Assembly (NCBI GenBank): GCA_902547925.1
Contig: CACCQD010000004.1
Coordinates: 28,902-92,901, forward strand
From: an uncultured SAR116 cluster alpha proteobacterium
GTDB lineage: Bacteria > Pseudomonadota > Alphaproteobacteria > Puniceispirillales > Puniceispirillaceae
Direction: 5' to 3'
DNA: 64,000 bases
Shown here piece by piece: positions 1-64,000 of the stretch (position 1 is the first letter of the stretch; each line of letters opens with the position of its first letter). The translations under genes and the position numbers were made by a program. The notes under the pieces are model-generated. The model was given only the letters and a program-made list of their open reading frames with translations, did not search any database and had not been told where the DNA came from.

Positions 1-351
1 TCAGCAGCGCGTGTATGGGTGAAGCGGGGCACAGGCCAGATGAAAATCAATGGCCGGGACGTGAGTGAATATTTTGCCCGTCCGGTGTTGCAGATGATCC
101 TTGCACAACCGTTCGAGACAACCGAGCGTGTTGGCGAGTTCGACGTGATCGCCACCGTCAAGGGTGGGGGCCTGTCCGGACAGGCTGGCGCTGTACGCCA
201 TGGCATCAGCCGGGCGCTGACGCTGTTTGAGCCGGGCCTGCGGCCGGCGCTGAAGGCTGGGGGCTTCCTGACACGGGATTCACGCGCTGTCGAGCGGAAG
301 AAATATGGTAAGGCGAAAGCCCGCAAGAGCTTCCAGTTTTCGAAGCGTTAG
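1..351 (+). CDS. rpsI: 30S ribosomal protein S9, 5' end outside window
   Basis: In-frame from base 1 ([32 protein letters not shown]...); ends RKSFQFSKR, typical S9 C-terminus. Confidence 0.95.
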
Positions 352-382
352 CGTTCGCCAAGACTTTTCACAAGTGCGAGAG

Positions 383-406
383 CCCGGCCCTTTGGCCGGG
401 TTTTTT
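383..406 (+). terminator. Rho-independent terminator after rpsI
   Basis: CCCGGCC-CTTT-GGCCGGG followed by TTTTTT. Confidence 0.85.
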
Positions 407-506
407 GTTGGAGGCGAATGCTGGCGGGTGCATGTTTAGAACTCATGCTTGGTGGCTATTTTTTGGGGCTCGTCAAATCGCAATTCAAGGAGGCAACGAC
501 GATCAT

Positions 507-1219
507 GTATCTGCCAACGCATTTTGCCAAAACCGATGCCCGGAGCATCACCGGGTTGATCGCTGAATTCGCCTTGTCCACGCTAGTGGCAGGGATTGGT
601 GATGGCGCGGAGGACAATCATCTTCCGGTATTGTTGCTGGGCGAGGACAGGCTGGTCGGGCATGTCGCGCTGGCGAGCATCGCCAGCTTGAGGATGGTGC
701 GCCGATGATGGCAATTTTTCGGGGCGAGAGCAGCTATGTCTCGTCGAATTGGTATCCGACAAAAAAAGCGCATCACCGGCATGTGCCAACCTGGAACTAT
801 GAGTTCTTCGTGTCCATGGCCGGATCAGCTTTCAACATGACAGCCGGACAAAACGCGCCGTCGTCGTCCGCTTGAGGAAAACCATGGAGACGCGAATCAA
901 TGGCGGCGAGGCTGGCGCATGGCTGATGCGCCGGAAAATTTATCGAGGCCAATTTGGCCAATGTCGTGGTGTTCAGCATCCCGATCGAGCGGATTGTCGG
1001 CAAATCAAAGCTGAACCAGAACAGGGGGTCGGTCGACCATGAGGCAGTCAAACAGGTGATGGACGAGAGGGGCCACAAACGCCTTGTCAGCTGGATGAAA
1101 ATGCATAAGGTGCATGCGGTGCCAGTATCACCCGCGCCTGACGGGGCAAACATGTCGGATATTTCAGACGGGGCGAAACCGGCTGACATATCAAAGCCAC
1201 CCGATCAGGACAAAAAATA
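507..1219 (+). pseudogene. Decayed FMN-binding negative transcriptional regulator (PaiB family)
   Basis: PaiB-like segments in different frames: MYLPTHFAKTDARSITGLIAEFALSTLV; YVSSNWYPTKKAHHRHVPTWNYEFFVSM; FSIPIERIVGKSKLNQNR. Confidence 0.75.
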
Positions 1220-1621
1220 ATCAACAATGCTTTAGAGATAGAGCACGGTGAAAATCATGTTGATCCATTTTAGTTGTTTTTTGGTGTGCAGCCTCGCGCA
1301 ATAAACCCTTCTCAGGCAAAAAGGCAGACCAATGAACATGGTCCATGGGTGCCAGTCATTGATGATGGCAATCGTGCTGGCAAGGCCGAGGACCGGCGCC
1401 AGTCATCTGAGTTGTTGTTCATATTTTGCAAATGCCATGAGGCGCACACTTTACCTCCAAATGAAAAACATGCGATCAAAACAATGGCAGGCGCGTTAAT
1501 GATTTGCCGGTATCAGGAAGCGCCTCAGTGAAGAGCGGCTGGCAAAAGCGGCTGGCAGAAATGGTTGGCGCAGTTAGCTGATCGAACTGGCACACAGAGA
1601 GGATAAAAAGAGGATGCAGAA

Positions 1622-2173
1622 ATGGCTGATGGGGTAAGTTATCTGTTGGTGGCATTGGAAATGGAGATGCCTGAAACAAGTGTGATACCGGCGGGCTTTG
1701 AGGTGTGTTTCACCGGTGTTGGCAAAATCAATGCCAGCCTTGCCGCTTCAAAAATCTGCGGCAGGCCTGATTGCCGGCGGGTGATCAATTATGGCACGGC
1801 GGGGACGCTGGATGCGGGGCTGGCAGGCCAGCTTGTGCGCGTGGCACGACTGGCGCAGCGCGATATGGATGCGCGGCCATTGGCACCTCTTGGCACAACT
1901 CCGTTCGAGGAGGATGGCGGCATGATCGAGCTTGGCGGCGAGGGAGTCCTGCTCAGCACCGGTGATAATTTCGTCACTAGCCCACCCGCCCTCGTCAGCG
2001 ACATTGTGGATATGGAGGGCTATGCCATCGCCAAAGCCTGTGCGCGCGCAACTGTGCCGTTTGAATGTTTCAAGTTTGTTACCGATCTGGCCGATAAAGA
2101 GGCGACAGCGAACTGGCGGGCGAATGTGGCCAAAGGGGGGTGGATGATGCTGGCAAAGCTGGCGACATTATAG
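1622..2173 (+). CDS. 5'-methylthioadenosine/S-adenosylhomocysteine nucleosidase-like (PNP/UDP family) protein
   Basis: ORF 183 aa; VCFTGVGKINAS, INYGTAGTL, VDMEGYAIAKAC, KFVTDLAD motifs of the nucleosidase family. Confidence 0.75.
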   Translation: MADGVSYLLVALEMEMPETSVIPAGFEVCFTGVGKINASLAASKICGRPDCRRVINYGTAGTLDAGLAGQLVRVARLAQRDMDARPLAPLGTTPFEEDGGMIELGGEGVLLSTGDNFVTSPPALVSDIVDMEGYAIAKACARATVPFECFKFVTDLADKEATANWRANVAKGGWMMLAKLATL

Positions 2174-2215
2174 GCGCGGCGGAGATGCCTTGCTGAAATG
2201 GGTGCTGGCTGGCGG

Positions 2216-2848
2216 TCAGGTGGCCTGAAGCCCCGCTGTCACAACAACAAGCAGGAGCAGGACAACGCGGCTGCCGCTTTTCAGCATGGCCAGGTGCCGT
2301 GGTTTGCTCGGGCGGGCGCGCAGATGGCTGGCAAGAAGCGCATAGGCAAGCGCATTGGCCGCGCCAAACAGAACGAAGGTCGGGATCATGATAGAGAATT
2401 GCGGCAATAGCGGGTGGTCAGGCGTGATGAAATGCGGCACAAAGGCGATGAAAAAACCGATCGATTTGGGATTGAACAGGATGACGATGGCGGCATCACG
2501 AAAGGCCTAGGACGCAGACAGAGTGAGCGTGCCCGCAATCATTGGTGACGCCTGGCTGCCGCGCAGAATCATCCGCAGCCCAAGCTAGCAAAGATAGAGC
2601 GCGCCAAACCATTTCAACGTTGTGAACAGCGTCGAGGACACCAGAATCAGCGCTCCAAGACTAAGCAGTGAGGAGGTCATCGCAAGCAGTTCACCAAGCA
2701 CAACCCTCGCCAAGATGGCGAGCGCGGTGCGCCACCCATGGGCCAGCGCCTGCGAGACGACAAGCAGAATTGTCGGGCCGGGGATGATCAGGACAAAAAT
2801 AGTGGTGGCTTTAAAGGCGACCCAGTGATCAAATGACAAACAGGACAC
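2216..2848 (-). pseudogene. LysE/RhtB-family translocator disrupted by two in-frame TAG codons
   Basis: ORFs 2585..2848 and 2216..2440 share a frame and form one LysE-like protein (IIPGPTILLVVSQAL...GALYLC*LGLRMILRG...A S*AFRDAAIVILFNPKSIGFFIAFVPHF); TAG at 2587-2585 and 2509-2507. Confidence 0.8.
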
Positions 2849-3380
2849 CGTGCTGTGAAATGATCCGTCTAAATGTGACCAGTCTGAATGTGATCAGTCT
2901 GGAGGCGGGAAAATTTTTCTCCTATCTTGAATGACATTGACAATTTGTCGATAAAATATAAACGTAAGAGCATGGTTTTTTTGGAGACATGATCTTTTTG
3001 GGGCTAGTTTTTTTGGGGTGCGCGCCCAGTGGGAAAATCACCCCGTCTGGAAAGGCGTTGTCAAAACACCAAACAGGAACACCAAACCAAAACGTCAAAC
3101 ATGAACGTCACTTGTTAACGCCACATAGAAACGCCAAGCAGCAGGCGTTGAGAGGGTGTCAGCCAGACAAGGGGTGGGCGCGTAAGCGAGCAGGGAGTGA
3201 GCGAAAGCAAGAACTGACAGAACCATCAGGAGCGGCGGCGCGCGGAAGTCAATTTGTTTGATCAATGGCAGAGGCTGAGAGCGGGAACCGAGAGCGGGAA
3301 CCTAGAGCAGGGCCAATAATTTTAGCCATGGGTAGACGCCGAGAACGCGGGCTGGGAGCCATGTACTGGGGATAGTCACG

Positions 3381-6300
3381 TTGAATGGAATAAACGGAAT
3401 GAACGGAATGAATGGGATGATGGCGCAAAAAGAGGGTGGCTGGCAATTCTGGGTGGACCGGGGCGGCACTTTTACCGATGTGGTGGCGCGGGCACCGGAT
3501 GGCACGCTGAAAACGCACAAGCTGCTGTCGGAAAATCCCGAAGCCTATGAGGATGCGGCGTTGCAGGGAATCCGGGACATGCTAGCGCTAGGCGATGACG
3601 CGCCGATCCCCGAGGCCGCGATCGAGGCGGTGAAGATGGGAACAACGGTGGCGACCAACGCGTTGTTGGAGCGCAAGGGCGAACGGACGCTGCTGGTGGT
3701 GACAAAAGGGTTCCGTGACCAATTGCGGATTGCCTATCAGGCACGGCCCCGGCTGTTTGACATGAATATCGTGCTGCCGGAAATGCTGTATGAGCGGATC
3801 GAGGAAGCCGATGAGCGTGTCGATGCGCGCGATCAGGTGTTGGTGCCGCTGGATGCCGAGGGGCTGCAAGGCCAGTTGCAGGCCGCCTATGATGATGGCA
3901 TCCGGTCAATTGCGATTGTGCTGATGCATGGCTACCGCGTGCATGACCATGAAAAACAGATTGCAGCAATGGCGCGCAAGATCGGCTTTGGGCAAATCTC
4001 GACAAGCCACGAGACAAGCTCGATGATCAAATTTGTCGGACGCGGCGATACCACCGTTGCCGATGCTTATCTCTCGCCAATCCTGCGCCGCTATATCGAC
4101 CGGATCGCCAAGGCGCTTGGCACTGTTAATCTACAGATGATGCAGTCGAATGGCGGCCTGACCGGGGCCAATCTGTTTCAGGGCAAGGATGCCATCCTGT
4201 CCGGCCCGGCAGGCGGTATTGTCGGCGCGGTGAAAACGGCGGAGCAGGCCGGTTTTGACAAGGTGATCACTTTTGATATGGGCGGCACCTCAACCGACGT
4301 GGCGCATTATAACAATGCCTATGAGCGGGTTTTCGAGACATTGGTTGCCGGGGTGCGGATCCATGCGCCGATGCTGTTGATCCATACGGTGGCGGCGGGT
4401 GGTGGTTCGCTTTGCCAGTTTGACGGGGCGCGGTTTCGCGTTGGCCCGGAGAGTGCGGGCGCCAATCCGGGGCCAGCCTGTTACCGGCGCGGCGGCCCGC
4501 TGGCGGTGACCGATTGCAATGTGATGCTTGGCAAGTTGCAGACAGATTTCTTTCCCTCGGTATTTGGCCCAGACCAGAATGAAAAGCTGGATGCCGAGGT
4601 GGTGCGCCAGAAATTCGCCAGCCTTGCCGCCGAGTTCTCGGTAGCGACCGGTGCTGACCGCAGCGCCGAGCAGATTGCTGACGGGTTTTTGCGGATCGCC
4701 GTCGAAAATATGGCAAACGCGATCAAGAAAATCTCGGTTCAACGCGGCTATGATTTGACCGATTATGCGCTGCAATGTTTTGGCGGTGCGGGGGGACAGC
4801 ATGCCTGTCTGATTGCTGATGTTCTGGGAATGAATGTCGTTCTGGTGCATCCCTTTGCCGGAGTGCTGTCCGCCTATGGCATGGGGCTGGCTGATGTGCG
4901 GGCGCTGCGCGAGCGGACGGTCGAGGCACGGCTTGACGAGGAGGTGGTGCCGCGCCTGGTGGGGGAGCTTGATGAGCTGGCAGCGGTGGCAGAAAACGAG
5001 GTGTTGGAACAAAAGATCGCGCCAGAAAAAATTGAAATAAAACGATTTGTTCATCTGCGTTATGATGGATCAGACACCTCGCTTGAGGTGCAGTTTGGCC
5101 CGGTGCCGGAGATGGTCAGCGCCTATGAGGCAGCCTATCGCGCACGTTTTGGCTTTGTAATGCCGGGCAAGGGCGTGATTGCCGCAACGATCTCGGTGGA
5201 GGCGATTGGCCACACATTTGATCTGGAAAGCGAAACGCTGGCGGTGAGTGGTGAGGCCGCACCGATCAGCAGTGCCGAAGCCTATATGGGTGGCGATTTT
5301 GTCAATGCGCCCATCTATGACCGCGACACGGTGCCGGCGGGAAGTCGGATTGACGGGCCAGCGCTGATCATTGAGGCAACGGGAACAACGATTGTCGAGC
5401 CCGGCTGGCAGGCGGAAATGACGGCGCTCGGCAATCTGGTGCTGCGCCGCGTGGTGGCCCGGGTGGCCCAGGTGGCGATCGGCACGACAAGTGATCCGGT
5501 GATGCTCGAGGTGTTCAATAATCTGTTCATGTCGATTGCCGAACAGATGGGCTTTACGCTGCAGAACACGGCGCTGTCGGTCAATGTCAAGGAACGGCTG
5601 GATTTTTCCTGTGCGATTTTCGATGCGACAGGATCGTTGATCGCCAATGCACCGCACATGCCGGTGCATCTTGGCTCTATGGGCGAGTCGGTGCGGGCAG
5701 TGATCCGGGACAATGAGGGGGCGATCAATGAGGGTGACGGATTTGTTCTGAACAATCCCTATAATGGCGGCACGCATCTGCCCGATATCACCGTGGTCAC
5801 GCCGGTGTTCGATCAGGGCGAGATTCTGTTTTTTGTCGCGTGCCGGGGTCATCATCCCGATGTTGGCGGCAAAACACCCGGATCGGCACCACCAGACTCT
5901 GCGCATATTGATGAGGAAGGTGTGCTGATCAACAATTTCAAGTTGGTCGATGGCGGTGAATACCGTGAAGCGGAAATGGTGGAGGTTCTGAACGACGCGC
6001 TGTATCCGGCGCGCAATCCAAAGCAGAATATCGCCGATCTAAGGGCGCAGCTGGCAGCGAATGAGAAGGGCGTTCAGGAGCTGCACAAGATGGTTGCGCA
6101 TTATGGGATGGAGACGGTGCTGGCCTATATGGGGCATGTGCAGGACAATGCTGAGGAATCGGTGCGCAGGGTGATTGATGTGCTGCGGGATGGCAGCTTC
6201 ACGTATCCCATGGATAATGGCCAGCAGGTGAGCGTGGCGATCTCTATTGACCGGGAAAACCGCTCAGCCAAGGTTGATTTTACCGGAACCAGCAAGCAGG

Positions 6301-7088
6301 GCGCGAATAATTTCAACGCACCGGCGGCGGTGTGCCGGGCGGCGGTGCTCTATGTGTTCCGCACGCTGGTCAATGATGATATCCCGATGAATGAGGGCTG
6401 TCTGAAGCCAGTCGAGATCATCCTCCCCGATGATTGCATGCTGCGCGCGCAATATCCAGCGGCGGTGATTGCCGGTAATGTTGAAACCTCGCAGATTGTC
6501 ACGGATACGCTGTATGGCGCGCTGGGGGTGATGGCGGCGGCGCAAGGAACGATGAATAATTTCATCTATGGCAACGAAGATTATCAATATTATGAAACGC
6601 TGTGTGGTGGCTCCGGGGCCGGTCCCGATTTCGATGGGGCAGACGCTGTTCACACGCATATGACGAACAGCCGTCTGACAGACCCGGAGGTGCTGGAATG
6701 GCGTTATCCGGTGCTGTTGGAGAGTTTTGAGGTGCGCACCGGGTCCGGCGGGCGTGGCCGGCATCATGGCGGTGATGGGGTGCGGCGGCGAATACGTTTT
6801 CTGGAGGAGATGGACGCGGTGATCCTGGCCAACCACCGGATCGTGCCGCCCTATGGCATGGCTGGCGGCGGCGCGGCAGCGGTCGGGCGCAACTGGGTTG
6901 AGCGTGTCGATGGCAGTGTTGAGGAATTGACGGCAACCGATCTCCGATTGATGCAGCCGGGCGATGTGTTCGTTATCGAAACGCCGGGCGGTGGCGGGTT
7001 TGGTCCAGAAGAAGCGGGTCCGACAGGGGCGGATCAAGCGGAAGGCGAACAGGGTAAAGACCGACAGGGGAAAGGAGAGCCAAAATGA
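3381..7088 (+). CDS. Hydantoinase/5-oxoprolinase fusion (HyuA-HyuB type)
   Basis: 1235 aa; WVDRGGTFTDVVARAPDG at N-term, FDMGGTSTDV, then HyuB-like NNPYNGGTHLPDITVVTPVF, GGGGFGPE. Confidence 0.92.
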   Translation: MNGINGMNGMNGMMAQKEGGWQFWVDRGGTFTDVVARAPDGTLKTHKLLSENPEAYEDAALQGIRDMLALGDDAPIPEAAIEAVKMGTTVATNALLERKGERTLLVVTKGFRDQLRIAYQARPRLFDMNIVLPEMLYERIEEADERVDARDQVLVPLDAEGLQGQLQAAYDDGIRSIAIVLMHGYRVHDHEKQIAAMARKIGFGQISTSHETSSMIKFVGRGDTTVADAYLSPILRRYIDRIAKALGTVNLQMMQSNGGLTGANLFQGKDAILSGPAGGIVGAVKTAEQAGFDKVITFDMGGTSTDVAHYNNAYERVFETLVAGVRIHAPMLLIHTVAAGGGSLCQFDGARFRVGPESAGANPGPACYRRGGPLAVTDCNVMLGKLQTDFFPSVFGPDQNEKLDAEVVRQKFASLAAEFSVATGADRSAEQIADGFLRIAVENMANAIKKISVQRGYDLTDYALQCFGGAGGQHACLIADVLGMNVVLVHPFAGVLSAYGMGLADVRALRERTVEARLDEEVVPRLVGELDELAAVAENEVLEQKIAPEKIEIKRFVHLRYDGSDTSLEVQFGPVPEMVSAYEAAYRARFGFVMPGKGVIAATISVEAIGHTFDLESETLAVSGEAAPISSAEAYMGGDFVNAPIYDRDTVPAGSRIDGPALIIEATGTTIVEPGWQAEMTALGNLVLRRVVARVAQVAIGTTSDPVMLEVFNNLFMSIAEQMGFTLQNTALSVNVKERLDFSCAIFDATGSLIANAPHMPVHLGSMGESVRAVIRDNEGAINEGDGFVLNNPYNGGTHLPDITVVTPVFDQGEILFFVACRGHHPDVGGKTPGSAPPDSAHIDEEGVLINNFKLVDGGEYREAEMVEVLNDALYPARNPKQNIADLRAQLAANEKGVQELHKMVAHYGMETVLAYMGHVQDNAEESVRRVIDVLRDGSFTYPMDNGQQVSVAISIDRENRSAKVDFTGTSKQGANNFNAPAAVCRAAVLYVFRTLVNDDIPMNEGCLKPVEIILPDDCMLRAQYPAAVIAGNVETSQIVTDTLYGALGVMAAAQGTMNNFIYGNEDYQYYETLCGGSGAGPDFDGADAVHTHMTNSRLTDPEVLEWRYPVLLESFEVRTGSGGRGRHHGGDGVRRRIRFLEEMDAVILANHRIVPPYGMAGGGAAAVGRNWVERVDGSVEELTATDLRLMQPGDVFVIETPGGGGFGPEEAGPTGADQAEGEQGKDRQGKGEPK

Positions 7089-7615
7089 GCCCGGAGCGTT
7101 CCAGAATTGTCTCGTCAGCGCATCTTGTCTCGGACAGCGCGGCAGAGCTGAGCGAGGTCGAATATGGCCTGATCGTCGCCAGTAACGCCTTTGGGCTGTG
7201 GTGCGTGCGGGGGACCGCAGCGGCGATTGCCGAATTTCCGGTGGCCGCTGATTTGGGGGTGTTGGATGTGTTGTGCCTGCACTCGGTCAATCATCGGGGG
7301 CGCGAGAAAAAGCTGGCCGATATCTGTTTCAAACTGAATATTGAGGAAACGCATCTGGTCAATTATGCGCTGAAGAAGCTGGTCAAGGCGGGGCTTGTCG
7401 GGGGCCGCAAACAGGGCAAGGAAGTGCTTTATGCAACAAGCGACATGGGCAAGGCGTTGTGTCTGCGCTATCGCGAGATACGCGAGGCCTGTCTTGTCGA
7501 TGCGTTTTCTGCGCTTGGCGAAATTGATGCCGAGAGTCTGGCCGATCTGGCGCGGCAATTGCGCGTACTGTCCGGGCTATATGGGCAGGCCGCCCGCAGC
7601 GCAACCAATCTATAG
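7085..7615 (+). CDS. MarR-like winged-helix transcriptional regulator
   Basis: 176 aa with predicted wHTH (EETHLVNYALKKLVKAGLVGGRKQGKEVLYATSDMG); ATGA overlap with the hydantoinase. Confidence 0.75.
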   Translation: MSPERSRIVSSAHLVSDSAAELSEVEYGLIVASNAFGLWCVRGTAAAIAEFPVAADLGVLDVLCLHSVNHRGREKKLADICFKLNIEETHLVNYALKKLVKAGLVGGRKQGKEVLYATSDMGKALCLRYREIREACLVDAFSALGEIDAESLADLARQLRVLSGLYGQAARSATNL

Positions 7616-7644
7616 CCGGAACAAATGCGGGAGCAAATACGGGA

Positions 7645-8643
7645 ATGGACTCGGGAACAGATGTTATGAGGGCTGTCTGGTATGAGAGCAATGGGCCGGC
7701 AGGAGAGGTGCTGGTCACTGGCGAGATGGCGCGGCCAGAACCAAAGGAAGACGAGGTGTTGGTGCGGCTTCATGCAAGCGGGATAAACCCGTCTGACGTG
7801 AAAGCGCGTGCTGGCGCGCGGCCGATGGCGTTTGACAGGGTGATCCCACATAGTGACGGGGCCGGTGTGGTTGAGGCTGTTGGCGAGGCGATTGGTGACT
7901 TTGATGTTGGTGCCCGGGTGTTTATCCGCAATGGCCAATGGCGGCGGGCTCTGGGAAGCGCGGCGGCGTACATCGCGCTTGATGCCGGGCTGGTGCATCC
8001 GCTGCCGGATGCGGTGTCTTTTGAGGTGGGGGCAAGCCTTGGCATTCCAGGCATGACCGCAGCGCATGCGGTGCTAAAGGACGGGCCGGTTGATGGTGCC
8101 AGCCTGTTGGTGCAGGGCGGCGGCGGGACGGTGGCGCGTCTGGCGGTGCAGATTGCGCGGGCCAGCGGGGCACGGGTAATCACGACAAGCAGCCGCGCCG
8201 ACCAGCGCCGGCGGCTGATCGGGCTTGGTGCAAGCGCGGCGCTTGATTACCGTGACCCGGAGTTGGCGCACCAGATCATCGCGGCAAATGGCGGGCGACC
8301 AATTGACCGGGTGATTGACGCCGAGGTCGGTGCCAATCTTGACACCAGTCTGGAGGTACTGCGTGAGGGTGGGATGATTGCCGGTTATGGCTCAGTCAAA
8401 CACCCAAACCCGGAACTTCCATTTATTAAAATGATGTTTAAAAACATAACCTTGTCATCTATTCTTGTGTATCTGCTTGAAGATGATGACGCGGCACGCT
8501 ATGCGGCTATTCTGGGGAAGATGCTGAGCGCGGAGACAGTCCAGCTGTCGGTGGCGGCGGCGCTGGGTCTGGAGGAGGCGGTGCAGGCGCATGAGATGGT
8601 CGAGGCCGGCAACCGCGATGGGGCTGTGGTGCTGATGGTCTAG
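7645..8643 (+). CDS. NADPH:quinone reductase / zinc-type alcohol dehydrogenase-like (MDR) protein
   Basis: GROES-like N-term (VRLHASGINPSDVKARAG) and Rossmann LLVQGGGGTVARLAVQIARASGARVI. Confidence 0.9.
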   Translation: MDSGTDVMRAVWYESNGPAGEVLVTGEMARPEPKEDEVLVRLHASGINPSDVKARAGARPMAFDRVIPHSDGAGVVEAVGEAIGDFDVGARVFIRNGQWRRALGSAAAYIALDAGLVHPLPDAVSFEVGASLGIPGMTAAHAVLKDGPVDGASLLVQGGGGTVARLAVQIARASGARVITTSSRADQRRRLIGLGASAALDYRDPELAHQIIAANGGRPIDRVIDAEVGANLDTSLEVLREGGMIAGYGSVKHPNPELPFIKMMFKNITLSSILVYLLEDDDAARYAAILGKMLSAETVQLSVAAALGLEEAVQAHEMVEAGNRDGAVVLMV

Positions 8644-8797
8644 GCGCGCCCGGGACGCCCAGCTTCGGGCAGACGCGGGAGAGGCGCGGGAAATGGCTTT
8701 GGCTTGTAAAGCCGGTGTCATTTGGGTACATCATAGGCAAGAGTTTATGATTAACTCAACCGCTACCCCGGTTGCTAACCCTTGCTGGAAAATCCCT

Positions 8798-10105
8798 ATG
8801 AATGAGCAGAAATCTGTGTTGAAAATCGGCATTGCCGGTCTTGGTGTTGTTGGCGGTGAAGTGGCACGGCAATTGACGGCGCGCAGTGCAGCGCTTGGCG
8901 CGGCGGCGGGGTGCGCATTGCAGCTCATCGCGGTTGCCGCCCGGGACCGCACGGCAGATCGCGGGTTTGATGCCTCGGCGATGATCTGGGTGGAAAATGC
9001 CGCTGATATGGCGGCGATTGACGAGCTGGATATTATTGTCGAGATGATTGGCGGCAGCAAGGGTGTGGCGCTTGATCTGGTACGCTCTGCGCTCCGCGCT
9101 GGCAAGCATGTGGTGACAGCGAACAAGGCGTTGCTGGCGCATCATGGAGCCGAGCTGGCTGGGCTTGCCGAGGAGAATGATGTCGGGCTGTTGTTTGAAG
9201 CGTCGGTGGCGGGCGGCATTCCGGCAATCAAGACGCTGCGCGAGGGGTTGGGGGGCAATGAGTTCAGCCGTGTGTCAGGGATTTTGAATGGTACCTGCAA
9301 TTACATTTTGACCCGGATGGAGAAAACCGGCGAGGCGTTTGATGACGTGCTGGCCGATGCGCAGAAACTGGGTTATGCTGAAGCTGAGCCGTCTCTCGAC
9401 GTTGATGGCATTGATGCGGCGCATAAGCTGACGCTGCTAGGGGCGATCGCCTTTGGTCAGAAGCCACGCTTTGAGGCGGTGTCGATACAGGGGATACGCG
9501 ATGTTGCGGCGGTTGATTTCACCTATGCCAACAAGCTGGGCTTTCGGATCAAGCTGGTTGGGGTTGCCGAACCTGGGATTGCGCCGCGCATGCAGACCTG
9601 TCTGTTGCCGCTGAATTGCCAGCTGGCGAAGGTGAATGGTGTGTTGAATGCGGTCGAGTTTCACGGCACGCCGATTGGCGGCACCCTGTCGATCGGGCCG
9701 GGGGCCGGGGCCGGGGCGACCGCATCTGCGGTGCTGGCCGATCTGATTGATATTGGCCGGGGGCGGATCACGCTGCCATTTGGCCGGCCGGTGGCCGAGC
9801 TGGTGGAAATTGATGAGGCCACACAGCGCGATGGCGATGACACGCCGTTCTATGTGCGCCTGATGGTGGTCGATCAGCCGGGGGTTCTGGCCGATGTAAC
9901 GAAAATGTTGCAGACGCACCAGATTTCGGTGGAGAGTTTGTTACAGCAGGGCCGCGCCCCCGATGATGTGGTGCCACTGGTGATGACAACACATGAGACA
10001 AGCGGAGCGGTGCTGGCGTCCGCTCTAACGGCGATCGAGGGGCTGGCCGTGGTGCGCGCCAAGCCGGTGGCGATGCCGATACTGCCGGATGAGGTGGAGG
10101 GCTAG
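8798..10105 (+). CDS. hom: Homoserine dehydrogenase
   Basis: KIGIAGLGVVGGEV, VVTANKALLAHHG, GILNGTCNYILTRM, C-terminal ACT-like domain; ORF opens at 8693, start at 8798 preferred. Confidence 0.95.
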   Translation: MNEQKSVLKIGIAGLGVVGGEVARQLTARSAALGAAAGCALQLIAVAARDRTADRGFDASAMIWVENAADMAAIDELDIIVEMIGGSKGVALDLVRSALRAGKHVVTANKALLAHHGAELAGLAEENDVGLLFEASVAGGIPAIKTLREGLGGNEFSRVSGILNGTCNYILTRMEKTGEAFDDVLADAQKLGYAEAEPSLDVDGIDAAHKLTLLGAIAFGQKPRFEAVSIQGIRDVAAVDFTYANKLGFRIKLVGVAEPGIAPRMQTCLLPLNCQLAKVNGVLNAVEFHGTPIGGTLSIGPGAGAGATASAVLADLIDIGRGRITLPFGRPVAELVEIDEATQRDGDDTPFYVRLMVVDQPGVLADVTKMLQTHQISVESLLQQGRAPDDVVPLVMTTHETSGAVLASALTAIEGLAVVRAKPVAMPILPDEVEG

Positions 10106-12034
10106 GTGGCCACAAGCAGCCCGCGTGATCCTGCGCTCAGTGACGCATTTATGGGGGTTGCCATTTCGGCGAGTGGCGCGCGCTGGCAGGAAAGCCCGAA
10201 AGCCGTAACCGACATTGATCTTGACCGGTTTGCCGCCGGTCTTGCCCAGAATTTTGCCAATTTGCCACTGCCGATTGCCCGAATATTGGCGGCACGCGGC
10301 ATCAGCGCCGAGGCATTGCCGACACATATCAACCCGAAATTGCGTGATCTGCTGCCTGACCCATCGCGGTTTCGCGATATGGACAGGGCGGCAGCGCGGC
10401 TGGCCGACTGCGTTGAGGCGGGTGAGCCGATTGGCGTTTTTGGCGATTATGATGTCGATGGGGCGGCGGCGGCGGCGCTGTTGGTGACGGTGATGCGCGA
10501 GCTTGGTGTTGCCGTTGATGTGCATATCCCGGATCGGTTTTTCGAAGGCTATGGCCCGAATGAGGCGGCGTTGATGGCGCTCCGGGAGCGTGGCGCCAAG
10601 CTGTTGGTGACGGTGGATTGCGGGATTACCGCGCATGCGCCGCTGGCCGCGGTGGCCGATACCGGCATGGATGTGATCGTCATCGACCATCATATCGCCG
10701 AGCCCGCATTGCCGCCGGCGCATAGCGTGATCAACCCGAACCGGCTGGATGAGACGGGAGAATATGGATCGCTCTGTGCCGCAGGGGTGTGTTTTATCAC
10801 GCTTGTCGGGCTGGTGCGGGAGCTGCGCACGCGGCAATTCTTTAACGATAAGCGCCCCGTGCCCGATCTGATGATGCGCCTTGATCTGGTGGCGCTGGCG
10901 ACTGTGTGCGATGTGGTGCCGCTTGTCGGGCTGAACCGGGCGTTTGTGGCGCAGGGCCTGAAAATCATGGCGAAACGGCAGAATCCCGGTCTTGCCAGCC
11001 TTGCCGATGTGGCCGGAATGAAAACCGTGCCGAATGCCCATGCGCTCGGGTTTTTGCTGGGGCCGCGAATCAACGCAGGGGGACGCATTGGCGTGCCCGA
11101 GACTGGGGTGCGGCTGCTGGCAACGGACCGCGCGGATGAGGCGGTGGGGCTAGCCGCGCGGCTTGATCTCTATAATCAGGAACGACGCCAGATCGAGGAA
11201 GGCATCCGCCAACAGGCGATTGACCGCGCCGAAGCGATGATCGGTGATGGCGATATCGGCACGTCAGGGACGGATAAGTCAGGAAGGGGTAGGGCGGGCG
11301 CGGGTAGAGGGACAGATGTTCTGGTACTGGCCGACAGGAAGTGGCATGAGGGGGTGATTGGCATTGTTGCTGGCCGCCTGCGTGAGCGGTTTGGCAGGCC
11401 GGCCTGTGTGATTTCGCTTGCCAGTGATGGTGTTGGCAAGGGGTCTGGGCGGTCAATAGCCGGGTTTCGGCTTGGCAGCGCGATCATCGCGGCGCGTCAG
11501 GCGGGGATTTTGCTGGGGGGCGGCGGGCATGACATGGCCGCTGGCTTTTCGGTGGAGGAGAGCAAGATTGAGGCGTTGCAGGCGTTTCTGGCCGAACGGC
11601 TGGCGCAGGATCTGGCCGGAGAGGCCCCGCAGCTTGTGCGTGAAGTGAGCGCGGCGCTGAGCTGCGCCGGGGTACAACCGGAGATCGCGGATTGGCTGGA
11701 GACGCTGGGGCCATTTGGCAATGGCAACCCGGAGCCGCGCTTTGTTCTGCCCGATTGCCGGGTCACATTTGCCAAGCCGGTTGGCAGCGATGGCGCGCAT
11801 ATTTCCTGTCGGATTGATGATGGTGGTGGGATGGCGCTGAACGCGATTGCCTTTCAGGCGGGCGGCGCACCGCTTGGCAAACTGTTGCTGGCGGCGGCTG
11901 ATGATGGGCGCTATGTGCATGTTCTGGGGAAGCTCAGGCGCGATGGGTTTCGTGGTGGCAGGGCGATGCAGATCGAAATCGAGGACGCCGCGACACCGCC
12001 GCAGAGCGTTTTTGGCGCAGGCGGTGGCAGATAG
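10106..12034 (+). CDS. recJ: Single-stranded-DNA-specific exonuclease RecJ
   Basis: FGDYDVDGAAAAALL, VTVDCGITAH, VIVIDHHIAE, GPRINAGGRIG, WHEGVIGIVAGRL, GGGGHDMAAGFSV; GTG start. Confidence 0.95.
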   Translation: MATSSPRDPALSDAFMGVAISASGARWQESPKAVTDIDLDRFAAGLAQNFANLPLPIARILAARGISAEALPTHINPKLRDLLPDPSRFRDMDRAAARLADCVEAGEPIGVFGDYDVDGAAAAALLVTVMRELGVAVDVHIPDRFFEGYGPNEAALMALRERGAKLLVTVDCGITAHAPLAAVADTGMDVIVIDHHIAEPALPPAHSVINPNRLDETGEYGSLCAAGVCFITLVGLVRELRTRQFFNDKRPVPDLMMRLDLVALATVCDVVPLVGLNRAFVAQGLKIMAKRQNPGLASLADVAGMKTVPNAHALGFLLGPRINAGGRIGVPETGVRLLATDRADEAVGLAARLDLYNQERRQIEEGIRQQAIDRAEAMIGDGDIGTSGTDKSGRGRAGAGRGTDVLVLADRKWHEGVIGIVAGRLRERFGRPACVISLASDGVGKGSGRSIAGFRLGSAIIAARQAGILLGGGGHDMAAGFSVEESKIEALQAFLAERLAQDLAGEAPQLVREVSAALSCAGVQPEIADWLETLGPFGNGNPEPRFVLPDCRVTFAKPVGSDGAHISCRIDDGGGMALNAIAFQAGGAPLGKLLLAAADDGRYVHVLGKLRRDGFRGGRAMQIEIEDAATPPQSVFGAGGGR

Positions 12035-12114
12035 GTGAAAATTGCGTGAAAAGCGGCTTGATTTGCCCCACAGAATTGACTAAACACACGGTCACTATGT
12101 TCACTGGCCTTTAC

Positions 12115-12190
<76 letters not shown>

Positions 12191-12221
12191 GCCTACAACC
12201 CAAGCACAGCCTCAAAAACAC

Positions 12222-12255
12222 GCCCTCGGCCCTCACGGACCGGGGCTGTTTTTTT
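12222..12255 (+). terminator. Terminator downstream of tRNA-Glu (left-end module L1)
   Basis: GCCCTCGGCCCTCACGGACCGGGGCTGTTTTTTT; related copies at ~13705-13740 and ~19460-19492. Confidence 0.65.
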
Positions 12256-12441
12256 GTTTATGTTATAGTTTTTCTTTTTTTAATGGTGTGTATGTTGATT
12301 TATAGAAAATTATACTTTGAAACACCTAATTAGAATACTGAATGTAAATAAAATTCTTGAACTATTTTCTGCTACTGTGGTCACAGAAACCTTCGACGAA
12401 ACTCTATTTTGTCACCACGTTGGAGGGGAAGACATTTTGGG

Positions 12442-13290
12442 TTACTTAGTTGCTTTGACGTAGTGAAGTGCCGCGTTATATTTGATTTCGTGATTAACTC
12501 GTCTTTTTTTGCATAATTCTAACACTTTACTCTTTATAGCCGACATCTCTTTATCACTTAAGTTTGATCCGGAGTATAGTTTCGCTCTAGGACCGATACT
12601 TAAAAGTATTTCAACGTCTTTTTCAGGGGTGTCCCGGGTAGAAATAGAAGACGAGACTGTGTCGATTTTGATTTCCCGAAATCCAGATAAATCCAAAATT
12701 TCCCAAATATATTTTTTGTCACTAAAAGCAAATGCACCTGGCTCCCTTGTTGTTGGAGGCAAATTTTTATTCGTGTAACTTGTCACAATCTCAGAGCCCT
12801 CAATAAAAAACTCATTGCAATTCATATCTGCCCAACAAACAAAGTTCAGTGATCCTCCTGTTTTCATTGATAAATGTATATTCTTAAAAGCTTCTATCGG
12901 GTTCTCAAAAAACATCATGCCAAATCTAGAGATCACTTTGTCAAAACTTCCTACTTTGAATTTGTAGTTTTGTGCATCGCAGGTGTTGAATTCTAAATTT
13001 TCAATGTTTGAAAATTTATTTCTCGCAAAAGTTAATAATGTTTCCGATATGTCTGCGCCTTGAACATAACCGCTGCTTCCAACATACTGCGAAGCTCTAA
13101 AAGATGTTTCGCCGCCACCACATCCCACATCCAAAACGCAATCGTTTTGAACAATTTTTGACCTAAAAAAAAGTTCATCAGTTAAAACAGAGAAACGCTC
13201 ATTCATTGCGTCATCAATTTTAACCCACTTGGGACCAGATTTCTCATTCCAGTACTCTGACTGTTCTATATTTTTTATTGTTTTTGACAT
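12442..13290 (-). CDS. SAM-dependent class I methyltransferase
   Basis: VLDVGCGGGETSFRASQYVG (motif I), VISRFGMMFFENP, LNFVCWADM. Confidence 0.85.
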   Translation of the reverse strand: MSKTIKNIEQSEYWNEKSGPKWVKIDDAMNERFSVLTDELFFRSKIVQNDCVLDVGCGGGETSFRASQYVGSSGYVQGADISETLLTFARNKFSNIENLEFNTCDAQNYKFKVGSFDKVISRFGMMFFENPIEAFKNIHLSMKTGGSLNFVCWADMNCNEFFIEGSEIVTSYTNKNLPPTTREPGAFAFSDKKYIWEILDLSGFREIKIDTVSSSISTRDTPEKDVEILLSIGPRAKLYSGSNLSDKEMSAIKSKVLELCKKRRVNHEIKYNAALHYVKATK

Positions 13291-13520
13291 AGGGTGAAGA
13301 ATATTCCGCTGACACTTTTTTAGTAAGTTCCAAATATAAAATTATTTCCTCGGAGGGCGCCACAACATTAATGAAGGCGGTTTGCTGCAAAAAATGCACG
13401 TGAAGTGATTTTTAAACCCGATTTTTAAACGATTTGTTTAGTGAGTTTAATTAATATTCTAAGGCGAATTTTAATGGATTAATGTTGCTTAAGTTTACGT
13501 GGCCCTCCACAGGGGGCTCC

Positions 13521-13672
13521 AACTTGTTATAGTTTGTTATAGGTTTCTAGCTTCCAACGCCCACCAACAGTAACAAAAACACCCCGTAAACGCTGAGTTT
13601 TTACCTCCAGAAACCGCCAAATATCCCTCTTTCACGGCGCCAATAGGGGTTAGAATCCCCTACGTGATGCTA
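13521..13672 (+). repeat. Right-end module R1 with degenerate tRNA-Glu 3'-end copy
   Basis: AGGTTTCTAG...CCTCCAGAAACCGCCAAATAT followed by CCCTCTTTCACGGCGCCAATAGGGGTTAGAATCCCCTACGTGATGC; similar to 16898-17092 and 23137-23340. Confidence 0.8.
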
Positions 13673-13930
13673 GCCTACAAAGCAGGCACAGTCTTAAAAA
13701 CAAGCCCTCCACCCTCACGGACCGGAGGTTTTTTTTATTTTCTGAACTTTGCCCCGCTTCCAATTGGCCAAACAAACTTGATTAATAACAGTTTTTAGTA
13801 TTCCGTTATTGCATGCAGGAAGAGCCTCTTAAGCACTTGGTTTAAAAGTTGTTGTGCTAATTTTTGAATATCAAATTTGGGTTTACTTTTCCTAACGGCT
13901 AAGCGCTAACAAAACTAGGCAGAACATTAA

Positions 13931-15802
13931 GTGAAGCTACAAAACTCGACCGAAACATTGCACGTCTTATCTACAGCAGCAGGGATAATTTTATTCTGCT
14001 ATATGGCTTTTGCGACTGTTTTTGGTCCTTATAAAACTACGTTTGTCCATCTGGCTTTGTTCGCATTACTTTCTTTCATTATCCTGTTTTTGGATAGTAT
14101 GGCTTTGCGCCAAAATAGCAGGAAAAAGGTCTCTTATGACCTTGTCCTTTTATTAGCTTCGGCAATTCCTTTGATCTACTTCATATTAGATTTTGAAAGG
14201 TTGATTAATCTATGGGGCTCAACATACCTATCATACTTAGATTTGTTTTTAGGGAGTGTTTTTGTGCTCGTCTGTATTGAGGCCTCAAGGCGTCAATCAT
14301 ATATGCTCGGCGGTTTAGCTGTTTTGGCTTGCCTTTACATGCTCTTTGGCAATTTTTTGCCGGGTGTTTTTAGTCATGCCGGCATGGATTTTGGCCGTTT
14401 CATTTACACAGTTGTTTACACTAGTGAGGGTCTTTTTGGCACTGGCCTTAAAGTGGCAGCAACATACCTATTCATGTTCATGGTTCTTGGGAGTGTCCTC
14501 AGGGTAAGTAAAACAGGCGATTTCATGATTGATTTAGCTAATAGCGTTTTGGGAGCACGGACTGGTGGCGCGGCCAAGGGAGCGATGGCAGCGAGTGCGG
14601 GCCTTGGAACCATAGTTGGAAGTTCGATTGGTAATGTGGTTGCGACCGGCACATTTACAATACCGCTTATGAAAAGCACGGGATTCCAACCCCACGTGGC
14701 AGCCGCAGTGGAAACGAATACCTCAGAGGGTGCCCAACTTGTACCACCAATATTAGGCGCATCCGCGTTTATCATGGCTCAGGTAACGGGTATTTCTTAT
14801 GAAATTATTGTGTTGGCAGCAATCATTCCAGCCGCGTTGTACTACATATCTCTTTATTCTGTTGTTCATATTGAAGCTCTGCGTCACGGGATAAAAGGGC
14901 TGCCAGAGGATAAAATTCCCTCTTTTAAGGAAAAATTTGCTGCCGGTTGGCATCTCCTGATCGCTCCGATTGCGCTTTTTTGCCTTTTGCTGATTGGGTC
15001 TTACACTGTGACCTTTGCGAGCTTAGCAGCTATTTTTATTGCCGTAGCCTGTGGATTGGCGAGAAAGAGCACCAAATTTGGTTTTAAAAAATTGATTAAA
15101 TTTGCCAGCGAAGGCCTGAGTCAGTCGGCCCAAATCACAGCATTAGTAATTTCAATTGGGCTGATTCAAGCCTCTATAGTCGCCACCGGACTTGGGCCAA
15201 GGTTGACAGACATAATTCTTGGATTAAGCGACGGTTCATTATTGATGACAGCGGGTCTGACGGTCGTTGCGGCTACAGTCCTTGGAATGGGGATGCCTAC
15301 TCCCATAACATATTTGCTTCTTGCAATGTTTGCCGCACCCGCTCTGGTTGAATGTGGAGCGAGTGTTTTAGCCGCCCATCTTTTCTTGTTCTATTTTGCG
15401 ATCAAGTCAGGCTCTACACCTCCTGTTGCACTGGTTGCAGTCGTAGCTGCCAGCATTGCAGAGGCTCATTGGTTTCGCACAGCTATCACAGCGTTCACAC
15501 ATTCATTGCCCGGCTTTGCAGTTGCTTTCATGTTTCTTTATGAACCGGGGCTTCTTTTTGAGGGCGATTACTCTGTCATATTTTTCGTGTTCGTGAAGGC
15601 CGTTATCGCAGTGATTGCGATAACCTATGCTATCCAAGGTTGGTGTGGTGGATGGGTTTCATGGTTTTCTCGAGCAGTGCTCGCTTCAGCGGGATTGGCT
15701 ATTTTTAACGAAAATTTGTACGCAAACTCATTTGGTATAGCCGCCATCGTAAGTATTTTTTTATTCCAATATTTGCAAAACTCGGCAAACATTAAGCGTT
15801 AG
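13931..15802 (+). CDS. TRAP transporter permease, fused DctQ/DctM type (4TM/12TM, TAXI class)
   Basis: 623 aa polytopic; GSSIGNVVATGTFTIPLMKSTGFQPHVAAAVETNTSEGAQLVPPILGASAFIMA. Confidence 0.92.
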   Translation: MKLQNSTETLHVLSTAAGIILFCYMAFATVFGPYKTTFVHLALFALLSFIILFLDSMALRQNSRKKVSYDLVLLLASAIPLIYFILDFERLINLWGSTYLSYLDLFLGSVFVLVCIEASRRQSYMLGGLAVLACLYMLFGNFLPGVFSHAGMDFGRFIYTVVYTSEGLFGTGLKVAATYLFMFMVLGSVLRVSKTGDFMIDLANSVLGARTGGAAKGAMAASAGLGTIVGSSIGNVVATGTFTIPLMKSTGFQPHVAAAVETNTSEGAQLVPPILGASAFIMAQVTGISYEIIVLAAIIPAALYYISLYSVVHIEALRHGIKGLPEDKIPSFKEKFAAGWHLLIAPIALFCLLLIGSYTVTFASLAAIFIAVACGLARKSTKFGFKKLIKFASEGLSQSAQITALVISIGLIQASIVATGLGPRLTDIILGLSDGSLLMTAGLTVVAATVLGMGMPTPITYLLLAMFAAPALVECGASVLAAHLFLFYFAIKSGSTPPVALVAVVAASIAEAHWFRTAITAFTHSLPGFAVAFMFLYEPGLLFEGDYSVIFFVFVKAVIAVIAITYAIQGWCGGWVSWFSRAVLASAGLAIFNENLYANSFGIAAIVSIFLFQYLQNSANIKR

Positions 15803-15823
15803 GAACACAAAGTGGAGGAGATA

Positions 15824-16783
15824 ATGAGAAAGATAAATGCATTTATCACGGTGGCAGCTTTCCTGTTCGGAGCTAGTCATGCGCTTGCGGCAGACCAAGT
15901 GTCTATAGGAGCCAGTGGATCAGGCTCTGGTCCCTACTTAAATGCTGGTTTGATGGCAGAGGCAGCCAACAAGGCGCAAAAAGATTATAAATTTTCAGTT
16001 CAAACGACTGGTGGATATAAAGATAATCTTGGTTTGGTGCTCACAGATAAGGTTGATATTGCTCTTAACACGCTAATTGGCATTTATGATGCCTACAATC
16101 AAAACGGTAGTTATGGCACTTCACCTATGAAGGATGATTTTAAGCGTTTGCGCTACCTCTTCACGTTTGGTGCAGTGCCTCAAAATATCTTTGTTCGCGC
16201 AGATAGCGGAATTGGCTCTTTACAGGAAATAAAGGGACAGTCTTTCAATATAAACAAGCCTTCAAGTTTTACTCACGGTATGAATTTGAAAATGCTTGAA
16301 GCGGCAAATATATCTACGGATTCTTTCAAAGTTGGCACCGTGAGCACGGGTCAAGTATTCGAACAAGTGCAAAACAAGGTTTTTGTCGGTGGAGCTCACG
16401 TTTATCAGTTAGGGCTTGGAAATGCTCAAAAATTATCTAGTACGGTTGAGATAAAATATCTTGATGTTCCTCAAGATGTGATTGATCGAATGAATGTGGG
16501 TTACAATGGACTTTTGGTTCCATATGTGATTCCAGCCAATACCTACAAGGGGCAGAAAAACTCTGTGAATACCTTTGGGCTTGCTCAGGTAATGTTCACC
16601 GATGACAGCGCTGATGAGGATCTAATTTACGAATTTACCAAGTCATTTTGGTCGAATATCGAAAATTTGCAGTCTAAGAATACCAGCTTTGCTGGTATGA
16701 GTGCTAAGCTTGGTGCCAAAAATTATGAAATTCCTATGCACCCAGGCGCATTACGATATTTCAAAGAAATTGGTGCCATGTAA
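15824..16783 (+). CDS. TAXI-family TRAP transporter solute-binding protein
   Basis: Signal peptide; VSIGASGSGSGPYLNAGLMAEAANKA...; good SD (GGAGGAGATA); follows the fused permease. Confidence 0.88.
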   Translation: MRKINAFITVAAFLFGASHALAADQVSIGASGSGSGPYLNAGLMAEAANKAQKDYKFSVQTTGGYKDNLGLVLTDKVDIALNTLIGIYDAYNQNGSYGTSPMKDDFKRLRYLFTFGAVPQNIFVRADSGIGSLQEIKGQSFNINKPSSFTHGMNLKMLEAANISTDSFKVGTVSTGQVFEQVQNKVFVGGAHVYQLGLGNAQKLSSTVEIKYLDVPQDVIDRMNVGYNGLLVPYVIPANTYKGQKNSVNTFGLAQVMFTDDSADEDLIYEFTKSFWSNIENLQSKNTSFAGMSAKLGAKNYEIPMHPGALRYFKEIGAM

Positions 16784-16897
16784 AAACAGTAACGTTGTTC
16801 GGAGTTTTGTTACGTTTTCAGCGACAAAAAAGTGACCACAGGAAATGAAGTCTTCTGTGGTCAATAATATTAATAAAAATCAATAATTGACGTATTT

Positions 16898-17095
<198 letters not shown>

Positions 17096-17336
17096 TTTAT
17101 CAATAAAAATAATAGGTTAAGGACAAGTGTCCACGTTTTGTCCACACTTAGGCGGGAACACCCAAAACCGCAAGTCGATTGGACAATCTTTGCGCCCGAT
17201 TCGGGGTCTGTTTTGCCCAACGCGAACGCAAGATTTCCTTGCTACGGACCAACGAAATAGATGAATTAAAATGCGCTGAGTCAGTTCTTGTAGCCCATCG
17301 CTTCCCAACTCTCATCAGCATTGCTACACTTCAGCC

Positions 17337-19274
17337 ATGTACAGTGCCGCACTAGCATCACTGGTTGGACTGATGCTGTCGATTACTCTGCAATCGGCAA
17401 ACGCATTAAATCTGAGTTGTAAGCGAACTTCAGGGATGCATGACGGCTTTTCAACTAGAAGTGTTTTTGAGTCCTGGTTTCCAAAACGGGTGAACCCGAC
17501 CGCAGACGAGCAAATTCCAACCAGCAAAGATACTCAAGTTAGTTTTCAGATTAATGGTGCAAAATATACTCTAACGCCATCCAAAGTGATGACTGGCTCC
17601 TTGCCAGAAAAAGCAGGTTACAAGTCAGTCACTGGCGTTAGGTACAAATGTAATGCCACGTCTAATGAGGTCAAGATTGCATTCGGCCAACCTGGTAAAA
17701 AGGCTAATACCAAGAGCTTGACCACCACTGCCTCCACAAGCGCAAAGACACCTCAATCGAAGAGTTTGGTGAGGTGGCAGAGAAAAACGGATAGCTATGT
17801 GTGCAAATTTGCTCCGAAGTTTAATAATGCTTTGAGAGAAGCCAAACGTCGTGGCCTGAACTGTGCTGTTGACGAGAGTGGCTCAACCCAAGCAACGGTC
17901 GCCGGCTTGACACTTACCCAGGTGCCTGTTTCTCAACACAGTAATCCTTCGATATGTAATTTTGCTACCTATCGTGCCGGCTTAAAAACAGTATGGACAA
18001 CATCCAAAGACAAGCAAGTATATGTCCAAGAGGCAAAACGACGTTCCCTGAAGTGTGGTGTTGACAGCAGTGGCTCAACCCAAGTTGCCACGGCCACCTC
18101 CAAACCAGCTATATCCTCCGCCGAACTTGACGCCGAACGTCGAAAGCGGCTCCAAGCTGAAGCTGAGTTAGCCGCCCTAAAAGCCCAAAAGCAGGAGCAG
18201 CAAAAAACAATCTCCAGCGACACTAAAGCTCCACTGCTAACAATTGACAGTGCTGTCACGGAGGGTAAGCAAGGCATCATTCTGGGCAGGGCCACAGACA
18301 ATATTGGAATTGCAGAAGTAACCATCGATGGACAGCTGGTTGCGTTCGATGTCTCAGGCAACTTCCAATTCAACACCTTCGTTCCTGCAACAGGTAAAGA
18401 AGTGTTGGTTGAAATTAGCGACTTGGCTGGCTTATCCAATTCAAAGGTAGTTTCTCTGTCTCGTTCTGATGGAGTGCAACCTGCAACCTTGTCATTTGCC
18501 AGCTTGAATCCAATGGGACGTAAAGTGGCTAGCAACGATACCGCAGTGGCTTTGATTGTTGGTGTTGATGCGTACGAAAACACTCCGGCCAGAGCCATTT
18601 ATGCGGATAGTGATGCTAGGGTATTTGCTGATTACGCATCAGAGAAACTGGGCGTCCCTGAAAATCGCATTAACATTCTGGTAAATGATGGTGCTGGCGA
18701 GAGGGAAATGCTTTTGTCGGTGAAATCGTGGTTATCCCGTGCCGTCAAACAGAACCAGTCCGACGTCTACGTGTTCTTCGCCGGTCACGGTCTGGCCAGT
18801 GATGATGGTGAACAGATGTACCTGCTACCCTATGACGGTGCCCCTGAGTTGTTAGATGATACCGCAATTGCCAGGGAACGCCTTTTCACTGACATCGCTT
18901 CCGCCAACCCCCGTAGTGTAACGGTATTCCTCGACACCTGCTATTCCGGCATAACCAGAGGCACTGATATGCTAATAGCTAGTCGTCCTATCGCTATCAA
19001 AGCACTCAAGCAATCAGTACCTGACAATTTCACAGTTATGACAGCAGCAGCTGGTGACCAGACAGCTAAACCACTGGAAGAAGCCAAGCATGGAATGTTC
19101 AGCTATTTCCTGATGAAGGGGATGGAAGGGGAAGCAGACGCTAATCAGGACAGCAAGATTACCGCTGGTGAATTGCACAGTTATGTTCAGACAAACGTAA
19201 TCCAGCAGTCCAGTGGCAACCAGACTCCGGAGTTACAAGGTGATGCCAATAGAGTGCTGGTGAGGTTCCAGTAA
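17337..19274 (+). CDS. Secreted caspase-like (peptidase C14/metacaspase family) protein
   Basis: Signal peptide; VALIVGVDAYENTPARAIYADSDARVF, VYVFFAGHGLA (His), VTVFLDTCYSG (Cys); duplicated EAKRRGLxCxVDxSGSTQ motif. Confidence 0.88.
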   Translation: MYSAALASLVGLMLSITLQSANALNLSCKRTSGMHDGFSTRSVFESWFPKRVNPTADEQIPTSKDTQVSFQINGAKYTLTPSKVMTGSLPEKAGYKSVTGVRYKCNATSNEVKIAFGQPGKKANTKSLTTTASTSAKTPQSKSLVRWQRKTDSYVCKFAPKFNNALREAKRRGLNCAVDESGSTQATVAGLTLTQVPVSQHSNPSICNFATYRAGLKTVWTTSKDKQVYVQEAKRRSLKCGVDSSGSTQVATATSKPAISSAELDAERRKRLQAEAELAALKAQKQEQQKTISSDTKAPLLTIDSAVTEGKQGIILGRATDNIGIAEVTIDGQLVAFDVSGNFQFNTFVPATGKEVLVEISDLAGLSNSKVVSLSRSDGVQPATLSFASLNPMGRKVASNDTAVALIVGVDAYENTPARAIYADSDARVFADYASEKLGVPENRINILVNDGAGEREMLLSVKSWLSRAVKQNQSDVYVFFAGHGLASDDGEQMYLLPYDGAPELLDDTAIARERLFTDIASANPRSVTVFLDTCYSGITRGTDMLIASRPIAIKALKQSVPDNFTVMTAAAGDQTAKPLEEAKHGMFSYFLMKGMEGEADANQDSKITAGELHSYVQTNVIQQSSGNQTPELQGDANRVLVRFQ

Positions 19275-19412
19275 GCCCGACGGATGTCAAAAAGAAAAAC
19301 GTGATTGATTAAGCGCGTACAGTTCGGGTCGTTCTGAGACAGACTGAGACAAACTGAGACAAAAAAGTAGACATCTTCATAATAAACTATTGATTTAAAT
19401 ATATAATATGGT

Positions 19413-19512
19413 CCTACGGGATGCCAGTCTACAACATAAAGCTAGCCTCAGAAACAAGCCTTCGGCCTTCACGGACTTGGGGCTGTTTTTTTGTGTATGT
19501 TATAGCTTTCTT
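19413..19512 (+). repeat. Left-end module L3: last 14 nt of tRNA-Glu plus terminator-like flank
   Basis: CCTACGGGATGCCAGTCTACAAC...CCTTCGGCCTTCACGGACTTGGGGCTGTTTTTTTGTGTATGTTATAG matches 12177-12275. Confidence 0.8.
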
Positions 19513-19794
19513 ATGGTTTTTCAGATGTTACGTTTCAAATTACTTTAGTCGTTTGTTTTAGTAAGGCGAGTTTACAATGTAGTTTTTGTTGAAAACTATC
19601 GGTTTAGACAAATTCCCAGAAATGCTCGTTTTTGCAACTCTGTTTGGTATTTTTGTTTGAAGCGGTGGCTCTAACATCTACGCATTTTTCAGACAGCATT
19701 GCGTCGTTCAGGCTCTAAAACGCTCTCTACTCATGTCGCATGTACTCTTAATTCGAATGAGATCATCCTCTGATAAAAATAATTAACACATTTT

Positions 19795-19837
19795 TATATT
19801 GCAAATGATAATTAGTATCATTATCATTTGCAATATA
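19795..19837. promoter_or_regulatory. Long palindrome containing a Fur-box-like site
   Basis: TATATTGCAAATGATAAT-TAGTATC-ATTATCATTTGCAATATA: 18-bp perfect arms; core GATAATTAGTATCATTATC resembles the Fur consensus. Confidence 0.75.
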
Positions 19838-20094
19838 GGTTTTAGTTAAGTTGTGAAACCAAACACTCTTGGACCGCCCTTGGGTATTTTAGCTTTCGTA
19901 ACTCTTTGAAAGTTAGATTTTTGAATCGTGCCAATGGGTGGTGTTGGGCGGGGTCAGTATTTGCGTTCCCTTGTTAGCTGACCCCGTTCAAAAATAGCAG
20001 TTTTATTAAAGAAGAAGGAAAATCTTAAATTTTATTTTTTGGTGCTGAGACGGTTGCATCACCAAAATTCGACCAGATCAATTTGGGGGAGCTT

Positions 20095-20310
20095 ATGTAT
20101 ATTGAGATGAGTCGTTCTGAAGTTGTTAAAGGCGAAGAGCGGCAATTTGAACAGTCATCTATAGAGAGACATTACAAATTAAAAGATATCCCAGGATATC
20201 TTAGTGCTCACTTTGTTCGCGGTGGGACCAATGGCGTTGTCACTTTTTACTCGTTGCACACGAGATGGACCAGCAAAGACGAATTTTTAAACTGGTGCAC
20301 AGGCGAATGA
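20095..20310 (+). CDS. Small antibiotic-biosynthesis-monooxygenase/heme-degrading (ABM, IsdG-like) domain protein, possibly truncated
   Basis: MYIEMSRSEVVKGEERQFEQ...DIPGYLSAHFVRG...YSLHTRWTSKDEFLNWCTGE; GGGGGAG SD before ATG at 20095. Confidence 0.6.
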   Translation: MYIEMSRSEVVKGEERQFEQSSIERHYKLKDIPGYLSAHFVRGGTNGVVTFYSLHTRWTSKDEFLNWCTGE

Positions 20311-20624
20311 TTTTAATACCTTGATGTACTAAGTCGTGAGAAATTCACATAGGTTCAACCATGCTGATTTAGTGCCGACAAATTCACCCAGCAAATCTCG
20401 CGAAAGCTTGGTTTAAAGCATCCATAATTAGTAATTAGTGACAAAAAGAGGAATTAAACCTTCAGATGGTAATCATTCCACGAGTTGGGCAAAGGCAAAC
20501 AGGACCTTAAATTTTTTAGGCCGGGGATTTGTTATGTGGTTTGTATTGAAAGTCAGTTGGAAAGCTGACGCGCCTACGGAGAAATGGGCGTGACAAAGTC
20601 ACCCATTTCTAGAAACGTCAAAAA

Positions 20625-20948
20625 TTGGGAAAACTAGAATCTAAAATTTTGAGGACAACCACATTGTCGAAAATAATTAGTCCCTGTGTTGGGGTTTGCA
20701 AATACAAGCTAAAGGGACGCTGCTCCGGATGTGGGATGAAAAAAGCTCACAAAAGGGCTTTTAAAAAATTGGACTCAACAAAGAAGCGACAGGATTTCCT
20801 TGCAACGTTAATTTTATACCAAAAAGAGCTTCACCTTTACCAAGACTGGGTCCGCTTGTATCGCAAAAAATGCAGGAAGAAGGGAAAGGAATTCCCCCTT
20901 CAACTAGAAATCTCCGAGCAGCCCCAACTGCAAAAGCTGCGCGACTAA
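20625..20948 (+). CDS. DUF1289-like Cys-cluster protein
   Basis: SPCVGVCKYKLKGRCSGCGMKKAHKRAFKKL pattern; exact start uncertain. Confidence 0.65.
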   Translation: MGKLESKILRTTTLSKIISPCVGVCKYKLKGRCSGCGMKKAHKRAFKKLDSTKKRQDFLATLILYQKELHLYQDWVRLYRKKCRKKGKEFPLQLEISEQPQLQKLRD

Positions 20949-21415
20949 GCTAAATGACTTTTAAGCATCCAAGCAAATTTTTCATGCTCGCGCGCTCTGC
21001 CGATACACAAGTCTTCGGTAAGTTTGTCATTTTTCTCGGAGGCAATGTCACACGCCCCGATCAGGGTTTCCGCTAATGTTTCCTGTGCTATTGCCATTGC
21101 CGCAATCATTTCGCGGTCAGTGGCCTCTCCTTCGTGCTCTTCCACCTTGGACCGCGCAACCATGCCAGATAAAGTGCCCTGAGCATGGCCGCCAATTGCC
21201 TTTATACGCTCCGCTAAATCATCCTGACCCTCGAAATGATCCTCGTAAATTCTTTGAAATAAATCGTGGAGGGGCCCGAAAGCCATACCAGTAACATTCC
21301 AATGGAAGTTCTGTGCAAGCATAGTAGTCACTGTCGTTTCCGCTACCGCTTGATTAAGCGCGTCAACGATTGCAAGTGACGCTTGCGGGATTTCATGGCC
21401 TTTTATCAGTTCCAT
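20945..21415 (-). CDS. Dps-family ferritin-like DNA-protection protein
   Basis: LAQNFHWNVTGMAFGPLHDLFQRIYEDHFEGQDDLAERIKAIGG; SD GGAGATAATT before ATG at 21415. Confidence 0.9.
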   Translation of the reverse strand: MELIKGHEIPQASLAIVDALNQAVAETTVTTMLAQNFHWNVTGMAFGPLHDLFQRIYEDHFEGQDDLAERIKAIGGHAQGTLSGMVARSKVEEHEGEATDREMIAAMAIAQETLAETLIGACDIASEKNDKLTEDLCIGRAREHEKFAWMLKSHLA

Positions 21416-21506
21416 AATTATCTCCATCGAATTGGGCTATACAGACTGACATATAGCTATTTGCCATTTAAATACAAGATTTTCTATTTGGCATTGAGAA
21501 AATTAA

Positions 21507-21929
21507 TTATCGTAATGACATGCATATTTTCTCAACAAGATAGAGAAAATGAGGGTGGACTCTCCGGCTGAGCCTCGACGATAACAAGAACTTTGTGCTT
21601 GCCTCGTCCGCTGAAATATAGCTCTCAAATATCCGGATGAGCCAAGCCTCATCAAAAGTCAGTTCATCGCACCCGGGGTCACTAAACTTTGCAGAGCACC
21701 CCAACAAAGATGGTAACCCACGGATTAACGTTTCAATGTGCGCTGATAGTGCGGCCTCATCCTGCGACTTCAATAAGTCACACGCTCTTATTAAGTCTAT
21801 TTTGGGTTTTGCTCTGCTCAACTGGTATGTAACTCTAAAAAAATCCAGTAACCCCGAACTTTTTCCGGGCATTTGAGAAAAACTTGGTCCAGATAAATCA
21901 TATTTGAGTTTTGAGAGGTTAGCGGACAT
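21507..21929 (-). CDS. Hypothetical protein upstream of dps, same strand
   Basis: 140-aa ORF, preceded by palindrome at 21949-21965. Confidence 0.55.
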   Translation of the reverse strand: MSANLSKLKYDLSGPSFSQMPGKSSGLLDFFRVTYQLSRAKPKIDLIRACDLLKSQDEAALSAHIETLIRGLPSLLGCSAKFSDPGCDELTFDEAWLIRIFESYISADEASTKFLLSSRLSRRVHPHFLYLVEKICMSLR

Positions 21930-21948
21930 TGTGATTCACTTTTTGCGA

Positions 21949-21965
21949 ATGAGAACTGTTCTCAT
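21949..21965. promoter_or_regulatory. Fur-like palindrome in divergent promoter
   Basis: ATGAGAAC-T-GTTCTCAT perfect 8-1-8 palindrome between divergent ORFs 21929(-) and 21979(+). Confidence 0.55.
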
Positions 21966-21978
21966 AAACTAACTAAAA

Positions 21979-22692
21979 ATGGAGAACTTTCAAGTGTTCT
22001 TTTTATTTAAACACATAAAAATAATGCAGACATATCGTGTGTTGCAAATATCTATAGTCATTGTTTGCGCGGTACTTTCGTCCAACTCTCAGGCCGGTGA
22101 TTATGAGCGTGGGTTTGAAGCCCTCGCATCAAAAGATTATCGAAAGGCTGCCTATTACTTGAGCCTATTTGCCAGTAACGGCGATGCGCGCGCGCAATAC
22201 AACATGGGTATAATGTATCGTGACGGACTTGGTGTTGTGCGTGATCCAAGAGTTGCTCTGTCTTGGCTTCTGTACGCCTCGGCGCAGGGTCACATGCTCG
22301 CTAACTATGCATCAGGCCTTTTAATGCGCGACGGGCCTGTAGATGTGCAAGATTCTGAGCGTGCGCTGCATTATCTTAGCGAGGCAGCATTTCTTGGGCA
22401 TGCGCTTGCACCACTTGAAATTGGCAATATGTATTTTGTAGGCAAGCATGTTTTCAAAGATCGCACGCTTGCATTTGTCTGGTGGAGTCTCAGCGCTGAT
22501 CGAAATGGGCCTGGTGCACAGGCCAACATTGAGAGCCTTACTGACAGTCTTACCACAGAGGAAGTGGCCAAAATCCACGGTATTCTTGCAAAATGTGATA
22601 TATTGCCTCTACGAGAATGCTTGGCAGAATCTTTGCTGTATTTGGAGCCAGCAGAAGTGGAAAGTGGTGTCGTCTCGCAGCCAAAGCTCTAG
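21979..22692 (+). CDS. Sel1-repeat protein, probably secreted
   Basis: AQYNMGIMYRDGLGVVRDPRVALSWLLYASAQGHMLANYASGLLM repeats; start may be 22024. Confidence 0.8.
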   Translation: MENFQVFFLFKHIKIMQTYRVLQISIVIVCAVLSSNSQAGDYERGFEALASKDYRKAAYYLSLFASNGDARAQYNMGIMYRDGLGVVRDPRVALSWLLYASAQGHMLANYASGLLMRDGPVDVQDSERALHYLSEAAFLGHALAPLEIGNMYFVGKHVFKDRTLAFVWWSLSADRNGPGAQANIESLTDSLTTEEVAKIHGILAKCDILPLRECLAESLLYLEPAEVESGVVSQPKL

Positions 22693-23136
22693 GTACTGGT
22701 TTAAGTTTCTAAGATGCGCCAGTTTTTGCGAAGAAGTTGAACAGTAGGGCGGGTGTTATGGGTGTGTTGTGACTACCTCCAACCACCATCGGCTATCATG
22801 GAGATTCGGAATTTAGTATTATTCGCCCCAAACGCCGCCTACTCGCAATCTTGACAAAGGTCCCCAGTAGAGAACAAATCACTGAAAGCGCTCATGAGAA
22901 CAGCGCAAAGGTCACGCTTACATCATTGAAATAGGCGATAATTTGTTCCTGAATTTGATTGTTTGTCAAAACCACGCGGAGGAAAGTGGGGGCTACAAAA
23001 AGTGTGGCGGCACATCCCCAGAGCGTGGTAAGCGTGACGGCCCTAAGTGCGTGCCAGCCACGAGTGCGGGGCGTATGAGCAAGTCACAAGCGCGTTTAGA
23101 TGTGTCTCGCAAGCGGTCTAAAAGCAGGACGTGGGT

Positions 23137-23340
23137 GGCAAGCCAACTGATTTGGCGACCTTTGCAAAAAAGCGCTAGGCAAGGGCATAAATCTGTCCCA
23201 GTTTATCCTAGGTTTCTGGCTCCCAACGACTGCCAACAACTGCCAAAATATCCCAGAATTTAGTACTTTTTACCCCCAGAAACCGCTAATTATGCCCTTT
23301 CACGGTGGCAACAGGGGTTCGAATCCCCTATGGGATGCCG
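23137..23340 (+). repeat. Right-end module R3 with tRNA-Glu 3'-end copy
   Basis: GGTTTCTGG (23211-23219)...CCAGAAACC (23276-23284) then GCCCTTTCACGGTGGCAACAGGGGTTCGAATCCCCTATGGGATGCC. Confidence 0.88.
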
Positions 23341-23369
23341 GCGTTTTTAGACGTATACGCATAGTCGAC

Positions 23370-23677
23370 AGACACGAAAACGGGGGTGATGTATGAAAGG
23401 GGTGAGGGCGTTGTTCAGGATTACGGGCAGGCGGCGCGATGTTACCGCCGGGCCGCCGAACAGGGATATGCCATAGGTCAGAATAATTTGGGTGTGATGA
23501 ATGGATTAGGAGAAGGCGTTGGTGCAGAATTATGTCACCGCCCATATGTGGGGCAATATCGCGCGGGCCAACGGATATAACAGTGCAAAGTTGGTTGATG
23601 CTTTTGAGCAACTGATGAGTAAAGACCAGATTGCCGAAGCGCAGCAGCGCGCCAGTGACTGTATGGCAAATCAATAA
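23370..23677 (+). pseudogene. Truncated, frameshifted Sel1-repeat gene at the distal array boundary
   Basis: GVMYERGEGVVQDYGQAARCYRRAAEQGYAIGQNNLGVMNGLGEG, then in another frame ...YVTAHMWGNIARANGYNSAKLVDAFEQLMSKDQIAEAQQRASDCMANQ. Confidence 0.75.
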
Positions 23678-23773
23678 AAAAATTTTCGGGGAGGGGGCAG
23701 AGCAGGCCGGGTGGTTCGAGATGGGCGTAGCCGGTTGCGGCGTTGGCGATTTATCGGGTGATTTATGTGGTCA

Positions 23774-25045
23774 TCATTTGGTCAGCAGAGACGGGAGCCA
23801 GGTGGAGGCTTCGGGGATCAGGATCATCAAAATCCCGTACAGAATGCCGACACCGACAAACAGCGGCACCTCGCGAAATGCCTTGGCTGGGTTTTCCTGA
23901 ATGACGCTGGCGCTAGTGTAAATGCCGACACAGACCGGCGGGGTGATCATGCCGATCCCGGCAAAGGCAACAAACACCACATAGAGATGCAGCAGGCTCT
24001 GGTTGAAGGACAAGGTGATCGCGGCAAAGATCGGCACGGTGAGATAGAAAACTGGAACGATCTCGACAAAGGTGCCGAGCAGGAGGCAGATGATCGCCAG
24101 CGCCACCCAGAACAGCGCAAATGTTGCGCCCATATCGGTGAAATAGCTGACGATCTGTTGCGGGATCTGGCTGTAGGTCAGGACCACGCTGAGGAAGGTG
24201 GCGGTCGCAATGATGGCGAAAATGATCGCGGTGATCGTCGCTGTTTCCCTTAGCGCAAGGCACAGCGAGGCGAAGGTCAGCTCCCGGTAGATGAAAAATC
24301 CCATTATGATTGCCCAGACGCCAGCAACGGCGGCTGATTCAGACGGGGTCAACAGGCCGGCATAAATGCCGCCAAGAATGATGATCGGGGTGAATAATCC
24401 GGGCAGTGCGCCAAGAAAGCTGCGCCAGCGTTCCACCGCCGAGGCCGGTTCCGGGTTGCGTATGTTGCGGCATTTGATCAGCACAACAATGACCATGAAG
24501 GCAAGCAGGATCAGCCCCGGGACCACCCCGGCGGCAAAGGTCTGGGAGACCGGAACATTGGTCAGCGCGCTGAACAATATCGCGGCGTTTGAGGGTGGGA
24601 TCAGCGCCTCGAGAAGCGCCGCCGAGGCCGCCAGAACGATGACAAAGGGGCGGGGATATCCCTGTTCGATCATCTTTGGCATCATGATCGTGCCGACAGC
24701 GGTGATGGCGGCCAGAATGGAGCCACAAAAGGCGGCAAAAAACCCCATGGCGATCACCATTGCAATGCCAAGGCCGCCCGGCCAATGGCCGACAAGTGCC
24801 GTGGCGAAACCCACCAGACGTTTGGCAGCTCCGCCCCGGAGCATCACCATCCCGGCGAAAATGAACAAAGGCACGGCAACCAGAATATGCTTTGTCATCG
24901 CGCCGAAGGAGACCTGAATCAAGGTTGACCAGGGAAGCCCAAGGCCAAGAATGGCGGCGGCCGAGCTGCCGATGCCGAATACCAGAAAAATCGGCACCGA
25001 CATGAGCAGCAGCAGGAGCGAGGCGACGATTGCAAGCGCGTACAT
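23774..25045 (-). CDS. dctM: TRAP transporter large permease (DctM family)
   Basis: 423 aa; FAGMVMLRGGAAKRLVGFATALVGHWPGGLGIAMVIAMGFFAAFCGS...PPVCVGIYTSASV. Confidence 0.92.
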   Translation of the reverse strand: MYALAIVASLLLLLMSVPIFLVFGIGSSAAAILGLGLPWSTLIQVSFGAMTKHILVAVPLFIFAGMVMLRGGAAKRLVGFATALVGHWPGGLGIAMVIAMGFFAAFCGSILAAITAVGTIMMPKMIEQGYPRPFVIVLAASAALLEALIPPSNAAILFSALTNVPVSQTFAAGVVPGLILLAFMVIVVLIKCRNIRNPEPASAVERWRSFLGALPGLFTPIIILGGIYAGLLTPSESAAVAGVWAIIMGFFIYRELTFASLCLALRETATITAIIFAIIATATFLSVVLTYSQIPQQIVSYFTDMGATFALFWVALAIICLLLGTFVEIVPVFYLTVPIFAAITLSFNQSLLHLYVVFVAFAGIGMITPPVCVGIYTSASVIQENPAKAFREVPLFVGVGILYGILMILIPEASTWLPSLLTK

Positions 25046-25048
25046 GGG

Positions 25049-25606
25049 TTAGATCTTCTCCGGGCTTTCGGTCGGGCTTTTGGGGGAGCTTTTGGGGGAG
25101 GGTGGGCCACCCAGCGCCACGAGTTCAGCCAAGATCAGCTCCAGCGCGAATAAAATCATGATCCCGAAGCCGCAGGGAAAGGCCAGATACACCCACCAGA
25201 CCGGGATTTCGATTTCCAGCTCCATCACCTGTCCCAGCATGAAATAGAGGCTGGTGGCCTCAATCCCAGCGACAAGAAAGACGATGGATGACAGCAGGGT
25301 GATCACCGCGATGATCAATCTGGTGATTGATAATTGCCTGTGGGCGAGAAGGTTGTTCAGAATGTCGACCTTGATATGGGCACCCGATTTTAGCAACGGC
25401 CCTAGAAGTGGAAAGACAAGCCAGCTGGTGAGGATTGGTGGCAGTTCGATGAACCAGTCATAGCCAGTGCCGGAGGCGTATCTGATCAGCGCGCTCAGGA
25501 ACAGCGCAAGCACCATGTTGGCGACAATGAAAATCGCCAGCAGGTAAATCGCTTTCTCAAGCCATTCATTCAGTGTGGACACAGACGCAAGCGCTGCTTT
25601 CAACAC
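25049..25606 (-). CDS. dctQ: TRAP transporter small permease (DctQ family)
   Basis: 185 aa, 4 TMs (YDWFIELPPILTSWLVFPLLGPLLKSGAHIKVDIL); adjacent to dctM; Pro/Ser-rich repeat tail. Confidence 0.85.
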   Translation of the reverse strand: MLKAALASVSTLNEWLEKAIYLLAIFIVANMVLALFLSALIRYASGTGYDWFIELPPILTSWLVFPLLGPLLKSGAHIKVDILNNLLAHRQLSITRLIIAVITLLSSIVFLVAGIEATSLYFMLGQVMELEIEIPVWWVYLAFPCGFGIMILFALELILAELVALGGPPSPKSSPKSPTESPEKI

Positions 25607-25642
25607 AGCGCCTGCCTCATGGTTTTGGGTGCGGGATGCACG

Positions 25643-26671
25643 CTAGTTGGACGCATATTGCTGGGCCTTGGCCAGCGTATCCTCATCGAACATGTCTGCC
25701 ATGGCCGGCATCACCTCATCCTGCATCAATTTATCGAATTTTGCTTTCTCGACACCGCTGAGTTCGGTGACAATTCCGCCCCGCTCGACAAATTTCTTCA
25801 AGGTGTCCTCACCCGCGCCCAGAATGGTGTCGGTTGCAATCTGGCCGACCTCGGCGCCAACAGTCAGAACCAGCTCCTGCAGATCGTCAGGAAGGCTGTT
25901 CATCCAGTCTCGGTTGGCCATGATGTAGGCATCGGCAAAATACTGATATGGCTTTTGGCCATAGGCCAGATATTCCCACCAGCTGTAGGCCTCAATTGAT
26001 CCCGGAGGGCTGTTGATCGTATCAATCATGCCGGTCTGCAGAGAGGTGTAGACCTCGCCGGTGGGCAGTGAGACAGCGTTGGCACCAAGCGCCTTCCACA
26101 TCGGAAGCTCACTTTTCAGCAGGCGGCGGGCTTTCAGCCCCTCCATCACCTCAATGCCAGTCAATTCGCGGGCGCTGCTGAAGGTCATCACCGGACCGAC
26201 AGGATTATACATGATCAACTGCGAGTTGCTCTTTCTGGTGATGTCACCCCAGATTTCACGGCCTTTGTCCGAATTCAGGAAAAATCCACGCTGCTGTTCA
26301 TAGGAGGCAAACAGACCGGGATAGGAGGCAACATTGAAATTCTTGTTGATCGGCGGAAAGCTGACAACGCCGACAACGCCTCCCAACTCAACAGCGCCGG
26401 AGGTGATGGCGCCAAGAACCTCTCTGATGCCGAACAGCTGTTTGGAGGGATAATATTCGATCTTCAGCCGCCCATCAGACCTTTTTGTCACCTCATCGGC
26501 AAACATCTGTGAATGGATCGAGCTTTGGTGGGTCGGACTCCAATGTCCGGACATCCGCGCGACAATCTGGTCGGCAACCGCCTGAAATGAAGTGAGCGAC
26601 ATTGTCAGGGCGATGCCCAATGCAGCCGGTTTGTTGGCGCCACGAAAGGTGGCCGAAAGAAGCCTTCTCAT
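25643..26671 (-). CDS. dctP: TRAP transporter substrate-binding protein (DctP family)
   Basis: 342 aa; signal peptide; ADEVTKRSDGRLKIEYYPSKQLFG; upstream of dctQM. Confidence 0.9.
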   Translation of the reverse strand: MRRLLSATFRGANKPAALGIALTMSLTSFQAVADQIVARMSGHWSPTHQSSIHSQMFADEVTKRSDGRLKIEYYPSKQLFGIREVLGAITSGAVELGGVVGVVSFPPINKNFNVASYPGLFASYEQQRGFFLNSDKGREIWGDITRKSNSQLIMYNPVGPVMTFSSARELTGIEVMEGLKARRLLKSELPMWKALGANAVSLPTGEVYTSLQTGMIDTINSPPGSIEAYSWWEYLAYGQKPYQYFADAYIMANRDWMNSLPDDLQELVLTVGAEVGQIATDTILGAGEDTLKKFVERGGIVTELSGVEKAKFDKLMQDEVMPAMADMFDEDTLAKAQQYASN

Positions 26672-26959
26672 CTATTCCTCCATTATTTATTTTTAATTCA
26701 TTTAGACAAAACGTTCGCAGTGCGCGGATGGTCTGTCAATCATGTCTGGCCGAATTTTTGGTGTAAATTTTTTGGTGTGAATTTTGGGGACGTGTTGGTG
26801 AAATGGTGTTGGAATTGCTGGAGCCCAGTAATAGGTCAATAAGCAACGTGCCAATGCTTGCGTGATAACGCAATTTAAGGAATGCTTGCACCGTGACCGT
26901 TGAAAATTGGTTCACGATCAGTGTTAGTTCAGGGTTAGGTTTGGGGTGAGGGTATAAAG

Positions 26960-27970
26960 ATGGCACAGCCAGAGCCGCGAAAAGAGTGGAACTACGCGCC
27001 GGAGCTACCGGTTGGCAATAATCCGCTGTTTGACTGGCCGATGAATACTCGGGCGATTTTAATCTATTACCGGGACAGCTGGCTGACCCTGTCGGAGGTC
27101 AGCCTGTTTGCCATTTTGGCGGTCGGTGGCTGGTGGGTGCATCAGGCCGGGCTTGGTGGTGTTGGATATCTGGTTGGTGTTGGAAATGTTGGCGGGCTCG
27201 AATGGGGGTGGGCCATCCAGGTGTGGCTGCGCAATCTGTTTTTGCTGGTGCTGTTCGCCGGTGGCTTTCACTGGTTGCTGCATCACCGCCAGATCCAGGG
27301 AACAGAGCGCAAATATGTTAGCCGGTTCGGGCATCGCGGCGGCGCGCGCTTTTCCTTTGGCACCCAGCTTTACGACAATATGTTCTGGTCTCTGGCGAGT
27401 GGTCTGTCGTTCTGGACAGCCTATGAGGTTGGCTTGTTCTGGGCGCAGGCGCGCGGCTTTGCGCTGGTGATCAGTTTTGCCGAAAACCCTGTCTGGTTTG
27501 TCTCGCTGTTCGGGCTGACCGGATTCTGGGTAGCGTTTCATTTTTACTGGGGGCATCGGTTGCTCCATTTCGGGCCGCTTTATCGGTATGTGCATGCGCT
27601 GCATCATCGCAATGTTAATGTCGGACCGTGGTCGGGCATTTCGATGCATCCGCTTGAACATGCGATCTATTTCAGCTCTATGCTAATCCATCTGGTGGTG
27701 CCAACGCACCCGATGCATGTGATGTTTCATGGCTATATGCTGGCGCTCTCTGCGGTGTTTGGGCATACCGGATTTCATGCGCTGCTGATCCGGAACCGGG
27801 AGCGACTGATGCTGGGACATTTTCATCACCAGCTGCATCACCGCTACTTCGAGTGCAATTACGGCAGTGTCGATTTTCCGCTCGACAAGGTGTTTGGCAC
27901 ATTTCACGATGGCAGTGAGGCCGCGCGCAAACAGCTTCGCACACGCGTTGATACCCGCATTGACGAATAA
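26960..27970 (+). CDS. Sterol desaturase/fatty acid hydroxylase family protein
   Basis: HFYWGHRLLHFGPLYRYVHALHHRNVNVGPWSG, HFHHQLHHRYFECNYG His clusters. Confidence 0.88.
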   Translation: MAQPEPRKEWNYAPELPVGNNPLFDWPMNTRAILIYYRDSWLTLSEVSLFAILAVGGWWVHQAGLGGVGYLVGVGNVGGLEWGWAIQVWLRNLFLLVLFAGGFHWLLHHRQIQGTERKYVSRFGHRGGARFSFGTQLYDNMFWSLASGLSFWTAYEVGLFWAQARGFALVISFAENPVWFVSLFGLTGFWVAFHFYWGHRLLHFGPLYRYVHALHHRNVNVGPWSGISMHPLEHAIYFSSMLIHLVVPTHPMHVMFHGYMLALSAVFGHTGFHALLIRNRERLMLGHFHHQLHHRYFECNYGSVDFPLDKVFGTFHDGSEAARKQLRTRVDTRIDE

Positions 27971-27989
27971 GCGAATAGGCGAATAAGGA

Positions 27990-28235
27990 ATGGCCAAGAG
28001 ATTTACGGTGAGTTCAAACCCGCAGCACGACCAAAGCCATAAGGAATATAGCCATGAGGACCGGACTCATGAGGGCCGCATCAAGGCGCGGGGCGCATTC
28101 GCGTCGCTGGCCCGCTGTCCCGCATGCGGCCAACCTGAACAGCTTGTCTGGGTGCATGGGCATGGACAATGCGCGCATTGCCGGATGAATGTCATGCCCT
28201 GCTGCGATGGCGCGGTTTGTGAGAACGGGGTGTGA
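27990..28235 (+). CDS. Small zinc-ribbon-like hypothetical protein
   Basis: 81 aa; CPACGQPE...GQCAHCRMNVMPCCDG Cys pairs. Confidence 0.55.
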   Translation: MAKRFTVSSNPQHDQSHKEYSHEDRTHEGRIKARGAFASLARCPACGQPEQLVWVHGHGQCAHCRMNVMPCCDGAVCENGV

Positions 28236-28454
28236 CCGTCCCATTTTTGGTGCTGTGTCTGAAGGGATGGGTAAAGTTTTGGGTATGGATTGGATGGCGA
28301 AGAACGGGGGTTGCGGCGAAACGCCCCGGTTGGACCATCGCTGCGCGGTTAGGGGCTTGCCAGACAGGTTACAGGCTTTATATACGGAGCATATCATTAT
28401 CGAAAGACAGCATAGGCATATTTTATAGACGCCATCTTGGTGGGGGAGTTCATC

Positions 28455-28553
28455 ATGGACGGAACAATCGGTCTTATTCTTGTCATCGGGTTTCCGCTTG
28501 CCCTTTGTATTGCCCTGTGGGCCTTTGGCAAAGTGTCAGTCCGCCCCGACTGA
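28455..28553 (+). CDS. Small single-TM protein (32 aa)
   Basis: MDGTIGLILVIGFPLALCIALWAFGKVSVRPD; SD-like GGGGGAG upstream; below the ORF-track size cutoff. Confidence 0.45.
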   Translation: MDGTIGLILVIGFPLALCIALWAFGKVSVRPD

Positions 28554-29015
28554 GCCTGATATCTCTTCGTCAGGGGTGAGGGCGGTGGTGCCGGCCTCAA
28601 AGGCGAGCAGTACACATTTGTGACGGTTTCTGATCGCCCGGACAGGTGTGAAATCCCGCATTGCCGGCTCGATCTGTACGCTGTTATTGCCGTCGTTATC
28701 TGGGTCATTATTGGGGCCATTATCATTGGCAAGCCAGGCGGTAAAACCGGTTTGCAGGTCAGCAAGCGCGGTGGCCGTCATGCCCGGGGCAAGGCTGCTG
28801 AACAGGCCGGCACCTGCCTCGCACAACGCACAGCCGCGCACCGATGCTGAGGCATCAGAGATGATATGATCTGCATCAAGATATAGGCGCACCTCGACAC
28901 GGTCACCGCAGGTTGGGTTGGAGATGGTGGCGGCGACAAAATCACCGGAAAGTGGCGCCTGCGCGCGGCTTGCCTTAGCCCAGTTGAGGATTTTTTCCTG
29001 ATAAAGTTCGTCCAT
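28536..29015 (-). CDS. Iron-sulfur cluster assembly scaffold (NifU/SufU-like) protein
   Basis: MDELYQEKILNWAKASRAQAPL...NPTCGDRVEVRLYLD...VRGCALCEAGAGLFSSL; start at 29015 rather than 29078. Confidence 0.8.
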   Translation of the reverse strand: MDELYQEKILNWAKASRAQAPLSGDFVAATISNPTCGDRVEVRLYLDADHIISDASASVRGCALCEAGAGLFSSLAPGMTATALADLQTGFTAWLANDNGPNNDPDNDGNNSVQIEPAMRDFTPVRAIRNRHKCVLLAFEAGTTALTPDEEISGSVGAD

Positions 29016-29152
29016 GAGCGGTATTTCGGCCTCTTTTAAAAAAACAGATGGAACGCACTTCAAGGCATCGCCTGACACTTAAATATGGCCAGTTGTCTGG
29101 CCGGTTGTCTGGTTTACCGGTGACTTGCCAGACTGGTGATTTGGTGCTGGTA

Positions 29153-29296
29153 TTAGCCAGCACCAATCATCAGCATGGCCATAGCGCCAATCGCAGCGAC
29201 ATAGGTCACGATGACCATCCAGTGCATCCGTGAATATACATTTTCTTCCGGCACATTGGCCGGGCGTTGCTTGTTAGACCCTTTGGCAGACACCAT
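29153..29296 (-). CDS. Small membrane protein (47 aa)
   Basis: MVSAKGSNKQRPANVPEENVYSRMHWMVIVTYVAAIGAMAMLMIGAG; one TM helix. Confidence 0.45.
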   Translation of the reverse strand: MVSAKGSNKQRPANVPEENVYSRMHWMVIVTYVAAIGAMAMLMIGAG

Positions 29297-29569
29297 AACA
29301 GACCCCATTCCATCCCCCGTGATCGCAGCCAGCACATGGTAGGGCAGGGCTGCGGATAATCTAATGATGATGTGGTGGTGGCCATCACCTCGTATTGCAT
29401 TACCGTTTTTTCTAACGTCTTGGCAGGGTGAAAACAAGCTGAAAAAGCGAGGGTTTTTGCCGAATTTTCGTTGCGCAGAGAGTCGCGTCTCTCTACATTC
29501 ACGTTAATGACTCTTGAGGCATTGTCTTTTTTCAAGACAAAGTTTGCGGTGGGGGAGGTGCGACGCGCA

Positions 29570-30076
29570 ATGCGAATTTTAGTTCGACCGATGTTGTTAT
29601 TTGTCATTTTGCTGGGCATGTGGCTGTTGATGTCGGGCCATTATACCCCTCTGATCACCAGTCTTGGGATCATCAGCTGCGCGCTGGCCGCCGGGATGGC
29701 TCATCTGATGGGTGGGACCGACCGGGAGGGGTTGCCGACACATCTGTTTGCGCGGCTGCCCGGCTATCTTGTCTGGCTGTGCCGGGAAATCATCTCATCA
29801 AACATCGCCACGGGGCGGATTATTCTCAACGGCAAATTTGACGAGGAATGGTTCGAGGTGCCGGCAACGCAGGCAAGTGATGCCGGTATTGTCACCTATG
29901 CCAATTCCATTACCCTGACGCCGGGGACGGTGACAGTCGATGTGATCAACGAGACGAAGGACGGGGATGGCAAGACGCGCTTTTTGGTGCATGCACTGCA
30001 TCCTGATTTCAGCGATGATGTGCGCAGCGGTGAGATGGACTGCAGGGTCAGCGCGGTTGAAGGCGGTGCCGGATGA
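29570..30076 (+). CDS. mnhE: Cation/H+ antiporter subunit E (Mrp/Mnh)
   Basis: MRILVRPMLLFVILLGMWLLMSG...NSITLTPGTVTVDV...FLVHALHPDF; SD GGGGGAGGTG. Confidence 0.9.
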   Translation: MRILVRPMLLFVILLGMWLLMSGHYTPLITSLGIISCALAAGMAHLMGGTDREGLPTHLFARLPGYLVWLCREIISSNIATGRIILNGKFDEEWFEVPATQASDAGIVTYANSITLTPGTVTVDVINETKDGDGKTRFLVHALHPDFSDDVRSGEMDCRVSAVEGGAG

Positions 30077-30375
30077 TGATGGTTGTGGCATTCGCCGGAT
30101 GCGGAGTGGCGTTGGTTTTGGCGCTGGTGCGCGCCGCCAAAGGTCCGACACCCTTTGACCGGCTGCTGGCGGTCAATGCCATCGGCACGCTGGTCATTCT
30201 CGGGATCGCGCTGCATGGCTTTATCATGGGGCGGCCCGAATTTGTAGATATTTCAATCCTTTATGCAGTGATAAATTTCATTGGCACCTTCGCCATTCTC
30301 AAACTTTTCAGTACCGGCGGGCTGGGTGATCGTGGCGGCAAGGCCCGGGTCACGCGCGAAACGGATGAGGGGTGA
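30073..30375 (+). CDS. mnhF: Cation/H+ antiporter subunit F
   Basis: VRAAKGPTPFDRLLAVNAIGTLVILGIALHGF...DISILYAVINFIGTFAILKLF; ATGA overlap. Confidence 0.9.
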   Translation: MMMVVAFAGCGVALVLALVRAAKGPTPFDRLLAVNAIGTLVILGIALHGFIMGRPEFVDISILYAVINFIGTFAILKLFSTGGLGDRGGKARVTRETDEG

Positions 30376-30379
30376 GGGG

Positions 30380-30886
30380 ATGGAGATGCTGCTGAGCTGG
30401 CTGTCTGGAATTTCACTGCTGCTGGGAACGGCGGCGTTGATTGTCGGTGCTTTGGGGCTGGTACGACTGCCGAATCTGTTCAGCCGGATCCATGCGGTCG
30501 GCATGATGGACACGGCCGGTGTAGCCTTCATCACGCTTGGCATGTTGATCCATGAAGGGTTCTCGCTGATCAGTGTGAGGCTGGCTGTCGTCGGGGTGTT
30601 CCTGTTCTTTACTAGCCCGATTGCCACACATGCGGTGGCGCAGGTTGCGCATCGAAGCGGCTTTTCACCGGTGACGCCGGTAAAAGAGCCGAGGCGCGCG
30701 CAAAAAGCGGCGAAAAATGCGACGGCGAAAAAAAGCGCGAAGAAAGCTGCCAATAAAGCGGCATCGGGGGCGCCGGTTGAAAAAGCTGTCACCAAAAAAG
30801 CTGTGGCGAAAAAAGCTCTGACGGACACAGCGGCTGGCAAAAAGACCGTGGGTAAAAAGACGGCTGGAAAGATGAGGGCGACATGA
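30380..30886 (+). CDS. mnhG: Cation/H+ antiporter subunit G with Lys/Ala-rich C-terminal tail
   Basis: LLLGTAALIVGALGLVRLPNLFSRIHAVGMMDTAGVAFITLGMLI; tail KKSAKKAANKAASGAPVEKAVTKKAVAKKALTD... Confidence 0.88.
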   Translation: MEMLLSWLSGISLLLGTAALIVGALGLVRLPNLFSRIHAVGMMDTAGVAFITLGMLIHEGFSLISVRLAVVGVFLFFTSPIATHAVAQVAHRSGFSPVTPVKEPRRAQKAAKNATAKKSAKKAANKAASGAPVEKAVTKKAVAKKALTDTAAGKKTVGKKTAGKMRAT

Positions 30887-31485
30887 CAGGGTTGATGGTG
30901 AATATCTGCCTGCTGGCGCTTTTGGTTGTCATCGTTGTAATGGTGATGCGCACGCACAGGCTGTTTGCCGTGGTCGTGCTGTCAGGTGCCTATTCACTGA
31001 TATGTGCGGTGATTTTCGTTAATCTGGACGCGGTCGATGTTGCATTTACCGAGGCGGCGGTTGGCGCTGGCATTTCGACCGTGCTGTTTCTGGCGGCAAT
31101 GGCGGTGTTGCCCGGAACCGAAAAACAGCCGCCCCGCGCGCACACGCTGACAAGCAATCTGGCGGGGCTGGTGATTGTGGTGATCGTTGGGGGGGTGCTG
31201 ATGCTGGCGGCGTTTGACCTGCCAGCGGTGGGTGATCCGAACGCACCGGCGCAGGTTCATGTCGCGCCGCGCTATCTGGTTGAGAGTGACGAGGTGCTGC
31301 ACATCCCGAATGTGGTGACAACGGTGCTGGCGAGTTATCGCGGTTTCGATACGCTTGGCGAGACGATTGTGGTGTTTACCGCCGGGCTTGGGGTGTTTTT
31401 GCTGCTGTGCGGGGCTACGCGGACAGCGCGCCGCCGTATGGCCAGGCCGGAGCAGGACCAGGGGAGCGGGCCTTATGAAGGATAA
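30883..31485 (+). CDS. DUF4040-type membrane subunit of Mrp antiporter (MrpA C-terminal-like)
   Basis: AVVVLSGAYSLICAVIFVNLDAVDVAFTEAAVGAGISTVLFLAAM; ATGA overlap with mnhG. Confidence 0.8.
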   Translation: MTGLMVNICLLALLVVIVVMVMRTHRLFAVVVLSGAYSLICAVIFVNLDAVDVAFTEAAVGAGISTVLFLAAMAVLPGTEKQPPRAHTLTSNLAGLVIVVIVGGVLMLAAFDLPAVGDPNAPAQVHVAPRYLVESDEVLHIPNVVTTVLASYRGFDTLGETIVVFTAGLGVFLLLCGATRTARRRMARPEQDQGSGPYEG

Positions 31486-31987
31486 TGTGATCTTGCGCGT
31501 TGCCGCAAAAATTCTGTTCGCGCCGATCATCGTATTTGGCCTTTATGTGCAGTTTCATGGCGATTACGGCCCGGGTGGCGGCTTTCAGGCTGGGGTGATC
31601 ATCGCCGCCGCGTTCATCCTGCATGCGCTGGTTTTCGGGCTGGAGGCTGGACGGCGGCTGTTTCCGCTGTGGCTGAATATCTGGTTGCTGGCAGCCGGGG
31701 TTCTGATCTATGGCGCGGTTGGTGTCGCCTCGATGGGGCTGAACGGGTTGTTTCTTGACTATAACGTTTTGGCGGCATCACCAGCGGCAGGCCAGCATGT
31801 CGGCATTATTCTGGTGGAATTTGGCGTCGGGCTGACGGTGACGACAGTGATGCTGTTGCTGTTCCACGCCTTTGCCGGTTTCTCGCCAAATGCCTTTGCA
31901 GAAGATGACATCGTGGAAGGTGCCCTGGCGCAAGATGACATCGGAAAAGGTGCGCCGGATGCAGCAGATGGGGAGGCGCGGCAATGA
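31475..31987 (+). CDS. mnhB: Cation/H+ antiporter subunit B
   Basis: AAKILFAPIIVFGLYVQFHGDYGPGGGFQAGVIIAAAFILHALVFG. Confidence 0.92.
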   Translation: MKDNVILRVAAKILFAPIIVFGLYVQFHGDYGPGGGFQAGVIIAAAFILHALVFGLEAGRRLFPLWLNIWLLAAGVLIYGAVGVASMGLNGLFLDYNVLAASPAAGQHVGIILVEFGVGLTVTTVMLLLFHAFAGFSPNAFAEDDIVEGALAQDDIGKGAPDAADGEARQ

Positions 31988-32457
31988 TGAATGAAGTGCC
32001 CCTTGCCGTGATTCTGGCGGAAAACTGGAATTATCTGGTGGTGATCACGCTGATGATGTCGGGTCTGTTCATCGTCATATCGAGGTTCAATCTGGTGAAA
32101 AAGCTGGTGGGTCTGTCGATTTTCCAGACCTCGGTTTTCCTGTTCTATATTTCGGTTGGCAAGGTTGCCGGTGGCACGGCGCCGATCATCACCGGTGACC
32201 CGGACACTTTATATTCAAACCCATTGCCGCATGTGCTGATCCTGACGGCGATTGTCGTTGGCGTGGCGACGACGGCGCTCGGGCTGGCGCTGGTGCTGCG
32301 GATTCACGCCGCCTTTGGCTCTATCGAGGAGGATGAGGTGTTGGCGATGAAGGCCGAGGATGGCTTGCCACGGGTGCGCCGGATTTTAGAGCAACAGGGT
32401 GATCGGCTTGGTGACCGGCAGGGACAGGCGGTCGTTGAAGGGGAGGCAGAGAAATGA
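31984..32457 (+). CDS. mnhC: Cation/H+ antiporter subunit C (NuoK-like)
   Basis: NPLPHVLILTAIVVGVATTALGLALVLRIH. Confidence 0.92.
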   Translation: MMNEVPLAVILAENWNYLVVITLMMSGLFIVISRFNLVKKLVGLSIFQTSVFLFYISVGKVAGGTAPIITGDPDTLYSNPLPHVLILTAIVVGVATTALGLALVLRIHAAFGSIEEDEVLAMKAEDGLPRVRRILEQQGDRLGDRQGQAVVEGEAEK

Positions 32458-33953
32458 GCATCTATGCCATCTTCAACAATCTGCCAGCCCTGTTGGTGGT
32501 GGTGCCGCTGTTGCTGTCACCGATTACCGCGCTGATCCCGATTGGCCGGCTGGCATGGGTGGTGGCCCTGTTTGGCTCCGGTGTTTCGGTGATTGTCGCG
32601 ATCCTGCTGTGCAGCCTGACTGCCAGCGGTATCCGCATCACCTATTTCATGGGCAACTGGCCGCCGCCATGGGGGATCGAGTTTGTTGTTGATAGCGCGA
32701 CAAGCCTGACGGTGATGGCGATGACAACGCTGGCCTTTCTGGCGACTTTGTTTGCCGATCGGGCGCTATCGGCGGAAATTGCGGCAAAGGATGTCGGCAA
32801 GGCCTATTCGGCGTGGTTGCTGGCATGCGGCGGCCTTTACGGGCTGGTGATGACGGCGGATGCGTTCAATCTGTTTGTCTTTCTGGAAATCTCGGCGCTT
32901 GCGTCAGTGATCCTGATCGCGCTTGGTGCGGGGCGCGACAGGCGGGCTTTGATTGCCGCCTATAATTATCTGGTGATTGGCGCGGTTGGCGCGACTTTCT
33001 ATGTGATCGGCGTTGGCTTTATCTATGCGGTGACGGGATCGCTGAACATGGCTGATCTGGCGGACCGGATTCCAGATGTGGAGGCACGCTCGATCGTCTT
33101 TATCGGGTTTGGCTTCATGGTGGTCGGGATGCTGGTCAAGGCGGCGGTGTTCCCGGTGCATATCTGGTTGCCGGCGGCGTATAGCTATGCGCCCTCGGCG
33201 GTCTCTACATTGTTGGCGGCGATCGCGACAAAGGCGGCGATCTATGTGCTGGCACGGATTGTCTTTACAATTTTTGGTGGGGTTCCCGAGGTCACGGCGC
33301 TGGCGCTTGAATGGGTGGTCGTGCCGCTGTCGATCGCCGGTATTTTTGTTGGAACGATCATGGCGATCTATGAGCGTGACCTGAAAAAGATGCTGGCCTT
33401 CTCGTCAATTGCGCAGATCGGCTATATCACGCTTGGCATCGGCATTGCGACAAGTGCCGGTATCGCCGCCGGTTTTATCCATATCGGCAATCACGCGCTG
33501 ATCAAGGGTGGCCTGTTCATGGCGGTTGGCGGGATTTTTCTGGCGACAGGATCACGGGTGAGTGTGATGTCGATGACAGGCATTGGCCGGAAGATGCCGC
33601 TGACGGCAACAGCGTTTCTGATCTGCGGATTTAGCCTGATTGGCCTGCCGCTGACGGCCGGGTTTATTTCCAAGCTGTATCTGGTGCGCGCGCTTCTGGA
33701 TAATGACAATCTGGTGATTGTCGGGTTGGTGCTGGCTAGCAGCGCTTTGTCGGTAATGTATCTGTGGAAGATTGTTGAAGTGATGTGGGTGCGCCCGGCA
33801 CCGGTTGACGCGCTGGAGATCAACGAGCGGCCGGCGCTCTATATCCCGCTCTGGATCATTGCGATCGCCAATATCTGGCTGGGGCTTGATGCTAGCTGGC
33901 TAGTCGGGGCTGCCGAGGCGGCGGCGGCGTCATTGCTGGGAGCAGGAGGATGA
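32454..33953 (+). CDS. mnhD: Cation/H+ antiporter subunit D (NuoM/N-like), first copy
   Basis: GMLVKAAVFPVHIWLPAAYSYAPSAVSTLLAAIATKAAIYVLARI. Confidence 0.92.
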   Translation: MSIYAIFNNLPALLVVVPLLLSPITALIPIGRLAWVVALFGSGVSVIVAILLCSLTASGIRITYFMGNWPPPWGIEFVVDSATSLTVMAMTTLAFLATLFADRALSAEIAAKDVGKAYSAWLLACGGLYGLVMTADAFNLFVFLEISALASVILIALGAGRDRRALIAAYNYLVIGAVGATFYVIGVGFIYAVTGSLNMADLADRIPDVEARSIVFIGFGFMVVGMLVKAAVFPVHIWLPAAYSYAPSAVSTLLAAIATKAAIYVLARIVFTIFGGVPEVTALALEWVVVPLSIAGIFVGTIMAIYERDLKKMLAFSSIAQIGYITLGIGIATSAGIAAGFIHIGNHALIKGGLFMAVGGIFLATGSRVSVMSMTGIGRKMPLTATAFLICGFSLIGLPLTAGFISKLYLVRALLDNDNLVIVGLVLASSALSVMYLWKIVEVMWVRPAPVDALEINERPALYIPLWIIAIANIWLGLDASWLVGAAEAAAASLLGAGG

Positions 33954-35419
33954 CCGAAATGACGCCTCTGATGTCTGGTGAGACAGGGATTGTGATCGGC
34001 CTTCTGGTGCCTTTACTGGTTGGGCTTTTGACGCCGTTTCTGGCGGTGCGCAGCCTGTGGCGCGATGCCGCCGGACCGCTGGGCGCGGTCGTAACCTTTG
34101 TTGCGGCGCTGCAAGTGGCGGGTGCGGTGCTGGCTGGTGAGACGCCGCGTTTGCATCTGCTGGAATTTGCCGAGGGGCTGAGCTTTGAGTTTGCGGTAAC
34201 GCCGCTTGGCGCGCTGTTCGGGCTGGTGGCATCAGGGTTGTGGATTGCTGCCGGATTGTTCTCGGTCGGCTATATGCGGGGCAATCACGAAAAGCACCAG
34301 ACACGCTTTGCCGCGTTCTATGCGGTGGCCGTGCATGCCGCACTGGCGATCGCGTGGTCGGGCAATCTGTTGGTGCTGTTTGTGTTCTATGAAATTCTGA
34401 CCTTTTCAACCTTTCCGCTAGTCACGCACAAGGAAAGCAAGGCGGCGCGCGATGCGGGCCGACTGTATATGAGCATTCTGGTCGGTACCTCAGTGGTACT
34501 GTTGCTGCCAGCAGTGATCTATTTGTGGGTGAAAACGGGAACGCTGGATTTTGTTCCAGGCGGCATTCTGGCAGGCCATGTGACACCAGCGGCACTGCCA
34601 TGGTTGCTGGCCTGTTTTGCCTTTGGCATCGGCAAGGCGGCGTTGATGCCGTTTCACCGGTGGCTGCCGGCGGCGATGGTCGCGCCAACGCCTGTATCGG
34701 CATTGCTGCATGCGGTGGCGGTGGTAAAAGCAGGTGTCTTTACCATGCTGACTGTTGTTGTTTATGTGTTCGGCATTGATTTTCTGGCAGATAACGGGGG
34801 GTCTGACTGGCTTGTCTGGCTGGCGAGCTTTACCATTCTGGCGTCGAGTTTTGTGGCGATAAGCAAGGATGATCTGAAAGCGAGGCTGGCCTATTCAACG
34901 ATCAGCCAGCTGTCCTATATCGTGCTGGGGGCGGCGATCGCTACCTCGGTTGCGGCGCAGGGCGCGGCGCTGCATATCGTGATGCATGCGGCGGGCAAGA
35001 TCACGCTGTTTTTCTGTGCCGGCGCGATTTATGTGCGCGCGCATCTGACGAAAATCTCGGAGCTGGATGGGCAGGGGCGCGAGATGCCGCTTGTCTTTAT
35101 CGCCTTTTTCCTTGGTGCGCTGTCGATCATCGGCATTCCCCCACTTGGCGGAAGCTGGTCGAAATTCTATCTGATGCTGGGCGCGATGGAGCGTGACCTG
35201 CTGATTGTGCTGTTTGTGTTGGTGCTGTCATCGCTGCTTAACATCTATTATCTGCTGGAGCCGGTACAGCGCGCCTTTTTCAGGGCAAAAGTGAAGCAGG
35301 TCGGGGTGGCCAGCCATCCGCTGACGGTGATCCCACCGGTGGCGACGGCGATCCTGTCGGTGTTGCTGTTTTTCTATGTCGATCTAATCAATGGGTTAGC
35401 AGAATTGGTAGCGGGGTAG
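33950..35419 (+). CDS. Proton antiporter membrane subunit D-like, second copy
   Basis: FGIGKAALMPFHRWLPAAMVAPTPVSALLHAVAVVKAGVFTML. Confidence 0.9.
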   Translation: MTEMTPLMSGETGIVIGLLVPLLVGLLTPFLAVRSLWRDAAGPLGAVVTFVAALQVAGAVLAGETPRLHLLEFAEGLSFEFAVTPLGALFGLVASGLWIAAGLFSVGYMRGNHEKHQTRFAAFYAVAVHAALAIAWSGNLLVLFVFYEILTFSTFPLVTHKESKAARDAGRLYMSILVGTSVVLLLPAVIYLWVKTGTLDFVPGGILAGHVTPAALPWLLACFAFGIGKAALMPFHRWLPAAMVAPTPVSALLHAVAVVKAGVFTMLTVVVYVFGIDFLADNGGSDWLVWLASFTILASSFVAISKDDLKARLAYSTISQLSYIVLGAAIATSVAAQGAALHIVMHAAGKITLFFCAGAIYVRAHLTKISELDGQGREMPLVFIAFFLGALSIIGIPPLGGSWSKFYLMLGAMERDLLIVLFVLVLSSLLNIYYLLEPVQRAFFRAKVKQVGVASHPLTVIPPVATAILSVLLFFYVDLINGLAELVAG

Positions 35420-35423
35420 GGCG

Positions 35424-35663
35424 ATGGATGAGCAGAAAACAGCTTTGCAACGGCTTGGCAGCCGCTTTACGGCGATCCTTCTGGCGATCGCCGCAGTGCT
35501 TGTCGTGCTGGAATTCATCTTCCACCGACATGGCGAGGTGGCGGCTGAGGATTTTCCGCTGTTTCCGGCGCTGTTCGGCTTTCTGGCATTTCTGTTTATT
35601 GTGCAGGTTGGCAAATGGCTGCGGGTGATGATCATGCGGGATGAGGATTATTATGATGATTAA
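35424..35663 (+). CDS. Small membrane protein within the Mrp operon
   Basis: 79 aa, two TMs; overlaps the next gene. Confidence 0.7.
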   Translation: MDEQKTALQRLGSRFTAILLAIAAVLVVLEFIFHRHGEVAAEDFPLFPALFGFLAFLFIVQVGKWLRVMIMRDEDYYDD

Positions 35664-37380
35664 TCCGATGATTTCGTTTGATATTGCCAGCTGGCCGCCC
35701 GGCCTGATGATGATTCTGGCTGCCTTTGCGGTGCCGTGGATCCCGCATGTGGCGCGCCAGATCTGGATGCTGGCGGCGATTGCGCTGTCGGCCTGGGGGC
35801 TCTCGAGCGGCGCCGGTGTGCATGCTGTCTGGCAGGTGATGGGGCTGGAGCTTGTGCTCTATCGCGCCGATAATCTGACCTTTCCGTTTGCGCTGATTTT
35901 TCATATCGCGGCGGCGCTGAATGTGATCTATAGCTGGCATGACCGCAAATGGAGCGAGCATATGGCCAGCCTGTCCTATGCCGGGGCGGCGATTGCCGCA
36001 GTGCATGCAGGCGATCTGATCACGCTGTTCATCTGGTGGGAGGCAACGGCGATCACCTCGGTGTTCCTGATCCTTGCTGCCGGAACCGACAGGGCGCAGC
36101 GCGCGGCCATGCGCTATCTGTTGTTTCAGGTGCTTAGCGGGGTGTTGCTGCTGGCTGGTGCAGCGGTGATTGCCAGCCATAGCAGCGAGATCAGCTTTGG
36201 CATTATGGCGCTTGACGGGCCGGATGCGCTTGGCGTCTGGCTGGTCTTTATCGCCTTTGGCATCAAGGCGGCCTTTCCGTTCCTCAATGGATGGCTTCAG
36301 GATGCCTATCCCGAGGCAACGGCAACTGGAACGGTGGCGCTGTCGGCCTTTACCACGAAGCTGGCGATCTATGCACTGGCGCGGGGCTTTGCCGGGACTG
36401 ACATGCTGATCTGGATTGGCGCGGCGATGACGGCGCTGCCGGTGTTCTTTGCGGTGATCGAGAATGATCTGCGGCGGGTACTGGCGTTCAGCCTGAACAA
36501 CCAGCTTGGCTTTATGGTGGTCGCGGTTGGCATTGGCTCTGAGCTGGCGTTGAATGGCGCGGTAGCGCATGCGTTTGTGCATATTCTCTATAAGGCGTTG
36601 CTGTTCATGAGCATGGGGGCGGTGCTGCATCAGGTTGGCACGATCAAGGCGTCGGCGCTTGGTGGCCTTTATCGGCAAATGCCGTTTACCATGGTGTGTT
36701 GCATCATCGGCGCGATGTCGATCTCGGCTTTTCCGCTGTTCTCAGGCTTCGTGGCAAAATCGCTGACGATGTCGGCGCTTGGTGATACTGGTATTGTGTG
36801 GGTCTATTTGGTGCTGCTGTTTGCCTCCGCCGGGGTGTTGGAACATTCGGGAATCAAAATTCCGTATTTTGCCTTTTTCGCGCACCCCTCCGGGCATCAG
36901 ACCGGTGAGGCACCGATTGGCATGCGGGTGGCGATGGGGATTGCCGCGCTGCTGTGTGTGGGCATTGGCGTGTTCCCGGCACCGCTCTATGCGATCCTGC
37001 CTTATGCGGTCGTTTATCACCCCTACGATGTCAGCCATGTGACGGGCCAGTTACAGCTCCTGATCTTTGCCATGCTCGCCTTTATATTCCTAATTAGGAT
37101 GAAGTGGTATCCCCCTGAAATTCCATCAGTTGTTCTAAATTCTGACTGGTTCTACCGCTGGCTTGCGCCGCGTGTTGGACGGCCGCTTCTGGGCGCTGTC
37201 ATGGGGGTCTGGGCGGTGTTTGTGCGGATGCTGGTCTGGTACCGCGATATGGGCTGGGCGGTGCTTGACAGGGTGATGCATGCGCCGATCTCCGGCCCGA
37301 CTGTTCCCGGACGCGCGGTGATGGTGCAGGCGTTGCTGCTCTTGTTGCTGCTGGTGCTGGGATATCTGTTGCTTGGCTAG
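35641..37380 (+). CDS. Proton antiporter membrane subunit D-like, third copy
   Basis: 579 aa; IAFGIKAAFPFLNGWLQDAYPEATATGTVALSAFTTKLAIYALARGF. Confidence 0.9.
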   Translation: MRIIMMINPMISFDIASWPPGLMMILAAFAVPWIPHVARQIWMLAAIALSAWGLSSGAGVHAVWQVMGLELVLYRADNLTFPFALIFHIAAALNVIYSWHDRKWSEHMASLSYAGAAIAAVHAGDLITLFIWWEATAITSVFLILAAGTDRAQRAAMRYLLFQVLSGVLLLAGAAVIASHSSEISFGIMALDGPDALGVWLVFIAFGIKAAFPFLNGWLQDAYPEATATGTVALSAFTTKLAIYALARGFAGTDMLIWIGAAMTALPVFFAVIENDLRRVLAFSLNNQLGFMVVAVGIGSELALNGAVAHAFVHILYKALLFMSMGAVLHQVGTIKASALGGLYRQMPFTMVCCIIGAMSISAFPLFSGFVAKSLTMSALGDTGIVWVYLVLLFASAGVLEHSGIKIPYFAFFAHPSGHQTGEAPIGMRVAMGIAALLCVGIGVFPAPLYAILPYAVVYHPYDVSHVTGQLQLLIFAMLAFIFLIRMKWYPPEIPSVVLNSDWFYRWLAPRVGRPLLGAVMGVWAVFVRMLVWYRDMGWAVLDRVMHAPISGPTVPGRAVMVQALLLLLLLVLGYLLLG

Positions 37381-37390
37381 GAGAGGCGCG

Positions 37391-38029
37391 ATGCGTGCCG
37401 CCACCCTACCGGAAATGAGTGTAAAACGATGGTACTGGTGGCACTGGTGGCGCTTGCGTTTTGGGCTGTTTTCAGGGTTGCGTGTCCGGCTGTTTCTGGG
37501 GCTGTTTTCCGGACTGGTTCTGGCGGGGATAGTGCCAACCACGGCGCTGGAGGACCGGCTGGATTTTGCCCGTGGCGAGATCGCGCTTGTCGGCATAAAT
37601 GATGGCACGAATGCCGGCACGAAGGACGGCACGAAAGTGGGTAGGGCATTGATTGCCGTCGAATTTGCCCGCAATGAGGCCGAGCGCCGCCAGGGGCTGA
37701 TGTATCGTGAGGAACTAGCCGCCGGGACTGGCATGCTGTTCATCTTTGCGGGTGAGGGCACGCGTAGCTTCTGGATGAAGAACACGCTGATCGCGCTGGA
37801 TATGGTGTTTTTTGACAGTTCTGGGTGGTTTGTCTCGCTGCACCGTGATGTACCGCCGCTGACGCTGGTGTCACGGCAGTCGGCAGGACCGGCGCAATTT
37901 GTGCTGGAGTTGAATGCGGGAGAGGCGAAACGGCTTGGCATCGGGCCGGAAACGCGGCTTGTACTGCCGGTTGAATTGGTGCCTGAATTGCAGCCTAAAT
38001 TGCCGGTTGAATTGGTGCCTGAGAAATAG
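37391..38029 (+). CDS. DUF192 family protein
   Basis: VEFARNEAERRQGLMYREELAAGTGMLFIF...RSFWMKNTLIALDMVFFD. Confidence 0.88.
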   Translation: MRAATLPEMSVKRWYWWHWWRLRFGLFSGLRVRLFLGLFSGLVLAGIVPTTALEDRLDFARGEIALVGINDGTNAGTKDGTKVGRALIAVEFARNEAERRQGLMYREELAAGTGMLFIFAGEGTRSFWMKNTLIALDMVFFDSSGWFVSLHRDVPPLTLVSRQSAGPAQFVLELNAGEAKRLGIGPETRLVLPVELVPELQPKLPVELVPEK

Positions 38030-38139
38030 AGGCGTCAAAATGGACGGTAAACAGGGCAGCATCACCGGTGAGATTATTTGTGGGAGAGGCCACAACAAGG
38101 CTTGAATTTGTGCCAGACAAGCGATAAACAATGCCTCGT

Positions 38140-38216
<77 letters not shown>

Positions 38217-38329
38217 TTTTTTCCGGTCATGTTTCCCGCATTTTTTAATTGACGCACCCCGGGGCGCAGCGGCTATTATGTGGGCAGATTCAGGGGTTGA
38301 AACAGCCCCTTTGGCAGCCGGGGCGTTTC

Positions 38330-38650
38330 ATGACACGCGCAAAAATCTACAGACCAAGCAAGACATCGATGCAGTCCGGACGCAAGAAAGCGGTCAGCCG
38401 TGGCAATGCGTGGGTGCTGGAATATCCCCGCAGCGCCGCGGTGCAACCTGACGCGTTGATGGGGTGGCAAAGCTCGGCAGACACCAAGCGGCAGGTGCGC
38501 ATGTATTTTCCCGACCGCGAGGCGGCGACCGCCTATGCCGAGGCGCATCACATCGCCTATGATGTGGCCGAACCGAACACCCGCCGCGTCAGGCCGCGTG
38601 CCTATGCCGATAATTTTGCCTATACGCGCCGGGGAGGCTGGACGCATTGA
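38330..38650 (+). CDS. ETC complex I subunit (NDUFS4-like)
   Basis: MTRAKIYRPSKTSMQSGRKKAVSRGNAWVLEYPRSA...LMGWQSSADTKRQVRMYFPDREAATAYAE. Confidence 0.9.
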   Translation: MTRAKIYRPSKTSMQSGRKKAVSRGNAWVLEYPRSAAVQPDALMGWQSSADTKRQVRMYFPDREAATAYAEAHHIAYDVAEPNTRRVRPRAYADNFAYTRRGGWTH

Positions 38651-38709
38651 TATGGGCTGGTGATCTGGGCTGGACAGGCCGCCCAAAATCAGGCAGTAAA
38701 ACTGCATGC

Positions 38710-38786
38710 GGTTCCGTAGCTCAACTGGATAGAGCAGCTGACTTCTAATCAGCAGGTTGGGGGTTCGAGTCCTCCCGGAATCGCCA
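38710..38786 (+). tRNA. tRNA-Arg (anticodon TCT)
   Basis: GGTTCCG...CGGAATC acceptor, GCTGA-CTTCTAA-TCAGC anticodon arm, CCA encoded. Confidence 0.95.
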
Positions 38787-38925
38787 TGTTTCAATGGGTT
38801 GCGCGCAAAGATCAATTGCGTGGTAGATGCGTTAGCACTGTTGACCAAGGCAATTGATAGTGTGAGCGAACACTATATCCAAATGTTTCCGGCGAATCTG
38901 ACCCCATGAGTTTTTTAAAGTTTGC

Positions 38926-39186
38926 TTAGCCAGCGCTTAACATTCTCTTGATGGTCTGAATACTGGTATTTATGATTTCCTGATACTCGTCACGGTTCAT
39001 CATGATGGTCTGCATCCTTTCAAGAATTTGTGTTCCCAATTGTCGGTAGCAGCCGACAACTTCCTCATAGACTCCATTGTCAAAACTATCGTTGTTGTAT
39101 GCGTTAATAATCTTGTCTGTATTGCTGCTCAGTATCTGGTCCGCAATTTCAACATCATTCTCCGAGTGATCCTTCCCACCAAGCAA
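38926..39186 (-). CDS. Hypothetical protein, likely 5'-truncated
   Basis: 86 aa; same frame continues open upstream (LALGNRAGDLFLGEEASFDVAAEFAYLAYPSE) without an ATG before a stop. Confidence 0.4.
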   Translation of the reverse strand: MLGGKDHSENDVEIADQILSSNTDKIINAYNNDSFDNGVYEEVVGCYRQLGTQILERMQTIMMNRDEYQEIINTSIQTIKRMLSAG

Positions 39187-39622
39187 TTCTGAGGGATAAG
39201 CTAAGTAGGCGAACTCTGCTGCAACATCAAAAGAAGCTTCCTCTCCAAGAAACAGATCCCCAGCGCGGTTACCCAGCGCTAAAACTTAAGATACTGCGAT
39301 GTTGTCCATTTTATCCCTGTTGCCTGTCGCGATAGAAATGGTCGCAAAAAAAAGTAAAAAAAAGTGACACCAAAACGTATGGTTGGCATTTAATCGTCCG
39401 ACTACAGGTTTAATTCAGTAATCCTCCAACACCATTGCGAACGACCCTTGATTTTGTCAATTTGACATTTTTTAACCTAACCAACTAAACGCGCTAAACA
39501 GGAGGCTGGCTGTTTTAGTCTTTGCGGAAACGTATTAATTTATGGGGATAACAGAGACCTTTGGTCATTTTAATTTATCTAAGACAAAGAAGGGAGCATG
39601 CCAGTGAATACACTCTGCTGGC

Positions 39623-40039
39623 TCAGATCTTATTTTCGCTTAGTAGCATTTTAAGGTTTCTCTCTGCGGCTCTATGAAGGTCACTGATTTTCTGAATTTC
39701 ACATGAATAACTTCCGCTGCCTGTCTCAAGCGAAAGGCTCTTCCGGTTGATAATGAGGTCTACATTATCAGAATAGGTATAGAAATCTGGTGTTTTCTCT
39801 TTTAAAGACATCATGTCGTAGGTGACATCGTCGTCCTCAAAGGTAGCGCTCCCTGCTGTTTCACGATCTTTCGTGAGCAAAACAAAAGCGACGTTATTCT
39901 CTGAGGTTTTGCAAAGAAGGCCAACACCTCCAACAAAAAGTCCTGGGACTGGGGACACTTGCAATGCTCTGTTTGTTGTATCCGCACTAACTGGAAGAAC
40001 AATAACGAAAATTGAAATGATAGATAGTAATAAACGCAT
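39623..40039 (-). CDS. Secreted hypothetical protein
   Basis: 138 aa with signal peptide MRLLLSIISIFVIVLPVSA. Confidence 0.5.
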   Translation of the reverse strand: MRLLLSIISIFVIVLPVSADTTNRALQVSPVPGLFVGGVGLLCKTSENNVAFVLLTKDRETAGSATFEDDDVTYDMMSLKEKTPDFYTYSDNVDLIINRKSLSLETGSGSYSCEIQKISDLHRAAERNLKMLLSENKI

Positions 40040-40063
40040 CAGAAAATCTCCTGAGGTGCAGCC

Positions 40064-40495
40064 TCACACGTCTTTTTTAGCGTCGCCCCGAACCTGATGA
40101 ACCTCTATTACATTACCCTCTGGATCGTAGAAAAAAATCTGATGCCAGCCAGTAACAGCGCGTTCACCCCAATCTGAGTATGGGATGTCGTTTTCATCAA
40201 GATGTGCTTTAAACGTTTCTATATCATCACACCTGTAAGCTATGTGTCCCTTTGCCACAGGATTAACGATCATGCCAGTGCGGAATCCTGCCTCAATATC
40301 ACGAGCCGCCAGATGAGTTTGGATATCTCCATCCGAAACAAATGCGACATCACCGGCATAACCTTTCTTTTTTTCGAGAACAGGAAGATCCTCATGCTCC
40401 TCACTCAGCCCCAGAATACGCTGATAAAAATTGTTCATGGATACGACATTGGTGGTCGAGAGGTTTATATGATGAAGTTTAAGTTTCATCCTCAT
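40064..40495 (-). CDS. VOC/glyoxalase-fold protein
   Basis: LHHINLSTTNVVSMNNFYQRILGL...GHIAYRCDDIETFKAHL...FFYDPEGNVIEVHQ. Confidence 0.88.
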   Translation of the reverse strand: MRMKLKLHHINLSTTNVVSMNNFYQRILGLSEEHEDLPVLEKKKGYAGDVAFVSDGDIQTHLAARDIEAGFRTGMIVNPVAKGHIAYRCDDIETFKAHLDENDIPYSDWGERAVTGWHQIFFYDPEGNVIEVHQVRGDAKKDV

Positions 40496-40549
40496 CTCCT
40501 TAATAATGGTAAAATTTACTCTCTGACTGAGAATCCATACTAACTACTA

Positions 40550-41356
40550 ATGATGAACAAGGTAATGGTGATGAACAAAACAGCCTTAGGAAAAGATGAT
40601 CAAGCAAAAATGGTAGTCGTCACGGGTGCTGCAAGGGGCATTGGACTAGCCACTTCAGATCTTTTCATCTCAGAAGGGTGGCATGTGGCTATGGTGGATC
40701 GAGATGCTGAAGAGTTGGAGAAGGTTTCGGGAGAACGCAAAGGCAAGCTAATAAAAGCATTTGTGTGTGATGTTTCAGAACCAGAATCTGTTGCCCAAAT
40801 GATAAGTGCAGCAAACCGCTGGACTGGTTCTTTAGAAGCACTAGTAAATAACGCAGGAGTTGCTGATTTTGGAACAATTGAGGAGACTAGCTTTGATAGA
40901 TGGCGAGCTGTGATGGCAACAAATCTTGACGGCGTTTTTTTATGTTCTCAAGCTTCTATTCCTCATCTCAAGAAAAGTAGGGGTGCTATCATAAACATCG
41001 CTTCAATATCTGGTCTTAGGGCTTCAACATTGCGAACGGCCTATGGAACATCTAAAGCTGCCGTTATCCACCTGACGCAGCAGCAAGCGGCTGAGCTGGG
41101 TGAACATAACATCAGGGTTAATTGCGTTGCGCCTGGCCCTGTGCGTACCAAATTGGCGATGGCAGTGCACACGCCAGATATCGTTGATGCCTATCATGAG
41201 GCTATTCCTCTGAACCGCTACGGCACTGAAACAGAGATTGCAGAGACAATTTTATTTCTCGCCTCGAGTAAAGCAAGCTACATTACAGGACAGTGTATCT
41301 CTGTTGATGGAGGTTTCGAGACGACAGGAGTTGGACTTCCGTCCTTACGCAAGTGA
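40550..41356 (+). CDS. SDR-family oxidoreductase
   Basis: VVVTGAARGIGLATSDLF, LVNNAGVADFG, YGTSKAAVIHLTQ, ITGQCISVDGGF. Confidence 0.92.
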   Translation: MMNKVMVMNKTALGKDDQAKMVVVTGAARGIGLATSDLFISEGWHVAMVDRDAEELEKVSGERKGKLIKAFVCDVSEPESVAQMISAANRWTGSLEALVNNAGVADFGTIEETSFDRWRAVMATNLDGVFLCSQASIPHLKKSRGAIINIASISGLRASTLRTAYGTSKAAVIHLTQQQAAELGEHNIRVNCVAPGPVRTKLAMAVHTPDIVDAYHEAIPLNRYGTETEIAETILFLASSKASYITGQCISVDGGFETTGVGLPSLRK

Positions 41357-41899
41357 GTGCTTACGTGCCTATCAATTGGGGCTCAGTGAGACAAAAATTT
41401 CTGCCTCTCTGTTCCCAGTATCATGCACACCACGTCATTGTGGGGTAACTGACCTTGTCCTCTTACAAGATGAGGTATAGCGACAATTTTTTTTGGCAAG
41501 GCTTTATATATTTTTCATGACCTAACGGGAAAACCGTTTATTGAAGCGATTAGCAGCAGAGCAAGGGCTACAAATGACCCTTCATTTGTTATGTTTAGAT
41601 TTGATTATTTGAAAAAGAAGTGTTCAATTTCCAATTATTCAGGAAATCATCGTGTTTACTTCTGCGCCGCTAAAGCTTTGCAACCCGCTAAATCTATATG
41701 TGTGACTTATAAGCAGCCGTAATGAGGCGCGTTTCGACCTTTTCAACTTCATCGCAGCTACCGATGCTTAAATTTCAAATGGCACCTCAAAGTCCACAGC
41801 TCCATGGTGGCCAATACGGTTGCAAAAAAATAGGTGTTAGAGCTCTTTAGGCTTCATGAAACATTTACCAAGCGGCTCAGCGCCCTGAGGCCTTTTCCA

Positions 41900-43729
41900 T
41901 CAGACTGGATGACCTGCTGCGGCACTATTGATTATCCTAGTTAGACTGGCTTTTAAATAGCGCTTAGCCGACAGAGCTTCATAAATGTTGTCCCAGCCGC
42001 GCCTTTCCCATTCGAGCCTGGCCTCCATATCATTCTCACAGAATTCCATGCATTTTATCAGTCGCGGCGCTCCTTCATCAACGAAACGCCCTCCTGCTGA
42101 CGATCCATCGATTAAGAAGATCAACGCGGCAAGGGTCTTTGCTTGGGGATGTATAAAGCAAGAAGTGAAAGGCCAACAATGATTTCTAATCCATTCAAAA
42201 CCCAATGGGTGTAATGCTGCGTAGCGACTAAACAACATCAACCGCTCGATATTTCCGATAGCCTTAGCCGGTGCCGCGTGAGCAATTGACCTACCCGCGA
42301 AGGTCATCTTGTCATGTCGCATAATAAGTCCGTTTGCATGAAGGTGAGATAGATATGCGTTACCCTCAATGGCTGAAAGAGTGTAGGCTTGGTCCTCGGC
42401 ACGGTTGATGAAACTAGGCGTGAATGGCCGCCATCGCTGTAATGCTTGGGCGGTGATGCCGGTAGTCCCCCCAGTCACGTGAATGCGCTGAGAGCCCGCT
42501 TCAGTTTGCATAATTTCAGCTTCGGTAGAGACTGCTTGGGGCCACTGAGGGCAAAACAGACGATTAGAGGAAAAGTTCTTCTTAGTCTGAACGCCACTGG
42601 GTCTTTGAACGTCGGGCACAAATAATCCAGCCGTGGCATCGTCCTCATTAACAAGTCCTCCGGCCAGCATCCCGAGATCGACCTCCCGTCCGGCATGATC
42701 TCTGGCGCTTCCACCCCAGGCCGGGTTCATCAAATGTTGTAGAGCTGTTTGACCGGTGAAGGACAATAGCGCCGTTTGATCAAAAACCTGGTCAAGGTCA
42801 ATTTTAAATGTAAATGAAGCATTTGGGTTTACTGTCTGTTGCCAGAACAGGAGAAGAGTTTTTAGAAAACTGTAATGGCGGCCATAGGCGCCGTTTACTC
42901 CAAACACACTGCTGGCTGCGTCATCTCCTGGACAAAGTGTTTCGATCATTTGCTGGCAGCGGATCTCGTCAAACAAAAATACCCGCAGATGCTTTAACTC
43001 AAGATGCGTGCAAATAAGATTTCGCACATAATCTGCAGCAAGCTGTTCCATCCCCTCGTGGGTAACAGAGACCGAAATAGCGAGGTCGATCTTTGCATTA
43101 GGACGGAGTTGCCCCATGTCGCACTCTAGTTTTAAGGCCTCATCTAGCTTTTTTAAGCCATATAGGATTTCGTTTTCTTCTGGAGATGCATCCAGTGGGA
43201 CAGGGTGGTCATACCAAAAACTTTGCGGCATCGCTAATATCCGCCGCGCCTCTCGGCGAAGGTCAACTGGTATTAGAGAAGAATCGGGGTCCAGTGGTGG
43301 TGAGACAAGTGCGTTCGTGGTCAGCAAAAGTTCGGTTGAGGGATCAGTGAGGCCGCAAGCTGGATAACTAATCGCAAAAAGGCGTCGTCGTTCCTTGAGA
43401 GTGTCTGTCATGCCTTTTGGGTCTTTACTGGCAGCCTCTGCTGTCGGGCAAAAGATAGACCAAAGGTTAGAGATGTCTTCAAAATCTGTTCTTGCTTCCT
43501 CCAAAGCAGCTCTCAGAAATTTGTTGGTCGTTGTCGTAGCATTGCGGTCAACAAGTAAACCTGCATCTTTATGGTCCGGGTGGTTTGAAAACTCTTTGAG
43601 AAGCCAAGCACGACAAAGACGAGATTGTTTGTCTGGCGCAGAGGCAAAGGAAAGGCTGTCTTTATCGTTGGGGCCGATTAGATGTGTAGTTAGATAACTC
43701 AGTATTGAGGATTTGGAAGACATTGTCAT
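41900..43729 (-). CDS. Uncharacterised 609-aa protein divergent from lacI-like gene
   Basis: Long ORF; contains FTFKIDLDQVFDQTALLSFTGQTALQHLMNPAWGG; possibly glycosyltransferase-like, family not identified. Confidence 0.7.
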   Translation of the reverse strand: MTMSSKSSILSYLTTHLIGPNDKDSLSFASAPDKQSRLCRAWLLKEFSNHPDHKDAGLLVDRNATTTTNKFLRAALEEARTDFEDISNLWSIFCPTAEAASKDPKGMTDTLKERRRLFAISYPACGLTDPSTELLLTTNALVSPPLDPDSSLIPVDLRREARRILAMPQSFWYDHPVPLDASPEENEILYGLKKLDEALKLECDMGQLRPNAKIDLAISVSVTHEGMEQLAADYVRNLICTHLELKHLRVFLFDEIRCQQMIETLCPGDDAASSVFGVNGAYGRHYSFLKTLLLFWQQTVNPNASFTFKIDLDQVFDQTALLSFTGQTALQHLMNPAWGGSARDHAGREVDLGMLAGGLVNEDDATAGLFVPDVQRPSGVQTKKNFSSNRLFCPQWPQAVSTEAEIMQTEAGSQRIHVTGGTTGITAQALQRWRPFTPSFINRAEDQAYTLSAIEGNAYLSHLHANGLIMRHDKMTFAGRSIAHAAPAKAIGNIERLMLFSRYAALHPLGFEWIRNHCWPFTSCFIHPQAKTLAALIFLIDGSSAGGRFVDEGAPRLIKCMEFCENDMEARLEWERRGWDNIYEALSAKRYLKASLTRIINSAAAGHPV

Positions 43730-43789
43730 GTGGAGTTTTCGTGCTGTTCGTTATGAAAATTAAAATATTGTAGGCTAGGTCATTATTTA

Positions 43790-43826
43790 CCGAAAGCGTT
43801 TTCGGTTGACACCGAAAGCGCTTTCG
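43790..43826. promoter_or_regulatory. Tandem LacI-family operators
   Basis: CCGAAAGCGTTTTCGG (43790-43805) and CGAAAGCGCTTTCG (43813-43826), centres 22 bp apart, between divergent genes. Confidence 0.85.
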
Positions 43827-43849
43827 TCAAATGTTTTTTTGGGGGAAAA

Positions 43850-44932
43850 ATGAAGCTAAATACAATTGCGCAGCGGTTAAAACTGTCAGAAAGCACAGTA
43901 TCGCGCGCACTGAATGATTATCAGGATATTTCTGCAGATACCAAGGCGCTGGTACGTAAGGCAGCCAATGAACTTGGCTATGTTCCAAATCCCCACGCAC
44001 GTCGCCTAGCATCCGGTAAGGCTGACAATATAGCTTACGTCATGCCGCGCTCAGATGGCCAGGTCAATGCGTCTTTTCTGGTTGAATTGATGACTGGAAT
44101 GGCTGAAGCGCTCAACGCCAAGGGATGGGATTTGTCGGTGCTAGTGCCGAATAGTGCTGAAGAAGAAATCGATATATTTCAAAAAATTTCACGTACCCGT
44201 CATGTCAGCGGGCTGATCATTTCACGTACCCTTACACGTGATGTTCGTTTTAAAATTTTGCATGAACTAAAAATTCCGTTCGTATCGCACGGACGGTCAA
44301 TGGACAGTGGCGCCGCCGCCTGGATCGATGTAGACAATGTAACTGCTTTTTACGATATGACGGCACATTTTATTGCGTTGGGGCATCGCCGTATTGCTCA
44401 TATCGGTGGAGAAGAAAGCTATAATTTTTCTGCGCAGCGAGCGCGCGGCTGGCGTGATGCACTTGTGCAAGCTGGTATTATGGTTGATCCAGATTTCCAT
44501 CAGAAAGCCGAACTCAGCTATGCCGGCGGTGCTCTTGCCATGCAAAGTCTTCTTATGCTGGCTGAGCCACCAACTGCCGTGTGTTGTATTTCAGACCATG
44601 TTGCTATCGGCGCAATGCGCGCCCTTCGTGACTGCGGTTTGGTGCCGGGCCGTGAAGTGTCTGTCATCGGATATGACGGGCTTGAGATCGGGAACTGGCT
44701 CGAGCCTCCTCTATCAACAATGAAACAGCCCCTTCAATCTGCAGGACAGCAACTAGTCGAAATTGTCATTAATATGGTCGAGCATGGGGACTCCCCAAAG
44801 GATCATCAAAAACTCTACCGCGCAACGTTGGTGCGGCGAGGAACGGACAACCCCCCCGTGCCGGGTTGGCCGAAACGTCTGTCGGGATATCGACAGGATA
44901 AAAACACAACATTTGTAGGAGAGGAAAAATGA
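43850..44932 (+). CDS. LacI-family transcriptional regulator
   Basis: MKLNTIAQRLKLSESTVSRALNDYQDISADTKALVRKAANELGYVPNPHARRL HTH. Confidence 0.95.
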   Translation: MKLNTIAQRLKLSESTVSRALNDYQDISADTKALVRKAANELGYVPNPHARRLASGKADNIAYVMPRSDGQVNASFLVELMTGMAEALNAKGWDLSVLVPNSAEEEIDIFQKISRTRHVSGLIISRTLTRDVRFKILHELKIPFVSHGRSMDSGAAAWIDVDNVTAFYDMTAHFIALGHRRIAHIGGEESYNFSAQRARGWRDALVQAGIMVDPDFHQKAELSYAGGALAMQSLLMLAEPPTAVCCISDHVAIGAMRALRDCGLVPGREVSVIGYDGLEIGNWLEPPLSTMKQPLQSAGQQLVEIVINMVEHGDSPKDHQKLYRATLVRRGTDNPPVPGWPKRLSGYRQDKNTTFVGEEK

Positions 44933-46272
44933 AAAAGTTCCATTTGGCTGCTGCTTCTGCAATCGTCACTGTGATGATTGCCGGCGTGGCACATGCCGAC
45001 ACAATTAGGTTCTGGACTACGGAAAACCAGCCAGAACGCCTTGCTAAACAGGAGGCCATGGCTGCTGACTTCAACAAAAGGACAGGCCACAAGGTTGAAG
45101 TGATACCAGTCGAGGAAAAGGATCTGGGCACGCGGACAACGGCTGCATTCGCCGCCGGTGATCTTCCTGACGTAATTTACCATACAATACAGTATGTTTT
45201 GCCATGGGCAGAGGCGGGTATTTTAGATGTAGAGGCCAATGATGATGTGGTTGACGCATTGCAGAAAAATACGTTTGCACCTGGTGCCATTGCCATGGCC
45301 CAATTTGATGGGATGACTGCTGCTGTTCCTGTAGATGGATGGACACAGATGGTTGTTTACCGCAAGGATCTATTCGATTCTGCAGGTCTTGCTGCGCCGA
45401 CAAGCTATGCTGCAATCGAGGCTGCTGTCGATGCGCTTCACAATCCACCGTCCATGTATGGTTTTGTGGCGCCTAACAAGGTTGATGAGAACTTTATGAG
45501 CCAGGTTTTGGAACATGTGTTCCTTGCTAATGGTGTATCACCGGTTAGTGCTGATGGATTTGCACCGTTTGATGTGGCTTCCACCACAGAAGTTCTGGAT
45601 TTTTACAAGAAAATTTCCAAAGCGTCTCCTCCTGGTGAGCTGTTTTGGAAACAGTCACGCGAAATGTATTTCGCTGGTAAGGCCGCTATGATCATCTGGT
45701 CACCATTCATCCTCGACGAGCTTGCTGGCTTGCGGGACTCTGCTCCGCCAACCATCAATGATGATCCAACCTCAGGCGAGCTTGCTTCGAAGACTGGGAT
45801 AGTGACAACCTTTGGCGGTCCGTCGAAGGCGTCTGGTGCCGCATGGGCTGATATTCGATACTTTGGGATCACCAGCGACGCAAACACTGATGTCGCAGCT
45901 GAGTTCGTGACCTATTCCATGAAAGATGGTTACACCAGCACTTTGTCAATTGCACCAGAGGGCAAGTTTCCCGTGCGCCGTGGTGAGCCTACCGATACAG
46001 CCCGCTATGTCAAAGCCTGGTCAAAGCTTCCAGTCGGTGTTGATCGGAAGGCACCACTGTCTGAGCTTTATGCCCCGGCAATGATAAATCGCATTGTTGG
46101 TGGCCTGGAAACTGCAGACCGTTGGGGGGTCAAGGAGGGTCAGCTCTCACTTGCTTCTAAGATCATTAATTCACAGGCAATAAATAGAATTGTTCGCCAG
46201 TATATCGACGACGAGATTAGCTCGTCCGATGCTGTAGCCAAGATGAACGCCGAACTAGCATCCATCGAGTAG
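44929..46272 (+). CDS. Sugar ABC transporter substrate-binding protein (family 1)
   Basis: Signal peptide; DTIRFWTTENQPERLAKQEAMAADFNKRTGHKVEVIPV. Confidence 0.9.
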   Translation: MKKFHLAAASAIVTVMIAGVAHADTIRFWTTENQPERLAKQEAMAADFNKRTGHKVEVIPVEEKDLGTRTTAAFAAGDLPDVIYHTIQYVLPWAEAGILDVEANDDVVDALQKNTFAPGAIAMAQFDGMTAAVPVDGWTQMVVYRKDLFDSAGLAAPTSYAAIEAAVDALHNPPSMYGFVAPNKVDENFMSQVLEHVFLANGVSPVSADGFAPFDVASTTEVLDFYKKISKASPPGELFWKQSREMYFAGKAAMIIWSPFILDELAGLRDSAPPTINDDPTSGELASKTGIVTTFGGPSKASGAAWADIRYFGITSDANTDVAAEFVTYSMKDGYTSTLSIAPEGKFPVRRGEPTDTARYVKAWSKLPVGVDRKAPLSELYAPAMINRIVGGLETADRWGVKEGQLSLASKIINSQAINRIVRQYIDDEISSSDAVAKMNAELASIE

Positions 46273-46342
46273 ACAAATCTGTGGGCAGCTTCTTTAACGG
46301 CTGCCCACTGCTCACTGACATACCTCCGGTCCCGAAAGAAAT

Positions 46343-47635
46343 ATGTCACGTACCTCAAGATCAGACTTCAACGGAGAGTTGGCCCGTCGCGAGAAACGGT
46401 TGGCTTATTTGTTATTATTACCGACATTTATTCTGATTCTGGCAATCGTGCTGCTGCCATTGTTAACAAATTTTTGGATTTCCTTCAAACCTGTCAAGTT
46501 GGGCGATCTGCGCCCGCCATCCTTAATTATCAAAGAAGCGCTGCGTGGGGCGATTGCTTCGCCTGGTGATATTTTCAAGATCGAATATCGGTTTCGCAAT
46601 TCCTCTGTAAAGTATCCCCTCACTGAGGCGTCATTACGTGACACACTACCTGACGGATTATTAATTACCACACTTGACCCGGCATGTGAAATCATATCCG
46701 AAGAGGGGGGGCGGACCATTTTCTGCACGCTCGGTGATCTGGATGCAAAGGCACGTGGTAAGCTCGTCGTCGAGGCTGTGCTTGAAGAACCGATGCTGGT
46801 CAACAAGGATATTTTAAAAGCCAGCAAGCCGGAGACGCTCTTCATAGCACAGAATGTACTGACATCTTTTGAATTCACCCTAGAGAACTTTAAGAAAGTA
46901 TTTTCTGCCGCAGAATTCTGGAATGTGCTGAAGACATCAATCTACTATACGGTTTTTGGCACAGCGGGGGCATTGTTGTTTGGCCTGTTTGCGGCGCAGA
47001 TAATGCTTAAAACATTTCCTGGCAGGTCGATAATCCGTGGATTGTTTCTATTTCCTTACGTCGCACCAGTTATCGCCGTCGCGTTTTCCTGGGTAGTGCT
47101 ATTCGATCCATTCTCCGGTGTAGTGAATACTATGCTGTTACAGCTTGGCGCTGCAGAGGGCCCAATCAATTTTTTTGGCCAGCGTAAAGTGGATATCAGC
47201 GTTTTTGGCCTGACAATTGAATTTCCTATCGCACTCAGTATGGTCATACTATTTGAGATATGGCGTTATTTTCCTCTGTCATTTCTGTTCATTCTGGCGC
47301 GCATGCAGTCAATACCTTCAGATATATACGAAGCAGCAGAAATGGACGGGGCCACACCGTTACAGCAATTCTGGTCATTGTCGTTGCCATTTATCGCCGG
47401 TATTTTGGCCGTGCTTTTTTTGCTACGCTTTATCTGGACCTTTAACAAGTTTGACGACATTTTCCTTTTGACAGGTGGTAATGCCGGAACACGAACCCTC
47501 ACAGTAAATGTGTATGAACAGGCGTTCGCCATTTCCAATCTGGGAGCAGGTGCGGCTGTGGCAGTGGTTATTTTTGTCTTTCTACTGATCTTCTCAGTCA
47601 TTTTTATTCGCTTCTCACCAAAGGATGCCGGCTGA
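46343..47635 (+). CDS. Sugar ABC transporter permease (MalF-like) with large periplasmic insertion
   Basis: EAAEMDGATPLQQFWSLSLPF (EAA loop); insertion YRFRNSSVKYPLTEASLRDTLPDGLLITTLDPACEIISEEGGRTIFCTLGDLDAKARGKLVVE. Confidence 0.88.
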   Translation: MSRTSRSDFNGELARREKRLAYLLLLPTFILILAIVLLPLLTNFWISFKPVKLGDLRPPSLIIKEALRGAIASPGDIFKIEYRFRNSSVKYPLTEASLRDTLPDGLLITTLDPACEIISEEGGRTIFCTLGDLDAKARGKLVVEAVLEEPMLVNKDILKASKPETLFIAQNVLTSFEFTLENFKKVFSAAEFWNVLKTSIYYTVFGTAGALLFGLFAAQIMLKTFPGRSIIRGLFLFPYVAPVIAVAFSWVVLFDPFSGVVNTMLLQLGAAEGPINFFGQRKVDISVFGLTIEFPIALSMVILFEIWRYFPLSFLFILARMQSIPSDIYEAAEMDGATPLQQFWSLSLPFIAGILAVLFLLRFIWTFNKFDDIFLLTGGNAGTRTLTVNVYEQAFAISNLGAGAAVAVVIFVFLLIFSVIFIRFSPKDAG

Positions 47636-48864
47636 TGAGGTTCTGGATGACAGGAATGTTCGCCAGTGCATTGACGGGCTTAGTCTGGGTCGGTCTGTGG
47701 CATTTGGTGTTGACTATGATGGCCATCCTTGCGACGGGTGCTGCCTTGCCTCTAGCCCTTGGCCCAGCTGCATTTTCCGGTCTTGTGGCAGGTGTGTTTG
47801 CTGCATTGCAGCGGCCGTCATTATTACGCAACCGGAGGATGACTGGCATTATCTTGATCGCATGCCTGCTGTTCAGTTTTTCACTTGGCACGCCGTTTGA
47901 TCCGGAAAGTCTTTTGGCCCCGTGGCAAAGTTTGCTGCTGCTGGTATTGGCATCGGCAGCTGGCTGGTTGAGCATTGAAAAAACAGTTGGGCCTGCCAAT
48001 GCTGGATTTATGACGCGCTACGGGACTGAAGAATTCTACCTACGTTTATTTTGGGGGTTGGGACTGATGATGTTCGTGCTGATCGTCGCCGTGCCTTTCT
48101 ATGTGATGGTGATGACCAGCCTAAAAAGTCAGCATAGCCTGATGATCAATCCGCTCGACTTCTCCATTGATTACAGTCTTGGCGTGACGAAGCTGCTAAG
48201 TTCATACATAGAACTTTTCACCGATTACGGTTTTATGACTCTGCTGGTCAATTCAGCAGTGGTATCTGTGGCGACTGTGATAATCACATTGCTGTTTTCC
48301 GTTCCGGGGGCCTATGCGGTAGCTAAATTGCGTTTTCCAGGGCGCAAGTGGCTGTCTGGTTCGGTGCTTCTGATATATCTGATTCCGGCAATTATTCTCG
48401 TGATCCCTCTATATGCCATTTTCAGCCAGCTTGGCATGCGCAATTCACTGTTTGCCTTATGTATCGTGTATCCGGCAACCACGATCCCTGTAGCGGTTTA
48501 TATGCTACGCGGATATTTTGCCGGTCTCCCATCTGATCTGGATGATGCAGGGTTAATGGATGGGCTATCACGGCTACAAATCATTACAAACATTGCGATG
48601 CCATTGTCTATGCCAGCAATTGCGTCTGTCGCGCTTTATGTCTTTATGATTGCTTGGAACGAGTTTTTGTTCGCTTTCATGTTTCTTGATGATGTGAAGC
48701 TTTTCACGCTTTCGCGAGGGATCGTATCCTTGAATTCATCTGAAGTGCCCCGCCAACATCTTATGGCAGGTGCGGTCATCGCGACAGCTCCCGTATTATT
48801 CCTTTTTCTCTGGTTTGAAAGATTCTTGGTGTCTGGTCTGACAGCAGGGAGCGTGAAAGGCTAA
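47635..48864 (+). CDS. Sugar ABC transporter permease (MalG-like) with extended N-terminus
   Basis: DDAGLMDGLSRLQIITNIAMPLSMPA (EAA loop); ~130 aa extra hydrophobic N-terminus. Confidence 0.88.
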   Translation: MRFWMTGMFASALTGLVWVGLWHLVLTMMAILATGAALPLALGPAAFSGLVAGVFAALQRPSLLRNRRMTGIILIACLLFSFSLGTPFDPESLLAPWQSLLLLVLASAAGWLSIEKTVGPANAGFMTRYGTEEFYLRLFWGLGLMMFVLIVAVPFYVMVMTSLKSQHSLMINPLDFSIDYSLGVTKLLSSYIELFTDYGFMTLLVNSAVVSVATVIITLLFSVPGAYAVAKLRFPGRKWLSGSVLLIYLIPAIILVIPLYAIFSQLGMRNSLFALCIVYPATTIPVAVYMLRGYFAGLPSDLDDAGLMDGLSRLQIITNIAMPLSMPAIASVALYVFMIAWNEFLFAFMFLDDVKLFTLSRGIVSLNSSEVPRQHLMAGAVIATAPVLFLFLWFERFLVSGLTAGSVKG

Positions 48865-48868
48865 CTTG

Positions 48869-50158
48869 ATGGCACAACGAATCCAGGAAGCAATTAACAT
48901 TATTAAGATGAATGACCGAGGAGGCTATACGGTTCCCACAAATCAACTTTATCCATACCAGTGGAATTGGGACTCCGCTTTCACTGCGCTAGGTATATGG
49001 CATTTCAATAAATGGCGCGCGTGGCTCGAAATCATGTCCTTGCTCGATGGCCAGTGGCAGGACGGCATGATTCCGCATATCGTTTTCCGTCACAATGACC
49101 CAGATTATTTTCCGGGGCCCGCGATTTGGGATACCAATACTGAACCGCCAACGAGCGGACATTCACAGCCACCAGTATTGGCTAGCATTATCTGGCGGTT
49201 TGTTCAGATGGGAACTGATTATGATAAACGAAAAGCTATTGAAGTTTTCCCTAAACTGATGGCGTATCACCGTTGGTTCAGCAATGCCCGTGATCCAAAT
49301 AACCTGGGAATAATTAGTATCATCCATCCCTGGGAGTCAGGCCGTGACAATTGTCCTGACTGGGACATTGGTATGCAAAACATCGTGATTTCGGGTAATC
49401 TAGAGCGTTATACTAGGCGTGACACCTCTCATGTGGACAGTAACCAGCGACCTACGCAAGACCAATATGACCGTTTCATCACAATCGTTAATTTTGGCCG
49501 TGAATGTGATTGGGACAGCCAAACTATCTATGCCAATGGTCCGTTCCTTATGGCAGACCCAGGGGTACAGTTTATTTTCCTTCGCGCCAGCCGCGACTTG
49601 TTGGCAATGGCGCATCACCTAGAAATGGATTTGGCCATTGATGAAATCAAAGGCTGGGTTGAACAGGTTGAAGCTGGTTCAGACTTTTTGTGGAATGACG
49701 TGGTTGGTGGTTATTGTGCACGCGATTTGCGAACCGGTCAGTTCAGCGATGCAATCACTAACGCTTCAATGCTGAGCTTTTTTGCTGATGTTGGTTCACC
49801 TGAACAGCGAAAGAGCATGGAGGCGCATTGTCGGCGCATTCTTGGTGCTAGTGCCTTTGGCATGCCTAGTTGGGACCCAGATCATCAAGCGTTTGAGTCA
49901 CAACGCTATTGGCGCGGTCCTGTCTGGGCTATCATGAACCACATGGTTATCAGCGGACTTGAGGACGCTGGACTTGTCGATCTGGCGGCGCGCGTGCGCA
50001 ATGACACAATCAACCTGATTAATGAGCACGGTATGGCGGAATATTTTGATCCACGTGATGGTGATGGTCTTGGGGGGATGGATTTTTCATGGACCGCGGC
50101 CGTTTATCTCGATCTTTACAAAACCGAAGTTGCGGCATCAATTGTAGCGGCTGGGTGA
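48869..50158 (+). CDS. GH63-like glycoside hydrolase (mannosyl-/glucosylglycerate hydrolase-like)
   Basis: YQWNWDSAFTALGIWHFN, DGMIPHIVF, HPWESGRDNCPDWD, RYWRGPVWAIMNHMV, (alpha/alpha)6-type motifs. Confidence 0.75.
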   Translation: MAQRIQEAINIIKMNDRGGYTVPTNQLYPYQWNWDSAFTALGIWHFNKWRAWLEIMSLLDGQWQDGMIPHIVFRHNDPDYFPGPAIWDTNTEPPTSGHSQPPVLASIIWRFVQMGTDYDKRKAIEVFPKLMAYHRWFSNARDPNNLGIISIIHPWESGRDNCPDWDIGMQNIVISGNLERYTRRDTSHVDSNQRPTQDQYDRFITIVNFGRECDWDSQTIYANGPFLMADPGVQFIFLRASRDLLAMAHHLEMDLAIDEIKGWVEQVEAGSDFLWNDVVGGYCARDLRTGQFSDAITNASMLSFFADVGSPEQRKSMEAHCRRILGASAFGMPSWDPDHQAFESQRYWRGPVWAIMNHMVISGLEDAGLVDLAARVRNDTINLINEHGMAEYFDPRDGDGLGGMDFSWTAAVYLDLYKTEVAASIVAAG

Positions 50159-50168
50159 GGGCAGTGAG

Positions 50169-51263
50169 ATGGCATCGATACAGCTGAACGCTGTTGAAAA
50201 ATGGTTTGGTGATTTGCAGGTCATCAAGGGTATTGATCTAGCCATTAAAGATGGTGAGTTTGTGGTCTTTGTTGGACCATCAGGCTGCGGCAAGTCAACT
50301 TTGCTGCGTATCATTGCTGGACTTGAAGACGCTAGCGAGGGGTCAGTGATCATCAATGACAATGATGTAACAGGCAATTTACCTTCTGAGCGCGGACTAG
50401 CCATGGTGTTTCAATCTTATGCGCTCTACCCCCACATGGACGTGGCTGAAAACATTGGCTTCGCGTTAAAAACCGCTGGCATGCCTCGGACTGAAATCAA
50501 GAAACGAGTTGACGAGGTGGCGGGGGTTTTGAAGCTGGAAAGTCTGCTGGGCCGCTTGCCAAAACAACTGTCAGGTGGTCAGCGTCAGCGTGTTGCAATC
50601 GGCCGCGCAATTGTAAGGGAACCAGTTGGCTTTCTGTTTGATGAACCGCTATCTAATTTGGATGCTGCTTTGCGGGTGAATATGCGCCTCGAAATTTCAC
50701 GCCTTCATGCTCATCTTGGAATCACCACTATTTACGTGACCCACGACCAGATTGAAGCAATGACTCTTGCTGATAGAATTATTGTGCTAGACGAAGGGCG
50801 AATCATTCAGGCTGGCAGCCCACGCGAACTCTATAACAACCCTAATAGCCGGTTTGTTGCCGAATTTATCGGTAGTCCAAAAATGAACTTACTGCCTTGC
50901 ATGGAAAAGTCGGGCCAGATCGTCTTTTCTGGTTATGCTAAAAATATAGGTCGTAAAAAGGCCGCCAACGAGAGGTATTTGACAGCTCCGTCTAGCGCGA
51001 TAGCTAGCCTCGGTATTAGGCCTGAAAACATTGCGCTATGTGGTGAGGATGCAGGACATATCAGCGGCACCGTTACAGTGTGCGAATATCTTGGATCAGA
51101 ACAATTCGCCTATATCGATTGCGGTTTTGACAATATGGTCACTGCTCGTGTCAACCCGGATGCTGAGTTGGAGATCGGCAGTATTACAGGCCTGTCTTTT
51201 GATAATGAAAAACTTTATATTTTTGATGGTGATGGTGCCCGTCTAAGTAACTTTGCCAGATAA
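50169..51263 (+). CDS. Sugar ABC transporter ATPase (MalK/UgpC-like)
   Basis: VGPSGCGKSTLLRIIAG, LSGGQRQRVAIGRAIVREP, FDEPLSNLDAALR; C-terminal TOBE-like region. Confidence 0.95.
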   Translation: MASIQLNAVEKWFGDLQVIKGIDLAIKDGEFVVFVGPSGCGKSTLLRIIAGLEDASEGSVIINDNDVTGNLPSERGLAMVFQSYALYPHMDVAENIGFALKTAGMPRTEIKKRVDEVAGVLKLESLLGRLPKQLSGGQRQRVAIGRAIVREPVGFLFDEPLSNLDAALRVNMRLEISRLHAHLGITTIYVTHDQIEAMTLADRIIVLDEGRIIQAGSPRELYNNPNSRFVAEFIGSPKMNLLPCMEKSGQIVFSGYAKNIGRKKAANERYLTAPSSAIASLGIRPENIALCGEDAGHISGTVTVCEYLGSEQFAYIDCGFDNMVTARVNPDAELEIGSITGLSFDNEKLYIFDGDGARLSNFAR

Positions 51264-51517
51264 TTGGCGCTGGCCCTGACCATCCGTTAATGTAATCCGC
51301 CCAAAGTAAGGTGATTTGACTATTTGTATTTGACTATTAGTCAGTTTCAAAAAAACATTCCATCTGGGGCTGCATCAGGGCTACAGAATTGGTCTGCTAA
51401 GGATTGATCCTAGTTTATACAGATATACAACTTAAAGCAATAGCCTATTGTATTTACTGCATTTACGCAGCTACTATTAAAGAGATTAATACAGCATAAA
51501 ACAGCGTTTTTACGGAT

Positions 51518-51562
51518 TTCTAATCAGCAGGTTGGGGGTTTGAGTCCTCCCGGAATCGCCAT
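51518..51562 (+). repeat. tRNA-Arg 3'-end copy (putative attachment site, distal island end)
   Basis: TTCTAATCAGCAGGTTGGGGGTTTGAGTCCTCCCGGAATCGCCAT; one mismatch to 38743-38787. Confidence 0.92.
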
Positions 51563-51628
51563 CTTCCCGAACTGTAAAATAGCTTCTGAAAAGCCACAAC
51601 TCTGGCATGGCAATTGCTCTGATCTGGT

Positions 51629-52414
51629 ATGACACAGATGTGGATATTTCAGGAATTGGGCCGAGACTTGTGTCGGGACTTCAGATTGAAGTTCAGATTG
51701 GGCGCGGTAGCGCTTATGCTGTCGGGGGTGCCGCTTGCCAGCGCAGATGAGCTTGCCAGCGCAAATCAACTCACCATTGCAGATCAGCCGACCATCGCCG
51801 GTGTTGGGGGCGAGATTGAGATGGGGAGCGCCATGATTGCGGCACCCGCCAGTAAAGTGGTGTCTGATGGTTTTAATGCTGATATCCTGCCAGCCAATAT
51901 CCCCGCCGGGAACGCAACGCCGCTTGCCGCAGAGCTGGCGTCCATCAACCAGCCAAATCTGATCGCCCGACAGACGCGCGTGCAATTCTTCAGACGGATG
52001 TTTGCCAAGCCTGCTGTATATCTGATCGGTGATCAGGGCCTGACAAATGGTGAGGTGACAGCTGCTAATGTATCTGGGCTGGATATGGCTGGGCTGGAGA
52101 CGTTGGGGATGGATGTTGGCACTGCGCCCACATCCTTCAGCGTGCAAAAGGCGGCGATAGACTCGCTACAGAATAAATTGGCCCGGCGGAAGGCACCCAA
52201 TCCGCTGATGCCGCTTGGCAGTGTGGCGACCGCCTTTCATCTGATCAGCAATGGCGTTGCCAAACTGATGATTGGCAAGCTGGGCGCAGGGCATCTGCCG
52301 ATCTATGGCGATAATGGTGAGGTGATCGGCACACGCCATGCGACAACCGGCCAATTGAGCGCTGGACGCGACAGGCCGCAGGATCAGGGGCAGGTCTGGA
52401 ACAATCAGGGCTGA
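51629..52414 (+). CDS. Hypothetical protein with hydrophobic N-terminal segment
   Basis: 261 aa; LGAVALMLSGVPLASADE segment followed by low-complexity repeats. Confidence 0.5.
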   Translation: MTQMWIFQELGRDLCRDFRLKFRLGAVALMLSGVPLASADELASANQLTIADQPTIAGVGGEIEMGSAMIAAPASKVVSDGFNADILPANIPAGNATPLAAELASINQPNLIARQTRVQFFRRMFAKPAVYLIGDQGLTNGEVTAANVSGLDMAGLETLGMDVGTAPTSFSVQKAAIDSLQNKLARRKAPNPLMPLGSVATAFHLISNGVAKLMIGKLGAGHLPIYGDNGEVIGTRHATTGQLSAGRDRPQDQGQVWNNQG

Positions 52415-52465
52415 GGCAAGTTTGCTGGTGGCGACTGGTGGTGGTGGTGCCAAGTAAGTCAAAAT

Positions 52466-52699
52466 CTACAGAACCAGATTTGGGTTGAGGATCTCGGCTA
52501 CCTTTTTTGGCACCAGCCAATCGGGCGTTGACGGTCTGAGTTCCTTGTATATTTTGACCGTATCCATGAAAGCCTCGGGCGCTGTGCGATAGCCACAGCG
52601 GAGCTGGCAGTGGAAATAGCACTGCACCGCCTCGTGAAGATCCGGAGATCCGCAATAATGCGCTGTGCCATTGACACATTGTCTGCACACGATGGTCAC
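52466..52699 (-). CDS. Small Cys-rich hypothetical protein
   Basis: 77 aa; CRQCVNGTAHYCGSPDLHEAVQCYFHCQLRC; GTGA overlap with upstream desaturase gene. Confidence 0.55.
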   Translation of the reverse strand: MTIVCRQCVNGTAHYCGSPDLHEAVQCYFHCQLRCGYRTAPEAFMDTVKIYKELRPSTPDWLVPKKVAEILNPNLVL

Positions 52700-53679
52700 C
52701 TTTGCCTTTCAAATATTTTTGGGGTGCGGGATATGAGGACAGCCAAACGTCGGAACAGCGATGCAAAGGGAAGCCAATACATCGACCAAACAGATTTGGT
52801 GTATCCCGCATCCACCGGCCCGAGGCCGAAACTTATCTTCTCGTGCGTCGAGGGATGAAACGAGCCGACAAGATGGTCCCAGACTGCTAGCACGACACCA
52901 AAATTACGATCAAAATGCCGAGGATCATTTGAGTGATGTAACTGATGTTGGGCCGGTGATATAAAAATTCGCTCAATTGCTTCAGGGTAATGAAGGGCAA
53001 CGTGCGAGTGACGAAGATTTGACCCCAAAGAGTGAAACATTAAGCTAAAAACGCCAACCCCATAGATGGTCAACAAATCAACCTTATTGCCAAACAAACA
53101 TACAAATATCGCAATGGTAACACCTTGAACAATGGCGGTGCGCAGAATGAAAATCATCCCTTCAACAGGATGCGTTCTGGTGACGGTAAGCGGGGTTAGT
53201 GTTTCCGCGCTATGGTGGAATTTATGAAACTCCCAAAGAGTTGGGATGCGATGCATAAGATAATGAGTGCCGAAGCGTGAAAAATCATCAAATAAAAAAT
53301 AGAACAAGGTGAATACAGAAGCTGCGATCCAATAATCTACATGCGCCAACGCGCCGATTGGAAGCAATACTTGGAGATGCAAAAGCTGGTAAACGAGTGT
53401 TGCAACAGTGATTTGAGTCAAAAACACCGGCCTTAAGAAGGTGAATAAAACTCGATTGATTAAAAAACAAAGAAAATCGAACAAGCTTGAACGACTAAGC
53501 CAGACTGCGGGAGCAAAAACCATGGCTAGAGATGTTTTCAAGCTTGTTCGTTTGGCTACACATATCCAGAGAACAGCAATGCCAAAAGCACACGCCAAGT
53601 ATCCAACAAAGAGCCTTTTACGTGGGCTGAGAAATTGCGCTGATAAATCGCTAAAAATCAGTTCAATAAACTCAGGCAT
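52696..53679 (-). CDS. Sterol desaturase/fatty acid hydroxylase family protein
   Basis: DDFSRFGTHYLMHRIPTLWEFHKFHHSAETLTPLTVTRTHPVEG, HQLHHSNDPRHFDRNFG. Confidence 0.9.
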   Translation of the reverse strand: MPEFIELIFSDLSAQFLSPRKRLFVGYLACAFGIAVLWICVAKRTSLKTSLAMVFAPAVWLSRSSLFDFLCFLINRVLFTFLRPVFLTQITVATLVYQLLHLQVLLPIGALAHVDYWIAASVFTLFYFLFDDFSRFGTHYLMHRIPTLWEFHKFHHSAETLTPLTVTRTHPVEGMIFILRTAIVQGVTIAIFVCLFGNKVDLLTIYGVGVFSLMFHSLGSNLRHSHVALHYPEAIERIFISPAQHQLHHSNDPRHFDRNFGVVLAVWDHLVGSFHPSTHEKISFGLGPVDAGYTKSVWSMYWLPFASLFRRLAVLISRTPKIFERQR

Positions 53680-53731
53680 TGTGTCCTCTAAATAAGGTAA
53701 CGGGAAAAACCGCTCCTTCCCGATTCAAAAT

Positions 53732-55129
53732 TTAGTCGTTTTCTACACTTTCACCCGAGCCAAGTTTCTCCGCGAGGTTAGAGATACCGGCAAGTTTGTC
53801 TTTGTTTTTTGCTACAACGCCAAACTCGTCCTCCATCAACTTCTGAAGGCGCAACATGTAAAGCATATACTCATCAACACTTGCTTCTTGGAAAGTATAA
53901 TTACCTGCGTCATCTACACCACTAACGCGTTGGGTATTCATCGTTATTTGTGATGGAGTTACGCCACCAACCACTGGACCAAATTTTATAAGACCATCGA
54001 TTTTTTGTCCAAGTTCTCCAAGGTTCTGGTTACTGGTATGAAGCGAAAGGGCAAAACCTTTCAATTCACCCCAATGTTTGACGTAGCCGCGGTATGTTTT
54101 GGCGTCGCCACCACTTTTTAGCTTTTCTAAATCGCCGTAGACACTTCCAGCATATTTGAATACTGCTTCTGCGATAACACGTTCCCAATTCGAACAAATA
54201 ACCCTAGCTTTACCCATGATGGTGTTTCTCTCTGTCTCAGACAGGGCATCGCCATTCGCATCGGCAATGACTTGACGACCATCGATAAATGCTTGAGTTA
54301 TCGTTTTGTAGTATTTTGTTTTTCCACCCTTATCGAATGCGGATGCGTAATAAGCGTGGGCATAATTCATCTCAGATTTCAGATTAACAACGCCATCCGA
54401 GTTCGCGTCTGCTGCGACCATATCTTTCTTCTTGGCTACGTTATAATTCTGCTTTGGAGTTAGTGTTGCCCCATGCGCCGCTGCACCCCAATAACCAAAG
54501 GCCTCGTCCCAGGAATGCTCTTTTCCTGTATAATAGGCGCCGTCTTTGTATGGTTTGTTGTTGGGTTTGTTTCCCGCTTCCAGCTTTTCGTCTAAATAAT
54601 TGTCGCAAGCTTGATGGTAAAATACTCCGCCCATCATAAACTTCGAAACAAGTTGAGCGTAATCATAGCCATGTTTTTCGTCATATCCGCCAGGGGCATC
54701 AGCGCCATGCGCAATCATTGAGGCGAGAACTTCTTTACCAGTCATACCTCCAGGCCAACCAGCCATTTCGCCTTTGTAAGCTTTTCCTGAGAGATTGGTT
54801 TTTGAAATGTCATTTACATTTGTGTGATCCACAATGAATTTATCACTGGATACTGGATCGAGGATTGGAAGGTTTCCATCAGAACCATTAAAATAGGATT
54901 GTAAAGTCTCCAGCGAAGCATCTTTACTTAAAGCTTTTTTTAGACTGTTGTGAAGGAGTTGGCGGCCAACCTGGCCCGAATATGAAACAGAATTTGTTTT
55001 ATCACCGGAGTAGCCCTTAAGGGTGACAGGAAACGGTCCATAAACATGGTTTCCATGCCCATCTGCTATAGCACTGGTTGTCATTAGACAAACAAATGTC
55101 ACGCAAGTGAGAAGCTTTATCTTATTCAT
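53732..55129 (-). CDS. DUF4856-like secreted protein
   Basis: 465 aa with signal peptide; YSGQVGRQLLHNSLKKAL, HSWDEAFGYWGAA, YAHAYYASAFDKGGKTKYY; family assigned from memory of motifs. Confidence 0.7.
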   Translation of the reverse strand: MNKIKLLTCVTFVCLMTTSAIADGHGNHVYGPFPVTLKGYSGDKTNSVSYSGQVGRQLLHNSLKKALSKDASLETLQSYFNGSDGNLPILDPVSSDKFIVDHTNVNDISKTNLSGKAYKGEMAGWPGGMTGKEVLASMIAHGADAPGGYDEKHGYDYAQLVSKFMMGGVFYHQACDNYLDEKLEAGNKPNNKPYKDGAYYTGKEHSWDEAFGYWGAAAHGATLTPKQNYNVAKKKDMVAADANSDGVVNLKSEMNYAHAYYASAFDKGGKTKYYKTITQAFIDGRQVIADANGDALSETERNTIMGKARVICSNWERVIAEAVFKYAGSVYGDLEKLKSGGDAKTYRGYVKHWGELKGFALSLHTSNQNLGELGQKIDGLIKFGPVVGGVTPSQITMNTQRVSGVDDAGNYTFQEASVDEYMLYMLRLQKLMEDEFGVVAKNKDKLAGISNLAEKLGSGESVEND

Positions 55130-55439
55130 TGTGTTTTCTCCAAAGAAGTTTCTGGCTACAAGCCAACTTATTTAATCAGTACCTATTAGGTGCTATTTAT
55201 AATTATTGCGAACTGTTATCATTGTCAAATAAAAAGGATCAATTTAGTACGCTTTTTTGTCGCAGACAAAAAACAGACTTAGATGAGAGTCAAATGGGAA
55301 AAGAAACTAACCTATATAAGCCAAAAGCTCAGACGGGAGCAGTTTAGAAATCTGCTCTTAAAGTGCTATCTCTATTGCAGAAATTTGTTTTCTGGCCTCA
55401 TTATGGGCCATAAATTTCGAATCCTGTTTTGATAAAGAG

Positions 55440-56381
55440 ATGCCATTTATGTTGAACCTCGTTACGCATCCCGCTTACGACATTCCGCTGCCAGCTAGAC
55501 ATCGGTTTCCAGCCACAAAATTCAGCCGCTTGATGACGTTTATGAAGCGGGATGGTGTGCTGGATGGCTTTACTCAGCATCAACCAAAGCCAGCGTCACG
55601 TGCTGATTTGATGGCAGTTCATTGCCCACATTATATTAATCGGGTGGCGTCAGGGACGTTACCTGAAGAGGCTTTGCGGGTGCTGGGGCTGAAATGGAGT
55701 GATGTGCTTCGCAACCGATCTTTTCTTGCGCCTAATGGCACTTTAGAGACGGCACGCCTTGCACTAACCTCGGGGCTTGCCTGCCATGCTGCAGGTGGAA
55801 CGCATCACGCTCACTATGCTTATGGCGCTGGCTACTGCGTGTTTAATGATTTGGCTTACGCAGCGCGGCGGCTCGTGGATGAGGGCGCTGCGCGCCAAGT
55901 ACTGATCTTTGATTGTGATGTGCATCAGGGTGACGGTACTGCGCGCATGCTGTCAGGTGATGACCGAATTTTCACTTGCTCGCTGCATTGTCGAACAAAT
56001 TATCCGGCGCGGCGCGCGGTTAGCGATCTGGATATCGAAATCGAAAAAGGCACAGGCGATGATGGCTATCTTGCAGTGCTTGCAGATACACTTGCGACGT
56101 TGTCAGGACCAGTAGCAAATAAACATTATGGGCTACGGCCTGACCTGGTGCTTTATGACGCCGGAGTTGATGTGCATAATGATGATAAATTAGGGCATTT
56201 AAAGCTCAGTCATGACGGCATTCGACTGCGTGATGAGATGGTGATCCGTCATTTTCGGGACCAAGGCTGCGCTGTGGCGACAGTTATCGGTGGTGGCTAT
56301 GGCACTGATATCGACGAGGTAGCGATGCGCCACAGCCTCATATTCCGCGCCGCACTGGCAGTGGAGAATGAGGCAGGTTAG
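55440..56381 (+). CDS. Histone deacetylase-family (AcuC/AphA-like) protein
   Basis: GGTHHAHYAYGAGYCVFNDLAYAA, VLIFDCDVHQGDGTARML, YDAGVDVHNDDKLGHL. Confidence 0.93.
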   Translation: MPFMLNLVTHPAYDIPLPARHRFPATKFSRLMTFMKRDGVLDGFTQHQPKPASRADLMAVHCPHYINRVASGTLPEEALRVLGLKWSDVLRNRSFLAPNGTLETARLALTSGLACHAAGGTHHAHYAYGAGYCVFNDLAYAARRLVDEGAARQVLIFDCDVHQGDGTARMLSGDDRIFTCSLHCRTNYPARRAVSDLDIEIEKGTGDDGYLAVLADTLATLSGPVANKHYGLRPDLVLYDAGVDVHNDDKLGHLKLSHDGIRLRDEMVIRHFRDQGCAVATVIGGGYGTDIDEVAMRHSLIFRAALAVENEAG

Positions 56382-56724
56382 GGAAATACGTGTTGACTAC
56401 TTAGTAGACGGTTTGCCGGCGGCGGCGAAGTTTGTTTTATTATCTGCAGGTGCAATTTCTATCTTGTTCACGGTTGCTCCAAGATGTGCCGCCGCAGACA
56501 GATTGCGGCACTTGTCATTATCCAGCCCAACAGCATTGGTTAACGTATCAGCCACATGCTCGCGGAGGGCGTCCACATAGACGTTGACAAAAAAACAGAT
56601 CAAACACCGAGACAGGCAAAATCTGAAGATAGAACAATGCTGCCACGCCTGCCGTCAGTCGGCTGCCATATTTGACGAGGATGTATTCCTCTTTGACAAT
56701 CTTTCAATTATCAGGTAGTTACCC

Positions 56725-58149
56725 TTAAATACCAATTGAGCCATAGCTTTGAGCGACGCGTTGGACCGCAACTTTCATCGCGGCACCTCGCAAATCAAGG
56801 ACCGCATCGTTGCTGTTCCATTCGCGGCTGATCGTCTCGTAGGTTTGGCGCATTGTATCCTCGAGGCCTGAGCGAACAAGATCCAACTCCGTGGCACCAT
56901 CGAGAACAGCAGCGCGAATTTCATTGGGAAAATCCTTGCCGGTCATCATCTCTATACCCCGGACAAGCGCCGCGTTGCGGCTCTCACTTTCGCGGCGTTG
57001 CATCCGGCCGAAGCGGATGTGAGTCAAATTCTTGATCCATTCAAAATAGCTCACCGTTACACCGCCAGCATTGGCGTATAGATCAGGAATGACAACAACG
57101 CCCCGATCACGCAACAGCGCATCAGCCAGCGCTGAGATAGGCCCATTTGCCGCTTCGATGATAAGAGGCGTGCGGATGCGGGCGGCATTGTCCTCGGTGA
57201 TGACAAGTTCCATCGCCGCCGGAATGAGAATATCGGCGTCAGCCTCAAGCATCTTGATGCCAGCTTTTATGTGGCCAGGAAAACCGATGATGCTGCCAGT
57301 CTCGGCTATATGGGCGAGAAGGGCGACAATATCTATGCCTTCATGATTGACCACGGTTCCATCACGTTCAAGAACGTGGGTAATGAGTGCGCCATCTTCC
57401 TGGGAGAGGAACAGTGCCGCGTGATAGCCGACATTGCCCAGCCCCTGAACGATTACCCGCTTGCCAGAAAGGCCGGGGGCTAGGCCGGTCTTGGCGACAT
57501 CCCGGGGATGGCTGAAAAAAGCCTGCAACCCATATTGAATGCCGCGACCCGTGGCCTCTGTACGCCCGGCAATGCCACCCTTACTCATCGGTTTGCCGGT
57601 AACACATGCCCATGCATTGAGATCTGAGGGATGCAGGCGCTTATATTCATCTGCAATCCATGCCATTTCTCGTTCACCAGTGCCTACATCGGGCGCGGGA
57701 ACATTTTGCGAGGGGTGAATCAGATCGCGCTTTGCTAGCTCCTGCGCAAAACGTCGGGTGATCCGCTCGATCTCCGCCTCTGTCCAGTCACGTGGATTGA
57801 TGATCAGCCCGCCCTTCGAACCACCAAACGGCACCTCTACGAGCGCGCATTTGTAGGTCATCAGCGCGGCCAATGCCTCAACCTCGTCCTGGCTCACGTT
57901 CGGATCATAGCGAATGCCGCCCTTGGCAGGCTCAAAATGTTCCGAATGCACCGACCGATAACCAGTAAAGGTATGCAGCTCACCACGCAGGCGAACGCCA
58001 AAGCGAACGACATATGTCGAGTTGGCAACCATAATTTTGTTGGCAAGTCCATCGGAAATCGTACCAGCACCGTCAGATGCAATGATGCAGCCGACTGCCT
58101 GTTTGAAATTCGCCTCAATCGAGCGTAGAAATTCTTCACCAGCCATCAA
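56725..58149 (-). CDS. Glu/Leu/Phe/Val dehydrogenase (glutamate dehydrogenase)
   Basis: KGGIRYDPNVSQDEVEALAALMTYKCALVEVPFGGSKGGL, PAPDVGTGEREMAWIADEY, VIVQGLGNVGYHAA. Confidence 0.95.
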   Translation of the reverse strand: MMAGEEFLRSIEANFKQAVGCIIASDGAGTISDGLANKIMVANSTYVVRFGVRLRGELHTFTGYRSVHSEHFEPAKGGIRYDPNVSQDEVEALAALMTYKCALVEVPFGGSKGGLIINPRDWTEAEIERITRRFAQELAKRDLIHPSQNVPAPDVGTGEREMAWIADEYKRLHPSDLNAWACVTGKPMSKGGIAGRTEATGRGIQYGLQAFFSHPRDVAKTGLAPGLSGKRVIVQGLGNVGYHAALFLSQEDGALITHVLERDGTVVNHEGIDIVALLAHIAETGSIIGFPGHIKAGIKMLEADADILIPAAMELVITEDNAARIRTPLIIEAANGPISALADALLRDRGVVVIPDLYANAGGVTVSYFEWIKNLTHIRFGRMQRRESESRNAALVRGIEMMTGKDFPNEIRAAVLDGATELDLVRSGLEDTMRQTYETISREWNSNDAVLDLRGAAMKVAVQRVAQSYGSIGI

Positions 58150-58465
58150 ACAGTCTTAACATTGATAACGAAATCGGGCAATGCGGCGCGATTTAATCAC
58201 GGGAACTCTCTTGATCACCTTCAGCAGAAAACCTTTGCACATGGCTGCCATAATGACCAGTCGATGCAGTGGTAAAGCCGCCGGTCTCTTTGGAATGTGA
58301 AGTTCGTTGAAAGAAAGGAAACGCGAACAAAAACTGAAGGGAGCAAGATTTTTTACTTTTATTCTTTATAATCAAGAATTATGCGCGCTTTTCCTAGTAC
58401 TTTATATTAGGTCTCAGGTTATGAAGGCGTGGGCGAATACAGGCTGTCGAGATGGGTGACCGGGA

Positions 58466-59239
58466 TCAGTGATCGAGAATCTGGCTGAGGAAAAGTTTGG
58501 TCCGCTCATTTTCCGGATTGTTGAAGAATTCCTCGGGTTTCTTTTCCTCAATAATCTGGCCTTCATCCATGAAGATTACGCGGTTGGCAACTTTGCGGGC
58601 AAAACCCATCTCATGCGTCACGCAGATCATCGACATGCCATCCTCGGCAAGTGAGACCATCGTATCTAGCACTTCCTTGATCATTTCCGGATCAAGCGCC
58701 GAGGTTGGCTCATCAAAGAGCATCAACTGCGGTTCCATGCAGAGCGAACGAGCGATCGCCACGCGCTGTTGCTGGCCGCCGGATAGCTGGCCGGGATATT
58801 TATGGGCCTGTTCGGGGATTTTCACACGCTCAAGATATTTCATCGCAATCGCCTCGGCATCGGCCTTTGGCATGCGGCGCACCCAGATTGGGGCGAGGGT
58901 GCAATTCTCCAGAATGGTCAGATGCGGGAATAGATTGAAATGCTGGAACACCATGCCAACCTCGCGGCGGATCTCATCGATGTTCTTCAAATCATTGTTG
59001 ATGGTGATGCCCTGAACGGTGATATCACCCGACTGATGCTCCTCAAGCCTGTTCAGACAGCGGATCAGCGTTGATTTGCCAGAGCCCGAAGGACCGCAGA
59101 TGACAATGCGTTCACCCTTGTTGACAGTCAGATTGATGTCACGCAATACATGGAAGGTTCCATACCATTTGTTGACCTGCGACATCCTAATGATCACCTC
59201 TTCGGTGACCTGCATTTTTGTTGCACTAGAAGCAGTCAT
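58466..59239 (-). CDS. aapP: Polar amino acid ABC transporter ATPase (AapP/GlnQ-like)
   Basis: [52 protein letters not shown]. Confidence 0.92.
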
Positions 59240-59277
59240 TACTCTCTCACCCTTATTGTTTCGTTCATCCAGCGGCA

Positions 59278-60663
59278 TCAATGCCGGCGGGATTTACTGA
59301 GCTTGTTTTCCATAAAGATTGAATAGCGTGACATCCCAAAACAGAAGATGAAAAAGATGATGCCAATGTAAAGATATATGGTGATCGCCTGCACCGGGGT
59401 TGACCAGGCAGCATCGGCAACCGCCGACTGGCCAGCACCAAGAAGATCAAAGATGCCAACAATTGAGACGAGTGTCGTGTCTTTGAACAGACCTATAAAG
59501 GTGTTGACAATGCCTGGGATCACATGGGTCAAAGCCTGCGGCAGAACGATCAGACGCATCGTCTGCCAGTAGGAGAGCCCCATCGCCTGTGCGCCCTCAT
59601 ACTGGCCTTTGTCTATCGCCTGCAGGCCGCCGCGCACCACTTCGGCCATATAGGCAGCGGAAAACAGCATCACACCGATCAGGGCGCGAAGCAGATTGTC
59701 AAAATTGACACCGGCTGGCAGGAACAGTGGCAGCATCACCGATGCCATGAACAACACCGTGATCAGCGGCACACCGCGCCAGAATTCAATGAAAATGGTG
59801 CACAGGACGCTGACCACAGGCATTTCGGAGCGCCGGCCCAGCGCCAGAATGATGCCAAGTGGCAGCGAGGCGACAATGCCGGTCAGCGCGACAACAAGGG
59901 TGATCAGCAGACCGCCCCAATCACCCGTGCCAACCGGAGTCAGGTTGAAATCCAAAGCGACAATGCCGCGCACAACATTGAGTGCAATGATGCCCCAGCC
60001 AACAATGCCAAAAATGCCGGCAAACTCGGCAAAGATGGTGCCCAGATGGCCAGCGGCACCCATGCGGCCAACAGAGATCAGCGCAAGGCCGACAATGATC
60101 CAGACACCAATGCCGGTAAAGCTGGCGTCGCTATTGCCGCCGGTCAGCAGAATGAACGCCAGAAGTGGATAGAGGGTGAGCATCAGCACACCAACCTGTC
60201 GGCGATAGGGCAGGCGTTCACGCAGCGCCCAGACAAGGCCGATACTGCCAACGATCAGTGACAGATAAATGCGCCACAGCTCTTCGCTCGGATAGGGTCC
60301 AAACCAGGCGAATTTCTGTTTTGCCCAGACAAAGGGCCAGCAGGCCCCATGCCATCCATCGGGTAAAGAGCCGCCTTGCTGTACCGTCCAGCAGGCCTCG
60401 CGTTTCAGTCCCTCCGGATCGGACCAAACAGCCGATAAAATGGCAAAATCAATCAGGCCATAGGTCTGGTCTATAAATAGATAGACCAACAGCAGCGAGA
60501 ACAGGATCATGAACAGCGAACGAATGGCTGCGCCAAGAGACTGAAAATCAGACATGCTGGCAAAGATATTCTGCCAGAGCCAGCCGGTTATGCCAGCCTC
60601 AGTCGCCGGTGGCGGCAACAACGGGGCATCTTCGGTGCGGACATATTTACGAGGTGTTGTCAT
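59278..60663 (-). CDS. aapM: Amino acid ABC transporter permease (AapM-like)
   Basis: 461 aa; [45 protein letters not shown]. Confidence 0.9.
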
Positions 60664-60683
60664 CTGTTTGTTCCACCCACAGC

Positions 60684-61916
60684 CTAGCGTTCAACCAGCT
60701 TGACGCGGGCATTGAACCAATTCATGAAGGCGGCTGTGGCAAGCGAGAAAGTCAGATAGACCATCATCATCATGAAAATCATCTCAATCTCCTTGCCAAC
60801 CTGATTGAGCGCGGTACCGGCAAAAATCGACACCAGCTCCGGGTAGGCAATGGCAACAGCAAGAGATGAATTTTTAGTCAGATTGAGATATTGCGAGGTC
60901 AAGGGTGGGATGATCACGCGCAATGCCTGCGGAATGATGATCAGGCGCAGCGTCATGCCGGGACGCATGCCAATTGAATAGGCGGCCTCGGTCTGACCCT
61001 TGGCGACTGCCAGAATGCCCGCCCGAACAATCTCGGCAATGAAGGCGGCGGTGTAGAGCGTTAGCGCAAGCCACACCGCCAGCATTTCAGGAACAAGCAC
61101 CATGCCGGAGCCGCTCTGAAACCCGCGCCGCAAAATCGCACCGGTCATCTTGAATTCGGGGTAGCTCCAACTCATCGGGTTGCCGGTGATCCAGAAAGTC
61201 AGCATCGTCAAGCCAAAGATCAGACCAAGCGCCGTCCATAAAACAGGAAAGCGCTGGCCGGTTTCGAACTGTCGTTTCTGCGCCCAGCTTTTCATCACGA
61301 GGGTGATGATAATGGCAACGACAAAGGCAGTGACGGAATAGATAAAGCCGGGTTCAATGATTGGTGCCGGTAAATACAGGCCGGTGATGTTCATCGCCGC
61401 GACGTCAGGAATGATCTCGATCTTGTCGCGTTTGGAGGGCAGGGCGCGCAGCACCGCAAAATACCAGAAAAAAAGCTGCAAAAGCAGCGGGATGTTACGC
61501 AGGAGTTCGATATAGACAGTGGCAAATGAGCGGACAATGAAGTTCTTTGACAGGCGCATAATGCCGACTGTGAAACCAATGATTGTGGCCCCAGCAATGC
61601 CGAGAATGGCGACAAGAAAGGTGTTGGCAATGCCGATAAAATAGACATCAAGATAGCTTGATTGACCGACATTGTAGTCGAACAGCCATGTGCCGAGGGT
61701 AGCGCTAATCTGGAAACCTGCATTTTCACTTAAAAAGCCAAAACCAACAGTTTTGCCACGGTCAGCTAGATTAGTGACCGTGTTGTCAATAAGCCACCAA
61801 AAGCCAAAGGAAAGACAGCTAAGAATGAAAACCTGATAAAAATATCCCCGCATGCGGGCATCATAGATAATGGATTTCAATGATAATTGTTGCATGTCGT
61901 CGTGAAACCAAATCAA
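60684..61916 (-). CDS. aapQ: Amino acid ABC transporter permease (AapQ-like)
   Basis: ELLRNIPLLLQLFFWYFAVL, EAAYSIGMRPGMTLRLIIIPQALRVIIPPLTSQYLNLTKNSSLA. Confidence 0.92.
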   Translation of the reverse strand: MIWFHDDMQQLSLKSIIYDARMRGYFYQVFILSCLSFGFWWLIDNTVTNLADRGKTVGFGFLSENAGFQISATLGTWLFDYNVGQSSYLDVYFIGIANTFLVAILGIAGATIIGFTVGIMRLSKNFIVRSFATVYIELLRNIPLLLQLFFWYFAVLRALPSKRDKIEIIPDVAAMNITGLYLPAPIIEPGFIYSVTAFVVAIIITLVMKSWAQKRQFETGQRFPVLWTALGLIFGLTMLTFWITGNPMSWSYPEFKMTGAILRRGFQSGSGMVLVPEMLAVWLALTLYTAAFIAEIVRAGILAVAKGQTEAAYSIGMRPGMTLRLIIIPQALRVIIPPLTSQYLNLTKNSSLAVAIAYPELVSIFAGTALNQVGKEIEMIFMMMMVYLTFSLATAAFMNWFNARVKLVER

Positions 61917-61949
61917 AAAAAACCTGACCCCTCAAAATGAGGGATCAGG
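61914..61949 (-). terminator. Intra-operon terminator/attenuator between aapJ and aapQ
   Basis: On minus strand CCTGATCCCTCATTTTGAGGGGTCAGG followed by TTTTTTTT. Confidence 0.85.
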
Positions 61950-61963
61950 CCAGGGTTCAGGAT

Positions 61964-62974
61964 TTAGCGAATTGGCGCCGCATAAAGGATGCCGCCGTCG
62001 CTCCAAAGGGCATTCACACCGCGTGCGAGGCCAAGTGGTGTAACATTTGCCTCATAGCTTTCGGCATAGTTACCAACTTGCATCAGAATGTTATATGCCC
62101 AGTCGTTTGATAGACCTAGCTCTTCACCGAAATTGCCTTCTTTACCAATAAGGCGTGCAACCGCAGGTGTGATGTTTGCATCAAACTTTAAGTTGTTAAC
62201 GTTTGAAGATGATACGCCCATTTCTTCGGCATTAATCATCGCGTTCAGTGACCAACGAACGATATTGAACCACTGATCATCACCCTGACGGACAACAGGA
62301 CCCAGCGGTTCTTTTGAGATGATCTCAGACAGAACCATATGGGCGTCCGGCGCAGTCAGCTTGCCACGCTGGGCAGCAAGACCTGAGCGATCAGTTGTGT
62401 AAACGTCACAGCGACCCGCGTCATAGGCAGCAACAACTTCGTCGGCTTTTTCGAAGGCAACAAGGTTGAAGGACATGCTGTTTGCACGGAAAAAGTCAGT
62501 GATGTTCAGCTCGGTTGTTGTGCCAGTGTTTGTGCAGATGTTTGCACCATCAAGCTCAGTGGCTGATGTCACGCCAAGTGAGGTTGGAACCATCATGCCC
62601 TGACCGTCGTAGTAGTTGACGCCAGCGAAGTTCAGGCCCAGCTGTGTGTCGCGGGTCATAGTCCATGTGGTGTTACGTGACAGAATGTCGACCTCCCCAG
62701 ATGCAAGGGCGGTGAAACGCTGCTTGGCTGACAGTGGAGTGAACTTTACGGCGTTTGAGTCACCGAACACGGCAGCGGCAACAGCCCTGCACATATCAAC
62801 GTCAAGACCAGTCCAGTCACCTGAGTCATCAGCGTTTGAGAAGCCCGGAAGGCCCTGGCTGACGCCACATTGGATATGGCCTTTTGCTTTTACGTCGTCA
62901 AGAGTGGCGGCGCTTGCTGACGCGGCAAATGCCACACCTGCAACCGCAACCATGGCGGCTGTGAGTTTTTTCAT
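61964..62974 (-). CDS. aapJ: Amino acid ABC transporter substrate-binding protein (AapJ-like)
   Basis: Signal peptide; VKAKGHIQCGVSQGLPGFSNADDSGDWTGLDVDMCRAVAAAVFGD. Confidence 0.94.
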   Translation of the reverse strand: MKKLTAAMVAVAGVAFAASASAATLDDVKAKGHIQCGVSQGLPGFSNADDSGDWTGLDVDMCRAVAAAVFGDSNAVKFTPLSAKQRFTALASGEVDILSRNTTWTMTRDTQLGLNFAGVNYYDGQGMMVPTSLGVTSATELDGANICTNTGTTTELNITDFFRANSMSFNLVAFEKADEVVAAYDAGRCDVYTTDRSGLAAQRGKLTAPDAHMVLSEIISKEPLGPVVRQGDDQWFNIVRWSLNAMINAEEMGVSSSNVNNLKFDANITPAVARLIGKEGNFGEELGLSNDWAYNILMQVGNYAESYEANVTPLGLARGVNALWSDGGILYAAPIR

Positions 62975-63176
62975 AATACTCTCCCTAGCGTTTTTTTAAA
63001 AAAACAAAGTTGAGGGGCACTGCTCATGCGGTGCCCTTTCAACGTGGACTTAACCTAACATTAGTCAAAACGCAACTCCAGCGAAAAGCCTAAACCGGTC
63101 AAGACCGCCCCGGAGCGGTTGTTTCAGCCTATCTTGCCAAGTGTGACTTGGTCTGATTTGGCGCGGCTCGGCCTTG

Positions 63177-64000
63177 TTAGGCATCGCCAGTGCTGATTGG
63201 TGCATCCGATGCGCCCCATTCAGTCCAGGAGCCATCATAGACGAAAACCTGTTCATTACCGGCAAGCGCCAGCCCAAGCGTCAACCCGCAGGCGGTAACA
63301 CCCGACCCGCAGCTGGTTATCACCGGCCGGTCGGGATCAATGCCGCCATCAATAAAGGCCTGGCGGATGTCGGCTACTGGTTTAAAACTGCCATCATCTG
63401 CGAGCAGCCTGGTAAGCGGCACATTGCGTGCGCCCGGTATGTGGCCAGAGCGCAGCCCGGCGCGGGGTTCGGGCGCGGTGCCAGAAAAGCGGCCAGCGGC
63501 TCTAGCATCGGCCAGTTGGCCGAGGCTGCCGGCCGCACTCATTGCCTGAATTGTCGGCATGTCGATCACCTGTGCGCCAACCGGCGGACGGGCTGTAAAT
63601 TGGCCGGATGGCGCGGTCTGAAACGGTATTTGCGGCGGTGTCGTCTCCAACTCGCTGCCACCCCGGCGCCAGGCAGCAAGACCGCCATCAAGAACCGAAA
63701 CCCGCTCATGGCCAAACAGCCGGAACATCCACCAGACGCGCGTCGCCGGTAAAATCGCCGAGTCATCATAAATGACGACATGGTCATCATCACCGATCCC
63801 CATGGCGGAGACGGCGGCGGCAAATTCAGTCGCTGGGGGAACCATATGGGGCAGGGGATTGGTCTGGTCAGCGACCTTGTTGATGTCGAAGCGACAGGCC
63901 CCGGGAATGCGCGCGGCGGCAAATTCGGCATCGGGGTCACGGTCAACCCCGGTCAAATGATAGCTGGCATCCAGTGTTCTGACGCTGGCAAGATTGGCTT
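63177..64000 (-). CDS. sseA: 3-mercaptopyruvate/thiosulfate sulfurtransferase, 5' end outside window
   Basis: Frame open to window end (ANLASVRTLDASYHLTGVDRDPDAEF...IPGACRFDINKVADQTNPLPHMVPP; VITSCGSGVTACGLTLGLAL). Confidence 0.9.
   Translation of the reverse strand, partial: ANLASVRTLDASYHLTGVDRDPDAEFAAARIPGACRFDINKVADQTNPLPHMVPPATEFAAAVSAMGIGDDDHVVIYDDSAILPATRVWWMFRLFGHERVSVLDGGLAAWRRGGSELETTPPQIPFQTAPSGQFTARPPVGAQVIDMPTIQAMSAAGSLGQLADARAAGRFSGTAPEPRAGLRSGHIPGARNVPLTRLLADDGSFKPVADIRQAFIDGGIDPDRPVITSCGSGVTACGLTLGLALAGNEQVFVYDGSWTEWGASDAPISTGDA

Follow-up and report, generated by a model that had tools for sequence, protein, structure and literature searches.

The window analysed here is a 64,000-nucleotide stretch of DNA from an uncultured alphaproteobacterium of the SAR116 cluster, and it contains an operon in which the genes for a LacI-family regulator, a solute-binding protein (SBP), permease 1, permease 2, a hydrolase, and an ATPase follow one another in this order. 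The two permeases with an EAA loop (EAAEMDGATPLQQF in permease 1), the SBP, and the MalK-type ATPase with TOBE mark the encoded system as a CUT1-type importer. The open reading frame (ORF) at 46343–47635 is an intact permease, in which an extra stretch of sequence follows the first transmembrane segment (TM1). The genes and the features discussed below are as follows (position in the window, strand, description, and supporting evidence):

43850..44932, + strand: LacI-family regulator (PF00356/PF13377)
44929..46272, + strand: SBP (SBP_bac_8, E 1e-18)
46343..47635, + strand: permease 1 (MalF/UgpA/SugA-type, CUT1), insert-bearing, 430 aa (PF00528, E 7e-15; SugA, 7cad_A, E 5e-28)
46409..46480, + strand: TM1 of permease 1, aa 23–46, about aa 17–51 (hydropathy; AlphaFold2 helix 13–46)
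46505..46867, + strand: inserted DUF11-type, predicted Ig-like domain in the first periplasmic loop, aa 55–175 (profile, conservation, AlphaFold2)
46556..46792, + strand: part of the insert aligned to the DUF11 profile, aa 72–150, GD...YRxRNSS...DTLPxGL...C...C.LG.L (hhalign 96.9%, E 1.4e-10, single comparison; TIGR01451, E 0.014, below cut-off)
46685..46687, + strand: Cys115, first of the invariant Cys pair (72/72 inserts)
46724..46726, + strand: Cys128, second of the invariant Cys pair (72/72 inserts)
46973..47608, + strand: core permease domain BPD_transp_1, aa 211–422 (PF00528, E 7e-15)
47635..48864, + strand: permease 2, MalG-type (PF00528, E 2e-17; MalG model, E 8e-32 over aa 142–409)
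47635..48030, + strand: N-terminal hydrophobic extension of permease 2, ~132 aa, 3–4 predicted TM segments (80/80 insert-bearing operons measured)
48866..50158, + strand: MGH1-like glycoside hydrolase, likely a glycosylglycerate hydrolase (PF22422, E 3e-107)
50169..51263, + strand: ATPase, MalK/UgpC type (NF008653, 450.6 bits, above the cut-off of 432)

Conservation of the operon and its likely substrate

Across 84,980 species genomes, 574 loci came up, of which the best 80 were kept. Permease 1 homologues in these best 80 of 574 loci are 57–91% identical to permease 1, and their hosts are SAR116, other marine Alphaproteobacteria, and a few Gammaproteobacteria (Leucothrix, Granulosicoccaceae), together with one bin labelled betaproteobacterial. 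In the same 80 loci, permease 1 is linked to the SBP in 79, to permease 2 in 78, to the ATPase in 76, to the hydrolase in 72, and to a similar LacI-family gene in 53, with some contigs ending early.

The best solved relatives of the hydrolase are TTHA0978 (E 1e-104) and mycobacterial GgH (E 2e-58). The catalytic and substrate-contacting residues of glucosylglycerate hydrolase have been listed, and the glycerate contacts include Y36, W40, Y88, R216, and Y375 (PMC6608630). In an alignment inspected by eye, the MGH1-like domain of the window hydrolase retains the catalytic Asp/Glu and the glycerate-contacting residues, with Y36, W40, W42, D43, Y88, Q115, D182, R216, Y222, Y375, W376, and E419 all identical. 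The enzyme scores 321 bits against the NCBIfam glucosylglycerate-hydrolase equivalog model, below its cut-off of 550, and the substrate is therefore a guess at the family level; on these sequence grounds the importer likely takes up glucosylglycerate or mannosylglycerate.

Operons with an insert-bearing permease and no detectable MGH1-like hydrolase were also observed (L025, L026, L028, L035, L071, and L132), and in these either the substrate or the way in which it is subsequently processed may be different. The operon of the window is adjoined by a gene for a 609-aa protein (41900–43729, − strand) that has no Pfam, NCBIfam, or PDB match; it is kept beside the operon in 11 of the best 80 of 574 loci, at 46–82% identity and mainly in SAR116 and its near kin, and an acidic motif of the DLDQ type might suggest that it is a glycosyltransferase. 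Downstream of the operon, an ORF of 261 aa (51629–52414, + strand), a putative gene at most, has no Pfam match and overlaps an ORF on the opposite strand.

The inserted domain of permease 1

Hydropathy and profile searches resolve permease 1 into TM1, ~130 residues without a membrane segment, and a normal BPD_transp_1 core. A basic N-terminus (ARREKR) precedes TM1, and the loop that follows TM1 is therefore periplasmic. The closest solved relatives in a PDB search are of the SugA/MalF type, the closest permease core being that of the mycobacterial LpqY-SugABC importer (7cad, 8ja7; SugA, E 5e-28). SugA aligns to TM1 and to aa ~179–424 of permease 1, leaving the region between unmatched; unlike permease 1, it is devoid of the insert. 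The extra stretch spans aa ~49–176, and the equivalent loop in Nonomuraea (locus L130), the closest insert-less relative, has ~20 residues, so that the net insertion amounts to ~110–115 residues. An earlier note on this DNA had proposed ~130 extra residues after TM1; the insert itself is borne out, at a slightly smaller net size.

The same note had read the extra region as a DUF11/B_ant_repeat module, and at the family level this reading is supported by hmmscan, by orthologous copies scoring over the cut-off, by hhalign, and by AlphaFold2. The HMM search that the note had called for gives a divided answer, in that orthologous inserts pass and the copy in the window stays below threshold. The window copy has no Pfam match at E ≤ 0.01 in hmmscan, and the isolated insert matches TIGR01451 at E 0.014, scoring 15.4 bits where the cut-off is 24. 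Among 72 non-redundant inserts, 41 match PF01345 at E ≤ 0.01 (best E 5.9e-10) and 17 match TIGR01451 in hmmscan, and two inserts from the GTDB family of the window exceed the PF01345 cut-off of 24.6 with 39.9 and 30.7 bits; the only other family recurring among the 72 inserts is DUF7933, on the same stretch as DUF11. When 23 independent DUF11 domains were aligned and compared with the insert by hhalign, the probability was 96.9% and the E 1.4e-10 over 74 columns, i.e. most of the domain, as a single comparison and not a database search; this match pairs the signature N, D.LP.G, and LG.L..G motif of DUF11 with the insert. In the reverse direction, the insert profile leads (E 1.7e-4) to an ORF of 3202 aa from a different alphaproteobacterial genome, which itself holds a PF01345 domain over the cut-off. 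A PDB sequence search with this profile returned nothing meaningful, the best match being a coiled-coil protein at E 1.7.

By these profile comparisons the insert is related, at the family level, to DUF11, a domain whose usual place is in the surface proteins of bacteria. The insert and DUF11/B_ant_repeat (PF01345, TIGR01451) share a sequence profile, the signature N, DxLPxG, and an Ig-like sandwich, and some ordinary DUF11 domains also have a C-x(n)-C hairpin ahead of LG.L. The DUF11 domains retrieved are mostly in very long ORFs, as is typical of surface repeat proteins, whereas the insert is a single copy within a permease. A search for another DUF11 domain, as a possible donor, in the window's own genome (an assembly ~58% complete) gave none at E ≤ 0.001.

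An AlphaFold2 model of the whole permease 1 chain has a mean pLDDT of 63 with a poorly modelled core, and we therefore relied on the model of the insert only; MalF is the first structural match of the whole-chain model, aligned over its full length. The insert model (alignment of 72 sequences) has a pLDDT of 89.1 and a pTM of 0.79, with 8 strands and 2 short helices, and it is confidently predicted to be an Ig-like all-beta sandwich, neither the MalF-P2-like fold nor the disordered region that the earlier note had considered as alternatives. Its Foldseek matches are generic Ig-like sandwiches (best E 4.7e-5, TM 0.4–0.6) and include the CLIPPER domain of a fibrillar adhesin, CBM2, integrin alpha chains, and mu-homology domains, with no MalF in the 50 matches listed. 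C115 lies opposite C128 across the hairpin of strands 67–72 and 75–85 (from the strand limits, 67+80=72+75), and in this model a C115–C128 disulphide is probable in the periplasm.

Distribution and evolutionary history of the insert

The survey of homologous permeases that had been proposed, which sampled mainly Pseudomonadota and plasmids, found the insert in all of the 134 or more core homologues with at least 52% core identity. A motif recognises it in 134/134 core homologues, and 5 further homologues missed by the motif have 172–177 residues upstream of the core, like the insert-bearing copies; since it is present in all of these, the insert is not a chance occurrence. At a core identity of at least 52%, every fetched sequence has the insert length, and no loss of the insert was found in any homologue examined in this range. 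The best insert-less homologue by core identity is that of Nonomuraea (47.6%), and more distant permeases likewise have no insert. Among 101 genomes (the window's own and 100 relatives), 45 have a match at E ≤ 1e-30, and these matches cover essentially the whole protein, with the exception of 3 fragments. Matches in 399 genomes sampled across the phylum fall into two classes, viz. full-length at ≥58% and core-only at ≤38%, with a clear gap between them.

The insert is considerably more divergent than its surroundings, with a mean identity of 41% vs. 73% for the core and 71% for the SBP, which indicates that it diverges faster. All 72 non-redundant inserts nevertheless share R83, R85, P103, C115, and C128, and conservation reaches at least 95% at N86, S88, and D100.

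A tree of 51 core sequences places the insert-bearing copies on one side of a branch with support 95/78; Nonomuraea is next to them and MalF is far off. This topology is consistent with a single gain of the insert, for which the support is only moderate because the outgroup branches are long. A relative of the importer without the insert was observed on a Haladaptatus plasmid (L129), where the haloarchaeal operon has genes for a glucoamylase and for a glycogen-debranching protein as neighbours; this hints at an ancestor or cousin of the importer that handled alpha-glucosides.

The N-terminal extension of permease 2 was found in all 80 insert-bearing operons measured, with 4 predicted segments in 57 of them, 3 in 19, and 2 in 4 by a simple hydropathy rule. 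It has no family match in Pfam and evolves fast (mean identity only 26%). The same position holds 9 residues in Nonomuraea and at most 31 in Haladaptatus, both of which are also without the insert, and the deepest-branching insert-bearing copy (L200, from a small genome) has both insert and extension. The extension may belong, as a second component, to the same adaptation as the insert.

Possible function of the insert and its significance

The closest functional parallel is the P2 domain of MalF (PF14785) in the E. coli maltose transporter, which occupies the same periplasmic loop of the same (MalF-type) subunit in a CUT1 importer. MalF is described as having a large loop (PMC2246101), and its P2 domain as contacting MalE throughout the transport cycle (PMC3150292 and papers cited there). 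P2 differs from the insert in its size (~165–180 aa vs. ~115 aa) and is unrelated to it in sequence, and MalF has two extra N-terminal TM helices compared with permease 1, from which it is distant on the core tree. By analogy, the insert likely does the same kind of job, i.e. docking of the SBP. The explanation that we favour is that a CUT1-type permease 1 would have acquired one DUF11-type Ig-like domain once in its first periplasmic loop and retained it since; that the domain, on the periplasmic face and presumably stiffened by the C115–C128 disulphide, would dock or retain the SBP of the operon, as P2 does for MalE; and that the small glycoside handed over, most likely glucosylglycerate or mannosylglycerate, would be cleaved in the cytoplasm by the operon's hydrolase. 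We place the probability that the domain works like MalF P2 in docking the SBP at roughly 0.55. In its favour is the tight linkage of permease 1 to a single SBP (79 of the best 80 loci); against it, the insert diverges faster than the SBP. In mirror-tree partial correlations, the insert correlates most strongly with the cytoplasmic ATPase (0.51), with values of only 0.29 for the SBP and 0.14 for the permease 2 extension, and this test does not discriminate between contact with the SBP and contact with permease 2. A more tentative proposal is that two modules, viz. the DUF11 domain of permease 1 and the 3–4-TM extension of permease 2, were acquired at the same time and cooperate in holding the SBP on the transporter, making this a distinct importer subtype that reinvented the MalF P2 solution.

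The co-occurrence of insert and extension without exception in the measured loci, their joint absence from Nonomuraea and Haladaptatus, and the presence of both in the deepest insert-bearing copy would suit a domain that makes no contact with the SBP and instead serves assembly or stability, packing onto permease 2 from the periplasm and perhaps onto its additional N-terminal membrane segments. We regard this as unlikely, as the partial distance correlation of insert and extension is weak (0.14) and, the operon being one unit, the two add-ons could be inherited together without any contact. It is distinctly unlikely that the domain, like a carbohydrate-binding module (CBM), binds glycan, peptidoglycan, or substrate, and so enriches the substrate or fastens the importer to the envelope: the best Foldseek matches include CBM2 and other carbohydrate-binding sandwiches (E ~3e-4) and the invariant R83 and R85 could meet an anionic ligand, but TM values of 0.4–0.6 are usual among Ig-like sandwiches in general, no CBM family is matched by any of the 72 inserts, and there is no conserved exposed aromatic platform, only Y82 of the strand motif being conserved as an aromatic and aa 151 loosely so. 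More doubtful still is that a captured DUF11 domain has persisted as a neutral passenger without a specific role; its faster divergence than the core (41% vs. 73% identity) would fit this, whereas its Arg, Pro, and Cys residues are invariant despite that divergence and it was never lost in the homologues examined. The idea that the insert is a divergent P2 from an ancestor common with the maltose transporter, to which its position between equivalent TM helices and the first-ranked MalF match of the whole-chain model lend some appeal, is rejected as extremely improbable, given an hhalign probability of 0.3% (control, MalF P2 vs. DUF11, 0.1%), a match to PF14785 in 0/72 inserts when real MalF matches at 4e-62, no MalF among the 50 best folds listed, and insert-less lineages between the insert-bearing copies and MalF on the tree.

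The earlier note had also considered the architecture unusual. This holds insofar as no description of a DUF11-bearing ABC permease was found in the open-access literature, an absence that is weak evidence; it is tempered by precedents for extracytoplasmic domains in permease loops, which are few in that literature, viz. MalF P2 and Thermotogales MalG. The latter, a hydrophilic insertion in MalG1/MalG2, is a lineage-specific extra domain of a sugar ABC permease whose function is reported as not known; it sits in the MalG-type subunit, unlike the insert of the MalF-type permease 1, and the relevant passages of that source mention no link to DUF11 (PMC2246101).

As a second, unrelated domain at the position of MalF P2, the insert would be a case of convergent evolution, and the question of why some importers need a permease-borne dock becomes testable. 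A concrete function in the cell is also suggested for one DUF11 domain. Marine picocyanobacteria are producers of glucosylglycerate, and the operon described here points to a glycosylglycerate uptake route that is widespread in marine bacteria.
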